Counted from the stretch's first letter, positions 1 to 64,000 are shown. The stretch is 64,000 bases of DNA from Desulfurobacterium atlanticum (GCF_900188395.1 NZ_FZOB01000006.1:35062-99061), one strand, 5' to 3'. A program made the numbers and translations. Notes: generated by a model not told the origin, from the sequence alone.

Positions 1-599
1 TTTGCAACATGAACCACAACCTTCTTTGTTTCAGGATTATACTCAAGAACTGTTATTCCGCAATTTGCCTGTTTAAAAGCCCAGAATTTATCAAGGTCTG
101 TTCCAAGAAGATAGCACATAAGAATTTTATTTGTTGCATCATGACCTACAATTACAATAAGCTCATCATCTGAATGTTTTGAAACTACATTTTCAAAGGC
201 TTTTACAGCCCTATTATAAACATCCTGTAGAGATTCACCACCTTCTCCTGGCATTTTAACTGCAGAAGGTTTCTCCTTCCATAATCTGTAAAGTTCCGGA
301 TACTTATTTTCTACTTCTGAAGCTAAAAGTCCTTCCCACTCTCCGTGGTCTATTTCTTTAAAGCCTTCTTCAGTATTAACTTCAAGGTCGTGATGTTTCG
401 CAATCTCAGATGCAGTATCAAAACATCTTTTAAGAGGACTTGAATAAACAGCCTTAACAGGGAAATCCTTTAAAGCTTCTCCTGCTCTTCTTGCCTGTTC
501 TTTTCCTTCCTCATTTAAAGGAATATCCATCTTTCCCTGATACCTGCCTTCTGCATTCCAGACTGTCTTTCCGTGTCTAACAAGTATTATTTTCGGCAT
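1..599 (-). CDS. Histidine phosphatase family protein (phosphoglycerate mutase-like), 3' end outside window
   Basis: This is a phosphohydrolase or phosphomutase of the histidine phosphatase superfamily. The protein begins MPKIILVRHGKTVWNAEGRY, so the phosphohistidine motif RHG lies at residues 8-10. A second conserved His occurs in IVGHDATNK. About 199 codons are visible and the C-terminus runs off the left edge. The ATG at 597-599 has a GGAG 7 bases upstream. It lies 10 bases downstream of the transcarboxylase gene and is the last visible member of that minus-strand operon. The substrate (phosphoglycerate, alpha-ribazole phosphate or another phosphoester) cannot be told from sequence alone. 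Confidence 0.85.
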   Translation of the reverse strand, partial: MPKIILVRHGKTVWNAEGRYQGKMDIPLNEEGKEQARRAGEALKDFPVKAVYSSPLKRCFDTASEIAKHHDLEVNTEEGFKEIDHGEWEGLLASEVENKYPELYRLWKEKPSAVKMPGEGGESLQDVYNRAVKAFENVVSKHSDDELIVIVGHDATNKILMCYLLGTDLDKFWAFKQANCGITVLEYNPETKKVVVHVA

Positions 600-609
600 A
601 GGCAAACTC

Positions 610-2460
610 CTACTCTATTGTCATTATAGCTTCATCAGGATTAACCTGATCACCAGGTTTAACATATATAGCTTTCACCGTTCCACTTATAGGTGCATGA
701 ACCTCATTCTGCATCTTCATAGCTTCCACTATAGCAACAACATCCCCTTCCTTAACCTGTTGCCCTTCTTCAACTCTTATTTCAACAACTTTTGCAGGCA
801 TAGGAGATGTTACATCACCCTCTTTTATAGCTTTTGGCCTTTTTGAACTGCTTGTCAACCCACCGCTTATTTCAACCTCTCCAGCGGTAGGGACAACTTC
901 AACAAGCGGCTCAACTACAACTTCTTCAAGTCTTCCATCTATTTTAATAAAGTAAGGTTTTTTACCTTCTGTTTTGTGGCCAACACCTGCAATTTTCACA
1001 TGGTAGCTTTCACCGTGAACATTGATAACAAACTCTGTAGGTGCAAGAGGTTGCGGGCAGAGATTTTCTTCCTCCATCGTATCTGCAAGATCCTCTTCAG
1101 AAATTGCAGGTATCTCTCCTTTTTCAACTTTCTCTCTCCATTCAAAGAACTCTTTAGCAACCTGTGGAAAGATACAGTAGGAAAGAACGTCTTCTTCAGA
1201 CCTGGCAAGATCTCCTATCTCTTTCCTTCTCTGCTCAAGTTCTGGCTCAAGTAAATCAGCAGGTCTGCATGTTATAGGCTGCTCCTCTCCTAAAATCTTC
1301 TTGATAATTTCCTCTTTTATAGGAGCTGGAGGTTTACCGTAAAGACCCTTAACATAATTTTTTGTTTCCTGAGTAATCATTTTATACCTTTCACCTGACA
1401 GAACATTTAAAACAGCCTGAGTACCAACTATCTGGCTGGTAGGTGTTACAAGTGGAGGATAACCTAAATCTTCTCTGACTCTTGGAATCTCTTTTAAAAC
1501 TTCATCAAGCTTATCAAGGGCTCCCTGCTCTTTTAGCTGGTTAACAAGGTTTGACATCATCCCACCTGGTATTTGATGTTCAAGAACTCCTGCATCAACA
1601 CCTTTAAAGTCCATATCATATTTCTTATAGTGTTTTCTAACTTCTTTAAAGTGTTTAGCCATTTTTGAAAGAGCATCTTTATCAAGTGGAACATCATAAC
1701 CAAAACCTTTAAAAACAAAAGCCATCGTCTCAGCACACGGATGAGAAGTATCAGAAGCAAGGGGAGAAATGGCAACGTCCATAATATCAGCACCTGCCTC
1801 AACTGCTTTAAGCTGTGCCATTTCAGCCATTCCACTTGTGCAGTGAGTATGAATATGAACAGGTAGTCCAACCTCTTCCTTGAGAGCTTTAACAAGTGAA
1901 TATGCTCTTTCAGGAGATAGCAAACTTGCCATATCTTTTATTGTGATAATATCAACGCCCATCTCTTTATATTGAAGAGCAAGCTCTATGTATAAATCCT
2001 CAGTATGAACAGGGCTAACTGTGTAAGAAATAGCTCCTTCAACTATCTTTCCACACTCTTTCGCCGTTTCAACAGCAACTTCAACATTTCTCAAATCATT
2101 AAGAGCGTCAAAAACCCTGAAAACATCTATTCCATTTTCTGCAGCTTTTCTTACAAAAGCTTTCACAACATCATCAGGATAGTGCCTGTATCCTACAAGA
2201 TTTTGACCTCTTAAAAGCATCTGAAGCTTTGAGTTTGGCATAAGTTTTCTTAAAATTTTCAATCTTTCCCAGGGATCTTCTCTCAAAAATCTCAAACAGG
2301 CATCAAAAGTAGCACCACCCCACATTTCAACAGACCAGAAACCTGCTTTGTCTATTACAGGAGCTATATCTATCATATCCTTTGTTTTCATCCTGGTTGC
2401 AAAAAGGGATTGATGAGCATCCCTTAACGTAACATCTGTAAACTGGAGTTTTCTGCCCAT
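610..2460 (-). CDS. pycB: Biotin-dependent carboxylase large subunit (PycB/CfiA/OadA-type carboxyltransferase with biotinyl domain)
   Basis: Transfers CO2 from carboxybiotin to a 2-oxoacid: pyruvate to oxaloacetate, or 2-oxoglutarate to oxalosuccinate in the Hydrogenobacter CfiA type. The 616 aa hold an HMGL-like TIM barrel (about 1-280) with LRGQN at 83-87, the expected carboxylated Lys175 in TIKDM and metal ligands HTH at 204-206. A conserved PYC/OADA domain follows. The C-terminal biotinyl domain carries EAMKMQNE, with the biotinylated Lys near residue 582. The biotin carboxylase gene lies 17 bases upstream on the same strand. No OadB/OadG sodium-pump subunit is nearby, which argues for a carboxylase rather than a decarboxylase pump. 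The choice between pyruvate and 2-oxoglutarate is not settled by the sequence. Confidence 0.9.
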   Translation of the reverse strand: MGRKLQFTDVTLRDAHQSLFATRMKTKDMIDIAPVIDKAGFWSVEMWGGATFDACLRFLREDPWERLKILRKLMPNSKLQMLLRGQNLVGYRHYPDDVVKAFVRKAAENGIDVFRVFDALNDLRNVEVAVETAKECGKIVEGAISYTVSPVHTEDLYIELALQYKEMGVDIITIKDMASLLSPERAYSLVKALKEEVGLPVHIHTHCTSGMAEMAQLKAVEAGADIMDVAISPLASDTSHPCAETMAFVFKGFGYDVPLDKDALSKMAKHFKEVRKHYKKYDMDFKGVDAGVLEHQIPGGMMSNLVNQLKEQGALDKLDEVLKEIPRVREDLGYPPLVTPTSQIVGTQAVLNVLSGERYKMITQETKNYVKGLYGKPPAPIKEEIIKKILGEEQPITCRPADLLEPELEQRRKEIGDLARSEEDVLSYCIFPQVAKEFFEWREKVEKGEIPAISEEDLADTMEEENLCPQPLAPTEFVINVHGESYHVKIAGVGHKTEGKKPYFIKIDGRLEEVVVEPLVEVVPTAGEVEISGGLTSSSKRPKAIKEGDVTSPMPAKVVEIRVEEGQQVKEGDVVAIVEAMKMQNEVHAPISGTVKAIYVKPGDQVNPDEAIMTIE

Positions 2461-2477
2461 AACTGTTCCTCCTAAAA

Positions 2478-3896
2478 TTAAAGTCCGTGATGAGCAGCAA
2501 TAGCTGCAGAAAGAGCCAGTGCAAGAATTTCAGGATCAGGCTCTTTAACAAAACTAAACTCTTTGATTTTCCTATCTATAAATGAAGTATCAAACCTGCC
2601 ATGGATAAACTCAGGATCGTTGAGAATTTTCTTGAAAAATGGAATAGTGGTAGGGACACCTCTTATCACAAACTCATCAAGAGCTCTACGGGAACGCCTT
2701 ATAGCCTCATCCCAGTTTCTTCCCCAAACTATAAGTTTTGCAATCATAGAATCGTAGTAAGGAGGAATCTTATAGCCTTTATAAACAACTCCGTCTATTC
2801 TCACACCTATACCACCGGGAGAGTAGTAAGCTGTAATAGTTCCAGGTGAAGGAGCAAAATCCCTTGCAACATTTTCAGCATTTATTCTAAATTGCATCGC
2901 AAATCCGTAAATATTTATGTTTCTCTGAGAAAAAGAGAGATTCATGCCAGCAGCTATTCTTATCTGCTCCTGAACAATATCAATACCTGTAACCTCTTCG
3001 GTAATTGTATGCTCAACCTGAAGCCTTGGATTTACCTCCATAAAGTAGAAATTCCCATATCTATCCATAAGAAATTCCCACGTTCCAACACCATAATATC
3101 CTATCTCTTTAGCAACTTTTACACATATATTTCCAAGTTTCTCTCGCTGCCTTTTAGTTAAAACAGGAGATGGAGCTATTTCAAGAACCTTCTGGTGGCG
3201 TCTTTGCATAGAACAGTCTCTCTCTCCAAGGTGAACAACATTACCATGCTTATCAGCAACTATCTGTATCTCAATGTGGCGAGGCTCTTCTATATATTTT
3301 TCAATGAAAACTTCACCCTTTCCAAATGAAGCTTCGGCTTCTGCAACAGCAGTGGTAAACTGTCTTACAAGCTCCTCTTCATTTCGGACGACTCTTAAAC
3401 CTCTTCCGCCTCCACCGTGAGAAGCTTTTATCATAACAGGATAACCTATTCTTCTGGCAAGTTCTTTTGCCTCTTCCAAATCAGTAATCGGTTTTTCGCT
3501 TCCTTCTGCTACAGGAACACCCAATTCTTTCATTACCTTCTTTGCTTCAAGTTTGCTACCGAACATTTTCAAATGTTCAACTGAAGGCCCAATAAATTCA
3601 ATACCTTTTCTACGACAATAATCAGCAAAATCTGGCCTTTCTGAAAGAAATCCATATCCAGGATGGATGGCGTCTGCTCCAGCCCTTTTGGCAATATCTA
3701 CTATTTTATAGTAGTTAAGGTAAGCTTTTACAGGATCTCCGTGAATCATATAAGCTTCATCAGCTTTTTTAACGTGAAGGGAGTTAACATCAGCTTCAGA
3801 ATAGATAGCAACTGTTTTAATACCAAGCTCTTTACAGGCACGAATAACCCTTGTGGCAACCTCACTTCTGTTTGCTATTAAGATTTTTTTAAACAT
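2478..3896 (-). CDS. pycA: Biotin carboxylase subunit (PycA/CfiB/AccC type)
   Basis: ATP-dependent carboxylation of biotin, supplying carboxybiotin to the adjacent transcarboxylase. The protein starts MFKKILIANRSEVATRVIRA and has 472 aa. It shows the biotin carboxylase N-domain, a glycine-rich ATP-grasp loop (KASHGGGGRG) and the LGERDCSMQRRHQK and MEVNPRLQVEHT signatures. The reading frame stays open for 32 more codons upstream, but those overlap pgpA and lack homology. The chosen ATG at 3894-3896 has GGAGG 6 bases upstream and overlaps the pgpA stop by 8 bases. It has no biotinyl domain of its own, so it fits the two-subunit arrangement. It could also serve acetyl-CoA carboxylase, but its pairing with the large subunit favours PycA/CfiB. 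Confidence 0.9.
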   Translation of the reverse strand: MFKKILIANRSEVATRVIRACKELGIKTVAIYSEADVNSLHVKKADEAYMIHGDPVKAYLNYYKIVDIAKRAGADAIHPGYGFLSERPDFADYCRRKGIEFIGPSVEHLKMFGSKLEAKKVMKELGVPVAEGSEKPITDLEEAKELARRIGYPVMIKASHGGGGRGLRVVRNEEELVRQFTTAVAEAEASFGKGEVFIEKYIEEPRHIEIQIVADKHGNVVHLGERDCSMQRRHQKVLEIAPSPVLTKRQREKLGNICVKVAKEIGYYGVGTWEFLMDRYGNFYFMEVNPRLQVEHTITEEVTGIDIVQEQIRIAAGMNLSFSQRNINIYGFAMQFRINAENVARDFAPSPGTITAYYSPGGIGVRIDGVVYKGYKIPPYYDSMIAKLIVWGRNWDEAIRRSRRALDEFVIRGVPTTIPFFKKILNDPEFIHGRFDTSFIDRKIKEFSFVKEPDPEILALALSAAIAAHHGL

Positions 3897-4344
3897 AGTT
3901 CCTCCAGACAAGTAGCCTGAGAAGTAGATTGGTATAAAGCCCGGCGACCATATCGTCAACGGTGATACCAAATCCACCGGGCAATTTTTCAAACATCTTT
4001 ATCGGCGGCGGTTTCATTATATCAATAATTCTAAAGATTACCAAGGCAAAAAGCACCGCAGATAAAGAAGGCTTTATTCCAAGCATTGCTATTTGCATTC
4101 CTATTATCTCATCTATAACAACAGAATCTGGATCTTTTACTCCAAGATTTAAAGAATAAAAATGGGAAGAAAGCACACTTAATACAAAAGTTAAAAGAAC
4201 AATTACTCCCTGAAATAGTAAATTATCTGGCCAGAAAAAATAGATTAGAACAGCAGCGAAAATGGACCCCCAGGTGCCTGGCATTTTAGGAAGTTTTCCG
4301 CTGTAACATCCTGTAGCAATAAATTCCCAGAGTTTATCTATCAT
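3889..4344 (-). CDS. pgpA: Phosphatidylglycerophosphatase A
   Basis: Dephosphorylates phosphatidylglycerol phosphate to phosphatidylglycerol in the inner membrane. The 151 aa contain the family hallmarks PGTWGS near residues 22-27, VIDEIIGMQ and the C-terminal PGGFGITVDDMVAG. Several hydrophobic membrane segments lie between these motifs. The gene overlaps the M16 peptidase upstream by 4 bases (ATGA) and the biotin carboxylase downstream by 8 bases, so translational coupling is likely. Confidence 0.95.
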   Translation of the reverse strand: MIDKLWEFIATGCYSGKLPKMPGTWGSIFAAVLIYFFWPDNLLFQGVIVLLTFVLSVLSSHFYSLNLGVKDPDSVVIDEIIGMQIAMLGIKPSLSAVLFALVIFRIIDIMKPPPIKMFEKLPGGFGITVDDMVAGLYTNLLLRLLVWRNYV

Positions 4345-5567
4345 AATATAACCTCCATATCTTCAGGTATAAGTTCAATAATAAGGGGAGATGTTTTAAT
4401 AAAGGCTGTCTCCTCTAAAAAATCTTCAAAGGAAAGAGAACTAATTTTTTCTATTAAACTTTCATAAATTTCAAGACTTTCAAGCAGAGTCATTGAATAT
4501 CCAATCTCTTCAGCTTCCAATTCAACAGCTTCTCTTTTGAAAATTTCCGATTTCAGCACTTTCCTCTTTGCAAACTCAAAAACTTCTTCAGTGTTAAAGG
4601 AGTTTAAAATGGAAAAAAGTTTCTCTTTAAACTTTCCATTCCTGCTACTATCGGTTATTCCGTAGATATAAAAGGAACTACCGCCTAAAAACTCTTCAAA
4701 TCCAGCACTGACACCAAAAGCAAAACCTTTTTCAGTAATCTCCTGATAAAGAATTGAGCTTCTGCCGTAAGAAAGAATGGACTCAAGGAGAATAAACGGA
4801 GCCACATTTTGCTCTTGAATTAATCCCGGCAATCTCCAACCTACAACGGTATGGATATTTGCAACTGCAGGGTGCTTTAAAACAAAAGTCTCCTTACATG
4901 TGGTTGTATCATCAACAGTTACAAAAAAATTTCTTTCTTCAGACGGAATCTCCTTCAACTCTTTTTTAATTAATGTTAACAGAGAGTTTTCATCAACATT
5001 ACCTGAAATCGCAACGGTTAAATTACCTGCATGATAGTGTTTCTGATGAAACTCTTTAACCGTTTTATCGGTAAAAGATGATACAGTATCCCTAAAACCA
5101 AGAATAGGATACCTGTAGTTAGACTTTTTATAAAGATGTTTTAGAAACTCTCTCCATAAAAGCGTCTTTGGATTGTTTTCAGAACGTGCTATCTCTTCAA
5201 GAACTATAGGCTTCTCTTTCTCAACCATCTCCTGTGAAAGAACAGGAAAAAACACAAGCTCTTTTAATAATTTAACAGCAAGAGAAACATGTTTTGCAGG
5301 AAGAGTAATGTAGTAAAAAGTGTAATCGTAAGAAGTTGCCGCATTGATTTCACCACCGGCATTTTCAACCATCTTCTCTATCTCACCAGGAAGAAAATTT
5401 CTTGTTCCGTTAAACACCATGTGCTCAAGAAAATGGGCAACTCCGCGATTTTCATTGTCTTCAAAAACAGCTCCTGTTTTCAACCAGAACTGCACCGAAA
5501 CTGAAGAAACATCCTTTCTTGATTTCAAAACAACAAAAGCTCCGTTATCAAGCCTTTCAACTCTCAT
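4341..5567 (-). CDS. M16 family zinc metallopeptidase (processing-protease-like)
   Basis: Predicted zinc endopeptidase of the pitrilysin/mitochondrial-processing-peptidase family. The inverted zinc motif HFLEH is at residues 45-49, and the third ligand probably lies in the later VLEEIARSENNP stretch. The 408 aa make it a single two-domain M16B subunit. It has no signal peptide, so a cytoplasmic location is likely, as for the B. subtilis YmxG/MlpA type. The ATG has TGGAG 5 bases upstream. It is the first gene of the operon that continues with pgpA and the carboxylase subunits, and its substrate is unknown. Confidence 0.88.
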   Translation of the reverse strand: MRVERLDNGAFVVLKSRKDVSSVSVQFWLKTGAVFEDNENRGVAHFLEHMVFNGTRNFLPGEIEKMVENAGGEINAATSYDYTFYYITLPAKHVSLAVKLLKELVFFPVLSQEMVEKEKPIVLEEIARSENNPKTLLWREFLKHLYKKSNYRYPILGFRDTVSSFTDKTVKEFHQKHYHAGNLTVAISGNVDENSLLTLIKKELKEIPSEERNFFVTVDDTTTCKETFVLKHPAVANIHTVVGWRLPGLIQEQNVAPFILLESILSYGRSSILYQEITEKGFAFGVSAGFEEFLGGSSFYIYGITDSSRNGKFKEKLFSILNSFNTEEVFEFAKRKVLKSEIFKREAVELEAEEIGYSMTLLESLEIYESLIEKISSLSFEDFLEETAFIKTSPLIIELIPEDMEVIL

Positions 5568-5649
5568 AAAAACTCCATAGATTTAAGGTTTGAAAATTTT
5601 TAAGATTACAGCAAAATTATAAATTATGAAAAAGCCGGAGATTAGCAAA

Positions 5650-6879
5650 ATGGTTGTTGTTCTTGGAAAAGGCAAAAGCGGTAAATCTGCCGGAAAACTC
5701 CTTGAAAAACTCGGTTACAATGTAACCTATTACGACGACAAAGAAAAAGGGAAACTGCCTGAAAATCCAGATTTTGTGGTTAAATCTCCCGGAATTCCTC
5801 AGAGCCATCCGACTGTCAAATTTTATAAAGAAAAAAGAATAGAGGTAATAGGAGAAGTTGAACTTGCAGGAAGGTTTTTAAAGGGAAAAGTTATATGTAT
5901 AACCGGAACAAATGGAAAAACCACAACAACCGCTCTCATCTATCACGGTCTGAAAAAACTCTGGAAAAAAGGGAAAGTTTTTATAGGAGGAAATTACGGA
6001 ATTCCTGTTTCCGAATTCGCTTCAGAAACAGACAGCGATTCAATTTCTGTAATTGAGCTTTCAAGCTATCAGATTGAGGATTTAAAAAACTTTAAATGTG
6101 AAATTTCTGTTATTTTAAACATAACTCCGGACCATCTTAATAGATACAAAGATTTTGATGAATATAAAAGAGCAAAACTAAATCTTATAGACCATACAAC
6201 GGGAAAAATAATTCTAAACAAAGATGACAGAAATCTTAAGAACCTGAAAGGGAACAACTTTTTATATTTCAGCATGAAGGAAAAAGCCGATATCTTTTAC
6301 GAAGAAGGTTTTGTAAACATAGAAAAGATGCAGATTAACGCTAACTTTTTGCCTTTATCTGGATACCACAACATACAAAACATTATGGCTTCTATTCTTG
6401 TTGTAAAAGAGCTTGGATTTTCTGTTTCTGAATTCTTAGAAGCGATTAAAGACTTTAAAGGACTTGAACACCGGCTTGAATTTGTAAAGGAAATAGGTGG
6501 AGTAAAATTTATAAACGATTCAAAATCAACAAATATTGATTCTCTTGAAAAGGCACTTTTAAGCTTTGAAAAAGTTATTCTAATAGCTGGCGGTAAAGAT
6601 AAAGGAATAGATTTTTCTCCGTTAAAAGACTTGATAAGGAATAAAGTTAAAAAGTTAATAGCAATAGGCGAAACAGCTTTAATGTTCAAATCACTTTTTG
6701 AAAATGAAACGGAAATTGAAATAAAACAAAGTTTAGAAGATGCTGTAATTTCTGCGTTTAACAGCTCTCAACATGGAGATGTAATACTTTTTTCTCCAGG
6801 ATGTTCAAGTTTTGATATGTTTAAAAACTTTGAAGAGAGGGGTAAAATTTTCAAACAGATAGTTGAGGAGATTAAATGA
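5650..6879 (+). CDS. murD: UDP-N-acetylmuramoyl-L-alanine--D-glutamate ligase
   Basis: Cytoplasmic Mur ligase that adds D-glutamate to UDP-MurNAc-L-Ala. The N-terminal Rossmann-like domain begins MVVVLGKGKSGKSAG. The ATP loop GTNGKTTT is near residue 86, and family motifs NITPDHLNRY and the C-terminal INDSKSTN follow. An ATG at 5626 would add 8 residues but has no ribosome binding site, and a TATAAA at 5618-5623 would place transcription start close to 5630. The ATG at 5650 has GGAG 9 bases upstream, so I prefer it. The gene overlaps ftsW by 4 bases and heads a dcw-type murD-ftsW-murG run. Confidence 0.93.
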   Translation: MVVVLGKGKSGKSAGKLLEKLGYNVTYYDDKEKGKLPENPDFVVKSPGIPQSHPTVKFYKEKRIEVIGEVELAGRFLKGKVICITGTNGKTTTTALIYHGLKKLWKKGKVFIGGNYGIPVSEFASETDSDSISVIELSSYQIEDLKNFKCEISVILNITPDHLNRYKDFDEYKRAKLNLIDHTTGKIILNKDDRNLKNLKGNNFLYFSMKEKADIFYEEGFVNIEKMQINANFLPLSGYHNIQNIMASILVVKELGFSVSEFLEAIKDFKGLEHRLEFVKEIGGVKFINDSKSTNIDSLEKALLSFEKVILIAGGKDKGIDFSPLKDLIRNKVKKLIAIGETALMFKSLFENETEIEIKQSLEDAVISAFNSSQHGDVILFSPGCSSFDMFKNFEERGKIFKQIVEEIK

Positions 6880-8030
6880 AACCTGAAACACTTGGAAAAT
6901 TGATATTTATATTTGCTGTTATTTTAACGGTTATAGGATTGATTTTCATTTATACCGGAAGTTATTTCTTCTGCGTATCACGTGGAAACTCACCCTATTA
7001 CCTTTTAATGAAGCAAATTATCTCTCTTTTTATAGCTCTAATAGCATGGTACTTCACATATAAACTGTTTGATTACAAAAAGCTTAAAGAAAAGCGATGG
7101 CTGTGGTCTATATATGGAGCAACTTTATTTATACTCATATTTGTTCTTATATTCGGCGTTGAAGTAAACGGAGCAAGAAGCTGGATTAGAATAGGTGGAT
7201 TCTCTCTTCAACCTGCAGAGTTTGCTAAAGTGTTTATAATTTTGTTTGTTGCCGGTTATCTTGAAAGAAAGTGGTATGAAATAGAGAACAGTTATGAGGT
7301 TTTCATCGGCTTCATGATTCTTGTTTTCATTCCTATATTTTTAATCCTTTTAGAAAAAGACCTTGGCTCAGCAATGATAGTTTTTATTTCAGTTTTTGCA
7401 ATGATATTTATCACCGGATTTCGGTTAAGCTACATTTTAATCCCTTTTGCAATAGGAAGTGCCATGTTTTTCCTTGCAGTTATAACAGCCCCTTACAGAA
7501 TTGCCAGAATAAAGATGCTCTTTAATCCACTGGCATACTTTAAAGCACCGGGGAAAAGCGACAGCTATCAGCTTGTTCAGGCTCTTGTCTCATTTGCAAA
7601 AGGTGGTTTAACAGGTGTTGGGATAGGTCAGGGACAGCAGAAATTGGCATTTCTACCACTTGCATTTAGTGATTTTATATACGCCCATATAGGTGAAGAG
7701 GGAGGCTTTATAGTGGCCAGTTTTATACTTATCCTCTTTTTTGCAATTCTATTTACAGGTCTCCAGATAGCTGACAGAACTGACGATAAAATGGGTAAAT
7801 TCCTCTCTTTAGGTTTAACCCTTTATATCTTCCTTGAAGGAATGGTTCATATAGGCGTAAATATTGGCCTTGTTCCCACCACAGGAATAACCCTTCCTTT
7901 CGTAAGTCAGGGTGGAAGTTCCCTTATTGCAATGTATATAGCCGTAGGACTTTTAATGAGTATTGCCAAGAATTTACCGGAAAAAACAAGAATAAACTTT
8001 AAAGAAGTTCAAAGAGGACGGTACGGATGA
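6876..8030 (+). CDS. ftsW: SEDS-family peptidoglycan glycosyltransferase FtsW
   Basis: Polytopic membrane glycan polymerase of septal peptidoglycan synthesis, acting on lipid II with a class B PBP partner. The 384 aa show about ten hydrophobic segments and the motif GARSWIRIGGFSLQPAEF. The SDFIYAHIGEEGGF stretch carries the Asp that is catalytic in SEDS proteins, and the signature GLVPTTGITLPFVSQGGSS follows. RodA is the alternative, but the position between murD and murG argues for FtsW. It overlaps both neighbours by 4 bases (ATGA). Confidence 0.92.
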   Translation: MKPETLGKLIFIFAVILTVIGLIFIYTGSYFFCVSRGNSPYYLLMKQIISLFIALIAWYFTYKLFDYKKLKEKRWLWSIYGATLFILIFVLIFGVEVNGARSWIRIGGFSLQPAEFAKVFIILFVAGYLERKWYEIENSYEVFIGFMILVFIPIFLILLEKDLGSAMIVFISVFAMIFITGFRLSYILIPFAIGSAMFFLAVITAPYRIARIKMLFNPLAYFKAPGKSDSYQLVQALVSFAKGGLTGVGIGQGQQKLAFLPLAFSDFIYAHIGEEGGFIVASFILILFFAILFTGLQIADRTDDKMGKFLSLGLTLYIFLEGMVHIGVNIGLVPTTGITLPFVSQGGSSLIAMYIAVGLLMSIAKNLPEKTRINFKEVQRGRYG

Positions 8031-9109
8031 GAATAATTGTGGCAGGAGGAGGAACAGGAGGACACTTCTTTCCTGCAGTTGCAACAATAGAAAAGCTTAT
8101 GGAAAATGGGCACGATGTTTTATACATCGGAACAGAAAACGGTATAGAATTTCAAAAGCAAAGCCGGATACCGTGTAAAAAAATGTTTCTACCCATATCT
8201 GGAGTCAGGGGTAAAGGATTTGCAGGTAGTTTAAAGGGAGCCGCCTCTCTATTTTTAGCTATAAGGAAAATGAAAAAGATAGCTAATAATTATAAACCTG
8301 ACAGAATTCTACTCTTTGGCGGATATGTATCCTTCCCAGCAGGAGTTGTGGGAAAAATAAAGAAAATCCCTGTTATTATTCATGAACAAAATTCAATACC
8401 TGGAAAAACGAACAAAATTTTAAACAAAATAGGAAACAAAACTTTAATAGCTAATAGTTTCTGTTTTAAATATTTTCCCAAGGGCATCTTAACAGGAAAT
8501 CCTTTAAGAAAGGAAATTATAGAATGTAATATTTCTAAAAAAGAAGCAAGAGAAAAACTTGGTATTGACATAGAAAAATTCACAATTCTTATTTTTGGTG
8601 GAAGTCAGGGAGCTCTTTTCATAAATCAGTTGATGGAAAAAACCGTACCCTTACTGAAAGACAAAGAAGATATACAGATATTACACATAACAGGGAAAGA
8701 AAAAGAGGGAAGGTTAAAAGAAGTTTACAACAGCCTAAATATATCAGCAAAAGTTATTTCATTTACTGATACCCCATGGCTCTTCTATAAAAGTGCAGAC
8801 ATAGCAATATCAAGAAGTGGTGCACTGGCAGTATCTGAACTATGCTTTTTTGGTATTCCCACCGTTTTTATTCCTTATCCTTTTGCAGCGGATGACCATC
8901 AATATTTTAATGTAAAGCTTATTGAAGAAAAAGAAGGTTGTTTCCTTTATAGACAGAAAAATTTAACCCCTGAAAAACTTGCATTTCTTATAAAAAAACT
9001 TTACACTAACGAATCTCTAAGAGAACAGTTTTCAAAAGTTATGAAATCTTTTTCAATTCCAGATGCAACTTTGAGAGTTGTAAGAGAGACAGAAAATGCA
9101 GGAGATTGA
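8027..9109 (+). CDS. murG: UDP-N-acetylglucosamine--lipid I GlcNAc transferase
   Basis: Peripheral membrane glycosyltransferase (GT28) that makes lipid II from lipid I. The N-terminal glycine-rich motif GGGTGGHFFPA lies near residues 6-16. The HEQNSIPGKTN and LIFGGSQGA motifs and the C-terminal UDP-GlcNAc-binding region (SRSGALAVSEL) are present. At 360 aa it has the usual family length. It overlaps ftsW by 4 bases and scpB by 14 bases, so the whole block is likely co-transcribed. Confidence 0.95.
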   Translation: MRIIVAGGGTGGHFFPAVATIEKLMENGHDVLYIGTENGIEFQKQSRIPCKKMFLPISGVRGKGFAGSLKGAASLFLAIRKMKKIANNYKPDRILLFGGYVSFPAGVVGKIKKIPVIIHEQNSIPGKTNKILNKIGNKTLIANSFCFKYFPKGILTGNPLRKEIIECNISKKEAREKLGIDIEKFTILIFGGSQGALFINQLMEKTVPLLKDKEDIQILHITGKEKEGRLKEVYNSLNISAKVISFTDTPWLFYKSADIAISRSGALAVSELCFFGIPTVFIPYPFAADDHQYFNVKLIEEKEGCFLYRQKNLTPEKLAFLIKKLYTNESLREQFSKVMKSFSIPDATLRVVRETENAGD

Positions 9110-9617
9110 AAAGATAGTTGAAGCAGTAATATTTGTATCTGAAGAACCTGTTACAGCAGAAGAGATAGCCAAAAAACTTGAAATTGAAATAGAAGAAGTA
9201 AAACTGGCATTAGAAAAAGTTAAACAAAACTTTGCAAATAGAGGTATAATTTTAGAAGAGGTTGCTGAAGGCTATAAGTTTTACACAAATCCGGAAATTG
9301 CAAATTTTGTGAAAAGATTTGTTGAGGATAAACCAATAAAGCTTTCCAGGCACCTGCTTGAAGTTCTTGCAATTGTAGCATACAAACAGCCTGTATCAAA
9401 AAGAGAAATAGAAACTATCAGAGGAAAAACATCAGACGGGGCGATAAAAAGTCTCCTTGAAAAAAGGCTTATAGAAGTTGTCGGAAGGAAAAAGGGACCT
9501 GGAAGAGCAAAACTTTACGGCACAACAAAGGAATTTTTAATCCATTTCGGCCTTAAAAGCCTGAAGGAGCTTCCTTCGTTTGACCTGGAGGAGATTATTG
9601 AAGAAGGAATGGATTGA
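9096..9617 (+). CDS. scpB: Segregation and condensation protein B
   Basis: Kleisin-associated winged-helix subunit of the SMC-ScpA-ScpB condensin complex. The 173 aa show the typical start MQEIEKIVEAVIFVSEEPV and the second winged-helix signature AIVAYKQPVSKREIETIRG. No scpA or smc lies in this window. The start codon is embedded in the end of murG. Its C-terminal codons overlap the next gene, which suggests coupled translation. Confidence 0.93.
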   Translation: MQEIEKIVEAVIFVSEEPVTAEEIAKKLEIEIEEVKLALEKVKQNFANRGIILEEVAEGYKFYTNPEIANFVKRFVEDKPIKLSRHLLEVLAIVAYKQPVSKREIETIRGKTSDGAIKSLLEKRLIEVVGRKKGPGRAKLYGTTKEFLIHFGLKSLKELPSFDLEEIIEEGMD

Positions 9618-10464
9618 AGAGGGAATAGACATTCTTTACGAAGATGAAGAGATAGCAGAAATAATAGAGAAGCAGTTCCCTGACTTTGAAAAAAAACTAA
9701 CACAATTTTTCAAAAATTTACCTTCAACCTTGAGTGAAGAAACCTTTTTTGAGATAATAGAGCAAATTAGAGAATTACTAATAAGTGGAAAATTTCCAAA
9801 AGTTAAAGATATTCTGGAGGGAAAGATGGGAGTTATTACAGTAACCTTTGATTATGGTTCAAAAGGGCTTGAGTTTGCAAATGAGCTTGCAAAATTGACC
9901 GGATATGACGTCCTTTACAAGGAAATTCTTATCCAGACCGCAAAAAGGCTTAATCTTCCAACAGAAAAACTTGAAGAGTTTGATGATTTTAACTATCTTG
10001 CTGCAAAATTATCTCTTGCTGATTTTCTTCAGTTCAGCAGAAAGTTTCTTGATTTCTCTATTTTGAAAGGAGAAGAGGAAGAAAGAGAGGTGACATTTGA
10101 AGAGTTTAAAGAGATGCTTGTTAAAGTTGTTATGAATATGGCTTTTTCAAACAATGTTATTCTTGTAGGACATGGAGCCTGCGCAATTTTAGCAGAATAT
10201 CCAAACACAGTTCACTTTAAAATAGAAGCACCTATGGATTACAGAGCAAAGCTTTGCGCAGAAAAACTTGGAATTTCAATAGATGAAGCCATTGAAAGAA
10301 TCAAACAGCTTGATGAAAGGGAACAAAGATTCTACAAAGATATTGCTGATGCTGATATAACAAAAATAGACCTTTTCCATATGAAGTTTAACTCTGCAAA
10401 AGTAAGTCCACCAACAGCTGCAAAAGTTGCCTATGAACTTGTAAAGAGAGTAATTGAAGATTAA
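9598..10464 (+). CDS. Cytidylate-kinase-like family protein with N-terminal extension
   Basis: The part after about residue 75 resembles cytidylate-kinase-like (CMK2-type) domains: VITVTFDYGSKGLEFANELA replaces the usual ISxxYGSGGxxIA phosphate-binding segment, and the end LDEREQRFYKDIADAD resembles the family's lid region. The first about 75 residues are acidic and helical and I do not recognise them. I chose the TTG at 9598 (288 aa) because GGAGG at 9587-9591 sits 6 bases upstream; a TTG at 9580 would add 6 residues without a ribosome binding site. A canonical cmk is present at 32232-32888, so this gene probably has another substrate or a regulatory role. It ends at a strong hairpin. Confidence 0.7.
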   Translation: MKKEWIEEGIDILYEDEEIAEIIEKQFPDFEKKLTQFFKNLPSTLSEETFFEIIEQIRELLISGKFPKVKDILEGKMGVITVTFDYGSKGLEFANELAKLTGYDVLYKEILIQTAKRLNLPTEKLEEFDDFNYLAAKLSLADFLQFSRKFLDFSILKGEEEEREVTFEEFKEMLVKVVMNMAFSNNVILVGHGACAILAEYPNTVHFKIEAPMDYRAKLCAEKLGISIDEAIERIKQLDEREQRFYKDIADADITKIDLFHMKFNSAKVSPPTAAKVAYELVKRVIED

Positions 10465-10471
10465 TTAAAAT

Positions 10472-10493
10472 AGGGAGGGAAGTTTCCCTCCCT
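10472..10493. terminator. Bidirectional hairpin terminator between convergent operons
   Basis: A perfect 10-bp inverted repeat (AGGGAGGGAA, 2-base loop, TTCCCTCCCT) lies between the stops of the cytidylate-kinase-like gene and pgk. On the minus strand it is followed by a T-rich run (TATTTTAATTAA), so it best fits pgk termination. The plus-strand tail is only moderately T-rich. Confidence 0.8.
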
Positions 10494-11710
10494 TACTCTT
10501 TATCTGTAAGGGCTACAACTCCGGGAAGTTCTTTGCCTGCAAGAAATTCAAGAAACGCTCCACCGCCTGTAGAAACGTGGTCAACAGAATGTTCAAGTCC
10601 TAAAAGCTCAAGAGCTGCCACACTGTCTCCACCACCAACAATTGTTAGAGCTTCCTTTTTTGATGCTACAACTTTACCTATAGCCATTGTGCCGAATCTA
10701 AACTTTTCCATCTCAAAAACGCCCATAGGACCGTTCCAGACAATTGTTTCTGCATCAGCCATAGCTTCTTCAAAAAGTTTAACGGTAGCAGGTCCTATAT
10801 CAAGTCCCATCATATCTTCAGGAATCTCTTTGAAAGTTGTAAGTTTAACTTTCGTATTCTCTTTAAACTCCTCAGCGTTCATACTGTCAACAGGTATGTA
10901 AAGTTTAACACCGTTACTATCTGCCATCTTCATTATTTCCCTTGCTGAATCAACAAAATCTTCTTCCACAAGAGATTTTCCAACTTCATACCCTGCGGCT
11001 TTTAAGAAAGTGTAAGCCATCCCCCCGCCAATTAACATCTTATCAACAACTTTAAGTAAATTCTCTATCACCTGCAATTTACTCGAAACTTTTGCACCTC
11101 CAATAATAAGAACAAGCGGTCTCTTAGGATTATCAAGAGCCATTCTTAAATACTCTATCTCTTTTTCAAGCAAAAATCCTGCAACAGCAAGATCAACAAA
11201 CTTTGTAATCCCGTATGTGGATGCGTGTTTTCTATGAGCAGTGCCGAAAGCATCGTTTACATAAATATCAGCGAATTCTGCAAGTTTCTTTGCAAACTCT
11301 TCATCATTTTTTGTCTCTTCAGGATAAAACCTGACGTTTTCAAGAAGAGCAACCTCCCCTTCTTTAAGGTTTTCTATAGCACTTTTCACTTCCTCTCCTA
11401 TACAGTCAGGAACAAAAAAAACATCTTTCTCAAGTAATCTTGAAAGCCTTTCGGCAACAGGTTTTAAAGAAAATCTTTTATCCCTTCCTTTAGGTCTATC
11501 AAGGTGGGAACAAAGAATTATTTTGGCTCCATGGTCTATGAGATAGTTGATTGTCGGAAGAGCTGCCCTTATCCTTTTATCATTCATAATAACGCCATTT
11601 TCAAGTGGAACATTAAAATCAACTCTAACAAAAACCCTGGAGCCTTTCAATTTTTCAACAGGAACATCTTTTAAAGACATCTTTTTAAACATTGTCTCAC
11701 AAACTGCCAT
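10493..11710 (-). CDS. pgk: Phosphoglycerate kinase
   Basis: Interconverts 1,3-bisphosphoglycerate and 3-phosphoglycerate with ATP; in an autotroph it would run mainly in the gluconeogenic direction. The 405 aa contain the VRVDFNVPL motif, SHLDRPKG, the hinge region and the C-terminal GGGDSVAALE nucleotide-binding motif. Internal Met codons at residues 7 and 11 match the common family start, but only the first ATG has a good AGGAGG (4 bases upstream). It stands alone and faces away from the U32 gene upstream. Confidence 0.97.
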   Translation of the reverse strand: MAVCETMFKKMSLKDVPVEKLKGSRVFVRVDFNVPLENGVIMNDKRIRAALPTINYLIDHGAKIILCSHLDRPKGRDKRFSLKPVAERLSRLLEKDVFFVPDCIGEEVKSAIENLKEGEVALLENVRFYPEETKNDEEFAKKLAEFADIYVNDAFGTAHRKHASTYGITKFVDLAVAGFLLEKEIEYLRMALDNPKRPLVLIIGGAKVSSKLQVIENLLKVVDKMLIGGGMAYTFLKAAGYEVGKSLVEEDFVDSAREIMKMADSNGVKLYIPVDSMNAEEFKENTKVKLTTFKEIPEDMMGLDIGPATVKLFEEAMADAETIVWNGPMGVFEMEKFRFGTMAIGKVVASKKEALTIVGGGDSVAALELLGLEHSVDHVSTGGGAFLEFLAGKELPGVVALTDKE

Positions 11711-11764
11711 CTCTCCTCCTGAAAAGTTAAGGAAATGTTAGCGGCATTATATTAAATTTCAGTT

Positions 11765-14032
11765 TTATTTTAATCCCCTCAGGAGATTTCCAATATGACC
11801 TTTTTTATATTTTCCTTCTATAATTTCTTTCATCTTTTCTGATGAATAGAAACGATTTATAAAATCGTAACGCCTTATACCTGACAGTTGCTGTGAAAAT
11901 CTGTTTAAATTTAAAGGATAATACCAGAACATAACTGTTCTGCAATCTGTAAAAGAAATAAAGAACTTATCTCTTTTCCCTGAAATTTTAGTAATCCTGT
12001 ACTTTTCACTGCAAACTTTAAGGTTGCAGAAGCGGGATTTAAAAACTTTCTTAAGGCAGGTTTGTGAATAGAAAAGAGGAGTATCCTGAAAAATAATTAT
12101 TATACCATTAGCAGATGAAAGAGAGGATATATTTTGAAAATCATCTTCAACATTGTATGTAAACGATTTAAATCCTAAAGAATCAAAAAACTTTAACGTT
12201 TCAGAATTTGAAGTGTAAAGGGTGTAATCTCCATAAAGATTAACCTCTTTTCCTTTAAACAGGGCTATCCCATAAACAGAAGGAATAAGAAAATCTTTTA
12301 TACCAAGTTCTATAAGTTTTTCAATAAATTTTTTTAGCTTCTCTTCCTCATACGTCTTTACTATCAGCGGGAGAGAAACTCCCACCCTAAAACCTTTGTC
12401 TATAAGCTTTCTGAATTTCAAAACATCAAAAGATTTTAAGAATAGTATAGAATTTAAAAAGTGGCTATCAGGTAAAGATAAGAAAGAATCAAAGTTAATA
12501 TCATCAACAACAAAAATCTTTTCAAATTCTAAAGAAAATTTTTCAACATCAGAAACTTTATATTTCTTCTTCTTGAATAAAAGCTTTTCTATTTCTTTGA
12601 AAATCTGCTTCCTTGCTGAAGAAAGTTCTCTTTTAGAAATAAAAAATTTACCTGAAACAGAAACCTCTTTTACAAGAACATCAAAGCTGTAATTTCCCGA
12701 TTTTTTAAACTCCACCTTTAACATTTTTTCTGTTATTGTAATCTTCTCAGGTTTTTCTGTTTTTAGGGGAAGAGAAAAATCTTTTCCAACTTCTCTCACA
12801 GGATTAAAAGCTTTCACATTTATGCTACCTTCCTGTAATTCTACTGAAATTTCAATCGTAGGCTTTGCTTCAGAAGTTTTCAAAAGCCTTATCGGAAAAC
12901 TATTTTGAAGCTTTACAGAATGAACAAGATATACATCACTATTAACTTTGAAGTGTTTAAACGGTTTAATAAAAATCTTCTTACCTGCTACCTTAAAAAC
13001 TTTTGTCGGGAAAGGTTTTCCATCCTCAAAAATTAAAAGGCCATCATGCTTTTTGACAGGGAAAGAAAGTTTATCAACAACAAACCCTTGTCTGACTGTC
13101 TTTTTCACTTTTCCAATGAATAGACCGTAATTTCCTGTATATTCAGAATCTATACAGTCTTCAGGATGGTCATTTTCAAAATATCCATTCCAGGTTTTAC
13201 GGGAAAATACGATTTTTGATATTTTCCTGAAGTATTCTTTTTTACTGCCATCTATCTTTATCTTTCCAGAAGCTTCATCTATAAACTGTCTGTAAACAAA
13301 AGCGTTAACAGCAACATATAAAGGGTCTTTCAGTCTCCCTTCAATTTTTAAACTGTCTATTCCAATCTCATAAAGTTTCTTCACATAATCAAAGCCAGCA
13401 AGGTCTTTTAGATTAAAAACAGAACCTTTAAAATCACCGTCAAAGAACATTCTGCACACCTGTGAACACTTTCCCCTATTTCCCGAATGTCCTCCTAAAA
13501 ATGAAGAAGCAAAGCAAAAACCAGAATAGGAATAACAGATAGCACCGTGAATAAATGTTTCTATCTCTATAGAAGTATTCTTTTTTATCTCCTCTATTTC
13601 TTTTAAAGTCAGTTCTCTTGCAAGAATTACTCTTTTAAATCCGAAATCTTCTGCAAATTTAGCGCTACTTATGTTATGAATCCCGAGCTGAGTACTCGCT
13701 ATAAGCGGTATTTTGGGAAATTCTCTTTTTACAAGATAGGCAAGCCCCAGATCCTGAATTATGATACCATCAGGATTTAAATCGTAAATTTCATCAAGAA
13801 TAGAAAAAACCTTCTCTATTTCGCTATTTTTCAAAACAGTATTAAAGGTTATATAAATTTTTGCATTTTTATCCCGTGCAAACTTCAAAAACCTTCTGTA
13901 ATCTTCAACAGTAAAATTCTCACTTCCAGCACGTGCATTATACCTGCCAACACCAAGATAACAGGCATCAGCTCCATAATTAAAAGCAGCAAAAATATGT
14001 TCTTTTCTACCTGCCGGTAAAAGAAGCTCCAT
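11765..14032 (-). CDS. U32 family protein (RlhA/TrhP-like, possible tRNA/rRNA hydroxylation factor)
   Basis: Member of peptidase family U32, whose studied bacterial members act in RNA hydroxylation or collagen degradation. The N-terminal barrel begins MELLLPAGRKEHIFAAFNYG. The family signature ETFIHGAICYSYSGFCFAS spans residues 158-176. Cys166, Cys173, Cys189 and Cys193 are plausible Fe-S ligands. At 755 aa it has the long form with a large C-terminal region, in which I see no further motif. It lies 2 bases downstream of queD and ends the rsmD-queD-U32 operon, so an RNA-modification context is consistent. Confidence 0.85.
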   Translation of the reverse strand: MELLLPAGRKEHIFAAFNYGADACYLGVGRYNARAGSENFTVEDYRRFLKFARDKNAKIYITFNTVLKNSEIEKVFSILDEIYDLNPDGIIIQDLGLAYLVKREFPKIPLIASTQLGIHNISSAKFAEDFGFKRVILARELTLKEIEEIKKNTSIEIETFIHGAICYSYSGFCFASSFLGGHSGNRGKCSQVCRMFFDGDFKGSVFNLKDLAGFDYVKKLYEIGIDSLKIEGRLKDPLYVAVNAFVYRQFIDEASGKIKIDGSKKEYFRKISKIVFSRKTWNGYFENDHPEDCIDSEYTGNYGLFIGKVKKTVRQGFVVDKLSFPVKKHDGLLIFEDGKPFPTKVFKVAGKKIFIKPFKHFKVNSDVYLVHSVKLQNSFPIRLLKTSEAKPTIEISVELQEGSINVKAFNPVREVGKDFSLPLKTEKPEKITITEKMLKVEFKKSGNYSFDVLVKEVSVSGKFFISKRELSSARKQIFKEIEKLLFKKKKYKVSDVEKFSLEFEKIFVVDDINFDSFLSLPDSHFLNSILFLKSFDVLKFRKLIDKGFRVGVSLPLIVKTYEEEKLKKFIEKLIELGIKDFLIPSVYGIALFKGKEVNLYGDYTLYTSNSETLKFFDSLGFKSFTYNVEDDFQNISSLSSANGIIIIFQDTPLFYSQTCLKKVFKSRFCNLKVCSEKYRITKISGKRDKFFISFTDCRTVMFWYYPLNLNRFSQQLSGIRRYDFINRFYSSEKMKEIIEGKYKKGHIGNLLRGLK

Positions 14033-14034
14033 AT

Positions 14035-14703
14035 CTATTCACTGTATGTAGCACATGAGGTTTCTGTTTCAGATATTGACACCCTGCTACACCTAACTCC
14101 AAGAGGTTCTATGTTCTTATTTATAAACTTGTAGAAAAACTTTGCCATCTGTTCTGATGTTGGTGAATATTTAAAAAGGGCTATACCATCAAGAAGCCTC
14201 TGATAAAAATCTATCTCTACAACACTCTTTTCAGAAAAGGCTGGACAGGAGAAGTTATCAAATGTTAGGTAAATAAATCTGCTCAGGTCTATAGCATCAA
14301 CATCTATCTCACCTGAAACAAAAGAGAAGTCAGTTTCAACTCCGTAAAATTTCACAGAAGGCTTCATTTTCTCAATCTCAGGAAGGGAAAAAACATCATC
14401 ATCTATAAGATTCAGCTTTTTTAAAAAAAGCAGCGTTCCTGAATCCTGAAGGCTCAAGATTAACTTATGGTCAAAACATCTGTCTAAAAACTGCTTAAAC
14501 CACGAAAGATGATGAAAATCTGTCACCATTTGAGACTTATCCAAAGTTTCTGAACAAAGATAAACGGTTAATTTATAATCATGTCCATGACCAGGAAGCC
14601 TTCTGCATTTAGGATAGGTGTTTGTAGTCCACTTAGGATTTAGTTGTTGAGAGAAAACCGAATGAGCCGCAGAAAAGGTGAAAGTCTTTGAAATCTCAAA
14701 CAT
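14035..14703 (-). CDS. queD: 6-pyruvoyl-tetrahydropterin synthase / QueD family protein, long form
   Basis: Likely 6-carboxy-5,6,7,8-tetrahydropterin synthase of queuosine/7-deazaguanine synthesis. Zinc ligands are His14, His39 and His41 (GHGH), with the catalytic Cys33 in CRRLPGHGHDY. The C-terminal SETETSCATYSE provides the substrate-binding Glu. At 222 aa it is much longer than the 120-150 aa of most QueD proteins; the extra part is a central insertion of about 80 residues. No queC, queE or queF is visible here. It overlaps rsmD by one base. A divergent pterin-binding function is possible. Confidence 0.75.
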   Translation of the reverse strand: MFEISKTFTFSAAHSVFSQQLNPKWTTNTYPKCRRLPGHGHDYKLTVYLCSETLDKSQMVTDFHHLSWFKQFLDRCFDHKLILSLQDSGTLLFLKKLNLIDDDVFSLPEIEKMKPSVKFYGVETDFSFVSGEIDVDAIDLSRFIYLTFDNFSCPAFSEKSVVEIDFYQRLLDGIALFKYSPTSEQMAKFFYKFINKNIEPLGVRCSRVSISETETSCATYSE

Positions 14704-15284
14704 TACTCCTCCGAAAAAGATTCAGCAAAATTCAAAAAAGTAACAGTTGTCGTGCCATAATTTCGTCTTTCAACTATCCACTTAATATCATTTGGTAGGA
14801 AAGGATTGCTCTTTGGCTCTTCAAGAATAAGCAACCCGTTTTCATCAAGAAGGTTAAAATTTTTAACTAAATTAACTATACGGTTATAGTATCCTTTTTC
14901 ATAAGGGGGGTCAGCATAGATAAAATCAAATTTCCTGCCGGCTGAAGCAAGTTTTTTAAGAGCTTTTGTGTAGTCATCACAAATTATCCTGTATTTATCT
15001 GGAGAAATTCCAAGTGTTTTAAGATTTTTCTTTATAAGTTCACAAAACCTTCTATCCGATTCCACAAAGACAACTTCTCCTGCTCCCCTACTTAAAGCTT
15101 CTATCCCAACATTTCCTGTCCCGGCAAAAAGGTCAAGGAATCTTACACCTTCAAGATATTCATCAAGAATTGAAAATACGGATTCTTTAACTCTGTCAGT
15201 AGTCGGTCTTAAAAGTTTGGTATCTTTTCTTTTGGGCATTGAAAAAAGTTTTCTTCCTTTATACTTTCCACCTATTATTCGCAT
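14703..15284 (-). CDS. rsmD: 16S rRNA (guanine(966)-N(2))-methyltransferase
   Basis: SAM-dependent methylation of G966 in 16S rRNA. The 193 aa start MRIIGGKYKGRKLF, have the RPTTDRVKESVF segment, a SAM-binding LDLFAGTGNVGIEA and the catalytic ADPPY motif. A GTG four codons upstream (15296) overlaps the GGAG that serves the ATG at 15282-15284, so the ATG is the better start. It is the first gene of the minus-strand run rsmD-queD-U32 and is divergent from lolA. Confidence 0.93.
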   Translation of the reverse strand: MRIIGGKYKGRKLFSMPKRKDTKLLRPTTDRVKESVFSILDEYLEGVRFLDLFAGTGNVGIEALSRGAGEVVFVESDRRFCELIKKNLKTLGISPDKYRIICDDYTKALKKLASAGRKFDFIYADPPYEKGYYNRIVNLVKNFNLLDENGLLILEEPKSNPFLPNDIKWIVERRNYGTTTVTFLNFAESFSEE

Positions 15285-15318
15285 AAATTTCTCCACATAA
15301 TTTTAAATAAAACAGCAG

Positions 15319-15330
15319 GTATAATTATAC
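15319..15330. promoter_or_regulatory. Palindromic -10 element shared by divergent rsmD and lolA promoters
   Basis: GTATAATTATAC is a perfect 12-bp palindrome in the 72-base gap between rsmD (minus) and lolA (plus). It contains TATAAT on the plus strand (15320-15325) and TATAAT on the minus strand (15329-15324). No good -35 box is visible for either direction, so the assignment rests on the -10 match and position. Confidence 0.5.
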
Positions 15331-15356
15331 GGTATATAAAAGGAGGTTAACAGCTT

Positions 15357-15980
15357 ATGAAAAAAATGGCAATTCTTATGGCAATAATCTTAATGTTTTT
15401 CTCTCTGCAAGCTAATGCTAAAACGAAATTTTCAAATTTTCTATCCCATCTTGAAAAGGTGAAAACTCTTGAAATATCTTTTGTTCAAATAACAGAATAC
15501 GATCCAGAACTTGAGGAAAAAGACATTTACAAAGGTAAAATTGAATACAAACGTCCAGCCAAATTTAAATGGAGCTATACAAAAAACTCCAAAATAGAAA
15601 TAGTTTCAGATGGAAAAACCGTATGGACATGCATACCTGAAAATAATAAACTTGAAAAAACCTCCACAGAAGAAAGCATGGACTATTTTCCAATCATAAG
15701 AATACTGGAATACCCTCAAGAGTTCAGCAAATATTTTATGTTAGTTTCCGACGCGAAATTTAAAGACAAAATAGCCTATGAAATAACTCCTAAAAGAAAA
15801 AACGTCACTTACGAAAAAATAATCATCATATTCAAAGAAGATAAACCCTATCCAGTATCATTCCAGGTTATAAATGAAGATGGAAGTACCATAACCTACA
15901 TAATAGAAAAGTGGCAGGAAAATGTTAAACTTCCAGACACCATTTTTACAATTAACCGCTGCAAAGTGGAGGCTAAATGA
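15357..15980 (+). CDS. lolA: LolA-family periplasmic outer-membrane lipoprotein carrier
   Basis: Predicted periplasmic chaperone carrying lipoproteins from LolCDE to the outer membrane. A signal peptide is clear: MKK, a hydrophobic run and cleavage near ANA-K at residues 20-22. The rest follows the LolA pattern, with the SFVQITE strand, GKIEYKRPAKFKWSY, SDGKTVWTCIP and DTIFTIN near the end. The 207 aa length is usual. AGGAGG lies upstream of the ATG, and the gene overlaps the next by 4 bases (ATGA). Confidence 0.88.
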   Translation: MKKMAILMAIILMFFSLQANAKTKFSNFLSHLEKVKTLEISFVQITEYDPELEEKDIYKGKIEYKRPAKFKWSYTKNSKIEIVSDGKTVWTCIPENNKLEKTSTEESMDYFPIIRILEYPQEFSKYFMLVSDAKFKDKIAYEITPKRKNVTYEKIIIIFKEDKPYPVSFQVINEDGSTITYIIEKWQENVKLPDTIFTINRCKVEAK

Positions 15981-17353
15981 AAAGGAAAGATTACATAGCA
16001 AAGCATCTTAAAAGTTTAATAGGAAGTGAAAAAGTAAAAGATTCCCAGGATTTCTGTATAAGTTATTCTTATGATGCAACCCCAACCGGCGGAAAAGGAA
16101 TTCCCGATGTGGTTGTCTTCCCTGAAACTTCCGAAGATGTATCAAAAATCTTATCATTTGCAAATGAAGAACTTATTCCTGTATTCCCAAGAGGTGCAGG
16201 TTCAGGTTTAACAGGAGGGGCTGCACCGACAACAGGCGGGATAGTAGTAACAACAGAAAAGATGAACAAAATCCTTGAGATTGATGAAGATAACCTTGGA
16301 ACACTTGTTGAAGCCGGAGTAGTTACTTACAACATGCAGATGGAAGTGGAGAAAAGAGGACTATTTTATCCGCCGGATCCTTCAAGTTATAAATACTCAA
16401 CAATAGGCGGCAACATAGCAGAAAATGCAGGTGGCCCAAGGTGTGTTAAATATGGAGTTACAAAAGATTATGTAATGCAACTTGAAACTGTCTTTGCTGA
16501 CGGAACAATAACAAATCTTGGCGCAAAAACGGTAAAAAGTGTGGCTGGATATAATCTGAAAGATTTAATGATAGGTTCTGAAGGAACGTTAGGAATAATA
16601 ACGAAAGCCTACCTTAAACTTATCCCTGCCCCTGAAGCTGTAAGAACCGCTATGGCAATTTTTAACAAAGTTGAAGATGCAGCTACAGCCGTTGCGGAAA
16701 TGTTTAAGGCAAAAATAATTCCAACTGCTTTAGAACTTCTTGATAAAAATTCTATAGTAGCGGTAGAAAAGTACGCAAAATTGGGTCTCCCTACTGATGC
16801 TGAAGGTCTCCTTATAATAGAAGTTGACGGATATAAAGAAATTGTTGACATGCTTATAGAAAAAGCCCTCCAGGTGTGTAAAAAAGCAGGAGCAAAAACA
16901 ATAAAAAAAGCTTCAAATGAAAAAGAGAGAGAAGAGATTTGGAAAGCAAGAAGACAGTTATCCCCTGCCATTGTTCAGCTTAAACCGAAAAAAATTAACG
17001 AAGATGTAGTTGTTCAAAGAAGTAAAATCCCCCAACTCATTAAAGAAACATACAAAATTGCTAACCGTTACAGCATAATGGTAGTTAATTTCGGACACGC
17101 CGGAGATGGAAACATCCACGTAAACTTTATGTATGAACCTCACGAAGAGGAAAGGGTCTTCAAAGCTGTAAGAGATCTTTTCAGGTTTACTATAGAAATA
17201 GGCGGTTCTGTATCTGGAGAACACGGAATAGGATTTATGAAGAAAGAGTTTTTGCCACTTGAAGTTGGAAAAGCTCTTGAGAAAATGATAGCTGTAAAAA
17301 AAGCTCTTGATCCAAATAACATAATGAATCCGGGTAAAATTTTTGACATTTAA
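15977..17353 (+). CDS. glcD: FAD-binding (S)-2-hydroxy-acid oxidase, GlcD/D-lactate dehydrogenase type
   Basis: Flavoprotein that oxidises a 2-hydroxy acid such as glycolate or D-lactate, or reduces a 2-oxo acid with another carrier. The PCMH FAD domain shows GAGSGLTGGAAPTTGG, PPDPSSYKYSTIGGNIAENA and GSEGTLGIITKA. The C-terminal FAD-oxidase domain ends with SGEHGIGFMKKEFL and NPGKIFD. At 458 aa it matches the single GlcD subunit; no GlcE or GlcF lies next to it. Substrate is undecided. It is probably co-transcribed with lolA, which tells little about its role. Confidence 0.85.
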   Translation: MKRKDYIAKHLKSLIGSEKVKDSQDFCISYSYDATPTGGKGIPDVVVFPETSEDVSKILSFANEELIPVFPRGAGSGLTGGAAPTTGGIVVTTEKMNKILEIDEDNLGTLVEAGVVTYNMQMEVEKRGLFYPPDPSSYKYSTIGGNIAENAGGPRCVKYGVTKDYVMQLETVFADGTITNLGAKTVKSVAGYNLKDLMIGSEGTLGIITKAYLKLIPAPEAVRTAMAIFNKVEDAATAVAEMFKAKIIPTALELLDKNSIVAVEKYAKLGLPTDAEGLLIIEVDGYKEIVDMLIEKALQVCKKAGAKTIKKASNEKEREEIWKARRQLSPAIVQLKPKKINEDVVVQRSKIPQLIKETYKIANRYSIMVVNFGHAGDGNIHVNFMYEPHEEERVFKAVRDLFRFTIEIGGSVSGEHGIGFMKKEFLPLEVGKALEKMIAVKKALDPNNIMNPGKIFDI

Positions 17354-17396
17354 GCCGATAAAAAATATATAAGTATTAAAGAGAACGGGGTGCTCA

Positions 17397-18158
17397 ATGG
17401 ATATAGCAACGCTTATAGGTCTTGCAGCAGCTTTCCTTCTGATTATCATAACTATTGTTCTTGGTGGAAGTGCCGGAGCATTTATAAACATTCCTTCTCT
17501 TCTTATTACTGTCGGTGGTGGCTTCTCTGCTGCCATGGCAGGATTCCCGATGGGAGAGTATATAGGCGGGCTAAAGGCATTCCTTAAAGCCCTTAACCCA
17601 GGCCTTCCCGACCCGATAGAAACAATAGATTTTCTTGTTGACATAGCAAAAAAAGCAAGAAAAGAGGGAATTCTGGCTCTTGAATCAAGCATTGATGAAT
17701 TTTATTCCCGTGACCCATTTCTTGGAAATATCATGAGAATGCTTATAGACGGCCTTGATATGGAAGAGATAAACAGTAACGCTGAAGCTGCCATGGCACA
17801 GATAGAACAGAAACTGTCAACAGAAGCGGCTGTCTGGGAAACCCTTGGAGATCTTTTCCCGGCTTTCGGTATGATTGGAACACTTATAGGTCTTATCCAG
17901 ATGCTTCAGAACCTTAGCGACCCGGCTGCTCTTGGTCCTGGTATGGCTGTTGCTATGATTACAACCCTTTACGGAGCTATCCTTGCAAACGTTCTTTGTA
18001 TTCCGATAACAAAAAAACTGAAATATTATAAAGAACTTAACATGACATTTAAAGAAGCGTATCTTATGACCGCTGAAGCTATAGAAAAAGGAGCAAACCC
18101 AAACATCCTAAAACAGAAACTTGGTGGTCTTTTTGGTGTGGAACTTAAAGAGGAGTAA
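17397..18158 (+). CDS. motA: Flagellar motor stator protein MotA/PomA
   Basis: Inner-membrane stator subunit conducting ions for flagellar rotation. The 253 aa have four hydrophobic segments (about 6-25, 32-52, 150-175 and 185-205) and the cytoplasmic loop between the second and third. The conserved segment FPAFGMIGTLIGLIQML and the GPGMAVAMITTLYGA motif match MotA/PomA. A GGGGTG precedes the ATG. The first motB gene follows after 3 bases. Confidence 0.93.
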   Translation: MDIATLIGLAAAFLLIIITIVLGGSAGAFINIPSLLITVGGGFSAAMAGFPMGEYIGGLKAFLKALNPGLPDPIETIDFLVDIAKKARKEGILALESSIDEFYSRDPFLGNIMRMLIDGLDMEEINSNAEAAMAQIEQKLSTEAAVWETLGDLFPAFGMIGTLIGLIQMLQNLSDPAALGPGMAVAMITTLYGAILANVLCIPITKKLKYYKELNMTFKEAYLMTAEAIEKGANPNILKQKLGGLFGVELKEE

Positions 18159-18161
18159 TCC

Positions 18162-18860
18162 TTGAGAAAAAAGAAGCAGGAGTGTAAAAGCTTCCCGGCA
18201 TGGCTTACAAGCTTTGGAGACCTAATGTCTCTTCTTCTTACTTTCTTTATTCTTCTTTATTCTATGAGTACAATTTCCCTTGAAAAGTTTGAACAGGTTA
18301 TAAAGGGACTATCATCTGCTTTTGGTGGAGAGGTAATATTCCAGGAAGGTGGAATTCCTGAAGGAACGAACTTAAACATTCAGATGCCAAAAACTTATCC
18401 CAAAATGCGCTCCCGTAGAGAGATAGAAGAACAGATAGCAAAAATCCATAAAATGCTTCAACAAAAAGGATTGAAAGCAGAAGTAGCAAAATACGCTACA
18501 GAAATTAAAATAAGAATTAATACGAACAAACTCTTTCCTCCGGGAAGTGCCACACCATACAGAAGTGCTCTACCTGCTATAAAAGAGATGTGTGATAAGT
18601 TAAAAGCAATAAGTGTTCCCATAAGAATAGAAGGATATACGGACAGTATTCCTATAAAAACTAAAGAATTTCCTTCAAACTGGGAACTTTCAGCAGCAAG
18701 AGCAGTAGCAGTACTTAGAATCTTTGAAAAAGAAGGATATGATCCTAAACTGATGTCTGCAGCCGGTTTTGGTCCAACACACCCGATAGCTCCAAACACA
18801 ACACCTGAAGGAAGGGAAAAAAACAGGCGTATAGAAATAGCTGTAGAACTACCTCAATAA
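18162..18860 (+). CDS. motB: Flagellar motor stator protein MotB, first copy
   Basis: Stator subunit anchoring MotA to peptidoglycan. The 232 aa begin with a basic stretch, then a single membrane helix containing the ion-binding Asp in SFGDLMSLLLTFFILLYSMS. A C-terminal OmpA-like domain carries IEGYTDSIP, NWELSAARA and NRRIEIAV. The start is TTG at 18162, with AGGAG 6 bases upstream that overlaps the end of motA. It is followed by a second motB. Confidence 0.92.
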   Translation: MRKKKQECKSFPAWLTSFGDLMSLLLTFFILLYSMSTISLEKFEQVIKGLSSAFGGEVIFQEGGIPEGTNLNIQMPKTYPKMRSRREIEEQIAKIHKMLQQKGLKAEVAKYATEIKIRINTNKLFPPGSATPYRSALPAIKEMCDKLKAISVPIRIEGYTDSIPIKTKEFPSNWELSAARAVAVLRIFEKEGYDPKLMSAAGFGPTHPIAPNTTPEGREKNRRIEIAVELPQ

Positions 18861-18869
18861 GGAGAAACT

Positions 18870-19631
18870 GTGAGAAAGAAGAAGGATGAATGTAAAAGTT
18901 TTCCGGCATGGCTTACAAGTTTTAGTGACCTTATGTCACTTCTTCTTACATTTTTCATCCTTCTATATTCAATGAGCAGTCTTGATGTGTCAAAAGCTGC
19001 AAAGTTTCTGTCCTACTTTCAAGGAGAAAGGGCAAAATACTTTAAAAAGTTTTCAATTGTTAAACCAATCAAATTTTATACAAAAGACCTTGCAAAAAAG
19101 CTTGGAAAAATACTGGCAAGAACCCTGCCCATCTCTGGATATCAGATAGTGGTTACCAAGCAGTATGTTCTGCTAAGAATTTTTAACAGAGTGCTGTTTG
19201 AAAAAAACTCCTTTAATCTAACACCTGAAGCCAAGAAAGCCCTTGATGAAGTTGTGAAAACGATAAAAATGATAGACGGAAACTACACAATAAGAGTTGA
19301 AGGTCATACCGATATAGGAGAACCTAAAAAACCGATAGACGGCATTAAAGATTCCTGGGATTTATCCCTTAGAAGGGCCACTGCCGTTATAAGATATTTT
19401 ATATCCAAAGGAATACCGCAGGATAGGCTTATGGCTGTAGGATACGGAGACACCCGTCCACTTTATACCTGGAACAATCCAATACTTAGAGCAAGAAACA
19501 GCAGGGTTGAAATATATATTCAGGTAGCGAAAGAGCGAAAAGATATTGAAAAACTGATAAAGGAAGAGCAGCAGAGGATTAAATACAGGGAAAAAGGAAT
19601 CATCGTAAATGGGACAAACAAGACGGAATAA
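18870..19631 (+). CDS. motB: Flagellar motor stator protein MotB, second copy
   Basis: A paralogue of the preceding gene. The first about 36 residues are nearly identical (the ion-binding stretch reads SFSDLMSLLLTFFILLYSMS), while the linker and much of the periplasmic part have diverged. The C-terminal OmpA-like domain has VEGHTDIGEP, SWDLSLRRATAV and NSRVEIYI. The start is GTG at 18870 with GGAG upstream. A single motA with two motB genes is known from Aquifex aeolicus. Its end overlaps ruvX by 23 bases. Confidence 0.9.
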   Translation: MRKKKDECKSFPAWLTSFSDLMSLLLTFFILLYSMSSLDVSKAAKFLSYFQGERAKYFKKFSIVKPIKFYTKDLAKKLGKILARTLPISGYQIVVTKQYVLLRIFNRVLFEKNSFNLTPEAKKALDEVVKTIKMIDGNYTIRVEGHTDIGEPKKPIDGIKDSWDLSLRRATAVIRYFISKGIPQDRLMAVGYGDTRPLYTWNNPILRARNSRVEIYIQVAKERKDIEKLIKEEQQRIKYREKGIIVNGTNKTE

Positions 19632-20040
19632 AAAATACCTTGCCCTTGATGTGGGATTTAAAAGAATCGGCGTTGCCACAAGTTTATCAGGAATAATAGC
19701 TTCTCCTTCAGGCATTATAGAGAGGAAAACCAACAGAGAGACTTTTTCTGAGATAGAAAGGCTGATAAAAAAATACGGTATAACCACCGTAATCATAGGA
19801 CTTCCCTTAACATCAAACGGTAAAAAAACAAAAATGGCAGAGAAAATAGAGAAATTTGCAGAAAAACTTAAATCTTATCTTGAAAATAAAAAATTAAACA
19901 TTGAAATTGTGTTTCAGGATGAGTATTTAACAACGGCAACAGCAGAAAATCTTGAAACACTTAAAAAAAGAAACAGAAAAGACGACATTGCGGCAGCCCT
20001 GATTCTTGAAGAGTTTTTATCAAACAGATCTACTTTTTGA
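19609..20040 (+). CDS. ruvX: RuvX/YqgF-type Holliday junction resolvase / pre-16S rRNA nuclease
   Basis: RNase H-fold nuclease linked to 16S rRNA 5'-end maturation. The 143 aa show the first catalytic Asp in LALDVGFKRIGVA, the GLPLTSNG motif, the QDEYLTTATAE segment and a final Asp in RKDDIAAALILE. The start lies inside the end of the second motB. Its last 11 bases overlap the convergent HNH gene. Confidence 0.92.
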   Translation: MGQTRRNKKYLALDVGFKRIGVATSLSGIIASPSGIIERKTNRETFSEIERLIKKYGITTVIIGLPLTSNGKKTKMAEKIEKFAEKLKSYLENKKLNIEIVFQDEYLTTATAENLETLKKRNRKDDIAAALILEEFLSNRSTF

Positions 20041-20566
20041 TAAGAACCTTATATTTTGGAAAGAAAATCTCAAGAGCAACTTCAAATTCACTGTTTATTT
20101 TCCAGCGTTTTAACTCAACCTCAAACTTTGTCGGCCTGTAAGGTTTAAAGAGTAAAGGCATTCCTGCTTCGTCAGGTAATTTGTCTCCTTTCTTCTGATT
20201 ACAACTATCACACGCTGTAATAAGATTATCCCAGCTAAATTTACCACCTCTACTTTTCGGAATTATGTGATCTATTGTAGCTTCACTATCCTTAACAAGC
20301 TTACCACAATAAGCACAGGTAAAATTATCTCTTAAGAAAACTGCTCTCCTTGAAGGTGCAACTTTCTCCCAGTGTTTTGAAAGAATAGCTATCTTTATAA
20401 CGAGAGGAGCAGGAATACTCCTATCAACCGCTTTTATAACTTTCGTTTCATAGTTTTGAATCACTTCCGCCTTACCTGAATAAACAAGAACAAAAGATTT
20501 AAAATGGGAAAAGATTGTGAAAGGACGATAAGTTATATCAAGCACCATACACGGATAGTATTTCAC
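20030..20566 (-). CDS. HNH endonuclease family protein
   Basis: Stand-alone HNH nuclease of unknown biological role. Two zinc-binding CxxC pairs (Cys84/Cys87 and Cys119/Cys122) flank the HNH core IDHIIPKSRGG, with the metal/catalytic pair Asp99-His100 and Asn114. The N-terminal part (VLDITYRPF) matches a family of conserved chromosomal HNH proteins common in Aquificota and Cyanobacteria. GTG at 20566 has a GAGGA upstream; ATG at 20548 is an alternative without one. Nothing around it indicates a homing intron or a restriction system. Confidence 0.82.
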   Translation of the reverse strand: MKYYPCMVLDITYRPFTIFSHFKSFVLVYSGKAEVIQNYETKVIKAVDRSIPAPLVIKIAILSKHWEKVAPSRRAVFLRDNFTCAYCGKLVKDSEATIDHIIPKSRGGKFSWDNLITACDSCNQKKGDKLPDEAGMPLLFKPYRPTKFEVELKRWKINSEFEVALEIFFPKYKVLIKK

Positions 20567-20607
20567 AATTTCCTCATAATTTAGTTTGTTTTTATTCTAT
20601 TAAAAAT

Positions 20608-20640
20608 TTGTTAAAGCTTTAAAAGCGATTGTTAAAGCTT
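20608..20640. repeat. 12-bp direct repeat with 21-bp period upstream of purK
   Basis: TTGTTAAAGCTT occurs at 20608-20619 and again at 20629-20640, exactly two helical turns apart, in the intergenic region between the HNH gene and purK. It lies just upstream of the purK promoter. The spacing suggests a protein-binding site, but the regulator is unknown. Confidence 0.55.
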
Positions 20641-20671
20641 AGACTATTTATCTCTTTTTACGACATATTTC

Positions 20672-20680
20672 TGATATAAT
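20672..20680 (+). promoter_or_regulatory. Extended -10 promoter of purKE
   Basis: TGATATAAT is a TGnTATAAT extended -10 element located 32 bases before the purK ATG. The -35 region is T-rich but unremarkable. A GGAGG lies shortly before the ATG at 20712. Confidence 0.6.
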
Positions 20681-20711
20681 TCCTTCAAGCTCAACCTCTG
20701 GAGGCATCAGT

Positions 20712-21860
20712 ATGAAGCAATTTTCATATCCACTTTTTAAACTTGGAATTGTTGGTGGTGGCCAGCTTGGAAAGATGATGACACAGAAAGCCAAAAAGAT
20801 GGGATTCCATGTTACCATACTTGACCCGACTCCCGAATCACCGGCAGGACAGGTGGCAGATAGACAGATTATAGGGAATTTCCACGATGAAAATAAGTTG
20901 GAAGAGCTTGCGCAAAACTGTGATGTAGTAACTTATGACCTTGAAAATGTTAACACTAAAGTGCTTAAAAGGCTATTTGATAAAGGATACAAAATCTTTC
21001 CATCTCCATATACCCTTGAAATAATTCAGGATAAATACATACAGAAGAAAACTCTGTCAAAAAACGGAATTCCCGTTCCTGAATACAAAGAGGTCATCTC
21101 CTGCGATGATCTAAAAGCATTCGGTTTTCCTGTAGTTCAGAAAACGAGAAAAGGTGGCTATGATGGTAGAGGCGTTTTCGTTCTAAAATCGGAAAAAGAT
21201 ATTGAAAACAGACTTGGAGGAGAAACTTTCATAGAGAAAATGGTTGATATAGAAAAAGAAATTTCTGTCCTGGTAGCAAGAAATATTAAAGGAGAAATCA
21301 AAACATATCCCGTTGTTGAGATGGTTTTTGATGAACGAGCAAATATCTGTGATACGGTAGTCGCACCTGCAAGAATAGAGGAGAAATTCTTAAAAGCAGC
21401 CAGAGAAATAGCAATAGAAACGGTCAGAGTTCTTGATGGTATCGGCGTTTTCGCCATGGAGATGTTCCTCACAAAAGAGGGAAAAATACTTGTTAATGAA
21501 GTAGCTCCTCGCCCTCACAACTCAGGACATCACACAATAGAAACCTGTTTAACCTGTCAGTTTGAACAACATATAAGAGCCATTACTGACCTTCCTCTTG
21601 GTTCTACCAAGCAGATAGTTCCAGCTGTTATGATAAATCTCTTAGGGGAAGCAGGTTATAAAGGAAAACCTGTAATAGAAGGACTTGAGGAGATTCTGTC
21701 CATCCCCGGTATCTCTTTTCACTTTTACTGTAAAAAAGAAACAAAACCTTTCAGAAAAATGGGACATGTAACAGTTGTTGACAAAAACATTGAAAAAGCA
21801 ATTGAAAAAGCTGATATAGTTAAAAGAACTGTCAAAATTAAAGGGGAGGAAAAGATATGA
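20712..21860 (+). CDS. purK: 5-(carboxyamino)imidazole ribonucleotide synthase
   Basis: ATP-grasp enzyme that converts AIR and bicarbonate to N5-CAIR in purine synthesis. The 382 aa start with a Rossmann-like domain ([13 protein letters not shown]) and contain [15 protein letters not shown] and the metal/ATP motif [17 protein letters not shown]. It overlaps purE by 4 bases, the usual order for this two-enzyme step. Confidence 0.96.
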
Positions 21861-22399
21861 AAAAACCTTTAGTTGGAATAATTATGGGGAGTGATTCAGA
21901 CCTTCCAGTAATGAAAGAAGCAGCAAAAGTGCTTGACGAATTTGGAATAGATTATGAGCTGACAATAGTTTCAGCCCATAGAACACCTGAAAGACTTTTT
22001 GATTATGCCAAAACTGCTGAAGATAAAGGACTTGAGATTATAATAGCCGGGGCAGGTGGTGCGGCACATCTACCTGGGATGGTAGCATCAATAACACCGC
22101 TACCTGTTATAGGTGTTCCTGTAAAAACATCTACATTAAACGGTATAGATTCTTTGCTATCAATAGTCCAGATGCCAGGCGGTGTTCCTGTAGCAACCGT
22201 AGCAATAAACAACGCAAAAAATGCAGGCCTTTTAGCAGTGCAAATTTTAGGGAACAAGTATCCTGAAATAAGAGAAAAGGTGAAAAAGTATAAATCTTCA
22301 ATGAAGAGTCAGGTTGAAGCTAAAGCCCAGACCCTTGAAAAAATAGGTTATGTAGAATACCTGAAACAGATGGAAAAAAAATTAAAAAATTGCTGTTAA
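21857..22399 (+). CDS. purE: N5-carboxyaminoimidazole ribonucleotide mutase
   Basis: Converts N5-CAIR to CAIR after PurK. The 180 aa show class I PurE motifs [22 protein letters not shown] and [14 protein letters not shown], with the catalytic His in the SAHR segment. Translation is coupled to purK. The last 18 bases overlap the convergent SemiSWEET gene, so the two transcripts are complementary at their ends. Confidence 0.96.
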
Positions 22400-22642
22400 A
22401 AATGTTACCGCTCCAAGAACAACACCTGGAAGATTGCAAACAATAATAGGCCAATCCTTCTTCTCTTTTAAATAACCATACATTATCCAGGAGATACAGT
22501 TGACAACGGTAACAGCTGGAAGAACCGCTGAACCTTTCTGGCCAGAAAGGTTCAGCTTTATCTGGTCTATATAAGAAACATACATTGTAATTGCCATAAG
22601 AGAGGCAAACCAGCCAATCCTATCAACAAACTTTTGCTCCAT
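22382..22642 (-). CDS. SemiSWEET-family small sugar transporter with altered PQ motif
   Basis: An 86 aa protein with three membrane helices, the size of bacterial SemiSWEETs, which dimerise to carry sugars. The pattern [19 protein letters not shown], then [19 protein letters not shown] and [12 protein letters not shown] fits the family, including the Asn-Cys/Trp pocket of helix 2. At the usual PQ motif of helix 1 the sequence reads D26-Q27 instead of Pro-Gln. The substrate is unknown. It lies 3 bases downstream of typA. Confidence 0.8.
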
Positions 22643-22645
22643 TAC

Positions 22646-24451
22646 CTAACCTTTCTTTTTAGCCATTCTCTTTCTTTCGCTTATATCAAGGTATCTTTTT
22701 CTTATCCTGATATTTTCAGGAGTAACTTCTACAAGTTCATCTTCTTCTATCCACTCAAGTGCCTTTTCAAGGGTCATTTCAACAGGTGGAACAAGTTTTA
22801 TAGCATCATCGCTACCGGCAGCTCTAACATTTGTAAGCTTTTTACCCTTTATAGGATTAACATCTATATCACCACTTCTGCTGTGCTCACCTATAACCAT
22901 ACCGGTATAAACCTTATCTCCCGGTTTAATAAACAGTTTACCTCTTTCCTGAAGATTATAAAGTGCATAACTTGCTGCTTCTCCGTCAGCCATTGAAACC
23001 ATAGCTCCATTGCTTCTTCTATATGGAATCCCTTTAAACTCCCTATACTCAAGAAATGAACTGTTCATTATCCCCTCACCCTTTGTGTCGGTAAGAAATT
23101 CACTTCTATAACCGATTAAACCGCGGGAAGGTATCTCAAACTCCACCCTTGTCCTACCATTTCCCATAGGCATCATTGAAACCATCTCCGCCTTTCTCTT
23201 TCCAAGCTTTTCAATCACCGTTCCAACAAATTCATCAGGGATATCAACGACAAGAAGTTCAAAAGGTTCAAGGTGCTTACCGTTTTCTTCCTTCACTATT
23301 ACCTGTGGCCTGCTTATGGAAAACTCATACCCTTCCCTTCTTAAATTCTCTGCAAGTATTGAAATCTGAAGCTCACCACGTCCGGATACCTTAAACTTCC
23401 CTTCACCTATCTCTTCAAATTTCATGGCTATATTTGTTCTTGATTCTTTAACAAGTCTATCTTTAAGCTTCGTTGCAGTTACATGTTTTCCTTCTGTTCC
23501 AGCAAGCGGGGAATCGTTAACACTTAAGAAAACACTTAACGTTGGTTCTTCAATATGCAAAGGTTCAAGAGGTTCAGGATGTTCCACATCAGCTACAGTA
23601 TCTCCAATATCAACCGTCTCAAAACCTGCAAACGCTACAATATCTCCGCAAAAAGCTTCATCTATCTCAATTCTGTCAAGCCCTTTAAAACCTATAAGTT
23701 TGGTTATTCTTCCATTTACAGTTTCTCCATTCTTTTTAAGAAGAATAACATTTTGCCCTTTCCTTACCTTACCATTGAAAATTCTCGCAATGGCAATCCT
23801 TCCCACATAGTTATCGTAATCAAGGGTAAAAGCCTGCATCTGTAAAGGAGCATCCACGCTTCCTGAAGGAGAAGGCACATGGGAGATTATCGTTTCAAAA
23901 AGGGGCTTTAAATCAACATTGGCATCTTCAAGATGATATTTTGCATAACCGTCCCTTGCCGCAGCATAAAGAACGGGAAAATCAAGCTGCTCATCAGATG
24001 CCCCAAGATTTACAAAAAGGTCAAAAACCTCATCAACCACTCTATCAGGCTCAGCTGCTGGTTTATCAATTTTGTTAACCACAACTATCGGTTTCAGACC
24101 AAGAGATAAAGCTTTTTTAACAACAAACTTTGTCTGAGGCATAACCCCTTCCTGAGCATCAACAAGAAGAAGAACTCCATCAACCATTTTTAAAACACGC
24201 TCAACCTCACCCCCAAAATCGGAGTGTCCGGGTGTATCTATAATGTTTATCTTATAATCTCCGTAATAGATAGCAGTATTTTTTGAAAGAATTGTAATAC
24301 CTCTTTCTTTCTCTATATCGTTTGAGTCCATAACCCTTTCACCAAAATCTTTCCTCTCATTTAAAGTTCCACTTTGTTTTAAAAGTCCGTCAACAAGAGT
24401 TGTTTTTCCATGGTCAACGTGGGCAATAACTGCGATGTTTCTTATTTCCAT
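22646..24451 (-). CDS. typA: Ribosome-associated translational GTPase TypA/BipA
   Basis: Elongation-factor-like GTPase involved in ribosome assembly and stress growth. The 601 aa contain G1 [11 protein letters not shown]2 ERGITI, G3 [13 protein letters not shown]4 NKIDKP and the TypA-specific C-terminal domain ([19 protein letters not shown]). A TTG at 24466 would add five residues, but it overlaps the GGAAGGA used by the ATG at 24449-24451, so the ATG is preferred. Confidence 0.96.
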
Positions 24452-24519
24452 AATATTCCTTCCCAATTTTTAGATTTTGAAAGGCTAAATATACACAGGA
24501 AAAGTTAGAAGTCAAATAG

Positions 24520-24525
24520 TATAAT
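24520..24525 (+). promoter_or_regulatory. Candidate -10 box for hisC-ahcY
   Basis: TATAAT stands 31 bases before the hisC start in the 105-base gap divergent from typA. No clear -35 hexamer is visible 17 bases upstream. It is called on sequence match and position only. Confidence 0.45.
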
Positions 24526-24556
24526 TTCTTTAAAATATAAAACACAGGAGAGAGGT

Positions 24557-26937
<2,381 letters not shown>

Positions 26938-26957
26938 AACTTATGAGGAGGTAGAAC

Positions 26958-27713
26958 ATGAGAAAGATTTTAGCAGCATTAACTCTGGTAGCCCTTTCGG
27001 CAGTCAGTGCAAACGCCCTTCCACTTTTTAAAGTGGAAGCAGGAGCAGGTATGGTAAAACAAAGTCCTTCAGGATGGATAAACTATCAAGGAACAGATGT
27101 TGACATTAAAGATGACCTGCAAATCGCAGATGAAACCAAACCTTTTGGCTGGGTAAGAATAGAGCATCCCATTCCTCTGATACCTAACCTTAAAGTTGAA
27201 GCTACAAAGTTTGACTTTTCAGGCTCTGGAACAATAACAAAAACCTTCACATTTGGAGGACAAACTTTTACAGCAAGTTCAAACATAGACAGTGAATTAA
27301 GAATGGACCAGTATGACCTGACTATTTACTGGGGAGTACCGTTTTTAGGACTTGCGACCCTTGGAACCACTCATGTAAACTTTGGTCTTACAGTAAAATA
27401 TATTGATGGCTATGCCTGTGTTAAAACAGCTACACAGGAAGCTTCAACAGATTTTCAGGTTCCAGTGCCCATGGGATTTCTTGAGGGAGGATTCGGAATC
27501 GGTCCTGTTTCCACAAATGCAGATATCAAATGGATAGGCTACGGTGGAAGTCAGTTTTTTGATGCAAAAGCTGAAATAAGATACTCTCCTATTCCGCTCA
27601 TGTTCATTGGCGCTGGTTATAGATATGAAAAACTTAAAATTGATGATATAGAAGATATTTCTTCAGATATAACAATAAAAGGGCCATACCTTGAAGCTGG
27701 TATAAGTTTCTAA
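26958..27713 (+). CDS. TIGR04219-type outer membrane beta-barrel protein
   Basis: Predicted outer-membrane protein. A signal peptide (MRKILAALTLVALSAVSANA) is followed by LPLFKVEAGAG and alternating hydrophobic strands that end in YLEAGISF, with a terminal Phe typical of BAM substrates. The GWVRIEHPIPLIPNLKVE segment matches the TIGR04219 family as I recall it. Its function is unknown. AGGAGG precedes the ATG, and it lies 20 bases after ahcY and ends at a strong hairpin. A unit of its own is possible. Confidence 0.75.
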   Translation: MRKILAALTLVALSAVSANALPLFKVEAGAGMVKQSPSGWINYQGTDVDIKDDLQIADETKPFGWVRIEHPIPLIPNLKVEATKFDFSGSGTITKTFTFGGQTFTASSNIDSELRMDQYDLTIYWGVPFLGLATLGTTHVNFGLTVKYIDGYACVKTATQEASTDFQVPVPMGFLEGGFGIGPVSTNADIKWIGYGGSQFFDAKAEIRYSPIPLMFIGAGYRYEKLKIDDIEDISSDITIKGPYLEAGISF

Positions 27714-27724
27714 ATTCAAACAAG

Positions 27725-27742
27725 AGGGAGGATATCCTCCCT
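27725..27742. terminator. Palindromic hairpin between convergent genes
   Basis: AGGGAGGATATCCTCCCT is a perfect 18-bp palindrome 12 bases after the barrel gene and 17 bases from the end of the convergent HhH gene. TTT follows on the plus strand. It can serve both directions. Confidence 0.7.
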
Positions 27743-27759
27743 TTCATCTAAAGTTTAAT

Positions 27760-28167
27760 TTAATAAGTTACTTTTTTAGGAAGTTTTTTTGCTTCCTCTA
27801 CCCATTTGGCAACCTTGTTTACCCCTGGCAATTGACGAACAAGCTTTTTCTCTTTATTAACCTCTACAATTTTTTCATAAAGATTTTCAGGATTTCTTCG
27901 GGAAAGTTCAGGAACTGTATCAACCCCGGCAGCTTCAAGAAGATCTGCATACTCTTCCCCAATTCCTCTAACTCTCATCAAATCCGCCTTATTCACCCAT
28001 TTAAGAACAACTTTAGATGAAATCCCTATTTTTTCTGCTATTTCTTCTCTTCCTTTAGAAGTAGCCCCTTTCTCAAGAAGCTCTTCAACGGTTGAAATGC
28101 CAATTGATTTGAGCTTTTCTGCGTAACTTTTACCTATACCTTCAATTTGTCTGATATCTTTCGGCAT
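27760..28167 (-). CDS. DUF4332-like helix-hairpin-helix protein
   Basis: A 135 aa protein made of two helix-hairpin-helix units: IEGIGKSYAEKLKSIGISTV near the N-terminus and VRGIGEEYADLLEAAGVDTV near the middle. A third degenerate LPGVNKVAKWV lies at the end. Such units bind DNA or RNA without sequence specificity. The arrangement matches DUF4332 proteins. GGGGGAAG precedes the ATG, and a good promoter lies at 28210-28238. The role is unknown. Confidence 0.78.
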   Translation of the reverse strand: MPKDIRQIEGIGKSYAEKLKSIGISTVEELLEKGATSKGREEIAEKIGISSKVVLKWVNKADLMRVRGIGEEYADLLEAAGVDTVPELSRRNPENLYEKIVEVNKEKKLVRQLPGVNKVAKWVEEAKKLPKKVTY

Positions 28168-28209
28168 AACTTCCCCCTTTTTTGGTTTTTATATTCAAAA
28201 ATTAAGAAA

Positions 28210-28238
28210 ATTTTAAAAAATTTCTTTAAAATTGTCAA
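28210..28238 (-). promoter_or_regulatory. Sigma70-type promoter of the HhH gene
   Basis: On the minus strand TTGACA (28238-28233), a 17-base spacer and TAAAAT (28215-28210) form a near-consensus promoter 43 bases before the HhH gene start. The rest of the 28168-28327 gap is AT-rich apart from the hairpin at 28301-28316. Confidence 0.7.
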
Positions 28239-28300
28239 AATTAAAAAAAGAAAATTAGAAAAAGTTGAATAAAGTTAAGGAAAACATGGAATAGATACAG

Positions 28301-28316
28301 GGGGGGAAATCCCCCC
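28301..28316 (-). terminator. G-run/C-run hairpin after the split-Soret-like cytochrome gene
   Basis: A GGGGGG, AAAT loop, CCCCCC stem lies 11 bases beyond the stop of the minus-strand cytochrome gene. The following T-run is weak, so efficiency is uncertain. Confidence 0.6.
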
Positions 28317-28327
28317 TTGATTTCTAT

Positions 28328-29029
28328 TTATCCACCAACTTTCATATTATGGCAGGTTGTACATTCCATTTTTGTTTTGTAAATGCCAGGAACTGTCTTC
28401 GCTTTCAGCTTACCGTAGTAATAAGCATTTAAAAGCTCTACTGTCTTTTTTGCAACATCTGCAGTTATCCTTGCACATCTTTCAGACCTTGCTTTACTAT
28501 CGTAAGCAAATCCTGTCTTTTCACACCACTTCATAACAGATATATGACAGATTGGTGAAGTGGAAATGCTTGAGCCTAACGCACCTTTATACTTCCTTGG
28601 ATTTTCAGGATTATATATAGGTAGCGGTGTTTCATTATGCCACTTATAAAGAGCATCTACAACCGTTTTCCAATCTCTACAGCAAAGATGAATAATTGCC
28701 GCTGCACCGTTTAAAGCTCCGCAGATTGTTCCCCAGCCGTTAATTCCACCTCTACCATACTCAAGTAATTCCCCCGGAATACCAACATAAGGGCCACCTA
28801 CAGATTCTTTTAAGGTATCCAGAATAGAAGCAAAAACACCGTAAGCACAATGGCCTTTAAAGTAATAGTCATAAGCCTTTTTTTCTATCATTGCAGGATC
28901 TATAGGTTTGTAAGGATACGGCGGCTTTTTTGAACCCTTTGATGAAGCAAAAACTTTTCCGGTAACTCCTGAAATGAGAAGACCGGCTCCCCCCAACGCA
29001 CCTTTGATTATAAAATCTCTTCTGTCCAT
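28328..29029 (-). CDS. C_GCAxxG_C_C family / split-Soret-like cytochrome c
   Basis: A 233 aa periplasmic redox protein. It starts with a Tat-type leader (MDRRDFIIKGALGGAGLL, cleavage near VFAS). The Cys-rich core includes CGALNGAAAIIHLCC and ICHISVMKWCEKTG, which fits the C_GCAxxG_C_C family that includes Desulfovibrio split-Soret cytochrome. One heme c motif, CTTCH, sits at the extreme C-terminus (about residues 224-228); I found no second CxxCH. The core Cys residues would bind an Fe-S cluster in such proteins. It has its own promoter, separated by a terminator from the NapC/HAO genes upstream. Confidence 0.75.
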   Translation of the reverse strand: MDRRDFIIKGALGGAGLLISGVTGKVFASSKGSKKPPYPYKPIDPAMIEKKAYDYYFKGHCAYGVFASILDTLKESVGGPYVGIPGELLEYGRGGINGWGTICGALNGAAAIIHLCCRDWKTVVDALYKWHNETPLPIYNPENPRKYKGALGSSISTSPICHISVMKWCEKTGFAYDSKARSERCARITADVAKKTVELLNAYYYGKLKAKTVPGIYKTKMECTTCHNMKVGG

Positions 29030-29061
29030 GAAAACCTCCCTATCTTTCGTTTATTTTTATT

Positions 29062-29089
29062 ATTCTACCTAATAATCTACAGAATTCAA
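29062..29089 (-). promoter_or_regulatory. Promoter of the split-Soret-like cytochrome gene
   Basis: On the minus strand TTGAAT (29089-29084), a 16-base spacer and TAGAAT (29067-29062) lie 32 bases before the start codon. A palindrome lies directly upstream at 29098-29116. Confidence 0.55.
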
Positions 29090-29097
29090 TAATGAAA

Positions 29098-29116
29098 TTA
29101 GTTTAAGATAAACTAA
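29098..29116. promoter_or_regulatory. Candidate operator: 8-bp inverted repeat upstream of the cytochrome promoter
   Basis: TTAGTTTA-aga-TAAACTAA is a perfect inverted repeat just upstream of the -35 box, at about -43 to -61 from the expected transcript start, where activators bind. The regulator is unknown. It does not match the FNR consensus. Confidence 0.45.
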
Positions 29117-29153
29117 AAAACTGAGAAAGATTTACAACTGAAAAGTAAGCAAT

Positions 29154-29177
29154 AAAAAAATGGGGGCTTCCCCCCTT
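29154..29177 (-). terminator. Rho-independent terminator of the hao-napC unit
   Basis: On the minus strand AAGGGGGGAAGCCCCC is followed by TTTTTTTA after a single A. The stem GGGGG/CCCCC lies at 29162-29174, 23 bases beyond the NapC-type gene stop. This is the clearest intrinsic terminator in the window. Confidence 0.8.
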
Positions 29178-29199
29178 ATAATATTACTAAAATATTTTC

Positions 29200-29832
29200 T
29201 CAATCATCTTTTTCATGCTCTTCATACTCATGCTTTTCACCGTACTCCTTCTCTTCATGTTCATATTTCCTTTCCATACCATCTCCAGTTCCATACTTGA
29301 GACGCTCTATAGCACCAGTTTCAAAAAATGACTTTAAATCCTCTTTAAAGTAAAAACCGTGCCCCACATAGTGGTGACAATCAAGACAGGACTCTTCTGT
29401 CTTTCCTTCTTCATATTCTTTGTGTTTAACATTATCTGGAAGAACTTTGTGGCAACCTCTACAATTTTCTTCATAAGTATATCTTTCCCTTGCATCAAGC
29501 TTTTCCAGCCAGAAATCAAGAGAGGAAATCTCTTTTTTCTTAAAATAATGACCATAAACATCTTTTAAAGCTGCCCGGGTTTTATCAAAAAGATAGACAA
29601 CAACATTACTATGTTTTAAATGGCAATCCACACAGGTAGCCCTAACAGCACCAGCATCATTTCCAAGTGGCCCGTGGGGACCTGCAAGCCATGTTTCATA
29701 CATTGGTTTCATTTCATGACAGGAGGCACAAAAAGAAGCTTTTGAGGTATTTTTTACCTGCTGGGCTGTAACAAGCGAAAAAACCACACCAATGCCAGCA
29801 CCTACCAACAATAAAAACATTGTCTTTTTCAT
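29200..29832 (-). CDS. NapC/NirT-family tetraheme cytochrome c, membrane anchored
   Basis: Quinol-oxidising electron donor for a periplasmic reductase. An N-terminal uncleaved membrane helix (residues 4-22) precedes four CxxCH motifs at Cys35, Cys67, Cys124 and Cys149; the first reads CASCHEM, as in NapC/NrfH proteins. After about residue 165 the chain becomes a charged tail rich in Glu, Lys, His and Tyr that I do not know from the family. The octaheme HAO gene lies 25 bases upstream on the same strand, so it probably feeds or drains that enzyme, as HaoC/CycB-like partners do. Confidence 0.88.
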   Translation of the reverse strand: MKKTMFLLLVGAGIGVVFSLVTAQQVKNTSKASFCASCHEMKPMYETWLAGPHGPLGNDAGAVRATCVDCHLKHSNVVVYLFDKTRAALKDVYGHYFKKKEISSLDFWLEKLDARERYTYEENCRGCHKVLPDNVKHKEYEEGKTEESCLDCHHYVGHGFYFKEDLKSFFETGAIERLKYGTGDGMERKYEHEEKEYGEKHEYEEHEKDD

Positions 29833-29857
29833 CAGTTATCCCCCTCAAAATTAACCC

Positions 29858-31237
29858 TTACTTGTTTACCGCCTCCATAAAAGTCTTTAGATTTTCCTTT
29901 TCCATTTTCTTAATCTCTTCAAAAGAGGAGTTAATCCATTTGTGCTCTTTTCTGCTAAGTATCTCCTTCTTCAACTTTTTCCATGCTTCAACCGTAGCTT
30001 TATCAATCTTTCCTTCTTTGAATTTTCTTTCTATAAGTTTATCAGCTTCAGGTAGAAGCTTAAAGTAGAAGTTGTAAGCTACAAGATAGATACCCTGCCA
30101 GTGGGAGTAATCAGCTCCCATCATAGCAGCACCGTGCCTTGCCCTTCTTCCTTCATGATGCCAGAGATGCCAGTAATCCCATTCAAGAGATTCATTAAAC
30201 GGAGTTTTATCAAGTACACCATGGTTATACATAAATGTCATCACATCTTTAGCAGGTATAGCAAATTTCTCGTTGTACATCTTGATATATTCATCGTAAA
30301 CCTTGAAGTAGTTATCAACATATTTCTTGGTATGACACGCCATACAGGTCTTCTTCATAAGCTCACGTTTTTTCTGCCAATTTTCCGTCCTCTTAGAAAT
30401 AGGACCTCTTATGTTCCAGCTACTTTTCATACCAACATCATGAGAACCTTTAACCCCTGTAGATGTGCTACCCATGTGACATGTGAAACATGCAGGAGCT
30501 TGATAGTAATCCTCTCCAGCCTTAATATCTCTCCTCTCTAAAACCTTCTCCATATCTTTATGGTGGTATTCCCACGCTATACCGTGTTTTGAAAGCTCAT
30601 AGATTTCTATATCGGGATGGTCAGGACCCTGATGGCACTTTCCACATGTTTTAGGATCTCTTGCCTGTGCAAGACTGAAAGAATGAGAATAGTGACACGC
30701 AGCACACGAACCAACACTCCCATCTGGATTAAACCTTCCTATACCGTTATTAGGCCATGTACCTGCAAGAGGCTTCCCATCTTTACCGATTTCAACCTTT
30801 GCACCGTGACATCCGGCACATCCGAAATAGTTGTTTGGCATTCCAGTAATAACCATACCAAGAACATTTTTAGCACTGTAAACAAATTTTCCACCCTGTG
30901 CATGATAGGAGTTTGTAAACTCCTTTGTCTCTTTAGGATGGCACTGACCACAATCTTTTGGGGAAACAATGGCAGAAACTATAAAACCGTGATGTTTCAT
31001 TGCATCCGGATCAGTTTTTTTCGCTTTGTGACACTCAAAACATCCAACTCCAGCATCCGCATGTCCGCTACTTTTCCACTGCTTTACAATTGAAAGGGTA
31101 TGTTTCTTATGACAGTCTATACAGGCCTGACTCTCTTTTGAAGTTTCCACAACACGAACCGAAGCCTTAGCAGCTCCCCCAGTTAAAGCAGCAGAAACGG
31201 TTGCTGCTACAAGCAGAGAACGCAGCACTCTTTTCAT
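29858..31237 (-). CDS. hao: Octaheme cytochrome c, hydroxylamine oxidoreductase (HAO) family
   Basis: Periplasmic multiheme enzyme that interconverts hydroxylamine with nitrite, NO or ammonium. The signal peptide (MKRVLRSLLVAATVSAALTG) is followed by eight CxxCH motifs at Cys39, 66, 96, 140, 178, 198, 250 and 298. Family segments DHPDIEIYELSKHGI and SHDVGMKSSWNIRGP are present. All eight motifs are CxxCH, which argues against octaheme nitrite reductase (one CxxCK). In anaerobes the NapC-paired version is thought to work reductively (the epsilon-HAO type). Whether the Tyr that crosslinks to the P460 heme is kept (a candidate is in GADYSHWQG) cannot be decided without alignment. Confidence 0.88.
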   Translation of the reverse strand: MKRVLRSLLVAATVSAALTGGAAKASVRVVETSKESQACIDCHKKHTLSIVKQWKSSGHADAGVGCFECHKAKKTDPDAMKHHGFIVSAIVSPKDCGQCHPKETKEFTNSYHAQGGKFVYSAKNVLGMVITGMPNNYFGCAGCHGAKVEIGKDGKPLAGTWPNNGIGRFNPDGSVGSCAACHYSHSFSLAQARDPKTCGKCHQGPDHPDIEIYELSKHGIAWEYHHKDMEKVLERRDIKAGEDYYQAPACFTCHMGSTSTGVKGSHDVGMKSSWNIRGPISKRTENWQKKRELMKKTCMACHTKKYVDNYFKVYDEYIKMYNEKFAIPAKDVMTFMYNHGVLDKTPFNESLEWDYWHLWHHEGRRARHGAAMMGADYSHWQGIYLVAYNFYFKLLPEADKLIERKFKEGKIDKATVEAWKKLKKEILSRKEHKWINSSFEEIKKMEKENLKTFMEAVNK

Positions 31238-31282
31238 CCTTCCCTCCTTTTTCCTTTTATTTTAATTTAAAATTAGGAAAAG

Positions 31283-31311
31283 ATACTTGCTTTTCAATGG
31301 CTTGCAAGTAT
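31283..31311. promoter_or_regulatory. Inverted repeat upstream of hao (operator or upstream terminator)
   Basis: ATACTTGC and GCAAGTAT form 8-bp arms with a 13-base spacer in the gap before hao. On the minus strand a possible -35 TTGAAA (31297-31292) lies inside the loop and TAATTT 16 bases on could be the -10, so the repeat could be an operator. It is also followed by CTTTTCC and T-rich sequence and lies 22 bases after the MBL gene stop, so it may instead end the preceding operon. Confidence 0.45.
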
Positions 31312-31332
31312 TAAAAAACAAAAATATCAGGT

Positions 31333-32235
31333 TTATCGCTTATTTAAGGCCCAAATTAAAGAGTTGTTAGACACTTTAAAATATATCTCTCCAAGACTGC
31401 TCAAATAGGAAAGATAAGCATGGATAGCCGCTCTTATCAAAAAGTAGTGATAGCTGTCTTTTATTGTTAAATTCAAAGCAGCACATACATCCGACATTAT
31501 AGTCTCGGTTGTTTTTTCTTCTTTTTCAAGAGATTCAATTACAGCATTTTCTACTTTTAGAATGGCTTTTTTATTTATTTTTACAATTTCAGCAATATTT
31601 TCAACAGGCCCTCCGTGTGAGGGAAGAAAAACTTTAAAATCCAAATTTAGAAGCTTTTCAAGGGTTCTTTTCTGTTCACCTATATGAACATTAAAAGGGA
31701 TTTTAACTTTTGAAAGAACTCTTTCAGAAAGAAAAGCATCACCACAAAAAAGAACACCATCAACAGCAACACCAACATGTCCAGGAGCATGGCCAGGAAG
31801 AGGAATTACATTAAATCTTTTATCTGCTATTGCTATTTCACCCTCTTCATCAATAACAATATCCACTTTAGCAGGTTCTGCCATTACAAATTTATTTCTG
31901 AGAGTATCCACAGGCAAAACACCACAAAAAAGGGAATAACTGTTTATAAAAGGATGTTCTATAACAACAGATGCAACTTTTGAAGCGTATATTTTTACAT
32001 CCGCCTTCTCTTTTAAAAATCTGTTTCCACCGCAATGGTCTGAGTGAAAGTGAGTATTTATAACCGCCACAGGGAAAAGTTCATATTTTCTTAAAAGTTT
32101 TAACAAGTTCTTTCCCGTTGAAGCATCAAGACCTGAATCTATAAGGGCAACTTTATTACCGTTACATTTAACAACACCTATGTTTGAAGGTGAAGGAATG
32201 TAGAATACACTGTCTGATAAAGATTTAAGAGTCAT
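31333..32235 (-). CDS. MBL-fold metallo-hydrolase
   Basis: Metallo-beta-lactamase-fold hydrolase with the dinuclear metal motif THFHSDH (His62, His64, Asp66, His67), a later PGHAPGHVGV and CGDAFLS, and a distal LPSHGGP. At 300 aa it has an added C-terminal helical region, as in the lactonase/glyoxalase II-like subgroup (ending near AIHAYLSYL). The substrate is unknown. It overlaps cmk by 4 bases and is the last gene of the ten-gene minus-strand run from kdsB. Confidence 0.83.
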   Translation of the reverse strand: MTLKSLSDSVFYIPSPSNIGVVKCNGNKVALIDSGLDASTGKNLLKLLRKYELFPVAVINTHFHSDHCGGNRFLKEKADVKIYASKVASVVIEHPFINSYSLFCGVLPVDTLRNKFVMAEPAKVDIVIDEEGEIAIADKRFNVIPLPGHAPGHVGVAVDGVLFCGDAFLSERVLSKVKIPFNVHIGEQKRTLEKLLNLDFKVFLPSHGGPVENIAEIVKINKKAILKVENAVIESLEKEEKTTETIMSDVCAALNLTIKDSYHYFLIRAAIHAYLSYLSSLGEIYFKVSNNSLIWALNKR

Positions 32236-32888
32236 TTTTTTTGACTCACTACTTTTTCTATTTCTGCTACTACCTCATCCACAGATTTGCCTGTAGTGTC
32301 TATAACCACAGCACCTTCTGGAACAGTTAAGGGAGCAACTTTTCTATTTTTATCCTGATTATCCCTTGAAGTAATTTCTTTCAAAATTTCATCATAACTA
32401 ATGTTAAATCCCTTCTTTTTAAGCTCTTCATAACGTCTCTTTGCCCTTTCTTCACAGGACGCAGTAAGAAAGATTTTAACATCCGCATCGGGAAATATAT
32501 TTGTTCCAGCATCTCTACCATCGGTTATCACTTTCTTATCCTTAGCTATTTCTCTTAAAATCTCAATTACCTTTTCTCTTACTTCAGGAAATCTTGCAAC
32601 TTTTGAAGCAAGAACGCCTCCTTCAGGAGTTCTTATTTTTTCAGTTATATCTTTGCCATTAAGAAACACTCTGCCATTATCAATATCCACATTCACAGTT
32701 TTAGCAAACTCGCTAACTGCTGATTCATCATCAACATCCACTCCTGCCTCTTTCGCGCCGTAACCTATAGCCCTATAAACAGCACCTGAATCAAGGTGTA
32801 AGAATCCAAGCTTTCTGGCAAGGATTTTAGCAACGGTGCTTTTGCCTGCTCCTGCAGGCCCATCTATCGTTATCTTCCTTACATCCAT
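32232..32888 (-). CDS. cmk: Cytidylate kinase
   Basis: Phosphorylates CMP and dCMP. The 218 aa open with the P-loop IDGPAGAGKST at residues 8-18, followed by LGFLHLDSGAVYRA, the substrate motif DGRDAGTNIFPDA and the lid SRDNQDKNRKVAPL. It overlaps pncB by 10 bases and the MBL gene by 4. It is the canonical Cmk, distinct from the cytidylate-kinase-like protein at 9598. Confidence 0.96.
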   Translation of the reverse strand: MDVRKITIDGPAGAGKSTVAKILARKLGFLHLDSGAVYRAIGYGAKEAGVDVDDESAVSEFAKTVNVDIDNGRVFLNGKDITEKIRTPEGGVLASKVARFPEVREKVIEILREIAKDKKVITDGRDAGTNIFPDADVKIFLTASCEERAKRRYEELKKKGFNISYDEILKEITSRDNQDKNRKVAPLTVPEGAVVIDTTGKSVDEVVAEIEKVVSQKK

Positions 32889-34204
32889 TCCTTTTCCTCT
32901 ATCTCTTCTTTAGTCTTCTCATAAAGAGCTTTTAAACGGTCAGAAATTTCAACCCTGTAAATCCTTTTCTCATAAATATTTTTTATCTCTTCAGGAAGTT
33001 TTGTAAACTCTTCAAGGAAATACTCTTTTATTTCGGAGAGAGAAGGCAGTTTTTTAACCCTTTCACCTGAAATGAAAATCGGTTCAAGAAGCGGTAATCC
33101 CGAAGATTTTTCTTCAAAAAGGGTAACCTTATCAAAGCCATCAAATCTATAAACCTGTTTTCTACCAGGATACATCTTTTTTCCGCTGCTTGTTTTCATT
33201 ACAGGTTTTTCTCCAAGCTCCACCAACTTATAAACAAAATCAACAAAAGGTGAGTCTGAAGATGTTCCCACTTTTGTTCCCACTCCAAAAATATCAACAG
33301 GAGCACCCTTGGAAAGAAGTTCATCTACCTTATACTCATCCACCCCACCGCTTACTATAATTTTAGTTTCCCTGAATCCGTTCTTATCAAGCATCTCTCT
33401 TGTTAACCTTGAAAGAGTCAAAATATCACCACTATCAAGCCTTACACCCTTAAGAGTATATCCACCTTTCAACAGATCTTTCGCAACTTCTATCGCCTTT
33501 TCAACACCTTTTACAGTGTCGTAAGTATCCACAAGAAGCACCGCTCTATCGGGAAACGTTTTAAGATAAGCTCTGAAAGCTTTCTCTTCCGTTTCAAAGC
33601 TCATAATGAAAGAGTGAGCAACGGTGCCAACAACAGGAATACCGTAAACTTTACCTGCAAGCACATTGGAAGTTGAAGAAAATCCCGCTATATAGGTGCT
33701 TCTTGCAGCTTTCATACCTGCATCTTTTCCGTGAGTGCGCCTTAAAGAAAAGTCCGAAAGAATCTTTCCCCTTGACACTGAATAAACCCTTGCAGCTTTT
33801 GATGCCACAAGTGTACTTATGTGGGTCATATTTAAAATTGCTGTTTCAAAAAGTTGAGCCTCATAGATGGGAGCTTCAAGTCTTAAAACAGGTTCATGAG
33901 GAAAAAAAGGAGTTCCTTCTTTCATACTGTAAAGATTCCCTGTAAATTTAAATTCTTTTAAAAAATCAAGAAACCAATCAGGAAATAACTTCAAAGAGTG
34001 CAGGTAATCCACATCATCCTTTGTAAATCTGAACTCTTCAAGATATTTAACAACATCCTCAAGTCCAGCATAAATAAGATAATTTCTCTTTTCAGGCAAA
34101 ACTCTTGTAAAAAGTTCAAAAGAAGCCCGTTCTTTCCGTCCGTTGTCAAGATAGGCACACATCATCGTAAGCTCATAAAGGTCAGTAAACAAAGCTAAAG
34201 CCAT
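32879..34204 (-). CDS. pncB: Nicotinate phosphoribosyltransferase
   Basis: NAD salvage enzyme making nicotinate mononucleotide from nicotinate and PRPP. The 441 aa start ALFTDLYELTMMCAYLDNGR and contain the DFSLRRTHG motif, VGTVAHSFIMSFE, GVRLDSGD and the FGVGTKVGTS phosphate loop. Length and motifs fit the bacterial enzyme. It sits between nth and cmk in the long operon. Confidence 0.94.
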   Translation of the reverse strand: MALALFTDLYELTMMCAYLDNGRKERASFELFTRVLPEKRNYLIYAGLEDVVKYLEEFRFTKDDVDYLHSLKLFPDWFLDFLKEFKFTGNLYSMKEGTPFFPHEPVLRLEAPIYEAQLFETAILNMTHISTLVASKAARVYSVSRGKILSDFSLRRTHGKDAGMKAARSTYIAGFSSTSNVLAGKVYGIPVVGTVAHSFIMSFETEEKAFRAYLKTFPDRAVLLVDTYDTVKGVEKAIEVAKDLLKGGYTLKGVRLDSGDILTLSRLTREMLDKNGFRETKIIVSGGVDEYKVDELLSKGAPVDIFGVGTKVGTSSDSPFVDFVYKLVELGEKPVMKTSSGKKMYPGRKQVYRFDGFDKVTLFEEKSSGLPLLEPIFISGERVKKLPSLSEIKEYFLEEFTKLPEEIKNIYEKRIYRVEISDRLKALYEKTKEEIEEKEWM

Positions 34205-34222
34205 AAACTCCTCCGTATTGAA

Positions 34223-35666
<1,444 letters not shown>

Positions 35667-35677
35667 TTAAACCTCCA

Positions 35678-36862
35678 TCAATCATCCTGCTGCGGTAAAA
35701 CAGGCATAACTCTTGCATCAACAGAAGGAAAAGCAGTAAGGGTTTCAAGAAAAACTTTTATTCTCCATGCTTCAACATCAGACAACTCTTCATTTAACAT
35801 TCTGTCAGCCATAATCTTAACCGCAAGGTCAAGGCGTAAAACAGAACCGTTATGAAAATAGGGAGCAGTCAAAGCAACATTCTTAAGCGGAGCAGTTCTG
35901 AAAAAGCCTTTATCCGTTTCATTTCCAGTAACTTCAAATCTCCCAGGATCATTATCTATCGTAAACTTATGAAACTTCTCATCTGTAAGCATCGCCCCAT
36001 AATGGCACTTAACACATCCCTTTTCTATAAAAAGATTCATTCCAATTTTCGCTTCATCAGAAAGAGCAAGAGTATCTCCTGAAAGAAACCTATCAAATTT
36101 GGAACCGAATGTATTTAATGTCCTTAAATAAGCAGCAATAGCTTTAGAAATATTTTCAAGATTTATAGGGTCTCCTTCATCTGGAAATGCTTTTCTAAAA
36201 AGAGAAATATACTCCGGAACGCTTTTAATTTTCCCAACAATTCTATCTTCTACTCCATTCATCTTAACAGGGTCCTGAATATTCATTTTCACCATATCTT
36301 CAAGAGATGTTGCTTTTCCAGTCCAGCCAAAAACTTTAAGATAACCTACATTAAACACCGTAGGAGTATTCCTGATATCCTTTCTCCATCCATAACCTAT
36401 AGCGACTTGATGATTATCATCACCGCCTGAAGCTATATTATGGCAGGTATTGCACGAAATAGTATTGCTTCTTGACAATCTTGACTCAAAATAAAGCATC
36501 TTTCCAAGAATCACTTTAGCAGTTGTCTGGGAGTTATCAGATGGAATAGGTGGATACGAAGGAAGAAGAGAAAAATTTAAATTTTGAGTTCCGTTGAGAG
36601 AAGCAGGAGAAATATTTTCTGAAACCTCATCAAATAACTCTTTTGCAGCCAAGTCAAAATCAAATCGGGGCATTATCTTTTTATCCGATAGCTCTTTAGC
36701 TTTTAAGGCAAGCTCTTCTGGAGTTTTAAACTTATTAAGAAGCTGTTCCTTAGATGGAGCTATAAGACCATGACAGTCAGCACATTTATCTTCCCATATT
36801 CCAGCACTTGAAGACACGGTTAAACCAAGAAAAAACAGCAAACATAACATCAGTTTTCTCAT
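35678..36862 (-). CDS. Cytochrome c peroxidase / MauG family protein with a third, N-terminal heme
   Basis: Periplasmic heme protein that reduces hydrogen peroxide or a related substrate. A signal peptide (residues 1-20) is followed by CADCH at Cys27, an unusual extra heme site. The normal diheme body has CNTCH at Cys137, SGGDDNHQVAIGYGWRKDIR, CVKCH at Cys283 and VALTAPYFHNGSV. At 394 aa it exceeds the 320-350 aa of diheme enzymes by the N-terminal segment. The extra heme could accept electrons, as in triheme quinol peroxidases, but no membrane anchor remains after cleavage. It lies between murB and kdsA, with gaps of 11-12 bases. Confidence 0.88.
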   Translation of the reverse strand: MRKLMLCLLFFLGLTVSSSAGIWEDKCADCHGLIAPSKEQLLNKFKTPEELALKAKELSDKKIMPRFDFDLAAKELFDEVSENISPASLNGTQNLNFSLLPSYPPIPSDNSQTTAKVILGKMLYFESRLSRSNTISCNTCHNIASGGDDNHQVAIGYGWRKDIRNTPTVFNVGYLKVFGWTGKATSLEDMVKMNIQDPVKMNGVEDRIVGKIKSVPEYISLFRKAFPDEGDPINLENISKAIAAYLRTLNTFGSKFDRFLSGDTLALSDEAKIGMNLFIEKGCVKCHYGAMLTDEKFHKFTIDNDPGRFEVTGNETDKGFFRTAPLKNVALTAPYFHNGSVLRLDLAVKIMADRMLNEELSDVEAWRIKVFLETLTAFPSVDARVMPVLPQQDD

Positions 36863-36874
36863 ATCAATCCTCCT

Positions 36875-37714
36875 CTAAAAGGTAAAACCAGGAACTTTTA
36901 CTTCAAGCTCAAGCTCAACACCAAAAATTTTAAACACTTTTTCTCTAATAGTATCAACAATCCTGCAAAAATCGGAAAACGTTCCATTAGCAAAATTTAT
37001 AATAAAGTTGGCGTGAATTTCTGAAACCTTTAATCCACCAACCGAAAATCCTTTCAAACCGGCTTTATCTATAAGATATCCTGCCGAAACTTTTTCCGGA
37101 TTTTTAAATGTGGAACCTGCAGTTTTAAGATAAAAAGGAGGATGTTTTTTCAACCGATTTATTACAAACTCTTTCACAATTTCTTTAATTTTTTTCTCTT
37201 CCCTGATAAAAAACTCAGCCTCCCAGATTACACCCCTGTCAGGGAAAGGAGATTTTCTGTATCCAAAAGAAAAGAAATCCGTTAAATAGTGAAGATTGCC
37301 TTCTAAATCAATGTATCTAACAGCCTTTAAAAACTCTACCGTTTCTCTACCAAAAGCTCCGGCATTTTGAGCAACAGCACCACCTACTGTAACATCCGGC
37401 ACTCCAGCTAAAAATTCAAAAAGGGAAAATTTCCTTTTAAGCTGCAAATTAATTATCTCTGAAATCTTAACTCCAGCCTCACATAAAAGCGTATCGTTTC
37501 CAATTTTGATCCTTTTCAAATTTGAAAAACTTACTAAATTGAACTTTTTCCCATCATCAGGAAGAACGAGATTACTTCCACCACCTATAACATAAGCATT
37601 TTCGTTGCTTAAAATCTGCACTACCTCATCAAATGTTTCAGGAAAAAATACGGTAAAATCTCCACCTATTCCGATAGTTGTCAAACATTTGCCTGAAACG
37701 ATCTCAACCTTCAT
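36875..37714 (-). CDS. murB: UDP-N-acetylenolpyruvoylglucosamine reductase
   Basis: NADPH/FAD reductase forming UDP-MurNAc. The 279 aa show GGGSNLVLPDDG for FAD binding, FEFLAGVPDVTVGGAVAQNAGAF, the active-site AGSTFKNP with its Ser and the following AGYLIDKAGLKG. The pattern fits type II MurB. It lies 9 bases after marC and 12 before the peroxidase gene. Confidence 0.94.
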   Translation of the reverse strand: MKVEIVSGKCLTTIGIGGDFTVFFPETFDEVVQILSNENAYVIGGGSNLVLPDDGKKFNLVSFSNLKRIKIGNDTLLCEAGVKISEIINLQLKRKFSLFEFLAGVPDVTVGGAVAQNAGAFGRETVEFLKAVRYIDLEGNLHYLTDFFSFGYRKSPFPDRGVIWEAEFFIREEKKIKEIVKEFVINRLKKHPPFYLKTAGSTFKNPEKVSAGYLIDKAGLKGFSVGGLKVSEIHANFIINFANGTFSDFCRIVDTIREKVFKIFGVELELEVKVPGFTF

Positions 37715-37723
37715 AAATCCACC

Positions 37724-38368
37724 TTAAAATCTCAGCCACAAAGCTTTAACTCCAGAAATTATGAACTGTGAAGCTATAGCACCAACTATCAAACCCATAA
37801 TTCTGGTAATTATTTTTGTTCCGGTAATCCCAAGTCTTTTAATCAAAATACGGGAATTCTTAAGTGTTAAATATGTGATAAAAGAAACAATAGCTATTGC
37901 AACAAGAAGTGCTGCAAGAGAAAACAGTGAGTAAACTCGCTCCTTCAATATTATTATGGTAACCATCACTCCGGGCCCAAAAAGAATAGGAATACCAAGG
38001 GGAACTATAGCTATATCATCCTTAAGAGCTGCCTCATTTATCTCTTCTTCTGTCTGCTTTGTTCCAGCAGAGATATTTCCGTTTACTGTATGAATTGCAA
38101 ATATGAGCAAAATAATACCACCCATTACCTTTATAGAATCTATATTTATACCGAAGAAACTAAAAATAGCGTTTCCAAAAAACAGCGTAACAAGGGAAGC
38201 TACAAATAAAAGAGTACTACTCCTTAGAGAAATACCGTCAATAACTTTTTTTGGCGTTTCCGGTGGAACAATTGAAACCAGAATAACAGCAGCAGCTATA
38301 GGATCAACAATAGCAATTAAAGACACAATATCTTTTAGTAGAAGACTAAAAGTATCAGGTATTTCCAT
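37724..38368 (-). CDS. MarC family integral membrane protein
   Basis: A 214 aa inner-membrane protein of the MarC/UPF0056 family, with about six hydrophobic segments and the family motifs [17 protein letters not shown] and [15 protein letters not shown]. No function is established for the family. Its start overlaps pyrG by 14 bases. Confidence 0.9.
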
Positions 38369-39968
38369 CTCTTCTCCTTACAGCCGCAGCAACAAAATCA
38401 ACAAACAGCGGATGAGGTTTCCACGGACGGGATTTAAATTCAGGATGAAACTGAACACCTACAAACCACGGATGCTCTTTAACTTCAACTATCTCAACAA
38501 GAGAATTATCAGGAGAAACCCCTGCTATAACAAGTCCAGCTTTCTCAAGCTCTTCTCTAAAATTGTTATTAAACTCATACCTGTGACGGTGTCTCTCAGA
38601 AATCTCCTTTTCTCCGTAGGCTTTAAAACTGTTTGTTCCTTCCTTTAAAACACATGGATACGCCCCAAGCCGCATAGTTCCGCCTTTTTCTGTAACTCCT
38701 TTTTGAGATTCCATAAGGTCTATTACAGGGTAAGGAGTCTCCGGATTAAACTCAGCACTGTGAGCATCTTTTAACCCTGCAACGTTTCTGGCAAATTCTA
38801 TAACCGCACATTGCATTCCAAGACATATACCAAAGAACGGTATTCCCATTTCTCTGGCATACTTAACAGCCTTTATTTTCCCCTCAACTCCTCTTTCACC
38901 AAATCCGCCGGGAACAAGAATACCATCAACATCATTTAAAAAGTTTTCCGGAGAATCTTCATTAAGTAAATCAGCATTTACCCATTTAATATCAACTTTA
39001 ACATTGTTGCTTGCACCTGCGTGAACAAACGATTCAATAATGCTTTTATAAGCATCAGGAAGCTCCACATACTTTCCAACAATAGCAATTGAAACAGCTC
39101 CGTTTTCAGGCTTTTTAACCCTTGAAACAAAATCTTTCCACTCTTTAAGTTCAGGTTCTTGAGCTGGAAGCTGAAGTTTTTCAAGTATAATTTCATCAAT
39201 TCCTTCCTTTTTCAGATGTAAAGGAACCTCATAAATTGTAGAAAGATCCTTCGCATTTACAACATCCTGTTCCTTCACATTTGTAAAAAGGGCTATTTTC
39301 CTTTTAACACTTTGGGGAATAGTCCTTTCTGAACGGCAAACAATTATATCCGGCTGTATTCCTATTGCTCTCAATTCTTTAACAGAATGCTGAGTAGGTT
39401 TTGTTTTAAGTTCTCCCGCGGATTTCACATAAGGAACATAAGTTACATGAACATATATTGCGTTTGTCTTTCCAACTTCTATTCCAACCTGCCTTATCGC
39501 TTCAAGAAATGGCAAGCCTTCTATATCTCCTACCGTTCCTCCAACCTCAACAATTGCAACATCAACATTGGAAGATGCTATTTTTCTTATTTTCTCTTTT
39601 ATACTGTCAGTAACATGAGGGATAACCTGAACCGTCGCACCTAAAAACTCTCCCCTTCTCTCCTTTTGAATTATCTCCTGATATATCTGACCAGAAGTAA
39701 CGTTATTTATTCGTCCCATAACACTGTGGGTAAATCTTTCATAATGCCCAAGATCAAGGTCTGTTTCTGCCCCATCATCTGTTACATAAACCTCTCCATG
39801 CTGATACGGATTCATTGTTCCTGCATCAACGTTAAGATAGGGATCAAGCTTTTGAATTGTAACTTTTAATCCCCTGCTTTCAAGAAGCGTTCCTATTGAA
39901 GAAGCTGTTATTCCCTTTCCTATAGAAGAAAGAACTCCACCTGTAATAAAAATCAATTTAGCAGCCAT
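38355..39968 (-). CDS. pyrG: CTP synthase
   Basis: Glutamine-dependent amination of UTP to CTP. The 537 aa comprise the synthase domain ([40 protein letters not shown]) and a class I glutamine amidotransferase domain with the nucleophile Cys in GICLGMQC and the His/Glu pair in VQFHPEFKS. It overlaps kdsB by 11 bases. CTP is also needed by KdsB, so the pairing makes metabolic sense. Confidence 0.97.
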
Positions 39969-40701
39969 TTAACCTCTCCCTTAACAGTTTTTCTGCTTTT
40001 TTAAGATCCTCTTCAGTATCAACACCAATTCCAAATTTCTCAACTACAGAAACAGCTATCTTTTCGCCGTGCTCAAGAATTCTCAGCTGTTCAAGTTTTT
40101 CAACCCTTTCAAGAAAACCAACATTCCAGGAAACAAACTCAAAAAGGGCATCCTTCCTGAACCCGTAAATCCCTATATGTTTTAAATAATTATCAGCAGA
40201 TAAAAAACCATCTCTGTCAAAAGGAATTATGCTTCTTGAAAAGTATATTGCGTAACCGTCTCTATCAAGCACCACTTTCACATTGGCAGGATTTTCAACA
40301 TCTTCAAAACTGGAGAATTTAGCAGCAATTGTTGAAAACCTATCTCCTTCCTTCAATCTCTTAACAACAGGAAACAGATGCTCCTCCTCTACAAAAGGTT
40401 CATCTCCCTGTATATTTACTACATATTCAAATTCTTGCCCTATAAGCCTTACAGCTTCAGCAACTCTATCAGTTCCACTTTGATGAAAAGAAGAGGTTAT
40501 TACTGCCTCTCCACCTGCCTTCTTTACAACAGAAACAACATCATCACTATCTGTTGCCACAACAACATTATCTGTAACCTTTTTTGCCGCCTCAAAAACC
40601 CACTCTATCAATGTTTTACCAAGAAGCTTACGCAATGGTTTTCCAGGAAGCCTCTTGGAACCGATCCTTGCAGGAATAACTATAAGGCAATCCGAAAGCA
40701 C
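39958..40701 (-). CDS. kdsB: 3-deoxy-manno-octulosonate cytidylyltransferase
   Basis: Activates KDO to CMP-KDO. The protein shows [34 protein letters not shown] and [14 protein letters not shown]. The frame is open to a TTG at 40728, but that codon coincides with the expected transcript start. The GTG at 40699-40701 has GAGG 5 bases upstream and gives 247 aa, the usual length. It is the first gene of the long minus-strand operon. Confidence 0.93.
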
Positions 40702-40734
40702 AACCACCTCTTTAAAACATTTTTTCAAAAGGCA

Positions 40735-40740
40735 ATTATA
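40735..40740 (-). promoter_or_regulatory. Candidate -10 box of the kdsB operon
   Basis: TATAAT on the minus strand places the transcript start near 40728 and leaves a leader of about 27 bases before the GTG start of kdsB. No strong -35 hexamer is visible. Confidence 0.5.
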
Positions 40741-40787
40741 CCTTTTATCGGCTCAAATTTATAAAAGCTAAAACAGAAATTTTAATG

Positions 40788-40793
40788 TATAAT
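40788..40793 (+). promoter_or_regulatory. Candidate -10 box of the FAH-DUF89-tsaC operon
   Basis: TATAAT is preceded directly by TG and lies 29 bases before the TTG start at 40823, in the 121-base gap divergent from kdsB. The -35 region is not convincing. Confidence 0.5.
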
Positions 40794-40822
40794 AGGTAAA
40801 AGTTTTTTCAGGAGGATAGGAA

Positions 40823-41611
40823 TTGAAAATAGGAAGGTTCAAAAAAGAAAACCGAGCATTTTTTGCAATAGTAAAAGGTAGAGAAATAGTTCCTCTTAAA
40901 GAAAGAAAAGTATCAGAGCTTATGGAAAGTACCACTCCAGATGAAAGCGAAATTTACAACATAAAAGAGGTAAAATTTCTTCCTCCAACAAGACCTTCAA
41001 AGATAGTTGCCGTGGGACTTAATTACAAAGCCCATGCAGAAGAAATGGGTAAGCCTTTGCCAGAAGAACCACTGCTTTTTATGAAACCGTCTACTGCAGT
41101 AATCTCAAACAAAATGAAGATTATTCTCCCGGAAATGTCAGAAAGAGTTGACTACGAAGGAGAACTTGCTGTTGTAATAGGCAGAAAATGTAAAAATGTC
41201 AGCGAAGAGGAAGCGAAAAATTATATTTTAGGATATACCTGCTTTAATGATGTAACCGCAAGAGATTTACAGAAGAAAGACGGCCAATACACAAGAGCTA
41301 AATCGTTTGATACATTTGCTCCCTACGGACCGTGGATAAATACAGAAATAGAGCCAAACAATCTGAATATAACTACAAGGGTAAACGGAGAAATAAAACA
41401 GACAGGAAACACTTCCGACATGATATTTTCTCCTTACAGACTTATTTCTTTTATTTCCAAAATAATGACACTTCTACCTGGAGATGTTGTTATAACAGGC
41501 ACCCCACCGGGAGTTGGACCTTTAAAAGACGGAGATAAAGTTGAAGTAGAAATAGAAAGGATAGGAACATTGATAAACTATACCAGAAAAGAAAACATTA
41601 AGGACTCTTAG
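40823..41611 (+). CDS. Fumarylacetoacetate hydrolase (FAH) family protein
   Basis: Mg-dependent hydrolase, decarboxylase or isomerase acting on a 2-oxo dicarboxylate. The 262 aa show [20 protein letters not shown], the metal-binding [25 protein letters not shown] and [10 protein letters not shown]. Members include oxaloacetate decarboxylases and 2-hydroxyhepta-2,4-diene-dioate isomerase; the substrate here is open. The start is TTG at 40823 with AGGAGGA 6 bases upstream. It is the first gene of a five-gene plus-strand run. Confidence 0.88.
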
Positions 41612-41627
41612 CCTAGAGGGAAAACCG

Positions 41628-42554
41628 ATGAAAGTTTATCCAGAATGTATCCCGTGTTTTCTGAAGCAGGTTTATAACATTCTTAAATTCATAGATGCAG
41701 ACAAAGAATTATCCATAAAAATTTTACAGGAAACATGCAAACTGATAGGAGAAAAGCTTGAACCTGATAAATCACCTGGACACAACGCAACCAGCATTCA
41801 CAAAATGTTTAAAGCAAAAGTTGGTGTTCACGATCCTTTTAAACCACTAAAAGACAAATACACAGAAATTGCATTAAAACTTGAGATGGAAATTGAAGAG
41901 CGGTTTTATAATCCAGCATACGACAAACTTGATATGGCTGTAAGGCTTGCAGCCGTTGGTAATGTAATAGACTTTGGTGTTCCCCGAGATGAGAAAAAAG
42001 AAAACAGCTCAAGCCACCACTTCTTTGACCTTGAAAACGAGATAGAAACCATACTTTCCCAAAAATTTGCATACTATGACAAAGAAATTTTTGAAAGATT
42101 TATAGTTCCAGGAAAATGGATTCTTTACGTTGCAGATAACGCAGGAGAAATCGTTTTTGATAAATTTTTAATTAGATATCTAAAAGAAAAAGGGATGAAA
42201 ATAAGCTTTGCAGTAAGAGGCGGACCTATTCTAAACGATGCTACTATTGAAGATGCTTTAAAAAGCGGAATTGACGAAATAGTGGATAAACTTATAACCA
42301 CCGGCGGGGATTTTATAGGAATAGACTTTGAATACGTGTCAGATGAGTTTAAAACCGAGTGGGATAAAGCCCACGTTATAATATCCAAAGGACAGGCAAA
42401 CATTGAAACTCTTGAAAATATCAACTCTAAAGATATATTCTTTATTTTGAAAGCAAAATGTAACGCAATAGCGAAAGAGCTTAACTGCAATAAAGATGAC
42501 CTTATTTTCGTTTACAATAAACACCTTTTAGAGATGAAAAATGAAGATACTTGA
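41628..42554 (+). CDS. DUF89/ARMT1-like damage-control phosphatase family protein
   Basis: Member of the DUF89 family, some of which are metal-dependent phosphatases clearing damaged sugar phosphates or nucleotides. The 308 aa begin with the CxxC pair of the prokaryotic subgroup (YPECIPCFLKQ, Cys7 and Cys10). The metal-binding segments YVADNAGEIVFDKFL, ISKGQANIE and FILKAKCNAIA are present. It overlaps tsaC by 14 bases. The physiological substrate is unknown. Confidence 0.85.
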   Translation: MKVYPECIPCFLKQVYNILKFIDADKELSIKILQETCKLIGEKLEPDKSPGHNATSIHKMFKAKVGVHDPFKPLKDKYTEIALKLEMEIEERFYNPAYDKLDMAVRLAAVGNVIDFGVPRDEKKENSSSHHFFDLENEIETILSQKFAYYDKEIFERFIVPGKWILYVADNAGEIVFDKFLIRYLKEKGMKISFAVRGGPILNDATIEDALKSGIDEIVDKLITTGGDFIGIDFEYVSDEFKTEWDKAHVIISKGQANIETLENINSKDIFFILKAKCNAIAKELNCNKDDLIFVYNKHLLEMKNEDT

Positions 42555-43149
42555 TTTTGAAAAAGATTTTGAAACTATAAAATGCCTTATATGTGGTGGT
42601 GAAATAATATGTTCTCCCACAGACACACAATTTGGCCTTATAGGAAACGCTCTTGATATTGATGCTATTAAAAAGGTTTACCAGATAAAAAGAAGGGACT
42701 CTGAAAAACCTTTAATCGTTCTTTTTGATTCAATTTCACGAATAAGAAAATACGGAGTAATCATCCCAAACAGATACGAAGGTTTTTTAAATAAAATCTG
42801 GCCTGAAAGGTTAACTGTAATCTTACCTTTAGAGGAAAATTCCCCTTTTAAATTGTTGTTTAACAGAAATAATATAGCAGTAAGAATACCAAAACATGAA
42901 AAGCTCAGAAAACTTATAAAAGAAACCGTACCGGTATTTGCTCCAAGTGCCAATATACAAAATGAAAAACCGGCAACGACCTGCGAAGAATGTAAAAAAC
43001 ACTTTGAAAACCTTATTTCTTACTGTATAAAAGGGAAATGCAATTCTATCCCATCAACTATTATCTCTCTTACCTCAAACAGTATAAAATTAATAAGAGA
43101 AGGAGTTATCCTTTTTTCAACGGTTGAAAAACTCATCAGGGAGATTTAA
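42541..43149 (+). CDS. Sua5/YciO/YrdC family L-threonylcarbamoyladenylate synthase
   Basis: Probably makes threonylcarbamoyl-AMP for t6A37 tRNA modification. The 202 aa show the family signature SPTDTQFGLIGNA, KRRDSEKPLIVL, the WPERLTVIL segment, AVRIPKHEKLRKL and APSANIQNEKPAT. The last segment CNSIPSTIISL resembles the usual SSTVVD, with variation. The C-terminal Sua5 domain is absent, as in TsaC. A YciO-like role is the alternative. Confidence 0.85.
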   Translation: MKILDFEKDFETIKCLICGGEIICSPTDTQFGLIGNALDIDAIKKVYQIKRRDSEKPLIVLFDSISRIRKYGVIIPNRYEGFLNKIWPERLTVILPLEENSPFKLLFNRNNIAVRIPKHEKLRKLIKETVPVFAPSANIQNEKPATTCEECKKHFENLISYCIKGKCNSIPSTIISLTSNSIKLIREGVILFSTVEKLIREI

Positions 43150-43156
43150 CAAAGTT

Positions 43157-44605
43157 ATGAAAACCTTAATTTTCGGTGGACTTACACCGATTCATGATAA
43201 ACTATTAGAAGCTGCCGTTAAGCATCTTGGTTACAATGCAAAACATCTTCCACAACCTGACATTGAATCTTTAAAAATAGGTAGGGAATTCTGTAATAAA
43301 GGGATGTGCAACCCTGCCTACTTTACCGTAGGGAATCTTCTTAAATTCCTCATAAATGAAAAAGAAAAAGGAGTAGACGTTGAAAAAACATACCTTTTTA
43401 TAACAATTGGTGCATGCGGCCCCTGCAGATTTGGAATGTATGAAACCGAATATAAAAGTGCACTTAAAGAAGCAGGTTTTGAAAGTCTTGAAATGACACT
43501 CTTAAACCAGACAAAATTCTCAGCAGAAGGTGAGTTTAAAATAACAAAAAAGTTGATATACAACCTTATGAAAGCTGTAATAGTTGCTGACCTTTTAAGA
43601 GATATTTCTTACCAGATAAGACCCTATGAAATAGAATCGGGAAAAACCGATAAAATACTTACTGAAAGCACTAAAATGATTTACAATGTTCTAAAAAATA
43701 ACCCTGATATTAAAAGCATAATAAAAGCTTTAAAACAGATAAAAAAGCTGTTTGAAACGGTAAATGTTGATTACTCAAAAGTAAAACCTATTGTAAATGT
43801 TATAGGAGAGTTCTGGGTTCAAACTACAGAAGGAGACGGAAACTACAACATACACCGATGGCTTGAAAAAGAAGGAGCGGAAGTAAAAGTTGAACCTATC
43901 TCAGGATGGATTGAATACCAGATATTTACAGAAATAGAAAAAACAAAACTTGAGATAAAAGTAAAAGGAAAAACTTTCAAGAGATACAGAAAAATATTTA
44001 TGCTGAAAGTACTCCTTGACTTTTACAGATGTCTTTATGAAAGTTTCCGTAAAGCCTTAGGCAATAAACCAAGAAGTATGCCAGACCAGAAACTGCTTTG
44101 GGAATTAGCAAAACCCTACTATGACCCTTTTGTAACAGGTGGGGAAGGACATCTTGAAGTGGCAAAACATATTTACAACGTTAAATTTAAAAAAGCTCAC
44201 ATGACTCTATCCCTTAAACCTTTCGGATGTATGCCATCAACACAAAGCGACGGTGTGCAAACCAAAGTTCTTTCTGACTATCCAGAATCTATATTTGTAT
44301 CAGTAGAAACTTCAGGAGATAGCGAAGTAAATGCAAAAAGCAGAATTCAGATGAAACTCTATGAAGCAAAAGAGCAAGCAAATATTGAGTATGAAAGAGT
44401 TCTTGAAAAACATTCTTTATCGGCAGAAGAAGTAAAGACAGCGGTAAAAATGGATAATAGCTTACAGAATCCATTTATAAAGCTCTCCAGAAATCATCTC
44501 CTTACAGCTGCTAAGTTTGTAGATGGAAATTACAAAAAGATAAGGAGCATAAATGGACGCACTTTACATAGAAAAGGTTTCAGAGGAATTAAATCAGCTA
44601 TTTAA
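43157..44605 (+). CDS. DUF2229-type 2-hydroxyacyl-CoA dehydratase/activase-related protein
   Basis: Belongs to the uncharacterised branch of the HgdB/CoA-enzyme-activase group (DUF2229). Visible Cys-containing motifs are REFCNKGMCNPAYF, TIGACGPCRFGMYETEY and LKPFGCMPSTQSDGVQTK, which could bind a 4Fe-4S cluster. The ATPase (BadF/HgdC-like) half that often accompanies it is missing from the protein and from the window. ATG at 43157 is preferred; the frame is open from a TTG at 43124 that lies in tsaC. It overlaps the next gene by 53 bases. Function unknown. Confidence 0.72.
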   Translation: MKTLIFGGLTPIHDKLLEAAVKHLGYNAKHLPQPDIESLKIGREFCNKGMCNPAYFTVGNLLKFLINEKEKGVDVEKTYLFITIGACGPCRFGMYETEYKSALKEAGFESLEMTLLNQTKFSAEGEFKITKKLIYNLMKAVIVADLLRDISYQIRPYEIESGKTDKILTESTKMIYNVLKNNPDIKSIIKALKQIKKLFETVNVDYSKVKPIVNVIGEFWVQTTEGDGNYNIHRWLEKEGAEVKVEPISGWIEYQIFTEIEKTKLEIKVKGKTFKRYRKIFMLKVLLDFYRCLYESFRKALGNKPRSMPDQKLLWELAKPYYDPFVTGGEGHLEVAKHIYNVKFKKAHMTLSLKPFGCMPSTQSDGVQTKVLSDYPESIFVSVETSGDSEVNAKSRIQMKLYEAKEQANIEYERVLEKHSLSAEEVKTAVKMDNSLQNPFIKLSRNHLLTAAKFVDGNYKKIRSINGRTLHRKGFRGIKSAI

Positions 44606-46181
44606 AAAAAAGAAAATAACCGGATATGCTAAGGAAAACAACAGTTTCTCCGTAGAAACAGGAAATGAACAGATAACATTCGTTTTAAAAAACCCAAACG
44701 GTATAATTTTAAAAAAAGAAAAAATTCAGGATAAAACATACCTTAAAAAATTCAGAAACCTGTTTATAAAATCGGTCAGCACCCTGAATAAAGATAGAGT
44801 TATCATATTCAACTTGATAAAAATTTCAGTATCTGGAAAAACAGAAGAGTTTAATCTCATAATCGAACTGACAGGAAAGCACAGCAACGTAATCATAACA
44901 GACAGTAGCAAAAAAATTCTATACACATTTAAAGAAGTGGAATCTACTGTAAGAAATATAAAAATAGGAGAAGAATACATTTTGCCCCCAAATGAAAAAA
45001 AAGAATTTAAAGAAATAAAGTTTGGAGAAGTTACACCTCAGGGAATTGAAAAAAAACTTTACAGGTTTATAAAAGGTTTATCTCCTTTAAACTGTAAAGA
45101 GATAGCGTTCTATGTTAAAAACGGACTATCCCTTGAAGAAGCTTACCAGAAATTTATAACAAATCACAAAAATTCAAACATAGCTTTTCTCTACTTTGAA
45201 AATAAGAAGCCTAAGTTTTTAACAACTTTTAAATATGAAAGCCTGAAAGATTTCAAATATATAGAATTTAAGGACTCTCCATCTTTTATAAGCGCATGGC
45301 AATACTTTACTGAACAATTTCATATAGAAATGCAGATAGATACATTGAAATCAAAGCTTGTAAAGCTGATAGAAAGAAAATTAAAAACAATAGATGAAAA
45401 ACTATCAAAAATGGAAAATCCCGATAACCTGCTTCAAAAAGCAAAAATTCTTAAAAAGGCAGGAGAACTTCTTAAATATAATCTTCACAAAATAAAACCG
45501 GGTGTAAATAAACTAACACTTACAGATTATGAAACAGAAGATGATTTAACTATTACTGTTAACCCTGCAAAAACTCCCCAGCAAAATCTGAACGATATTT
45601 TTAAAAAAGCAAAAAAACTTGAAAACAAAGCTGTGTTTGAAAAGACAGAAAGAGAAAAACTTCTATCACAGAGAAAATTTTTAGAAGCTCTAAAGGAGAA
45701 AGTTTTTTCCTTAAACTCTATTCAAGAACTCCAGGAAATAGAAAAGCTTTTAACAACACAAAGAGAGAAAAGTAAAGAAAAGGAAAAAAACTTTCCCTAT
45801 AAAATAACTCTTCCTTCTGGTAAACAGCTTTTGATAGGTAGAAACAGAGTTGAAAATGAAATAATATCTTTAAAACTATCAAATCCATGGGATATATGGT
45901 TTCACGCAAAAGAGACACCAGGTTCCCATGTATTGTTAAAGTTAGACAAAGGAGAATCTCCATCTGAAGCAGATATAAAATTTGCAGCATCTGCAGCAGC
46001 TTTTTTCAGTAAAGGAAAAAACTCTGGCAAAATAAAAATTGACTACACACCTGCAAAGTATCTCAAAAAACCACCGGGAACACCATCAGGATACGTAATT
46101 TACAAAAATGAAAAAACCGTTGTAATAGATTCTTCTGAATTTGAAAAATTTCTAAAAAACAACAACCTTCTCCGGAAATAA
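44553..46181 (+). CDS. rqcH: NFACT family protein, RqcH/Rqc2 homologue (FbpA type)
   Basis: Ribosome quality-control factor that binds stalled 50S-peptidyl-tRNA and directs alanine tailing in studied bacteria. The 542 aa have the NFACT-N domain with the DR pair at Asp81-Arg82 (LNKDRVIIFN), a helical coiled-coil middle (about 255-400) and the NFACT-R domain NPWDIWFHAKETPGSHVLL. AAGGAG precedes the ATG inside the DUF2229 gene. Its 3' end overlaps convergent truB by 30 bases. Confidence 0.88.
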   Translation: MDALYIEKVSEELNQLFKKKKITGYAKENNSFSVETGNEQITFVLKNPNGIILKKEKIQDKTYLKKFRNLFIKSVSTLNKDRVIIFNLIKISVSGKTEEFNLIIELTGKHSNVIITDSSKKILYTFKEVESTVRNIKIGEEYILPPNEKKEFKEIKFGEVTPQGIEKKLYRFIKGLSPLNCKEIAFYVKNGLSLEEAYQKFITNHKNSNIAFLYFENKKPKFLTTFKYESLKDFKYIEFKDSPSFISAWQYFTEQFHIEMQIDTLKSKLVKLIERKLKTIDEKLSKMENPDNLLQKAKILKKAGELLKYNLHKIKPGVNKLTLTDYETEDDLTITVNPAKTPQQNLNDIFKKAKKLENKAVFEKTEREKLLSQRKFLEALKEKVFSLNSIQELQEIEKLLTTQREKSKEKEKNFPYKITLPSGKQLLIGRNRVENEIISLKLSNPWDIWFHAKETPGSHVLLKLDKGESPSEADIKFAASAAAFFSKGKNSGKIKIDYTPAKYLKKPPGTPSGYVIYKNEKTVVIDSSEFEKFLKNNNLLRK

Positions 46182-47006
46182 TATACCTTTTTTAACACTA
46201 CCAACACCTAAAAACTCTCCGTTTTCATCAACAACTACATATTTCCCATCAGGAAACTGAATATTAAATCTTCTACCATTTTGAAACCATACAGCACAAG
46301 TGTCTTTCAAAACAAGTTTGTCAAATGGTAAAACATCCTGTATAGGTTTTAAATAAGTTTTTATGTTTTCCCTGGTTAAATCATTTAAAGGTACAGCTTC
46401 CTCCACAGATATATTATCAACAGAAACTCTCCTTAAAGCAGTAACAACAGCATCTGTCCCTGCCGCTATACCGATATCATGTACAAGAGACCTTATATAT
46501 GTACCTGAAGAGCAACAAACCTTTAGAGCAAATTCTGGAAATGAAAAATCCAAAATATCAATATTGTAAATTTCAACAACTCTTGAAGGAAGAGAAACCT
46601 CCTCTCCACTTCTTGCAAGTTCGTAAGCCCTCTTTCCTTTAATTCTAACAGCCGAAAAAGAGGGGGGCGTCTGTTTTATCTTTCCCTTGAATTTCTTTAT
46701 TATGGAAAGAAGCTCCTTTTCATTTAGATTTTTTGTCGGAACTTCCTTAACATTTCCATCTATATCATAAGTATCACTTGAAAACCCAAATTTCCCTACC
46801 ACCTCATAACACTTGTCAAGCTTTAAAAGGTACTCACCAAAACGGGTAGCCTTCCCAACAGCAATAATAAGAAGACCGGTAGCGAGAGGATCAAGAGTTC
46901 CAGTATGGCCAACTTTCACTTTAGAAGGCAAAAGCCTTCGGATATGCCTCACAGCATCAAAGGAGGTAATACCCGAAGGCTTATCTACAAAAAGAAATCC
47001 TGTCAT
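46152..47006 (-). CDS. truB: tRNA pseudouridine(55) synthase
   Basis: Makes pseudouridine 55 in the T loop of tRNAs. The 284 aa begin TGFLFVDKPSGITSFDAV and contain KVGHTGTLDPLATGLL with catalytic Asp39, the FSAVRIKGKRAYELAR segment and SSGTYIRSLVHDIG. A short C-terminal PUA-like part follows. It overlaps the surface-protein gene upstream by 4 bases, so it is apparently the last gene of the pil operon. Confidence 0.95.
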   Translation of the reverse strand: MTGFLFVDKPSGITSFDAVRHIRRLLPSKVKVGHTGTLDPLATGLLIIAVGKATRFGEYLLKLDKCYEVVGKFGFSSDTYDIDGNVKEVPTKNLNEKELLSIIKKFKGKIKQTPPSFSAVRIKGKRAYELARSGEEVSLPSRVVEIYNIDILDFSFPEFALKVCCSSGTYIRSLVHDIGIAAGTDAVVTALRRVSVDNISVEEAVPLNDLTRENIKTYLKPIQDVLPFDKLVLKDTCAVWFQNGRRFNIQFPDGKYVVVDENGEFLGVGSVKKGILFPEKVVVF

Positions 47007-49078
47007 CTATTCTCTTTCTTTCTAAAGTAGATAAATCCTAAAGTCACAAATGGAAGCAATAAATCAAATCCAACAGTCCCTGAAGGTGAAATTGAGCAGG
47101 AGCCTCCAGATTCTGGAATATCTTCCGTTGTTACCGTTTCGTTGGTTGTATTATCCGAAGTAGTTGTCATAGTTGTAGTCGTAGCACCTGTAGTACCTGT
47201 ATTTGTAGCTGAAGTTGTACTATTAGTACTGACAATGGTTTGTGTTACATCAACAACATTAGCTTTTAAATCAACAGGTATAACAGATAACGTTTGATTA
47301 TTTGTGAAAATCTTCATAGTTTCATTAAATAAACCGGAAACCACGGGAGTAAACTCAATCTTCAATATTAAAGCATCCTCAGAAGAAAGGAGAGCAGGAA
47401 AAGCAATTTCTTCCCCAGTGTACAAGTTATACGCTACAATATTCACTCCCTTAGAAGCAAGCTCGTTAGAATTCAAGAAAATTAAGATTGAGGATGTTCC
47501 ATTATTCTCAACATAAATTATCTCTTCTTTAACTTCACCTACAGTAACATTTCCAAAATCTATTTTTGTAGTGGAAACTGTAATAGAAGATGGTGAAAAT
47601 GCAACATTCGCATTTAACGTTACAGATACCATCGGAAACTGAGATACACTGGTGTAAATGTTTATAGGAATGCTCACATTTCCTAAATCTTTCGCTGTAT
47701 AGCTAAACTGAACAGTCAGTTCCTCACCAGGTGCTAATGTAACCCCAGCTACACCCGTCTTTAATGTAACTCCTCTATTGGCAAGTTCGTCACTGTTTAC
47801 TCCCGTTAATGTTATGTCAGCCGTTCCATTGTTGGTGATTATAAACGCTCCCTCTTTAAGCTCTCCTATCTCCATGTCCCCTAAGTCTATGCTCGTAGTA
47901 TTAACCTTTAAACTGTAAGTCCTATCGCTAACATTCGCATTTAACGTTACAGATACCATCGGAAACTGAGATACACTGGTGTAAATGTTTATAGGAATGC
48001 TCACATTTCCTAAATCTTTCGCTGTATAGCTAAACTGAACAGTCAGTTCCTCACCAGGTGCTAATGTAACCCCAGCTACACCCGTCTTTAATGTAACTCC
48101 TCTATTGGCAAGTTCGTCACTGTTTACTCCCGTTAATGTTATGTCAGCCGTTCCATTGTTGGTGATTATAAACGCTCCCTCTTTAAGCTCTCCTATCTCC
48201 ATGTCCCCTAAGTCTATGCTCGTAGTATTAACCTTTAAACTGTAAGTCCTATCGCTAACATTCGCATTTAGTAGAATAGTTTTTTTACTTAAATCCTGAC
48301 TATTTATAAAAATCTCAAAAGGAATAACAACTGTTCCAGAGTTCACAGGAGTATATTGAAGAGCAACTGTCAACTTATCACCTGGTAGCAGAGTAATTGG
48401 AGCATTAGCATCTACAAAACCTGAAACACTATCCTGATATATAGTGGTAATGGAAACCCCTTTCTCTGCAAGTTCATCAGTATTAAAGCCTGTTATCGTT
48501 AAACTTGTTGTTCCGTTATTAACGATGAAAAACGATTCCTGATTTATATCTCCCACAATAAGATTTCCAAAGTCAACAGACGCAGGAACAGAAAGAGACG
48601 CACTTCCTGAAACAACCGTGGCAGAGCAGTTTATAGTTGCAAACGTTTCTGTAGAGTTTGTTGTTATAAGCTCAAACGAAGTAGAATAAGTCCCTGTTTC
48701 AACATACTGTTCGGGGAATCCCACAACCACTTCAAGTTGCTCTCCCGGTTGAACTAAAATTGGATTATTTACCTGCCCGGTATCAGAGTTAAAATCAACT
48801 CTTGCAGCATTCCCTTGAGAATCTATATGGATAATATCCTGTATATAAAAAGGCGATTCTTTAACCTCAAGAATATTTGAAATAGAAAAATTATCACTTC
48901 CGGTATTTTTCAGGTAAACTACTTCATAGCTTTTCTCTACAGCAGTGGCAACATTCCCAAAATTAACATCTATACTTGCACCAGAAGAACCTACATTTAA
49001 CGTATATGCAGCATACACACTGTTTGTCATAAAAAGAAACATAAAAAAGCTTACAATTTTTATTAAAAACTTTCTCAT
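47003..49078 (-). CDS. Secreted repeat protein of ASH/choice-of-anchor-D-type domains with C-terminal sorting-like tail
   Basis: A 691 aa exported protein. The signal peptide (residues 1-23, ending VYAA) is followed by five Ig-like domains of about 110 aa, each with a DFGNVxVGE-type strand, an NNGTxxxxI turn and an NSDELAxxGV segment, like ASPM-SPD-2-Hydin/choice-of-anchor D domains. Domains three and four (275-383 and 384-492) are identical. A Ser/Thr/Asn-rich linker (about 610-655) leads to GGSCSISPSG, a hydrophobic stretch (DLLLPFVTLGFIYF) and RKKENR, a tripartite tail like CTERM signals. The gene overlaps pilQ by 4 bases. A surface or pilus-associated role is inferred. Confidence 0.8.
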   Translation of the reverse strand: MRKFLIKIVSFFMFLFMTNSVYAAYTLNVGSSGASIDVNFGNVATAVEKSYEVVYLKNTGSDNFSISNILEVKESPFYIQDIIHIDSQGNAARVDFNSDTGQVNNPILVQPGEQLEVVVGFPEQYVETGTYSTSFELITTNSTETFATINCSATVVSGSASLSVPASVDFGNLIVGDINQESFFIVNNGTTSLTITGFNTDELAEKGVSITTIYQDSVSGFVDANAPITLLPGDKLTVALQYTPVNSGTVVIPFEIFINSQDLSKKTILLNANVSDRTYSLKVNTTSIDLGDMEIGELKEGAFIITNNGTADITLTGVNSDELANRGVTLKTGVAGVTLAPGEELTVQFSYTAKDLGNVSIPINIYTSVSQFPMVSVTLNANVSDRTYSLKVNTTSIDLGDMEIGELKEGAFIITNNGTADITLTGVNSDELANRGVTLKTGVAGVTLAPGEELTVQFSYTAKDLGNVSIPINIYTSVSQFPMVSVTLNANVAFSPSSITVSTTKIDFGNVTVGEVKEEIIYVENNGTSSILIFLNSNELASKGVNIVAYNLYTGEEIAFPALLSSEDALILKIEFTPVVSGLFNETMKIFTNNQTLSVIPVDLKANVVDVTQTIVSTNSTTSATNTGTTGATTTTMTTTSDNTTNETVTTEDIPESGGSCSISPSGTVGFDLLLPFVTLGFIYFRKKENR
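47603..48256. repeat. Perfect tandem duplication, two copies of 327 bp, inside the surface-protein gene
   Basis: Bases 47603-47929 and 47930-48256 read identically by eye, including third codon positions, and the first 14 bases of the unit recur again at 48257. The unit is 109 codons, exactly one domain, so the frame is kept. Neighbouring domains of the same protein are clearly diverged, which marks this duplication as recent or homogenised. Confidence 0.9.
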
Positions 49079-51015
49079 CCCTCGCCTCCACTTCCTTCAG
49101 ATGAAATAACTTTAGGTGTGATAAATATAAGAAGCTGAGAGTTACTGTTCTTCACAACTTCATTTTTAAACAACCAGCCAAGAAGGGGTATTTTAGAAAG
49201 TAACGGAACTCCAGCTTTACTTTTTGACTTTTCCTGCTCATAAATACCACCTATTACAAGGGTATCTCCATTGTTAACCATAATCTGAGTCTTAACATTT
49301 CTTGTATCAATGGCCGGTTCAGTATTTCCTGTTATGGCAACATAATCATAATTTGGCTTATCTTTCTTAATTTCAAGGTCAAGCATTATTTTATTATCAT
49401 TTGTAACATGAGGTTTAACCTTTAGAATAAGAGAAGCCTTTTTAAATTCAGTAGAAATGTTTCCATTTTCATCTATCACTTTATATGGAATCTCCATACC
49501 CTGCTCTATAGTAGCTTCTTTATTGTCAAGAGTCACAACTTTTGGTTGAGACACAAGCTTACCATTACCTGTTAGCTCAGATGCTTTAATAGCAAGCTCA
49601 GCCCTTAAACTTTGATCCTTCTTCAAAATTCCAACAGCAAGAGTGTAGGGTTGGGACGGCATTGTGGCAGCATTGCCAATAGAACCTGTAGCAACTCCAG
49701 GAATCGTAACAGCATCATTAGCCTGAAAACTTCCCGCCTTATAAAGATTTGAACCTGAACCCCAGGCTGCAAGACTCCAGTTTACACCAAGCTGTTTTTC
49801 TAAACTTGTATCTACAAGCACTATTTTTGCCTCTATAGAAACCTGTCTGGTCATTTTATCAGTATGCTTTATTATCTCCATAATTTTTTCATAGTGAGAT
49901 TTAGTAACTTTCAGAATAAGACTGTTTGTCCTTTCATCCACTTCCACAAGTTCTCTTGTATTCAATTTTTTTCCTTTCTTCTCCTCAGCATTAAGGTATT
50001 TTTCTATAATTTTTGCCACCTCTTGTGCATAAGCATAGTTAAGGGGAACAATATATGTATGAATCGGTTCTGTAGCCAATTCTTCAAGAATTTTCTGTTT
50101 TGAAGCTATACGTATATAGTCTTTTTTCTTTATGTAAGTGAAACCAAGAGGCTCAACCACTGCTTTCAAAGCTTCTTCCCAGCTAACTGGAGTAAGAAAT
50201 CTTATAAAAACTGTTCCTTTCACTTCAGGGTCAAAAACAACATTTAAACCAACAATATCTGCTATAGCCCTTACAACTGTCCTTACATCCGCATTGGTAA
50301 AATCAAGCTTTATTTTCTTGGTTTCTATATTTTCATTAATTATTTTTCCTTGAACCCCATCTGCAACTTTTTTCTGAGATGGTGATAAAAATTTAATCTC
50401 ATATTTACTTCCTCTATTAAGCACTTGAACAGGAAAATCTTTTTTAAGGAGAACAACAATGTAAGATTTCTTTCCTGTTGAATAGGTTTTTATCTTATCA
50501 ACAAAACGGGAATTTAACAATTTCTCACTTTCTTTAAGAACTGCAGTATCAGAAGAGAATACAATCTGCCTCCCACTTTTTTTAAACTTGAAGGGAACAT
50601 TTGTACCGGTATCAATAATAAAACTATCGTGTGTTTCATAAGTTTTAAACATTGCAAACGTAGGTGAAGCAATAACAAAAGTTGTAGCTTTTGGAAAAAC
50701 AGTATATGAAACATTAATTTTATTAACCGGAACTATCTTCACTTCAGTACCATTTTCTAAAGGAACAATATCTATTATCTTTATCAGATCATCTCTATAA
50801 CCATAAACTTTTCTCTTATCAGCAATACAACCTTCAAGAAAAAAGTTATAAGAACCTTCGTTTTTTTTCTCTTTAACCTGACAATTACCATCAGTTTTAA
50901 GAACCAATCTGAGCTTGCCATTTATGTTTAAAAGGTTAATATCGGTAATCTTCGCAGCAAAAGAAGGAGATGCCAGAACTGTTAAAATGGTTAATGTATT
51001 TATCAATTTCCTCAT
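49075..51015 (-). CDS. pilQ: Type IV pilus secretin PilQ
   Basis: Outer-membrane secretin channel for type IV pili. The 646 aa have a signal peptide, an AMIN-like beta region (about 20-170), an STN/N0 segment (DFTNADVRTVVRAIADIVGLN, near 230), an N1 domain with VDERTNSLILKVTKSHYEKI, and the secretin core with LVSQPKVVTLDNKEATIEQG and VPLLSKIPLLGWLFKNE. The C-terminal LLIFITPKVI is typical. It overlaps pilP by 4 bases. Confidence 0.93.
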   Translation of the reverse strand: MRKLINTLTILTVLASPSFAAKITDINLLNINGKLRLVLKTDGNCQVKEKKNEGSYNFFLEGCIADKRKVYGYRDDLIKIIDIVPLENGTEVKIVPVNKINVSYTVFPKATTFVIASPTFAMFKTYETHDSFIIDTGTNVPFKFKKSGRQIVFSSDTAVLKESEKLLNSRFVDKIKTYSTGKKSYIVVLLKKDFPVQVLNRGSKYEIKFLSPSQKKVADGVQGKIINENIETKKIKLDFTNADVRTVVRAIADIVGLNVVFDPEVKGTVFIRFLTPVSWEEALKAVVEPLGFTYIKKKDYIRIASKQKILEELATEPIHTYIVPLNYAYAQEVAKIIEKYLNAEEKKGKKLNTRELVEVDERTNSLILKVTKSHYEKIMEIIKHTDKMTRQVSIEAKIVLVDTSLEKQLGVNWSLAAWGSGSNLYKAGSFQANDAVTIPGVATGSIGNAATMPSQPYTLAVGILKKDQSLRAELAIKASELTGNGKLVSQPKVVTLDNKEATIEQGMEIPYKVIDENGNISTEFKKASLILKVKPHVTNDNKIMLDLEIKKDKPNYDYVAITGNTEPAIDTRNVKTQIMVNNGDTLVIGGIYEQEKSKSKAGVPLLSKIPLLGWLFKNEVVKNSNSQLLIFITPKVISSEGSGGEG

Positions 51016-51446
51016 TTTACTTCCCCCGTATTGAAATTAATCTCCATAATATCGGAAACCAGTTTTTTGCCAACTTTTTTATAAATTTTTAAAACTAACT
51101 TCGCAGGCTCTATCTTTAAAATTTTTGCGTTAACATCAACAGGATCTCCAGAAGAAAAGATATATACTTTACCTGTTTGAGGGTCCACAGCAACTGCTTT
51201 TAAAGAGTTTCCATCTCCTATAACCCCTTCAAAAATTAGCTTCTCTAAGGGTGGTGACTTAAGTCTAAAAACTCTTGGTTTTTCAATTACAGTTACTTTT
51301 TCCGGCTTTTTCTTCTGTAATTGTTTCCTTTTCCATTCTGAAATTTCTCTTAGCTTTACAGGATTTAAGAAGGGATCTATATAGGCAAAAGTGTTTAAAT
51401 TCATTAAAAACATTAAAAAGAAACTTAATACAAAAACTTTTCTCAT
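51012..51446 (-). CDS. pilP: Type IV pilus assembly protein PilP-like
   Basis: Periplasmic link between PilN/PilO and the secretin. The 144 aa have a hydrophobic leader (KVFVLSFFLMFLMNLNTFA), a Lys-rich linker and a small beta domain starting LEKLIFEGVIGDGNSLKAVA. It lacks a lipobox Cys, which many PilP proteins have. A GTG one codon earlier is possible; both share the same GAGG. Position between pilO and pilQ supports the call. Confidence 0.82.
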   Translation of the reverse strand: MRKVFVLSFFLMFLMNLNTFAYIDPFLNPVKLREISEWKRKQLQKKKPEKVTVIEKPRVFRLKSPPLEKLIFEGVIGDGNSLKAVAVDPQTGKVYIFSSGDPVDVNAKILKIEPAKLVLKIYKKVGKKLVSDIMEINFNTGEVK

Positions 51447-51451
51447 CACAA

Positions 51452-52087
51452 TTACCTCTTTAACATATATGCATTAATCTGCATATTTACCTGGACTGTA
51501 TAAGGATACAGATAAACTTCTTTCTTAACAGTTTTATCATCTGTTCTCTCTTCAACCTTTTTCTTCACAGGGTCAAGAGCAACCATGCTTAAATCTCCAA
51601 TGGTAAGCACCCTTTTCGCTGAAACAATATGCTCACACCACTTAATAAAATTTGGATAACGAGTGCTCATAACTACACTGTATCCGATTTTAGTATAGTA
51701 TTTTTTAGTCTCTTCTCTGCCTCTTTGGATAAGATCTATACGAATAGTTCCTGTATCTTGAGCAACCGATTTTATAATATTGCTTACATCCTCTTTACCT
51801 GTTGGCAATTTCGCTTCCAATTTCGAAATTTCTTCTTCAAGCTTTGATATCTCCTTTTTAAGAATATCCCGCCTTTTCTCAACCAGTTTTAATTTTGCAA
51901 CTCTTGCCTTTTTCCGATTTACCTGATTGGAAAGTATAGCTATCTTTTGATTGATTGGATCTATAACGTTCATTTTATAAACAAACGCAACTACAAAAAG
52001 TAGAATTAAATATCCTATCCATTTTTGCCATTTTGGAATCTCAGCCCATCTTTCTTTTAAGTCATCAATCAATCCTTCAAAAGCCAT
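51452..52087 (-). CDS. pilO: Type IV pilus assembly protein PilO
   Basis: Inner-membrane alignment-complex protein. A single membrane helix (about 22-38) follows a cytoplasmic tail, then a coiled coil (about 50-95, rich in Lys and Glu) and a ferredoxin-like periplasmic domain containing NFIKWCEHIVSAKRVLTIGDL. The 211 aa match PilO. The start overlaps the pilN stop by one base (TAATG). Confidence 0.9.
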   Translation of the reverse strand: MAFEGLIDDLKERWAEIPKWQKWIGYLILLFVVAFVYKMNVIDPINQKIAILSNQVNRKKARVAKLKLVEKRRDILKKEISKLEEEISKLEAKLPTGKEDVSNIIKSVAQDTGTIRIDLIQRGREETKKYYTKIGYSVVMSTRYPNFIKWCEHIVSAKRVLTIGDLSMVALDPVKKKVEERTDDKTVKKEVYLYPYTVQVNMQINAYMLKR

Positions 52088-52638
52088 TATTTCATCTCCA
52101 CAGTAAAGGAAAAGTGATAATATTTATAGGTTGCTCCCGTCTCTTTTGATTTATACTCCTCATAAGAGGTCTTTTTAAATTTCACCTCTCCTATCTTCTC
52201 TTCAACATTTTTAAGGAATTGAGATACAAGCTTCAAATTGTAAGCATTCCCCGCTATATAAATCTTTTTTCCATCCTGTTTTAAATTTTCCAACCACACC
52301 CCATACGGAATGTTTTTCCTATCTGCAAAAAAGTATATAAAAGACGGAACCTGTCTCTCTTTATCAAGCTTAGAAATCACATTAAGCTTTTCCTTCAGAG
52401 TCTCCCTCACTTTTATCAATTTTTTCTCTTCTGCTTGAATTTTCTTTAATCTTGCAAGTTCTCTATCAAGACGGATTATCTCCTGTTTTAGAAATCTCTC
52501 TTTACTTTTCAACTGTCCTGTATACCAGAACAAACCTCCAAAGGTGATAAAAAGAAGCAAAACAGCTAAAATTATGTCAGGTTTAAGCAGCTTTTCTATA
52601 AATGTTTCTTCTCTTTCTAAAAAGTTAAATCTTAGCAT
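52087..52638 (-). CDS. pilN: Type IV pilus assembly protein PilN
   Basis: Bitopic inner-membrane protein whose N-terminus binds PilM. It begins MLRFNFLEREE, matching the short conserved PilN motif, then has a membrane helix (about 26-42), a coiled coil and a periplasmic domain with VWLENLKQDGKKIYIAG. A GTG (52647) and ATG (52644) lie upstream in frame; the ATG at 52638 is favoured because GGTGA ends 5 bases before it. It overlaps pilM by 14 bases. Confidence 0.88.
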   Translation of the reverse strand: MLRFNFLEREETFIEKLLKPDIILAVLLLFITFGGLFWYTGQLKSKERFLKQEIIRLDRELARLKKIQAEEKKLIKVRETLKEKLNVISKLDKERQVPSFIYFFADRKNIPYGVWLENLKQDGKKIYIAGNAYNLKLVSQFLKNVEEKIGEVKFKKTSYEEYKSKETGATYKYYHFSFTVEMK

Positions 52639-53683
52639 TTTCATCACCCTTATATCTTAAACTTAAACCACAAGATATTGCGTATTCTTGATTGTTATCT
52701 TTACCATCAAAATAAAAAGGTTTCCCTATCTCAATATTTTTATTTGTACAATCTTTCATTAAAGAAATAAGATTTTTCTGTTTTGAACCTCCACCATACA
52801 CAAAAATTTCCTCTACATTTTGTTCAAACCTGTCCTTAAAATTATCTATTGCCCAGATAGTTTCTGTAGCTATCTTCTTTATTATCTTAGAAATAACTTC
52901 TTCAAACGCTTTCTCATAAGAGACAGAATCAAGATTCTCCCCCAATTTCAAGCGTTCCGCTTCTTCGTAGCTTATCAAATATTCCTTTTGAAGTTGTTCC
53001 GTTATACTATTACTACCCATCTCTATATTGCGAGTTAAATAGGGAAATCCCCCGAAACTTATAACAATTTTTGTAAAAGTGGCTCCTATGTCAACAAGAC
53101 AAACAGGATCTATCACTTTATCTGGATAGTTGAGATAGAACTGATTATTAAGAGCAGCAGGTTCAATATCTATAACCTGAACTGCAAGTCCTGCACTATC
53201 AGCTAAAGCAACATACTCTTCAAGAATGTCCCTTTTAACAGCAGCAATAGCTATATCAATATTTTCTTTTGTTATAGACACGGGCAAAACTTTATATTTA
53301 ACAACTACTTTACCTATATCTTCTTCTGAAAGAATACCCTGTATATGCTCTAGTGCAACATCTTCTGGATTCTCTGATGGAGAAGCACTTATTACGGTAT
53401 AAAAACACAAAGCAAGGGGAATATGCAAAGCTACATTTTTAGAATCTGGAGCTACTGACTCAACAGTTTCTTTAATTAAGGAAGAGAGTGAAACAAAATC
53501 TATAATTTCAGTACCAACTATAAAAGATTCGCCATATTCCCTTTTCCCAAAACTTACAATATGATAGGAACCTTTACCTTCTTTCAACCTGCAAACTTTA
53601 ACTGATGAAGTTCCTATATCAACCCCTGTATAAAGAGACTTTCTTCCGGTAAAAACACCTATAAAGCTATCAAAATTCAGCAT
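52625..53683 (-). CDS. pilM: Type IV pilus assembly protein PilM
   Basis: Cytoplasmic actin-like ATP-binding protein that recruits PilN. The 352 aa show the phosphate-1 loop TGVDIGTSSVKVCRL, the phosphate-2 region LVDIGATFTKIVI and the FVYGGGSKQKNL adenosine motif. Met codons at 53701 and 53695 lie upstream, but the ATG at 53683 has a GGGGAAAGG run before it. It is the first gene of pilMNOPQ, transcribed from the promoter at 53747-53776. Confidence 0.9.
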   Translation of the reverse strand: MLNFDSFIGVFTGRKSLYTGVDIGTSSVKVCRLKEGKGSYHIVSFGKREYGESFIVGTEIIDFVSLSSLIKETVESVAPDSKNVALHIPLALCFYTVISASPSENPEDVALEHIQGILSEEDIGKVVVKYKVLPVSITKENIDIAIAAVKRDILEEYVALADSAGLAVQVIDIEPAALNNQFYLNYPDKVIDPVCLVDIGATFTKIVISFGGFPYLTRNIEMGSNSITEQLQKEYLISYEEAERLKLGENLDSVSYEKAFEEVISKIIKKIATETIWAIDNFKDRFEQNVEEIFVYGGGSKQKNLISLMKDCTNKNIEIGKPFYFDGKDNNQEYAISCGLSLRYKGDENAKI

Positions 53684-53746
53684 ACCTTTCCCCATATGCA
53701 TTTATAAAAATTATTTATTTTCCTAATATATAACCCTATATGCAGA

Positions 53747-53776
53747 ACTATAATAAAACTTTATATATTATGTCAA
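53747..53776 (-). promoter_or_regulatory. Sigma70-type promoter of the pilMNOPQ operon
   Basis: On the minus strand TTGACA (53776-53771) overlaps the aroA stop codon. An 18-base AT-rich spacer and TATAGT (53752-53747) follow. The predicted transcript start near 53740 leaves a leader of about 57 bases before pilM. Confidence 0.7.
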
Positions 53777-55059
53777 GCCAATACTTTTTTTAAATTTTCA
53801 ATAAATTCAGGATATGAAGTGTTTATGCATTCAATATCATCTACTATTACGCCGTTTTCACTTATAAGTCTAGCAATCATAAAAGACATAGCAATTCTAT
53901 GGTCACCAAAAGAAGAAACCTTACCACCTTTAAGTTTCGTTTTCCCTTTTATAACCATCCCATCTTCCAATTCTTCAACTTCAGCACCTATATTTTTTAG
54001 ATTTGAAACAACTGTTTTTATCCTATCACTTTCTTTAACCCTCAGTTCTGAAGCATCTTTTATCACAGTCTCTCCTTCAGCCTGGGTAGCAAGAACAGCT
54101 ATCACAGGAATCTCATCTATAAGCCTTGGGATTATATCCCCTTCAATTGTAACCCCCTTCAAATTTTCAGAGTAAACAACTTTTATATCTCCTATCCATT
54201 CCCCAGAAACCTCTCTCTCATTCTCCACCGAAAACTTAACCCCCATACGTTTCATTACATCCAAAATCCCCGTCCTTGTAGGATTTAAAATCACATCCTT
54301 TAAAACCAGCTCTGAACCTGGAACAACAGCAGCAGCAACCATAAAAAACGCAGCAGAAGAGATATCTGCAGGAACATCAATCTCCATATCTGCTTCAAGT
54401 TCCCTATTTTTCCCAAGAGACACTTTAAGACCGTCTATTTCAACGTCCACACCAAAAGCTTCCAACATTTTCTCTGTATGGTCTCTACTTTTTGAAGGTT
54501 CTATAACAGAAACCGGTTCATCGGTAAAAAGTCCTGCAAGCAAAATGGCAGACTTTACCTGAGCGCTTGCTTTAGGACTTTCATAAAATATCCCTGAAAG
54601 AGGATATTTACCGACAATTGTAAGGGGCGGATATTTACCATTTTCCCTTCCGTAAATTGTAGCACCCATCCTTCTTAGCGGAATGGCAATCCTGTCCATA
54701 GGTCTTTTTCTAAGATACTTATCTCCTGTTAAAACAGAATAGAAATTCTGCCCGGATAAAATACCTGAAATTAATCTTATAGATGTTCCTGAGTTCCCAA
54801 GGTCAATAATATCAAAAGGTTCTTTTAAAAACTTTCCCTTCCCTTTTATAGTGATAATTTCTCCATCATCCTCAATATCAACACCAAGCATTCTAAAAGC
54901 TTTTAAAGTGTTCATACAATCTTCAGAACGAAGAAAATTCTTAACTTTAATCAAACCTTTATTTAAAGAACCCAGCATAATAGCTCTGTGAGAAATAGAC
55001 TTATCAGACGGAACTCTTAAAACTCCTTTCAAAGCTCCTGCAGGTTTAATTTCAAACAT
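53773..55059 (-). CDS. aroA: 3-phosphoshikimate 1-carboxyvinyltransferase (EPSP synthase)
   Basis: Shikimate-pathway enzyme joining PEP and shikimate 3-phosphate. The 428 aa begin MFEIKPAGALKGVLRVPSDK and contain SISHRAIM, DLGNSGTSIRL, the RKRPMDRIAIPLRRMGA segment, KSRDHTEKML, ELRVKESDRI and SSFGDHRIAMSF. The frame opens 13 codons earlier, but the ATG at 55057-55059 has AAGGAGAG upstream and matches family starts. It is monocistronic. Confidence 0.96.
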   Translation of the reverse strand: MFEIKPAGALKGVLRVPSDKSISHRAIMLGSLNKGLIKVKNFLRSEDCMNTLKAFRMLGVDIEDDGEIITIKGKGKFLKEPFDIIDLGNSGTSIRLISGILSGQNFYSVLTGDKYLRKRPMDRIAIPLRRMGATIYGRENGKYPPLTIVGKYPLSGIFYESPKASAQVKSAILLAGLFTDEPVSVIEPSKSRDHTEKMLEAFGVDVEIDGLKVSLGKNRELEADMEIDVPADISSAAFFMVAAAVVPGSELVLKDVILNPTRTGILDVMKRMGVKFSVENEREVSGEWIGDIKVVYSENLKGVTIEGDIIPRLIDEIPVIAVLATQAEGETVIKDASELRVKESDRIKTVVSNLKNIGAEVEELEDGMVIKGKTKLKGGKVSSFGDHRIAMSFMIARLISENGVIVDDIECINTSYPEFIENLKKVLA

Positions 55060-55118
55060 AAATTCTCTCCTTAAATTTCTGTATTTATACAGATACATTT
55101 ATAAAATTGGTTCACATA

Positions 55119-55127
55119 ATTATACCA
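55119..55127 (-). promoter_or_regulatory. Extended -10 promoter of aroA
   Basis: On the minus strand TGGTATAAT is a TGnTATAAT extended -10 element. It lies 60 bases before the aroA start in the divergent gap shared with the aldolase gene. Flanking TTGGT/ACCAA arms (55107-55111 and 55124-55128) form a weak inverted repeat around it. Confidence 0.55.
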
Positions 55128-55176
55128 ACATGTATTAAAATACCCTAAACAAAAGACTTCTCAAAAGGAGGAAAAG

Positions 55177-56559
55177 ATGAAACCCTTAGCAATGGAAGAG
55201 ATTAGAAAAGAAATGGAAGGAATAATTAGAGAAACTGAAAATAGCGTTGAAATTTTAGATGAAAAGAAAGTGAGAGAAAAACTTATTGACAAACTTATCT
55301 ACACAGCTGTTTTTGGAAACGAAAAGGAAAAAGGTTACAGCAGATGGCTTATAAAGACAATAGCTCTTGAACTTGATGCTGTTCCTTCTTCTATTCATGA
55401 CCTTTATATGGAAGGAATGGGAAAGGAGAAAATAGACAGGTGGTTCACCGTCCCAGCAATGAACATAAGGGGAATGACCTACGATGTAATGAGACAGATA
55501 TTCAAAATAGCAGTTGAAGAAAAGATGACCGCCTTTATCCTTGAAATAGCAAAATCTGAAATAGGATACACATTCCAGAGACCTGAAGAATACACTGTAT
55601 GCGCCCTTGCAGCAGCTGTAAAAGAAGGATATAAAGGACCTGTATTTATTCAAGGAGATCACTTCCAGTTTAAAGCAAAGAACTATTTTGAAGATCCTGA
55701 AAAAGAGCTGAATGCTATAAAAGAACTGACAAAAGAAGCAATAGAAGCCGGATTTTACAACATAGATATTGATCCTTCCACTCTTGTAGATTACTCAAAA
55801 CCAACCCTTGAAAAACAGCAATACCACAACTACATAAACACTGCAAAAATGACAGCTTTTATAAGAGAAATAGAGCCTGAAGGAATTACAGTATCTGTAG
55901 GAGGCGAAATAGGTCATATAGGAGGAAAAAATTCAACTCCAGAAGAGTTTGAAGCGTTTATGGAAGGTTACCTTAAAACACTAAAAGAGTATGGTGAAGA
56001 GATTCCTTACATAAGTAAGATAAGCGTTCAAACAGGAACAGAACATGGAGGAGTGCCTCTTCCTGATGGCAGAGTTGCAGAAGTTAAGCTTGATTTTTCC
56101 GTTCTTAAAGCAATAGGAGAAGTTGCAAGAAAAAAATACAGTATGTCAGGAGCAGTTCAGCATGGAGCATCAACACTTCCCGATGAACTTTTCCATAAGT
56201 TTCCAGAAGTAAAAACCTCCGAAATTCATCTTGCAACAGGTTTCCAGAACATAATTTATGACCATCTTCCTGAAGAGTTTAAACAAGAGATATACACATA
56301 CCTGAAGGAAAATTTCAGAAATGAATGGAAAGAGGGATGGACTGAAAAACAGTTTATTTACAAAACAAGAAAGAAAGGTTTTGGACCATTTAAAGAGAAA
56401 TTCTGGAATCTACCTTCAGATGTTAAAGAAAATATACTCAAGGCTCTGGAAGAAAAGTTTAGATTTTTATTTGAACAGTTGAATGTTTACAACTCAAAGC
56501 AGTATACAGATGAATACATAAAGCCAGTAAAAGTATATCCTTCAAAACCAAACCTATAA
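55177..56559 (+). CDS. Class II fructose-bisphosphate aldolase family protein, long form
   Basis: Zinc-dependent aldolase fold. Recognisable class II motifs are FIQGDHFQF with the metal His, YNIDIDPSTLVDYSKPT, the metal-binding SVGGEIGHIGGK, QTGTEHGGVPLPDG and MSGAVQHGASTLPDELF. At 460 aa it is far longer than the 285-350 aa typical of Fba; it has an N-terminal helical extension of about 90 residues and a C-terminal segment of about 90. A role in gluconeogenesis is likely, but a tagatose-bisphosphate or other ketose-phosphate substrate is possible. AGGAGG lies before the ATG, and a strong terminator follows. Confidence 0.75.
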   Translation: MKPLAMEEIRKEMEGIIRETENSVEILDEKKVREKLIDKLIYTAVFGNEKEKGYSRWLIKTIALELDAVPSSIHDLYMEGMGKEKIDRWFTVPAMNIRGMTYDVMRQIFKIAVEEKMTAFILEIAKSEIGYTFQRPEEYTVCALAAAVKEGYKGPVFIQGDHFQFKAKNYFEDPEKELNAIKELTKEAIEAGFYNIDIDPSTLVDYSKPTLEKQQYHNYINTAKMTAFIREIEPEGITVSVGGEIGHIGGKNSTPEEFEAFMEGYLKTLKEYGEEIPYISKISVQTGTEHGGVPLPDGRVAEVKLDFSVLKAIGEVARKKYSMSGAVQHGASTLPDELFHKFPEVKTSEIHLATGFQNIIYDHLPEEFKQEIYTYLKENFRNEWKEGWTEKQFIYKTRKKGFGPFKEKFWNLPSDVKENILKALEEKFRFLFEQLNVYNSKQYTDEYIKPVKVYPSKPNL

Positions 56560-56584
56560 AAAAGGGGGAATATCCCCCCTTTTT
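56558..56584. terminator. Bidirectional terminator between the aldolase gene and the pseudouridine synthase gene
   Basis: AAAAAAGGGGGA, a short ATAT-type loop and CCCCCCTTTTT form a stem with A- and T-tracts on both sides. It starts within the aldolase stop codon and reaches the stop codon of the convergent gene, so it can terminate both transcripts. Confidence 0.85.
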
Positions 56585-57314
56585 ACTTCAATCCAGCCGC
56601 TTTCTTTAAAGCATCAACCTCTTCTTTTGTAAGCTCCCTAAAATAACCCTTCGGTAAATTGCCAAGCTTTAGAGGACCTATTGAAACCCTTTTAAGTTTA
56701 AGAACAGGATGCTTAAACCTATCAAAAAATCTTCTCACAATCCTGTTTCTGCCAACATCAATGGTTATCTCAAGATACGTGTTTTTTCCAGTTCTACTGG
56801 GCTTAAGATACTTTATGGAAATAGGCTTTATAAACCCATCCTCAAGTTTCGCACCTTTTCTCATCCTCTCTATTTCAGCGGGTGTCACTTTACCCTTTAC
56901 TTTGGCTATGTAAGTTTTCGGAACATGATACTTCGGGTGCATAAGTCTGTCTGCAAGCTCCCCATCGTTTGTCATTAAAAGCAAACCTTCTGTGTTGTAA
57001 TCAAGTCTTCCAACTGGAAAAACCCTTACAGGATACTTTTTAAAGTAATCTCTAACAGCTACTCTCCTGTCTCCGGGAACTTTTTCCATCGTAGTCAAAA
57101 CACCCTGAGGTTTATTAAAGATAAGGTAAACAAATTTTTTAGGTAATCTGACCCTTTCTCCATCAACCTTTACAACATCTTTTTTAGGGTCTATATCAAT
57201 ACCTAAGGATTTTATTTCCTCATCATTAACTGTAACTCTTCCCTGTCTTATAAGCTCTTCCACCTTTCTTCTCGCACCAAATCCTGCATAAGAAAGAAAT
57301 CTATTTAACCGCAT
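56583..57314 (-). CDS. rluB: rRNA large-subunit pseudouridine synthase, RluB/RsuA family
   Basis: Pseudouridylates 23S (or 16S) rRNA. The 243 aa have an N-terminal S4 domain (MRLNRFLSYAGFGARRKVEE), the family motif FNKPQGVLTT, catalytic Asp105 in VGRLDYNTEGLLLMTNDGE and the C-terminal INVGRNRIVRRFF-like stretch (here IDVGRNRIVRRFF). The frame is open 90 codons further upstream, but AGGAGG stands right before the ATG at 57312-57314 and homology starts there. RluB versus RsuA/RluE is not fully resolved. Confidence 0.9.
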   Translation of the reverse strand: MRLNRFLSYAGFGARRKVEELIRQGRVTVNDEEIKSLGIDIDPKKDVVKVDGERVRLPKKFVYLIFNKPQGVLTTMEKVPGDRRVAVRDYFKKYPVRVFPVGRLDYNTEGLLLMTNDGELADRLMHPKYHVPKTYIAKVKGKVTPAEIERMRKGAKLEDGFIKPISIKYLKPSRTGKNTYLEITIDVGRNRIVRRFFDRFKHPVLKLKRVSIGPLKLGNLPKGYFRELTKEEVDALKKAAGLK

Positions 57315-57345
57315 AACGCCTCCTCTGATGTATAATTCTTCCATT

Positions 57346-57747
57346 ATGAGAAAAATAAAGCTAAAAGTAAAAACCGCCGCAAAAATGCAACCCATATTTG
57401 GCAAAACTGCCCAACAGCTACTTGATGAATTTATAAATATAGCCACAAAAGAGATTATGGCTCTAAATAAAGATAAGGTTTCAAACAAAGCCTTTGCAGA
57501 GACCTTTTTATCCCCAGAAAATTTGCAAAAATTGGAAAAACTAAAAATCCGTTTAAAAAATCTGGAAAAAGAGATTTCAAACAAGAAAGTAATCTACGAC
57601 CTTTTTCACAGTATCTTTAGAAACTACAGATGGGCAGTAGATTCTGGAAGTGAAAAAGAGATAGAAATTAAAGTATGGATAGCCTCATCTATTGACAAAA
57701 TAGAAAGAATCTTATTCTTGCTGGGGAATAAAAATGAAAGAGATTAA
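57346..57747 (+). CDS. Unrecognised small helical protein, possibly leaderless
   Basis: I do not recognise this 133 aa protein. It is basic at the start (MRKIKLKVKTAAKMQ), then helical and Lys/Glu-rich. A segment from FGKTAQQLLDEFINIATKE to KVSNKAFAETFL has the spacing of a histone-fold helix-2/loop/helix-3 unit, but the match is by eye only. A coiled-coil-like stretch follows (about 65-90). TATAAT at 57331-57336 puts transcription start about 3 bases before the ATG, and no ribosome binding site is present; this also excludes the ATG at 57328. It overlaps the next gene by 14 bases. Confidence 0.65.
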   Translation: MRKIKLKVKTAAKMQPIFGKTAQQLLDEFINIATKEIMALNKDKVSNKAFAETFLSPENLQKLEKLKIRLKNLEKEISNKKVIYDLFHSIFRNYRWAVDSGSEKEIEIKVWIASSIDKIERILFLLGNKNERD

Positions 57748-58117
57748 AAGTTTCTGGCCGATGCAGGAAGTTTTTTTAGACCCAACAGCATGTATTGATA
57801 ATGAAATTCCAGAAAACATAACACTAAATCTTAAAGCAGCTGTCAACTTTAAGATAGATGGTAAGGAGCTAAAAGTAATTACGGAAATATTTGCATCATT
57901 AACAAAAGATAACCAACAGTATGGAAATCTGCGCTTTGTAAATATTTCTATTTATGACACAGGAAAAAGGAACATTTCAAAAAACAGGATTAAAAAAGTA
58001 AAAGAGGAGAAAATTAAAGAACTACTCTCATTTCTGCCAATTTACCTTATAAAAGCTCAACTTTTTGTTGAAAAAGTTGAAGTAGAGGAGGAAAACCCTC
58101 CCCAAAAACTAAAGTGA
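57734..58117 (+). CDS. Unrecognised small protein, partner of the preceding gene
   Basis: A 127 aa protein without a motif I can name. It has no signal peptide or membrane helix. The middle part alternates hydrophobic residues as in beta strands ([34 protein letters not shown]). The C-terminal part is helical and Lys/Glu-rich, ending in [11 protein letters not shown] loose likeness to SecB-type chaperones is not good enough for a call. The start lies within the end of the previous gene, so the two are translated together. Its last 9 bases overlap convergent carB. Confidence 0.65.
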
Positions 58118-61100
58118 ACGATAATAATCTTGAAGTGATTTCACATCAAACCCTTTCTTTTTTACAGACTCTATAGCCTTAACAGCAGCCTGAGCACCTC
58201 TTATAGTTGTATAGTAAGGAATCTTAAAATTAACAGCAAGTCGCCTGATACTTAAAGCATCTTTTTTAGATTTTGTCCCGGTTGGAGTATTTATAATCAG
58301 GGCGATTTGGTTGTTTTTAATCATGTCAGCTATATTGGGTCTTCTACCCTCCTGAATTTTATAAACAAGAGAAACAGGAATACCCTTCTCTTTAAGGAAC
58401 TTATAGGTGCCTTCTGTAGAAACTATCTCAAACCCCATATCCACAAGAGCTTTTACAATATCAACTACTTTAGGTTTATCTTTATCCTTAACACTTACAA
58501 ACACTTTTCCTCTGGCAGGATCAATAGGTAGTCTTGAACCAGCAGCAAGTTGAGCTTTATAAAAAGCGATACCTAAATCTTCATCTATTCCCATAACCTC
58601 ACCTGTGGATTTCATTTCGGGAGAAAGAACAGGATCAACTTTTGGAAATCTGTTAAACGGAAACACAGCTTCTTTAACAGAATAATAGGAAGGTTCCACC
58701 TCTTTTACACCAAGTTCTTTTAAGGTCTTTCCAAGAGCAATTTTTGTAGCAACCTTTGCAAGAGGAATACCTGTAGCTTTGCTTATAAAAGGAACTGTTC
58801 TTGAAGCTCTTGGATTAACTTCAATAATATATATTTCTCCGTCCTTTACAGCAAACTGAATATTGATTAGTCCCTTAACTTTAAGTTCAAGTGCAAGTTT
58901 TCGTGTTATTTCCTTAATTTTCTCTACAACTTCTGAAGAAACAGAAAATGTTGGAAATACACATGCACTATCCCCGGAGTGAATTCCCGCTTCCTCAATA
59001 TGTTCCATAACTCCACCTATAACAACCGTTTCCCCGTCAGCTACTGCATCAACATCAAACTCAACTGCATCTTCAAGAAATTTATCGATAAGAACCGGTT
59101 TATCTTCAGAAACCTCAACAGCCTCACTCATATAGCTTCGTAATTCATCCATATTATCAACAATTCTCATAGCCCTTCCACCAAGAACATAAGAAGGTCT
59201 CATAAGAACCGGGAAACCTATTTCTTCAGCTATTTTTTCAGCTCCCTCAAGAGAGTAAGCGATCCCGGATGGAGGTTGCTTTAAACCAAGCCTTGTTAAA
59301 AGTTCTCTAAATTTTTCTCTATCCTCTGCTATATCAATACTCTCTGAACTTGTTCCAAGTATTCTAACTCCCTCTTTTTCAAGTGGAACGGCAAGCTTTA
59401 AAGGTGTCTGGCCACCAAACTGAACAATAACTCCTTCATGATTTTCCTTTCTTACAATGTTTAAAGCATCCTCAAGGGTTAAAGGGTCAAAAAATAGTTT
59501 ATCCGAAGTATCATAGTCTGTGGATACAGTTTCCGGATTACAGTTAACCATGTGAGCTTCATATCCAAGCTCTCTCAACGCCCATACAGAGTGAACACAG
59601 CAGTAGTCAAACTCAACTCCTTGTCCTATTCTGTTGGGACCAGAACCAAAAACTGCAACCTTTTTATTATCTGAAGGAGAAGCCTCACACTCTATACCGT
59701 CATAAGTTGAATAATAGTAAGGAGTATAAGCCTCAAATTCCCCCGCACATGTATCAACAGTTTTATAAAGAACAGGAGCTACCTGCTTTCTCTTTTCCCT
59801 TACATCTTTTTCAGAAACGTTCCAGACTTCTGCAATATATCTGTCTGAAAATCCCCACTTTTTGGCTAACTTTAAAAGGTCAGATGGAACAGTTTCTATC
59901 GTATATTTTCCAAGCTCTTTTTCAAGGTCAACAATCTGCTTTATGTTATGTAAAAACCACCTGTCTATCTTGCTCAATTCATAAATTTCATCAATGGACT
60001 TTCCTCTTCTAAATCCTTCTGCAACATACCACATTCTATCTGGAGTTGGAACAGCTATTTTTGATTCAAGCTCGGAGTCTGTGATATTTTCAGCTCCTTT
60101 CATAAACAACCCATATCTTCCTACCTCAAGAGAACGAATAGCTTTTAGAAATGCTTCTTTAAACGTTCTTCCAATTGCCATAACCTCACCAACAGATTTC
60201 ATAGAGGTTGTAAGCACTGGATCAGCTTCAGGAAACTTTTCAAAAGCCCATCTTGGAAATTTAACAACACAATAATCGATAGCTGGTTCAAAAGAAGCAG
60301 GAGTTTTTTTCGTAATATCATTCGGAAGTTCATCAAGAGTATATCCAACTGCAAGTTTTGCAGCTATCTTTGCTATCGGAAAACCGGTAGCTTTTGAAGC
60401 AAGAGCGGAAGAACGGGAAACTCTTGGATTCATCTCAATAACAATTATTCTCCCTGTTTCTGGATTAACAGCAAACTGAACATTTGAGCCACCTGTTTCA
60501 ACACCAATTTCTCTTATAACCTTAATAGCCCAATCTCTTAAAATCTGATATTCTTTATCCGTTAAAGTTTGAGCTGGAGCAACGGTAATAGACTCACCGG
60601 TGTGAACCCCCATAGGATCAATATTTTCTATAGAACAGATGATAACAACATTATCATTTAAATCCCTCATAACCTCAAGCTCAAACTCTTTCCATCCAAG
60701 AACAGATTCCTCAATAAGAACTTCAGAAATCGGACTTGCATCAAGACCTTTTCTAACAATCTCCTTATACTCTTCCACATTGTACGCAACACCGCCTCCT
60801 TCACCACCAAGAGTAAAGGCAGGACGGATAATAGCTGGAAGTCCCACATTTTCAAGAACTTCCATCGCTTCTTCCATTGACCTTGCAAGTCCACTTCTTG
60901 GAACATCAAGACCTATTTTTTTCATCGCCTCTTTAAAAAGCTCTCTATCTTCCGCCTTTTTTATAGCATCAACATTTGCACCTATCAGTTCAACTCCGTA
61001 CTTATCAAGAATACCAGCATCTTGCAACGCAACTGCAAGATTCAGTGCTGTCTGTCCACCAACTGTAGGCAAAAGAGCATCAGGACGCTCTTTTTTTATT

Positions 61101-61330
61101 ATCTTTTCAAGCGTCTCAACTGTTAAAGGCTCTATATATGTTCTATCAGAAATATCTGGATCTGTCATTATTGTTGCAGGATTGGAGTTAACAAGAACAA
61201 CTTCATACCCTTCCTCTTTTAAAGCTTTACAGGCCTGAGTTCCTGAATAATCAAATTCTGCTGCTTGACCAATAACAATAGGACCAGAGCCTACTATCAT
61301 TATCCTTTTTATATCCGTTCTTTTCGGCAA
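58109..61330 (-). CDS. carB: Carbamoyl phosphate synthase large subunit
   Basis: Makes carbamoyl phosphate for arginine and pyrimidine synthesis together with CarA (not in this window). The 1073 aa contain two homologous ATP-grasp halves, each opening with a GSGPxxIGQ motif ([17 protein letters not shown] and [16 protein letters not shown]). A C-terminal MGS-like allosteric domain (about 930-1073) has [16 protein letters not shown]. The start is TTG (61330-61328) with GGAGG 6 bases upstream. A complete single-gene form is present, not the split type reported for Aquifex. Confidence 0.96.
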
Positions 61331-61388
61331 CGTTTACCTCCATTCCAGTAAATTCAATCCCTTATTTTACACTAAGTATAGATAAACA

Positions 61389-61411
61389 GCTAACACTCCT
61401 TTAATGTTAGC
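61389..61411. promoter_or_regulatory. Candidate operator between carB and the 5'-nucleotidase gene
   Basis: GCTAACA and TGTTAGC form a perfect 7-bp inverted repeat with a 9-base spacer. On the minus strand TATACT at 61380-61375 and TTAAAG at 61404-61399 could be the carB -10 and -35, so the repeat would cover the carB -35 region. The regulator is unknown. Confidence 0.4.
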
Positions 61412-61427
61412 ACCAACAAACACAACC

Positions 61428-61459
61428 TTAACACATCTTTAACATTTACTCTCTAAGAT
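61428..61459 (+). promoter_or_regulatory. Pho-box-like direct repeats and -10 of the 5'-nucleotidase gene
   Basis: TTAACA occurs at 61428-61433 and 61439-61444, an 11-base period. Degenerate related hexamers lie at 61390 (CTAACA) and 61401 (TTAATG), again 11 apart. TAAGAT (61454-61459) follows 9 bases after the last repeat. This matches the layout of PhoP/PhoB-activated promoters, where 11-bp repeats replace the -35 box. The assignment is inference. Confidence 0.45.
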
Positions 61460-61489
61460 TACAAAACAGAACAACTTGGAGGATAAAAT

Positions 61490-63292
61490 ATGAACAGAAA
61501 AATCAAAGTTAGTACACCTTTGCTTATCTTCAGCATCGCTTTTTCAGGATGTGGAAAACAAGCTGTTAAAACAACTCCTGAAGTAGAGAAAAAAACAACC
61601 ATTACATTCATTCACATGAACGACATCCATTCCCACCTTTCAGGCTCAAAAACAAAACTGTATTTCAACGGGAAAAAGACCTACGTAACAATTGGAGAGC
61701 TTAACCGTGCAATAGCAAAAATAAAGGAACTGCAAAAAACTTCTTCCAACCCGGTTACACTAAACGCAGGAGACATGATAGTAGGGACCCTTTATTATGT
61801 CCTATTTAGAGGAAATGCAACAGCAGACCTTCTAAACCTTGTTAACTGGGACGCAGCAACAATCGGAAACCATGAATTTGATGACGGAGATAAAGGGTTA
61901 AAACATTTCCTTGATAGAATAAATTTTCCAATCGTCAGTGCAAACATAATTCCTAAAAAAGGGAGTATTCTTGAATATTACTGGACTCCTTACAGAATAA
62001 TTGAAAGAAATGGAGAAAAAATTGGTATTATTGGAATAGGTTATGCCCAAAAAACCAAAATGTCTTCAAATCCAGGTAATGACATAGAATTTCTTGATGA
62101 AATTGAAACTGCAAAAAAGTATGTAAAAGAGCTCTCAGATCTTGGAGTTAACAAAATCGTTATCTTAAGCCACTTCGGAATGGAAAATGACCTTAAACTT
62201 GCAAAAGAAGTTCCGGGAGTTGATGTGATAATAGACGGTGACTCTCACTCACTACTTGGAAATTACACAGCTTATGGAATAAAAAGTCAATTTAATAAAT
62301 ATCCCCAAATAGTAAAAGGAGCAGATGGTCAGAAAGTATGCGTTACTTCTGCATGGCAGTACGGATATGCAGTAGGAAAACTTAAAGTTGACTTTGACAG
62401 TAAAGGAAATGTAATAGAATGTAATGGAGTAACCACCATTCTTTTAGGAGATGAGTTCAAAAGAAAGGTTAACGGAAAAAAAGTAAAGCTTAAAGGTTCA
62501 GAAAAAGCCGAAATAGAGGAGATAATTGCAAACAGCAACGGAAAACTTGAAATAGTAAAACCTGACCCTGAAGCTGAAAAAATATTAAATAGCTATTCTG
62601 AAAAAGTGGAGACTCTTAAAAGGCAGGTTATAGGATTTGCCGCTGAGTTTCTCGGTCACAACAGAATTCCAGGAGATAAAAAAGATGGAGTAAGTGTTCT
62701 TTCAAAACATGGAAGCGAAATAGCTCCGATAGTTGCAAAAGCCTTCTATGAAAAGATTAAGAATGCAGATGTTGCCATCCAAAATGCCGGCGGTGTAAGA
62801 ACAGCTATAGATGACGGACCTATAACCATCGGAGAAGTCTATAAACTCCTTCCTTTCAGCAACACCCTGTATGTGTTAAAGATGAAAGGCTCTGAAATCA
62901 AACAGGTTCTTGAAGATGCTATCTCAAACTTTATGGATAAAGGAGGCTCTACAGGCTCTTTCCCTTACGCTTACGGAATAAGATACGATGTTGACCTTTC
63001 AAAACCTTGCGGAAAAAGAATTTCCAATCTTGAAATAATGGACAGAAAAACAAAGATCTGGCATCCGATAGACCCGAACAGATACTACATAGTAGTTACA
63101 AACAGTTATATAGCACACGGAAAAGATGGGTATAAAACATTTGGGAAGGTTCTAAAAGAAAGAGGTGGAATAGATACATATTTTGGATATGCTGAAACCT
63201 TCATTGATTATATCAAGAAACTTTCTGCTAAAGGAAAAGAGCTTAAGAAACTTCCAAGAGATGAAATGCCTGTTCAGAACTTCACAAAATAG
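61490..63292 (+). CDS. 5'-nucleotidase / UDP-sugar hydrolase family lipoprotein
   Basis: Predicted periplasmic or surface phosphoesterase that releases phosphate from nucleotides. The lipoprotein signal ends in FSGC at Cys21. The metallophosphatase domain shows FIHMNDIHSH, NAGDMIVGT, TIGNHEFDDG, LSHFGMEND and IDGDSHS. The C-terminal 5_nucleotid_C domain has NAGGVRTAIDDGPITIGEVY and LPFSNTLYVL. The 600 aa length fits. TTGGAGG precedes the ATG. A Pho-box-like promoter supports a phosphate-scavenging role. Confidence 0.9.
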   Translation: MNRKIKVSTPLLIFSIAFSGCGKQAVKTTPEVEKKTTITFIHMNDIHSHLSGSKTKLYFNGKKTYVTIGELNRAIAKIKELQKTSSNPVTLNAGDMIVGTLYYVLFRGNATADLLNLVNWDAATIGNHEFDDGDKGLKHFLDRINFPIVSANIIPKKGSILEYYWTPYRIIERNGEKIGIIGIGYAQKTKMSSNPGNDIEFLDEIETAKKYVKELSDLGVNKIVILSHFGMENDLKLAKEVPGVDVIIDGDSHSLLGNYTAYGIKSQFNKYPQIVKGADGQKVCVTSAWQYGYAVGKLKVDFDSKGNVIECNGVTTILLGDEFKRKVNGKKVKLKGSEKAEIEEIIANSNGKLEIVKPDPEAEKILNSYSEKVETLKRQVIGFAAEFLGHNRIPGDKKDGVSVLSKHGSEIAPIVAKAFYEKIKNADVAIQNAGGVRTAIDDGPITIGEVYKLLPFSNTLYVLKMKGSEIKQVLEDAISNFMDKGGSTGSFPYAYGIRYDVDLSKPCGKRISNLEIMDRKTKIWHPIDPNRYYIVVTNSYIAHGKDGYKTFGKVLKERGGIDTYFGYAETFIDYIKKLSAKGKELKKLPRDEMPVQNFTK

Positions 63293-63298
63293 AACTTT

Positions 63299-63322
63299 TA
63301 CCGGGGCATGTGTGCCCCGGTA
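63299..63322. terminator. Hairpin between convergent 5'-nucleotidase and GGDEF genes
   Basis: TACCGGGGCA, loop TGTG, TGCCCCGGTA is a perfect 10-bp stem 6 bases after the nucleotidase stop and 5 bases from the GGDEF stop. There is no strong T-run on either side. Confidence 0.65.
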
Positions 63323-63327
63323 CCACT

Positions 63328-63930
63328 TCAATTATCTTCTGCCACTACACATCTGTTTCGTCCACTGTTTTTAGCTTCATAAAGCGCTTTATCGGCTCTA
63401 TCAATAAGCTGTTCCAACGTTTCACCAGGAGAATATTCGGCTATCCCGCAACTAACTGTTATTTTTTTTCCAATACCAAACTCAGTATCTTCAACTGCTT
63501 TTCTTATTCTTTCAGCTACAGTTAAAGCTTCATCTTTCCCCACTCCAGGAAGAACAACTATAAATTCCTCTCCTCCAAATCTAAAAGCTAAATCCTTTCC
63601 TCTTATCTGGCTCTTTATAATATGTGCAACTTTAGACAAAACCTCATCACCTTTTATATGACCAAAAGTGTCATTAACCTTTTTGAAAAAATCTATATCT
63701 ATAATTAGTATTGAAACCGGAACCCCATCTTTTCTTGAAATCCAGATTCTTCTTTTAACTTCATTTTGGAAAGAGTGACGATTATAAAGAAGCGTAAGCT
63801 TATCAATAAATACATCTTTTTCAAGATTTTTAGTTATCAAAAACCTGCATAGGTATACACATACTCCCCACCCACACCAAAGGAAAAAGGCTGCCCACCT
63901 GGTAGTTAAAATATTAAGAGCACTAAACAT
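63328..63930 (-). CDS. GGDEF-domain diguanylate cyclase
   Basis: Synthesises cyclic di-GMP from GTP. The 200 aa consist of one short hydrophobic N-terminal segment (about 12-32) and a complete GGDEF domain: LTLLYNRHSF, IIDIDFFKKVNDTFGHIKGDE and the active-site RFGGEEFIVVLPG. An RGKD stands five residues before GGEEF, the position of the inhibitory I-site RxxD. No sensor domain remains, and no ribosome binding site is seen at the ATG, so the N-terminus could be truncated or start elsewhere. Confidence 0.85.
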   Translation of the reverse strand: MFSALNILTTRWAAFFLWCGWGVCVYLCRFLITKNLEKDVFIDKLTLLYNRHSFQNEVKRRIWISRKDGVPVSILIIDIDFFKKVNDTFGHIKGDEVLSKVAHIIKSQIRGKDLAFRFGGEEFIVVLPGVGKDEALTVAERIRKAVEDTEFGIGKKITVSCGIAEYSPGETLEQLIDRADKALYEAKNSGRNRCVVAEDN

Positions 63931-63972
63931 TCAAATTTTCAGAAAACCAAAACCACTACCAGGAGGACAACC

Positions 63973-64000
63973 ATGCAGCTAAATATAAACCTATACCACG
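63973..64000 (+). CDS. Start of an unidentified gene cut by the window edge
   Basis: AGGAGGA at 63961-63967 stands 5 bases before ATG at 63973, and the frame stays open to the edge (MQLNINLYH). The strong ribosome binding site and divergent position relative to the GGDEF gene support a real start. Only nine residues are visible, so no function can be given. Confidence 0.55.

Follow-up and report, generated by a model that had tools for sequence, protein, structure and literature searches.

A putative accessory Ig-repeat protein with a Cys-type, sorting-like C-terminal tail encoded between pilQ and truB in some Desulfurobacterium

The family name of the choice-of-anchor D proteins (NF012200) reflects their varied C-terminal anchors. 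MYXO-CTERM proteins of Myxococcus carry a C-terminal tail that is cut by the protease MrtX in a Cys-dependent manner, and their transport to the cell surface by the type II secretion system (T2SS) has been proposed (PMC11980579). Lipidation by Lgt has been proposed to precede cleavage by the myxosortase, Lgt being the leading candidate for the acyl-transferase that prepares tails of this type (PMC11980579). For JDVT-CTERM, the protease MrtJ and its target are reported to be encoded side by side (PMC11980579).

We analyzed a 64,000-nucleotide stretch of Desulfurobacterium atlanticum DNA (the window; NZ_FZOB01000006.1:35062-99061, positions counted from its first nucleotide), which lies on contig C6 of a 1.74 Mb genome (G000) and in which a pilus operon includes the gene for a 691-aa exported protein, here called X. 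Comparisons of sequences make it rather likely that X, which some Desulfurobacterium encode within their pilM-N-O-P-Q-truB operon, is an accessory, Cys-tail-sorted surface protein and not a core part of PilMNOPQ.

Operon layout and domains of protein X

The genes of the operon lie on the minus strand. Upstream of pilM is a promoter-like site on the same strand (TTGACA-18-TATAGT, 53747-53776) with 11 of 12 matches, in a region where such sites occur at chance level. Three genes pass their Pfam gathering scores: pilM (52625-53701; PF11104, 109.3 bits), pilN (52087-52647; PF05137, 36.4 bits) and pilO (51452-52087; PF04350, 39.9 bits). PilP, for which searches of NCBIfam and Pfam models gave no significant match, was assigned by position and by homologs in relatives (51012-51449). 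The type IV pilus secretin gene pilQ (49075-51015; TIGR02515, 336.7 bits against a cut-off of 284.35) shares four bases, ATGA, with the X open reading frame (47003-49078) at 49075-49078, as the preliminary description had it, and X shares another ATGA at 47003-47006 with truB (46152-47006; TIGR00431, 232.8 bits), which by synteny is the gene conserved on the downstream side of pilQ across the family. Both overlaps are kept in the same-genus metagenome-assembled contig JALSLT010000116.1 (G012; locus L123), which encodes a homolog of X. These are the only two X genes known, and a PilQ-based search for related loci returned, besides this one close relative with X, distant Rhodocyclales PilQ proteins. 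Other genera have a secretin gene, together with two more secretion genes, immediately upstream of pilM. Elsewhere in the D. atlanticum genome (L062, contig C7:72000-90000), a T2SS gene cluster with a second secretin is followed by the gene for a 1485-aa predicted lipoprotein.

The N-terminus of X reads directly as an ordinary predicted Sec signal peptide (residues 1-23, 49010-49078, minus strand), with cleavage between NSVYA and AYT and no lipobox. The choice-of-anchor D model NF012200 matches five stretches of the protein with 110.7 bits (cut-off 45), and X also passes the HYDIN/VesB Ig (PF22544) and ASH (PF15780) models, which confirms the domain type first proposed; a search of PDB sequences gave one weak match, the flagellar protein FAP65, which is consistent with ASH/HYDIN-type domains. 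The AlphaFold2 model, made from X and its one homolog, was too poor for a fold search (mean pLDDT 47.9, pTM 0.27). An addition to the preliminary description is an exact tandem DNA duplication of 341 identical bases with a period of 327 (47603-48270, minus strand), which makes Ig domains 3 and 4 identical and may be an effect of assembly. Beyond the repeats, at about residues 612-655 (47114-47245, minus strand), lies a linker rich in Thr, Ser and Asn, which is a low-confidence coil in the AlphaFold2 model. The G012 homolog has 360 aa and keeps domains 1-2 and the tail, with 80% identity over the last 60 residues of X; domains 3-5 are missing from it, which suggests that the number of domains changes quickly.

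The C-terminal tail and its candidate protease

The tail of X (residues 657-691; 47003-47110, minus strand), SGGSCSISPSGTVGFDLLLPFVTLGFIYFRKKENR, follows the pattern GGSCSISPS-hydrophobic-RKK, with an SGGSC signature that contains Cys661, a hydrophobic stretch, and RKKENR before the stop. The JDVT-CTERM model (NF033191, cut-off 27 bits) gave 17.5 bits for the whole protein and 21.9 bits for the tail alone, and no match to X was found with MYXO-CTERM (TIGR03901) at E<=5 or with GlyGly-CTERM (TIGR03501). With none of the named CTERM models does the tail reach the cut-off, which we count against a sorting explanation. Searches of the genome with the 35-residue tail and with a five-tail profile found one clear copy, X itself; two other weak JDVT-CTERM matches were rejected for want of the GGC signature.

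Among 136 Aquificota genomes, a tail class of the form GGGGCSxxPS-TM-RRKK was identified at E<=1e-3 in 20 of the 22 Desulfurobacteriaceae genomes, the E-values being flattered for genomes that had supplied tails. At this threshold, the tail profile search did not find the class in the same-genus genomes G010 and G011. Its bearers in relatives, named from reading their sequences, are for the most part large multiheme cytochromes and other surface proteins, those of the SBBP/PKD type among them, besides a papain-like protein. Further candidate substrates, surface proteins of the SBBP-repeat/PKD-like kind whose Cys-type tails are variants, were seen at L132 (G007:C92) and L130 (G012:C14). In an alignment of 19 tails, the Cys-Ser pair and an Arg in the basic end are invariant, and the Gly just before the Cys is nearly so. 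A profile built from 17 tails of relatives, leaving out X and its G012 homolog, still placed X (15.2 bits) at the head of all 928 stop-to-stop frames in the window, and it listed no control among 2000 with shuffled tails at E<=10. These results support placing the tail in a genuine class of tripartite signals at the C-terminus, much as first described; further copies, which the preliminary description proposed to look for in this genome, were found on proteins of relatives. MYXO-CTERM is matched weakly by 14 of the 19 family tails (best E 8.7e-6), JDVT-CTERM by eight, including X, and GlyGly-CTERM, again weakly, by six (best E 0.0017). Because of its Cys signature, the tail appears to resemble the MYXO-CTERM/JDVT-CTERM signals of the myxosortase kind more than those of the GlyGly-CTERM/rhombosortase kind. 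The preliminary description had looked to a rhombosortase or similar enzyme; the Cys signature points away from the former, and a candidate for a dedicated protease of the myxosortase type was found.

Two CPBP proteins of the genome exceed the Pfam cut-off, one on contig C3 and one on contig C4. The C3 protein keeps the motifs EExxxR (PEEIFFRG) and HxxxN (HFSYN), as does its G012 ortholog (EEIFFRG, HLIYN), and matches the myxosortase models MrtP (78 bits), Mrt_core (71), MrtS (63), MrtC (61) and MrtJ (54.4, cut-off 75), each below its cut-off. That it misses the 100-bit cut-off of Mrt_core (NF040914), which no genome of the phylum passes, counts against it; it is nevertheless a plausible candidate for the enzyme that processes the tail of X. 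Between the two genomes that have them, both X (dN/dS about 0.25 and dS 0.70 over the first 275 codons) and the C3 protein appear to be under purifying selection. In the C4 protein, encoded upstream of lspA, neither EExxxR (which reads QAVFFK) nor the middle His is preserved, and such a decayed, lspA-linked copy is present in all four genomes of the Desulfurobacterium genus set. The intact C3-type gene was found in G000 and G012 only, near citE-like and TonB-receptor genes; G011 keeps the citE-like and TonB genes, and the next gene there encodes an ATPase.

Within the genus, G000 and G012 have X as well as the C3-type protease, and G010 and G011 have neither; this co-occurrence speaks for the sorted-protein reading and is limited by being a comparison of two against two closely related genomes. 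Of the 16 family genomes with a completeness of 90% or more, the tail and an Mrt_core match (E<=1e-14) occur together in 14, and two have neither (Fisher p 0.008), these two being congeners and so not two independent events. All 22 family genomes divide into 18 with both, two with the tail only, both of them incomplete, and two with neither (p 0.026). The enzyme of G007 has lost its middle His.

The tail could instead be an ordinary, unprocessed membrane anchor that makes X a periplasmic repeat protein tethered to the inner membrane. The length of its hydrophobic stretch would suffice to cross a membrane, and the single copy in the genome, the low CTERM scores and the separation of the X gene (beside pilQ and truB on C6) from the protease gene on C3 all agree with such an anchor. 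We nonetheless regard it as unlikely, as the Gly-Ser-Cys signature, beyond mere hydrophobicity, is conserved on unrelated proteins in 20 genomes, and the presence and absence of the tail match those of an intact Mrt-like protease.

Of the 16 genomes with a family-type CPBP gene, 15 have this gene directly ahead of a co-directional lspA in the locus fetched, G009 (L100) being the exception, and the four decayed copies likewise precede lspA; the CPBP genes concerned are at L061:4739-5242 on contig C4 of D. atlanticum and in loci L101-L119. This adjacency, which alone is no proof, fits the proposal that Lgt lipidates the tail before a myxosortase cleaves it, and we found no report of it in the titles and abstracts that a literature search brought up. 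A family with its myxosortase-like gene directly upstream of lspA lends the Lgt idea support that is independent and testable, with D. atlanticum as nearly a one-protease, one-substrate case. A broader scheme, which we put forward tentatively and hold to be doubtful, is that the Desulfurobacteriaceae have their own Cys-type C-terminal sorting, with a protease gene paired with lspA; lipoproteins maturing at the C-terminus and those maturing at the N-terminus would then follow one pathway, with lipidation by Lgt. In this genus, on that scheme, the protease linked to lspA would have decayed, and another protease would serve mostly a single substrate, X, as a displayed component of the type IV pilus.

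The variable slot between pilQ and truB

Wherever the contig allows reading among the 22 family genomes, the order pilM-N-O-P-Q-truB is conserved, and the slot between pilQ and truB varies. In the 19 genomes counted (G014 and G016 end at a contig edge and G008 was left out), X fills the slot in G000 and G012, a lipobox protein of about 200 aa fills it in seven (G002, G004, G006, G017, G018, G019 and G021, the contig of the last ending after the lipoprotein and before truB) and a shorter version of the latter in G007, and in nine the slot is empty (G001, G003, G005, G009, G010, G011, G013, G015, G020). X therefore stands beside pilQ in one of 21 relatives, short of the conservation of the PilMNOPQ core, and truB directly follows pilQ in two of the three same-genus relatives. 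The preliminary description had also taken translational coupling to the secretin gene as a sign of a role in pilus assembly; the four-base overlap is real, and the variability of the slot makes the link to the secretin weak. Since X is missing from most relatives that have the pilus operon, it is gene order that points to a pilus function. The slot thus admits different exported proteins, X being an optional one, and the pilQ-truB junction is a site of variable accessory proteins that are exported.

The other occupant bears on whether X might be a dedicated, pilotin-like or secretin-associated component that supports the secretin in place of the lipoprotein of relatives. That lipoprotein has conserved cysteines besides its lipobox (L043, L047, L050, L051, L052, L053, L056), and all seven of its strong profile matches in the 136 phylum genomes fall within the slot, which favours this reading; X, too, would be lipid-anchored if its tail is processed. 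Yet no homology could be detected between the domains of X and the lipoprotein (hhalign probability 0.1), and the nine genomes with an empty slot indicate that pilQ needs no occupant there. We consider a support role for X improbable; an accessory surface protein encoded in the pilus operon is a better description of it than a part of the secretin.

X could also have nothing to do with pili and be a surface protein whose gene came to lie 3' of pilQ because the junction tolerates insertions, which would deny its pilus role and be compatible with sorting of the tail. The patchy presence of X fits this, as does its dS between G000 and G012: pilQ (1.35) and pilO (1.86) have higher values, as though the move of X were the later event. 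Against it, both ATGA overlaps are kept in the two genomes, and every occupant of the slot is exported and bears either a Cys-type tail or a lipobox, a pattern suggestive of shared selection related to the envelope. We take such an insertion to be a serious possibility, if one that falls short of an even chance.

A proposed pathway and comparison with known systems

On the accessory, Cys-tail-sorted reading, X would be exported by Sec and form a chain of roughly five Ig-like domains (choice-of-anchor D/ASH) while its C-terminal tail holds it in the inner membrane. The Cys of the tail would be lipidated, the myxosortase-like CPBP protein of contig C3 would remove the hydrophobic and basic parts, and the lipid-anchored product would go to the cell surface, perhaps through the T2SS. 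Its position between pilQ and truB would allow co-expression with the pilus machine, so that X might plausibly act in adhesion or at the base of the pilus. In our reading, X is a surface stalk, probably with a lipid anchor, that is expressed together with the pilus. Judged from its sequence, X looks like a protein with a sorting-type tail inside a pilus operon, in a genome with a protease of the myxosortase kind, its pilus role itself being unproven.

Like the secretin pilotins (PilF/PilW and GspS type), X is an envelope protein encoded with a secretin gene; unlike them, it has no N-terminal lipobox, is far larger, consists of Ig repeats and is missing from most relatives. It passes the choice-of-anchor D model well. 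To our knowledge, no choice-of-anchor D protein has been placed in a pilMNOPQ operon, and a literature search found no published report of one.

JDVT-CTERM/MrtJ is alike in that its model is the best named match of the X tail, that D. atlanticum has one clear substrate and that the CPBP protein matches MrtJ. It differs in that both tail and protease score under the cut-offs and that X and the CPBP gene, on different contigs, do not show the adjacency of substrate and mrtJ. The MYXO-CTERM/MrtX system of Myxococcus (PMC11980579) differs in its signature, which is of the GCGC type as against GGGGCSxxPS in the Desulfurobacteriaceae, in the lack of a MYXO-CTERM match for X, and in its dozens of substrates per genome, compared with few, and one clear one in D. 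atlanticum, in this family of the phylum Aquificota. The two systems share a tripartite tail with an invariant Cys, a TM stretch and a basic end, a CPBP-family protease with EExxxR and HxxxN, exported surface substrates, and the presence of a T2SS.
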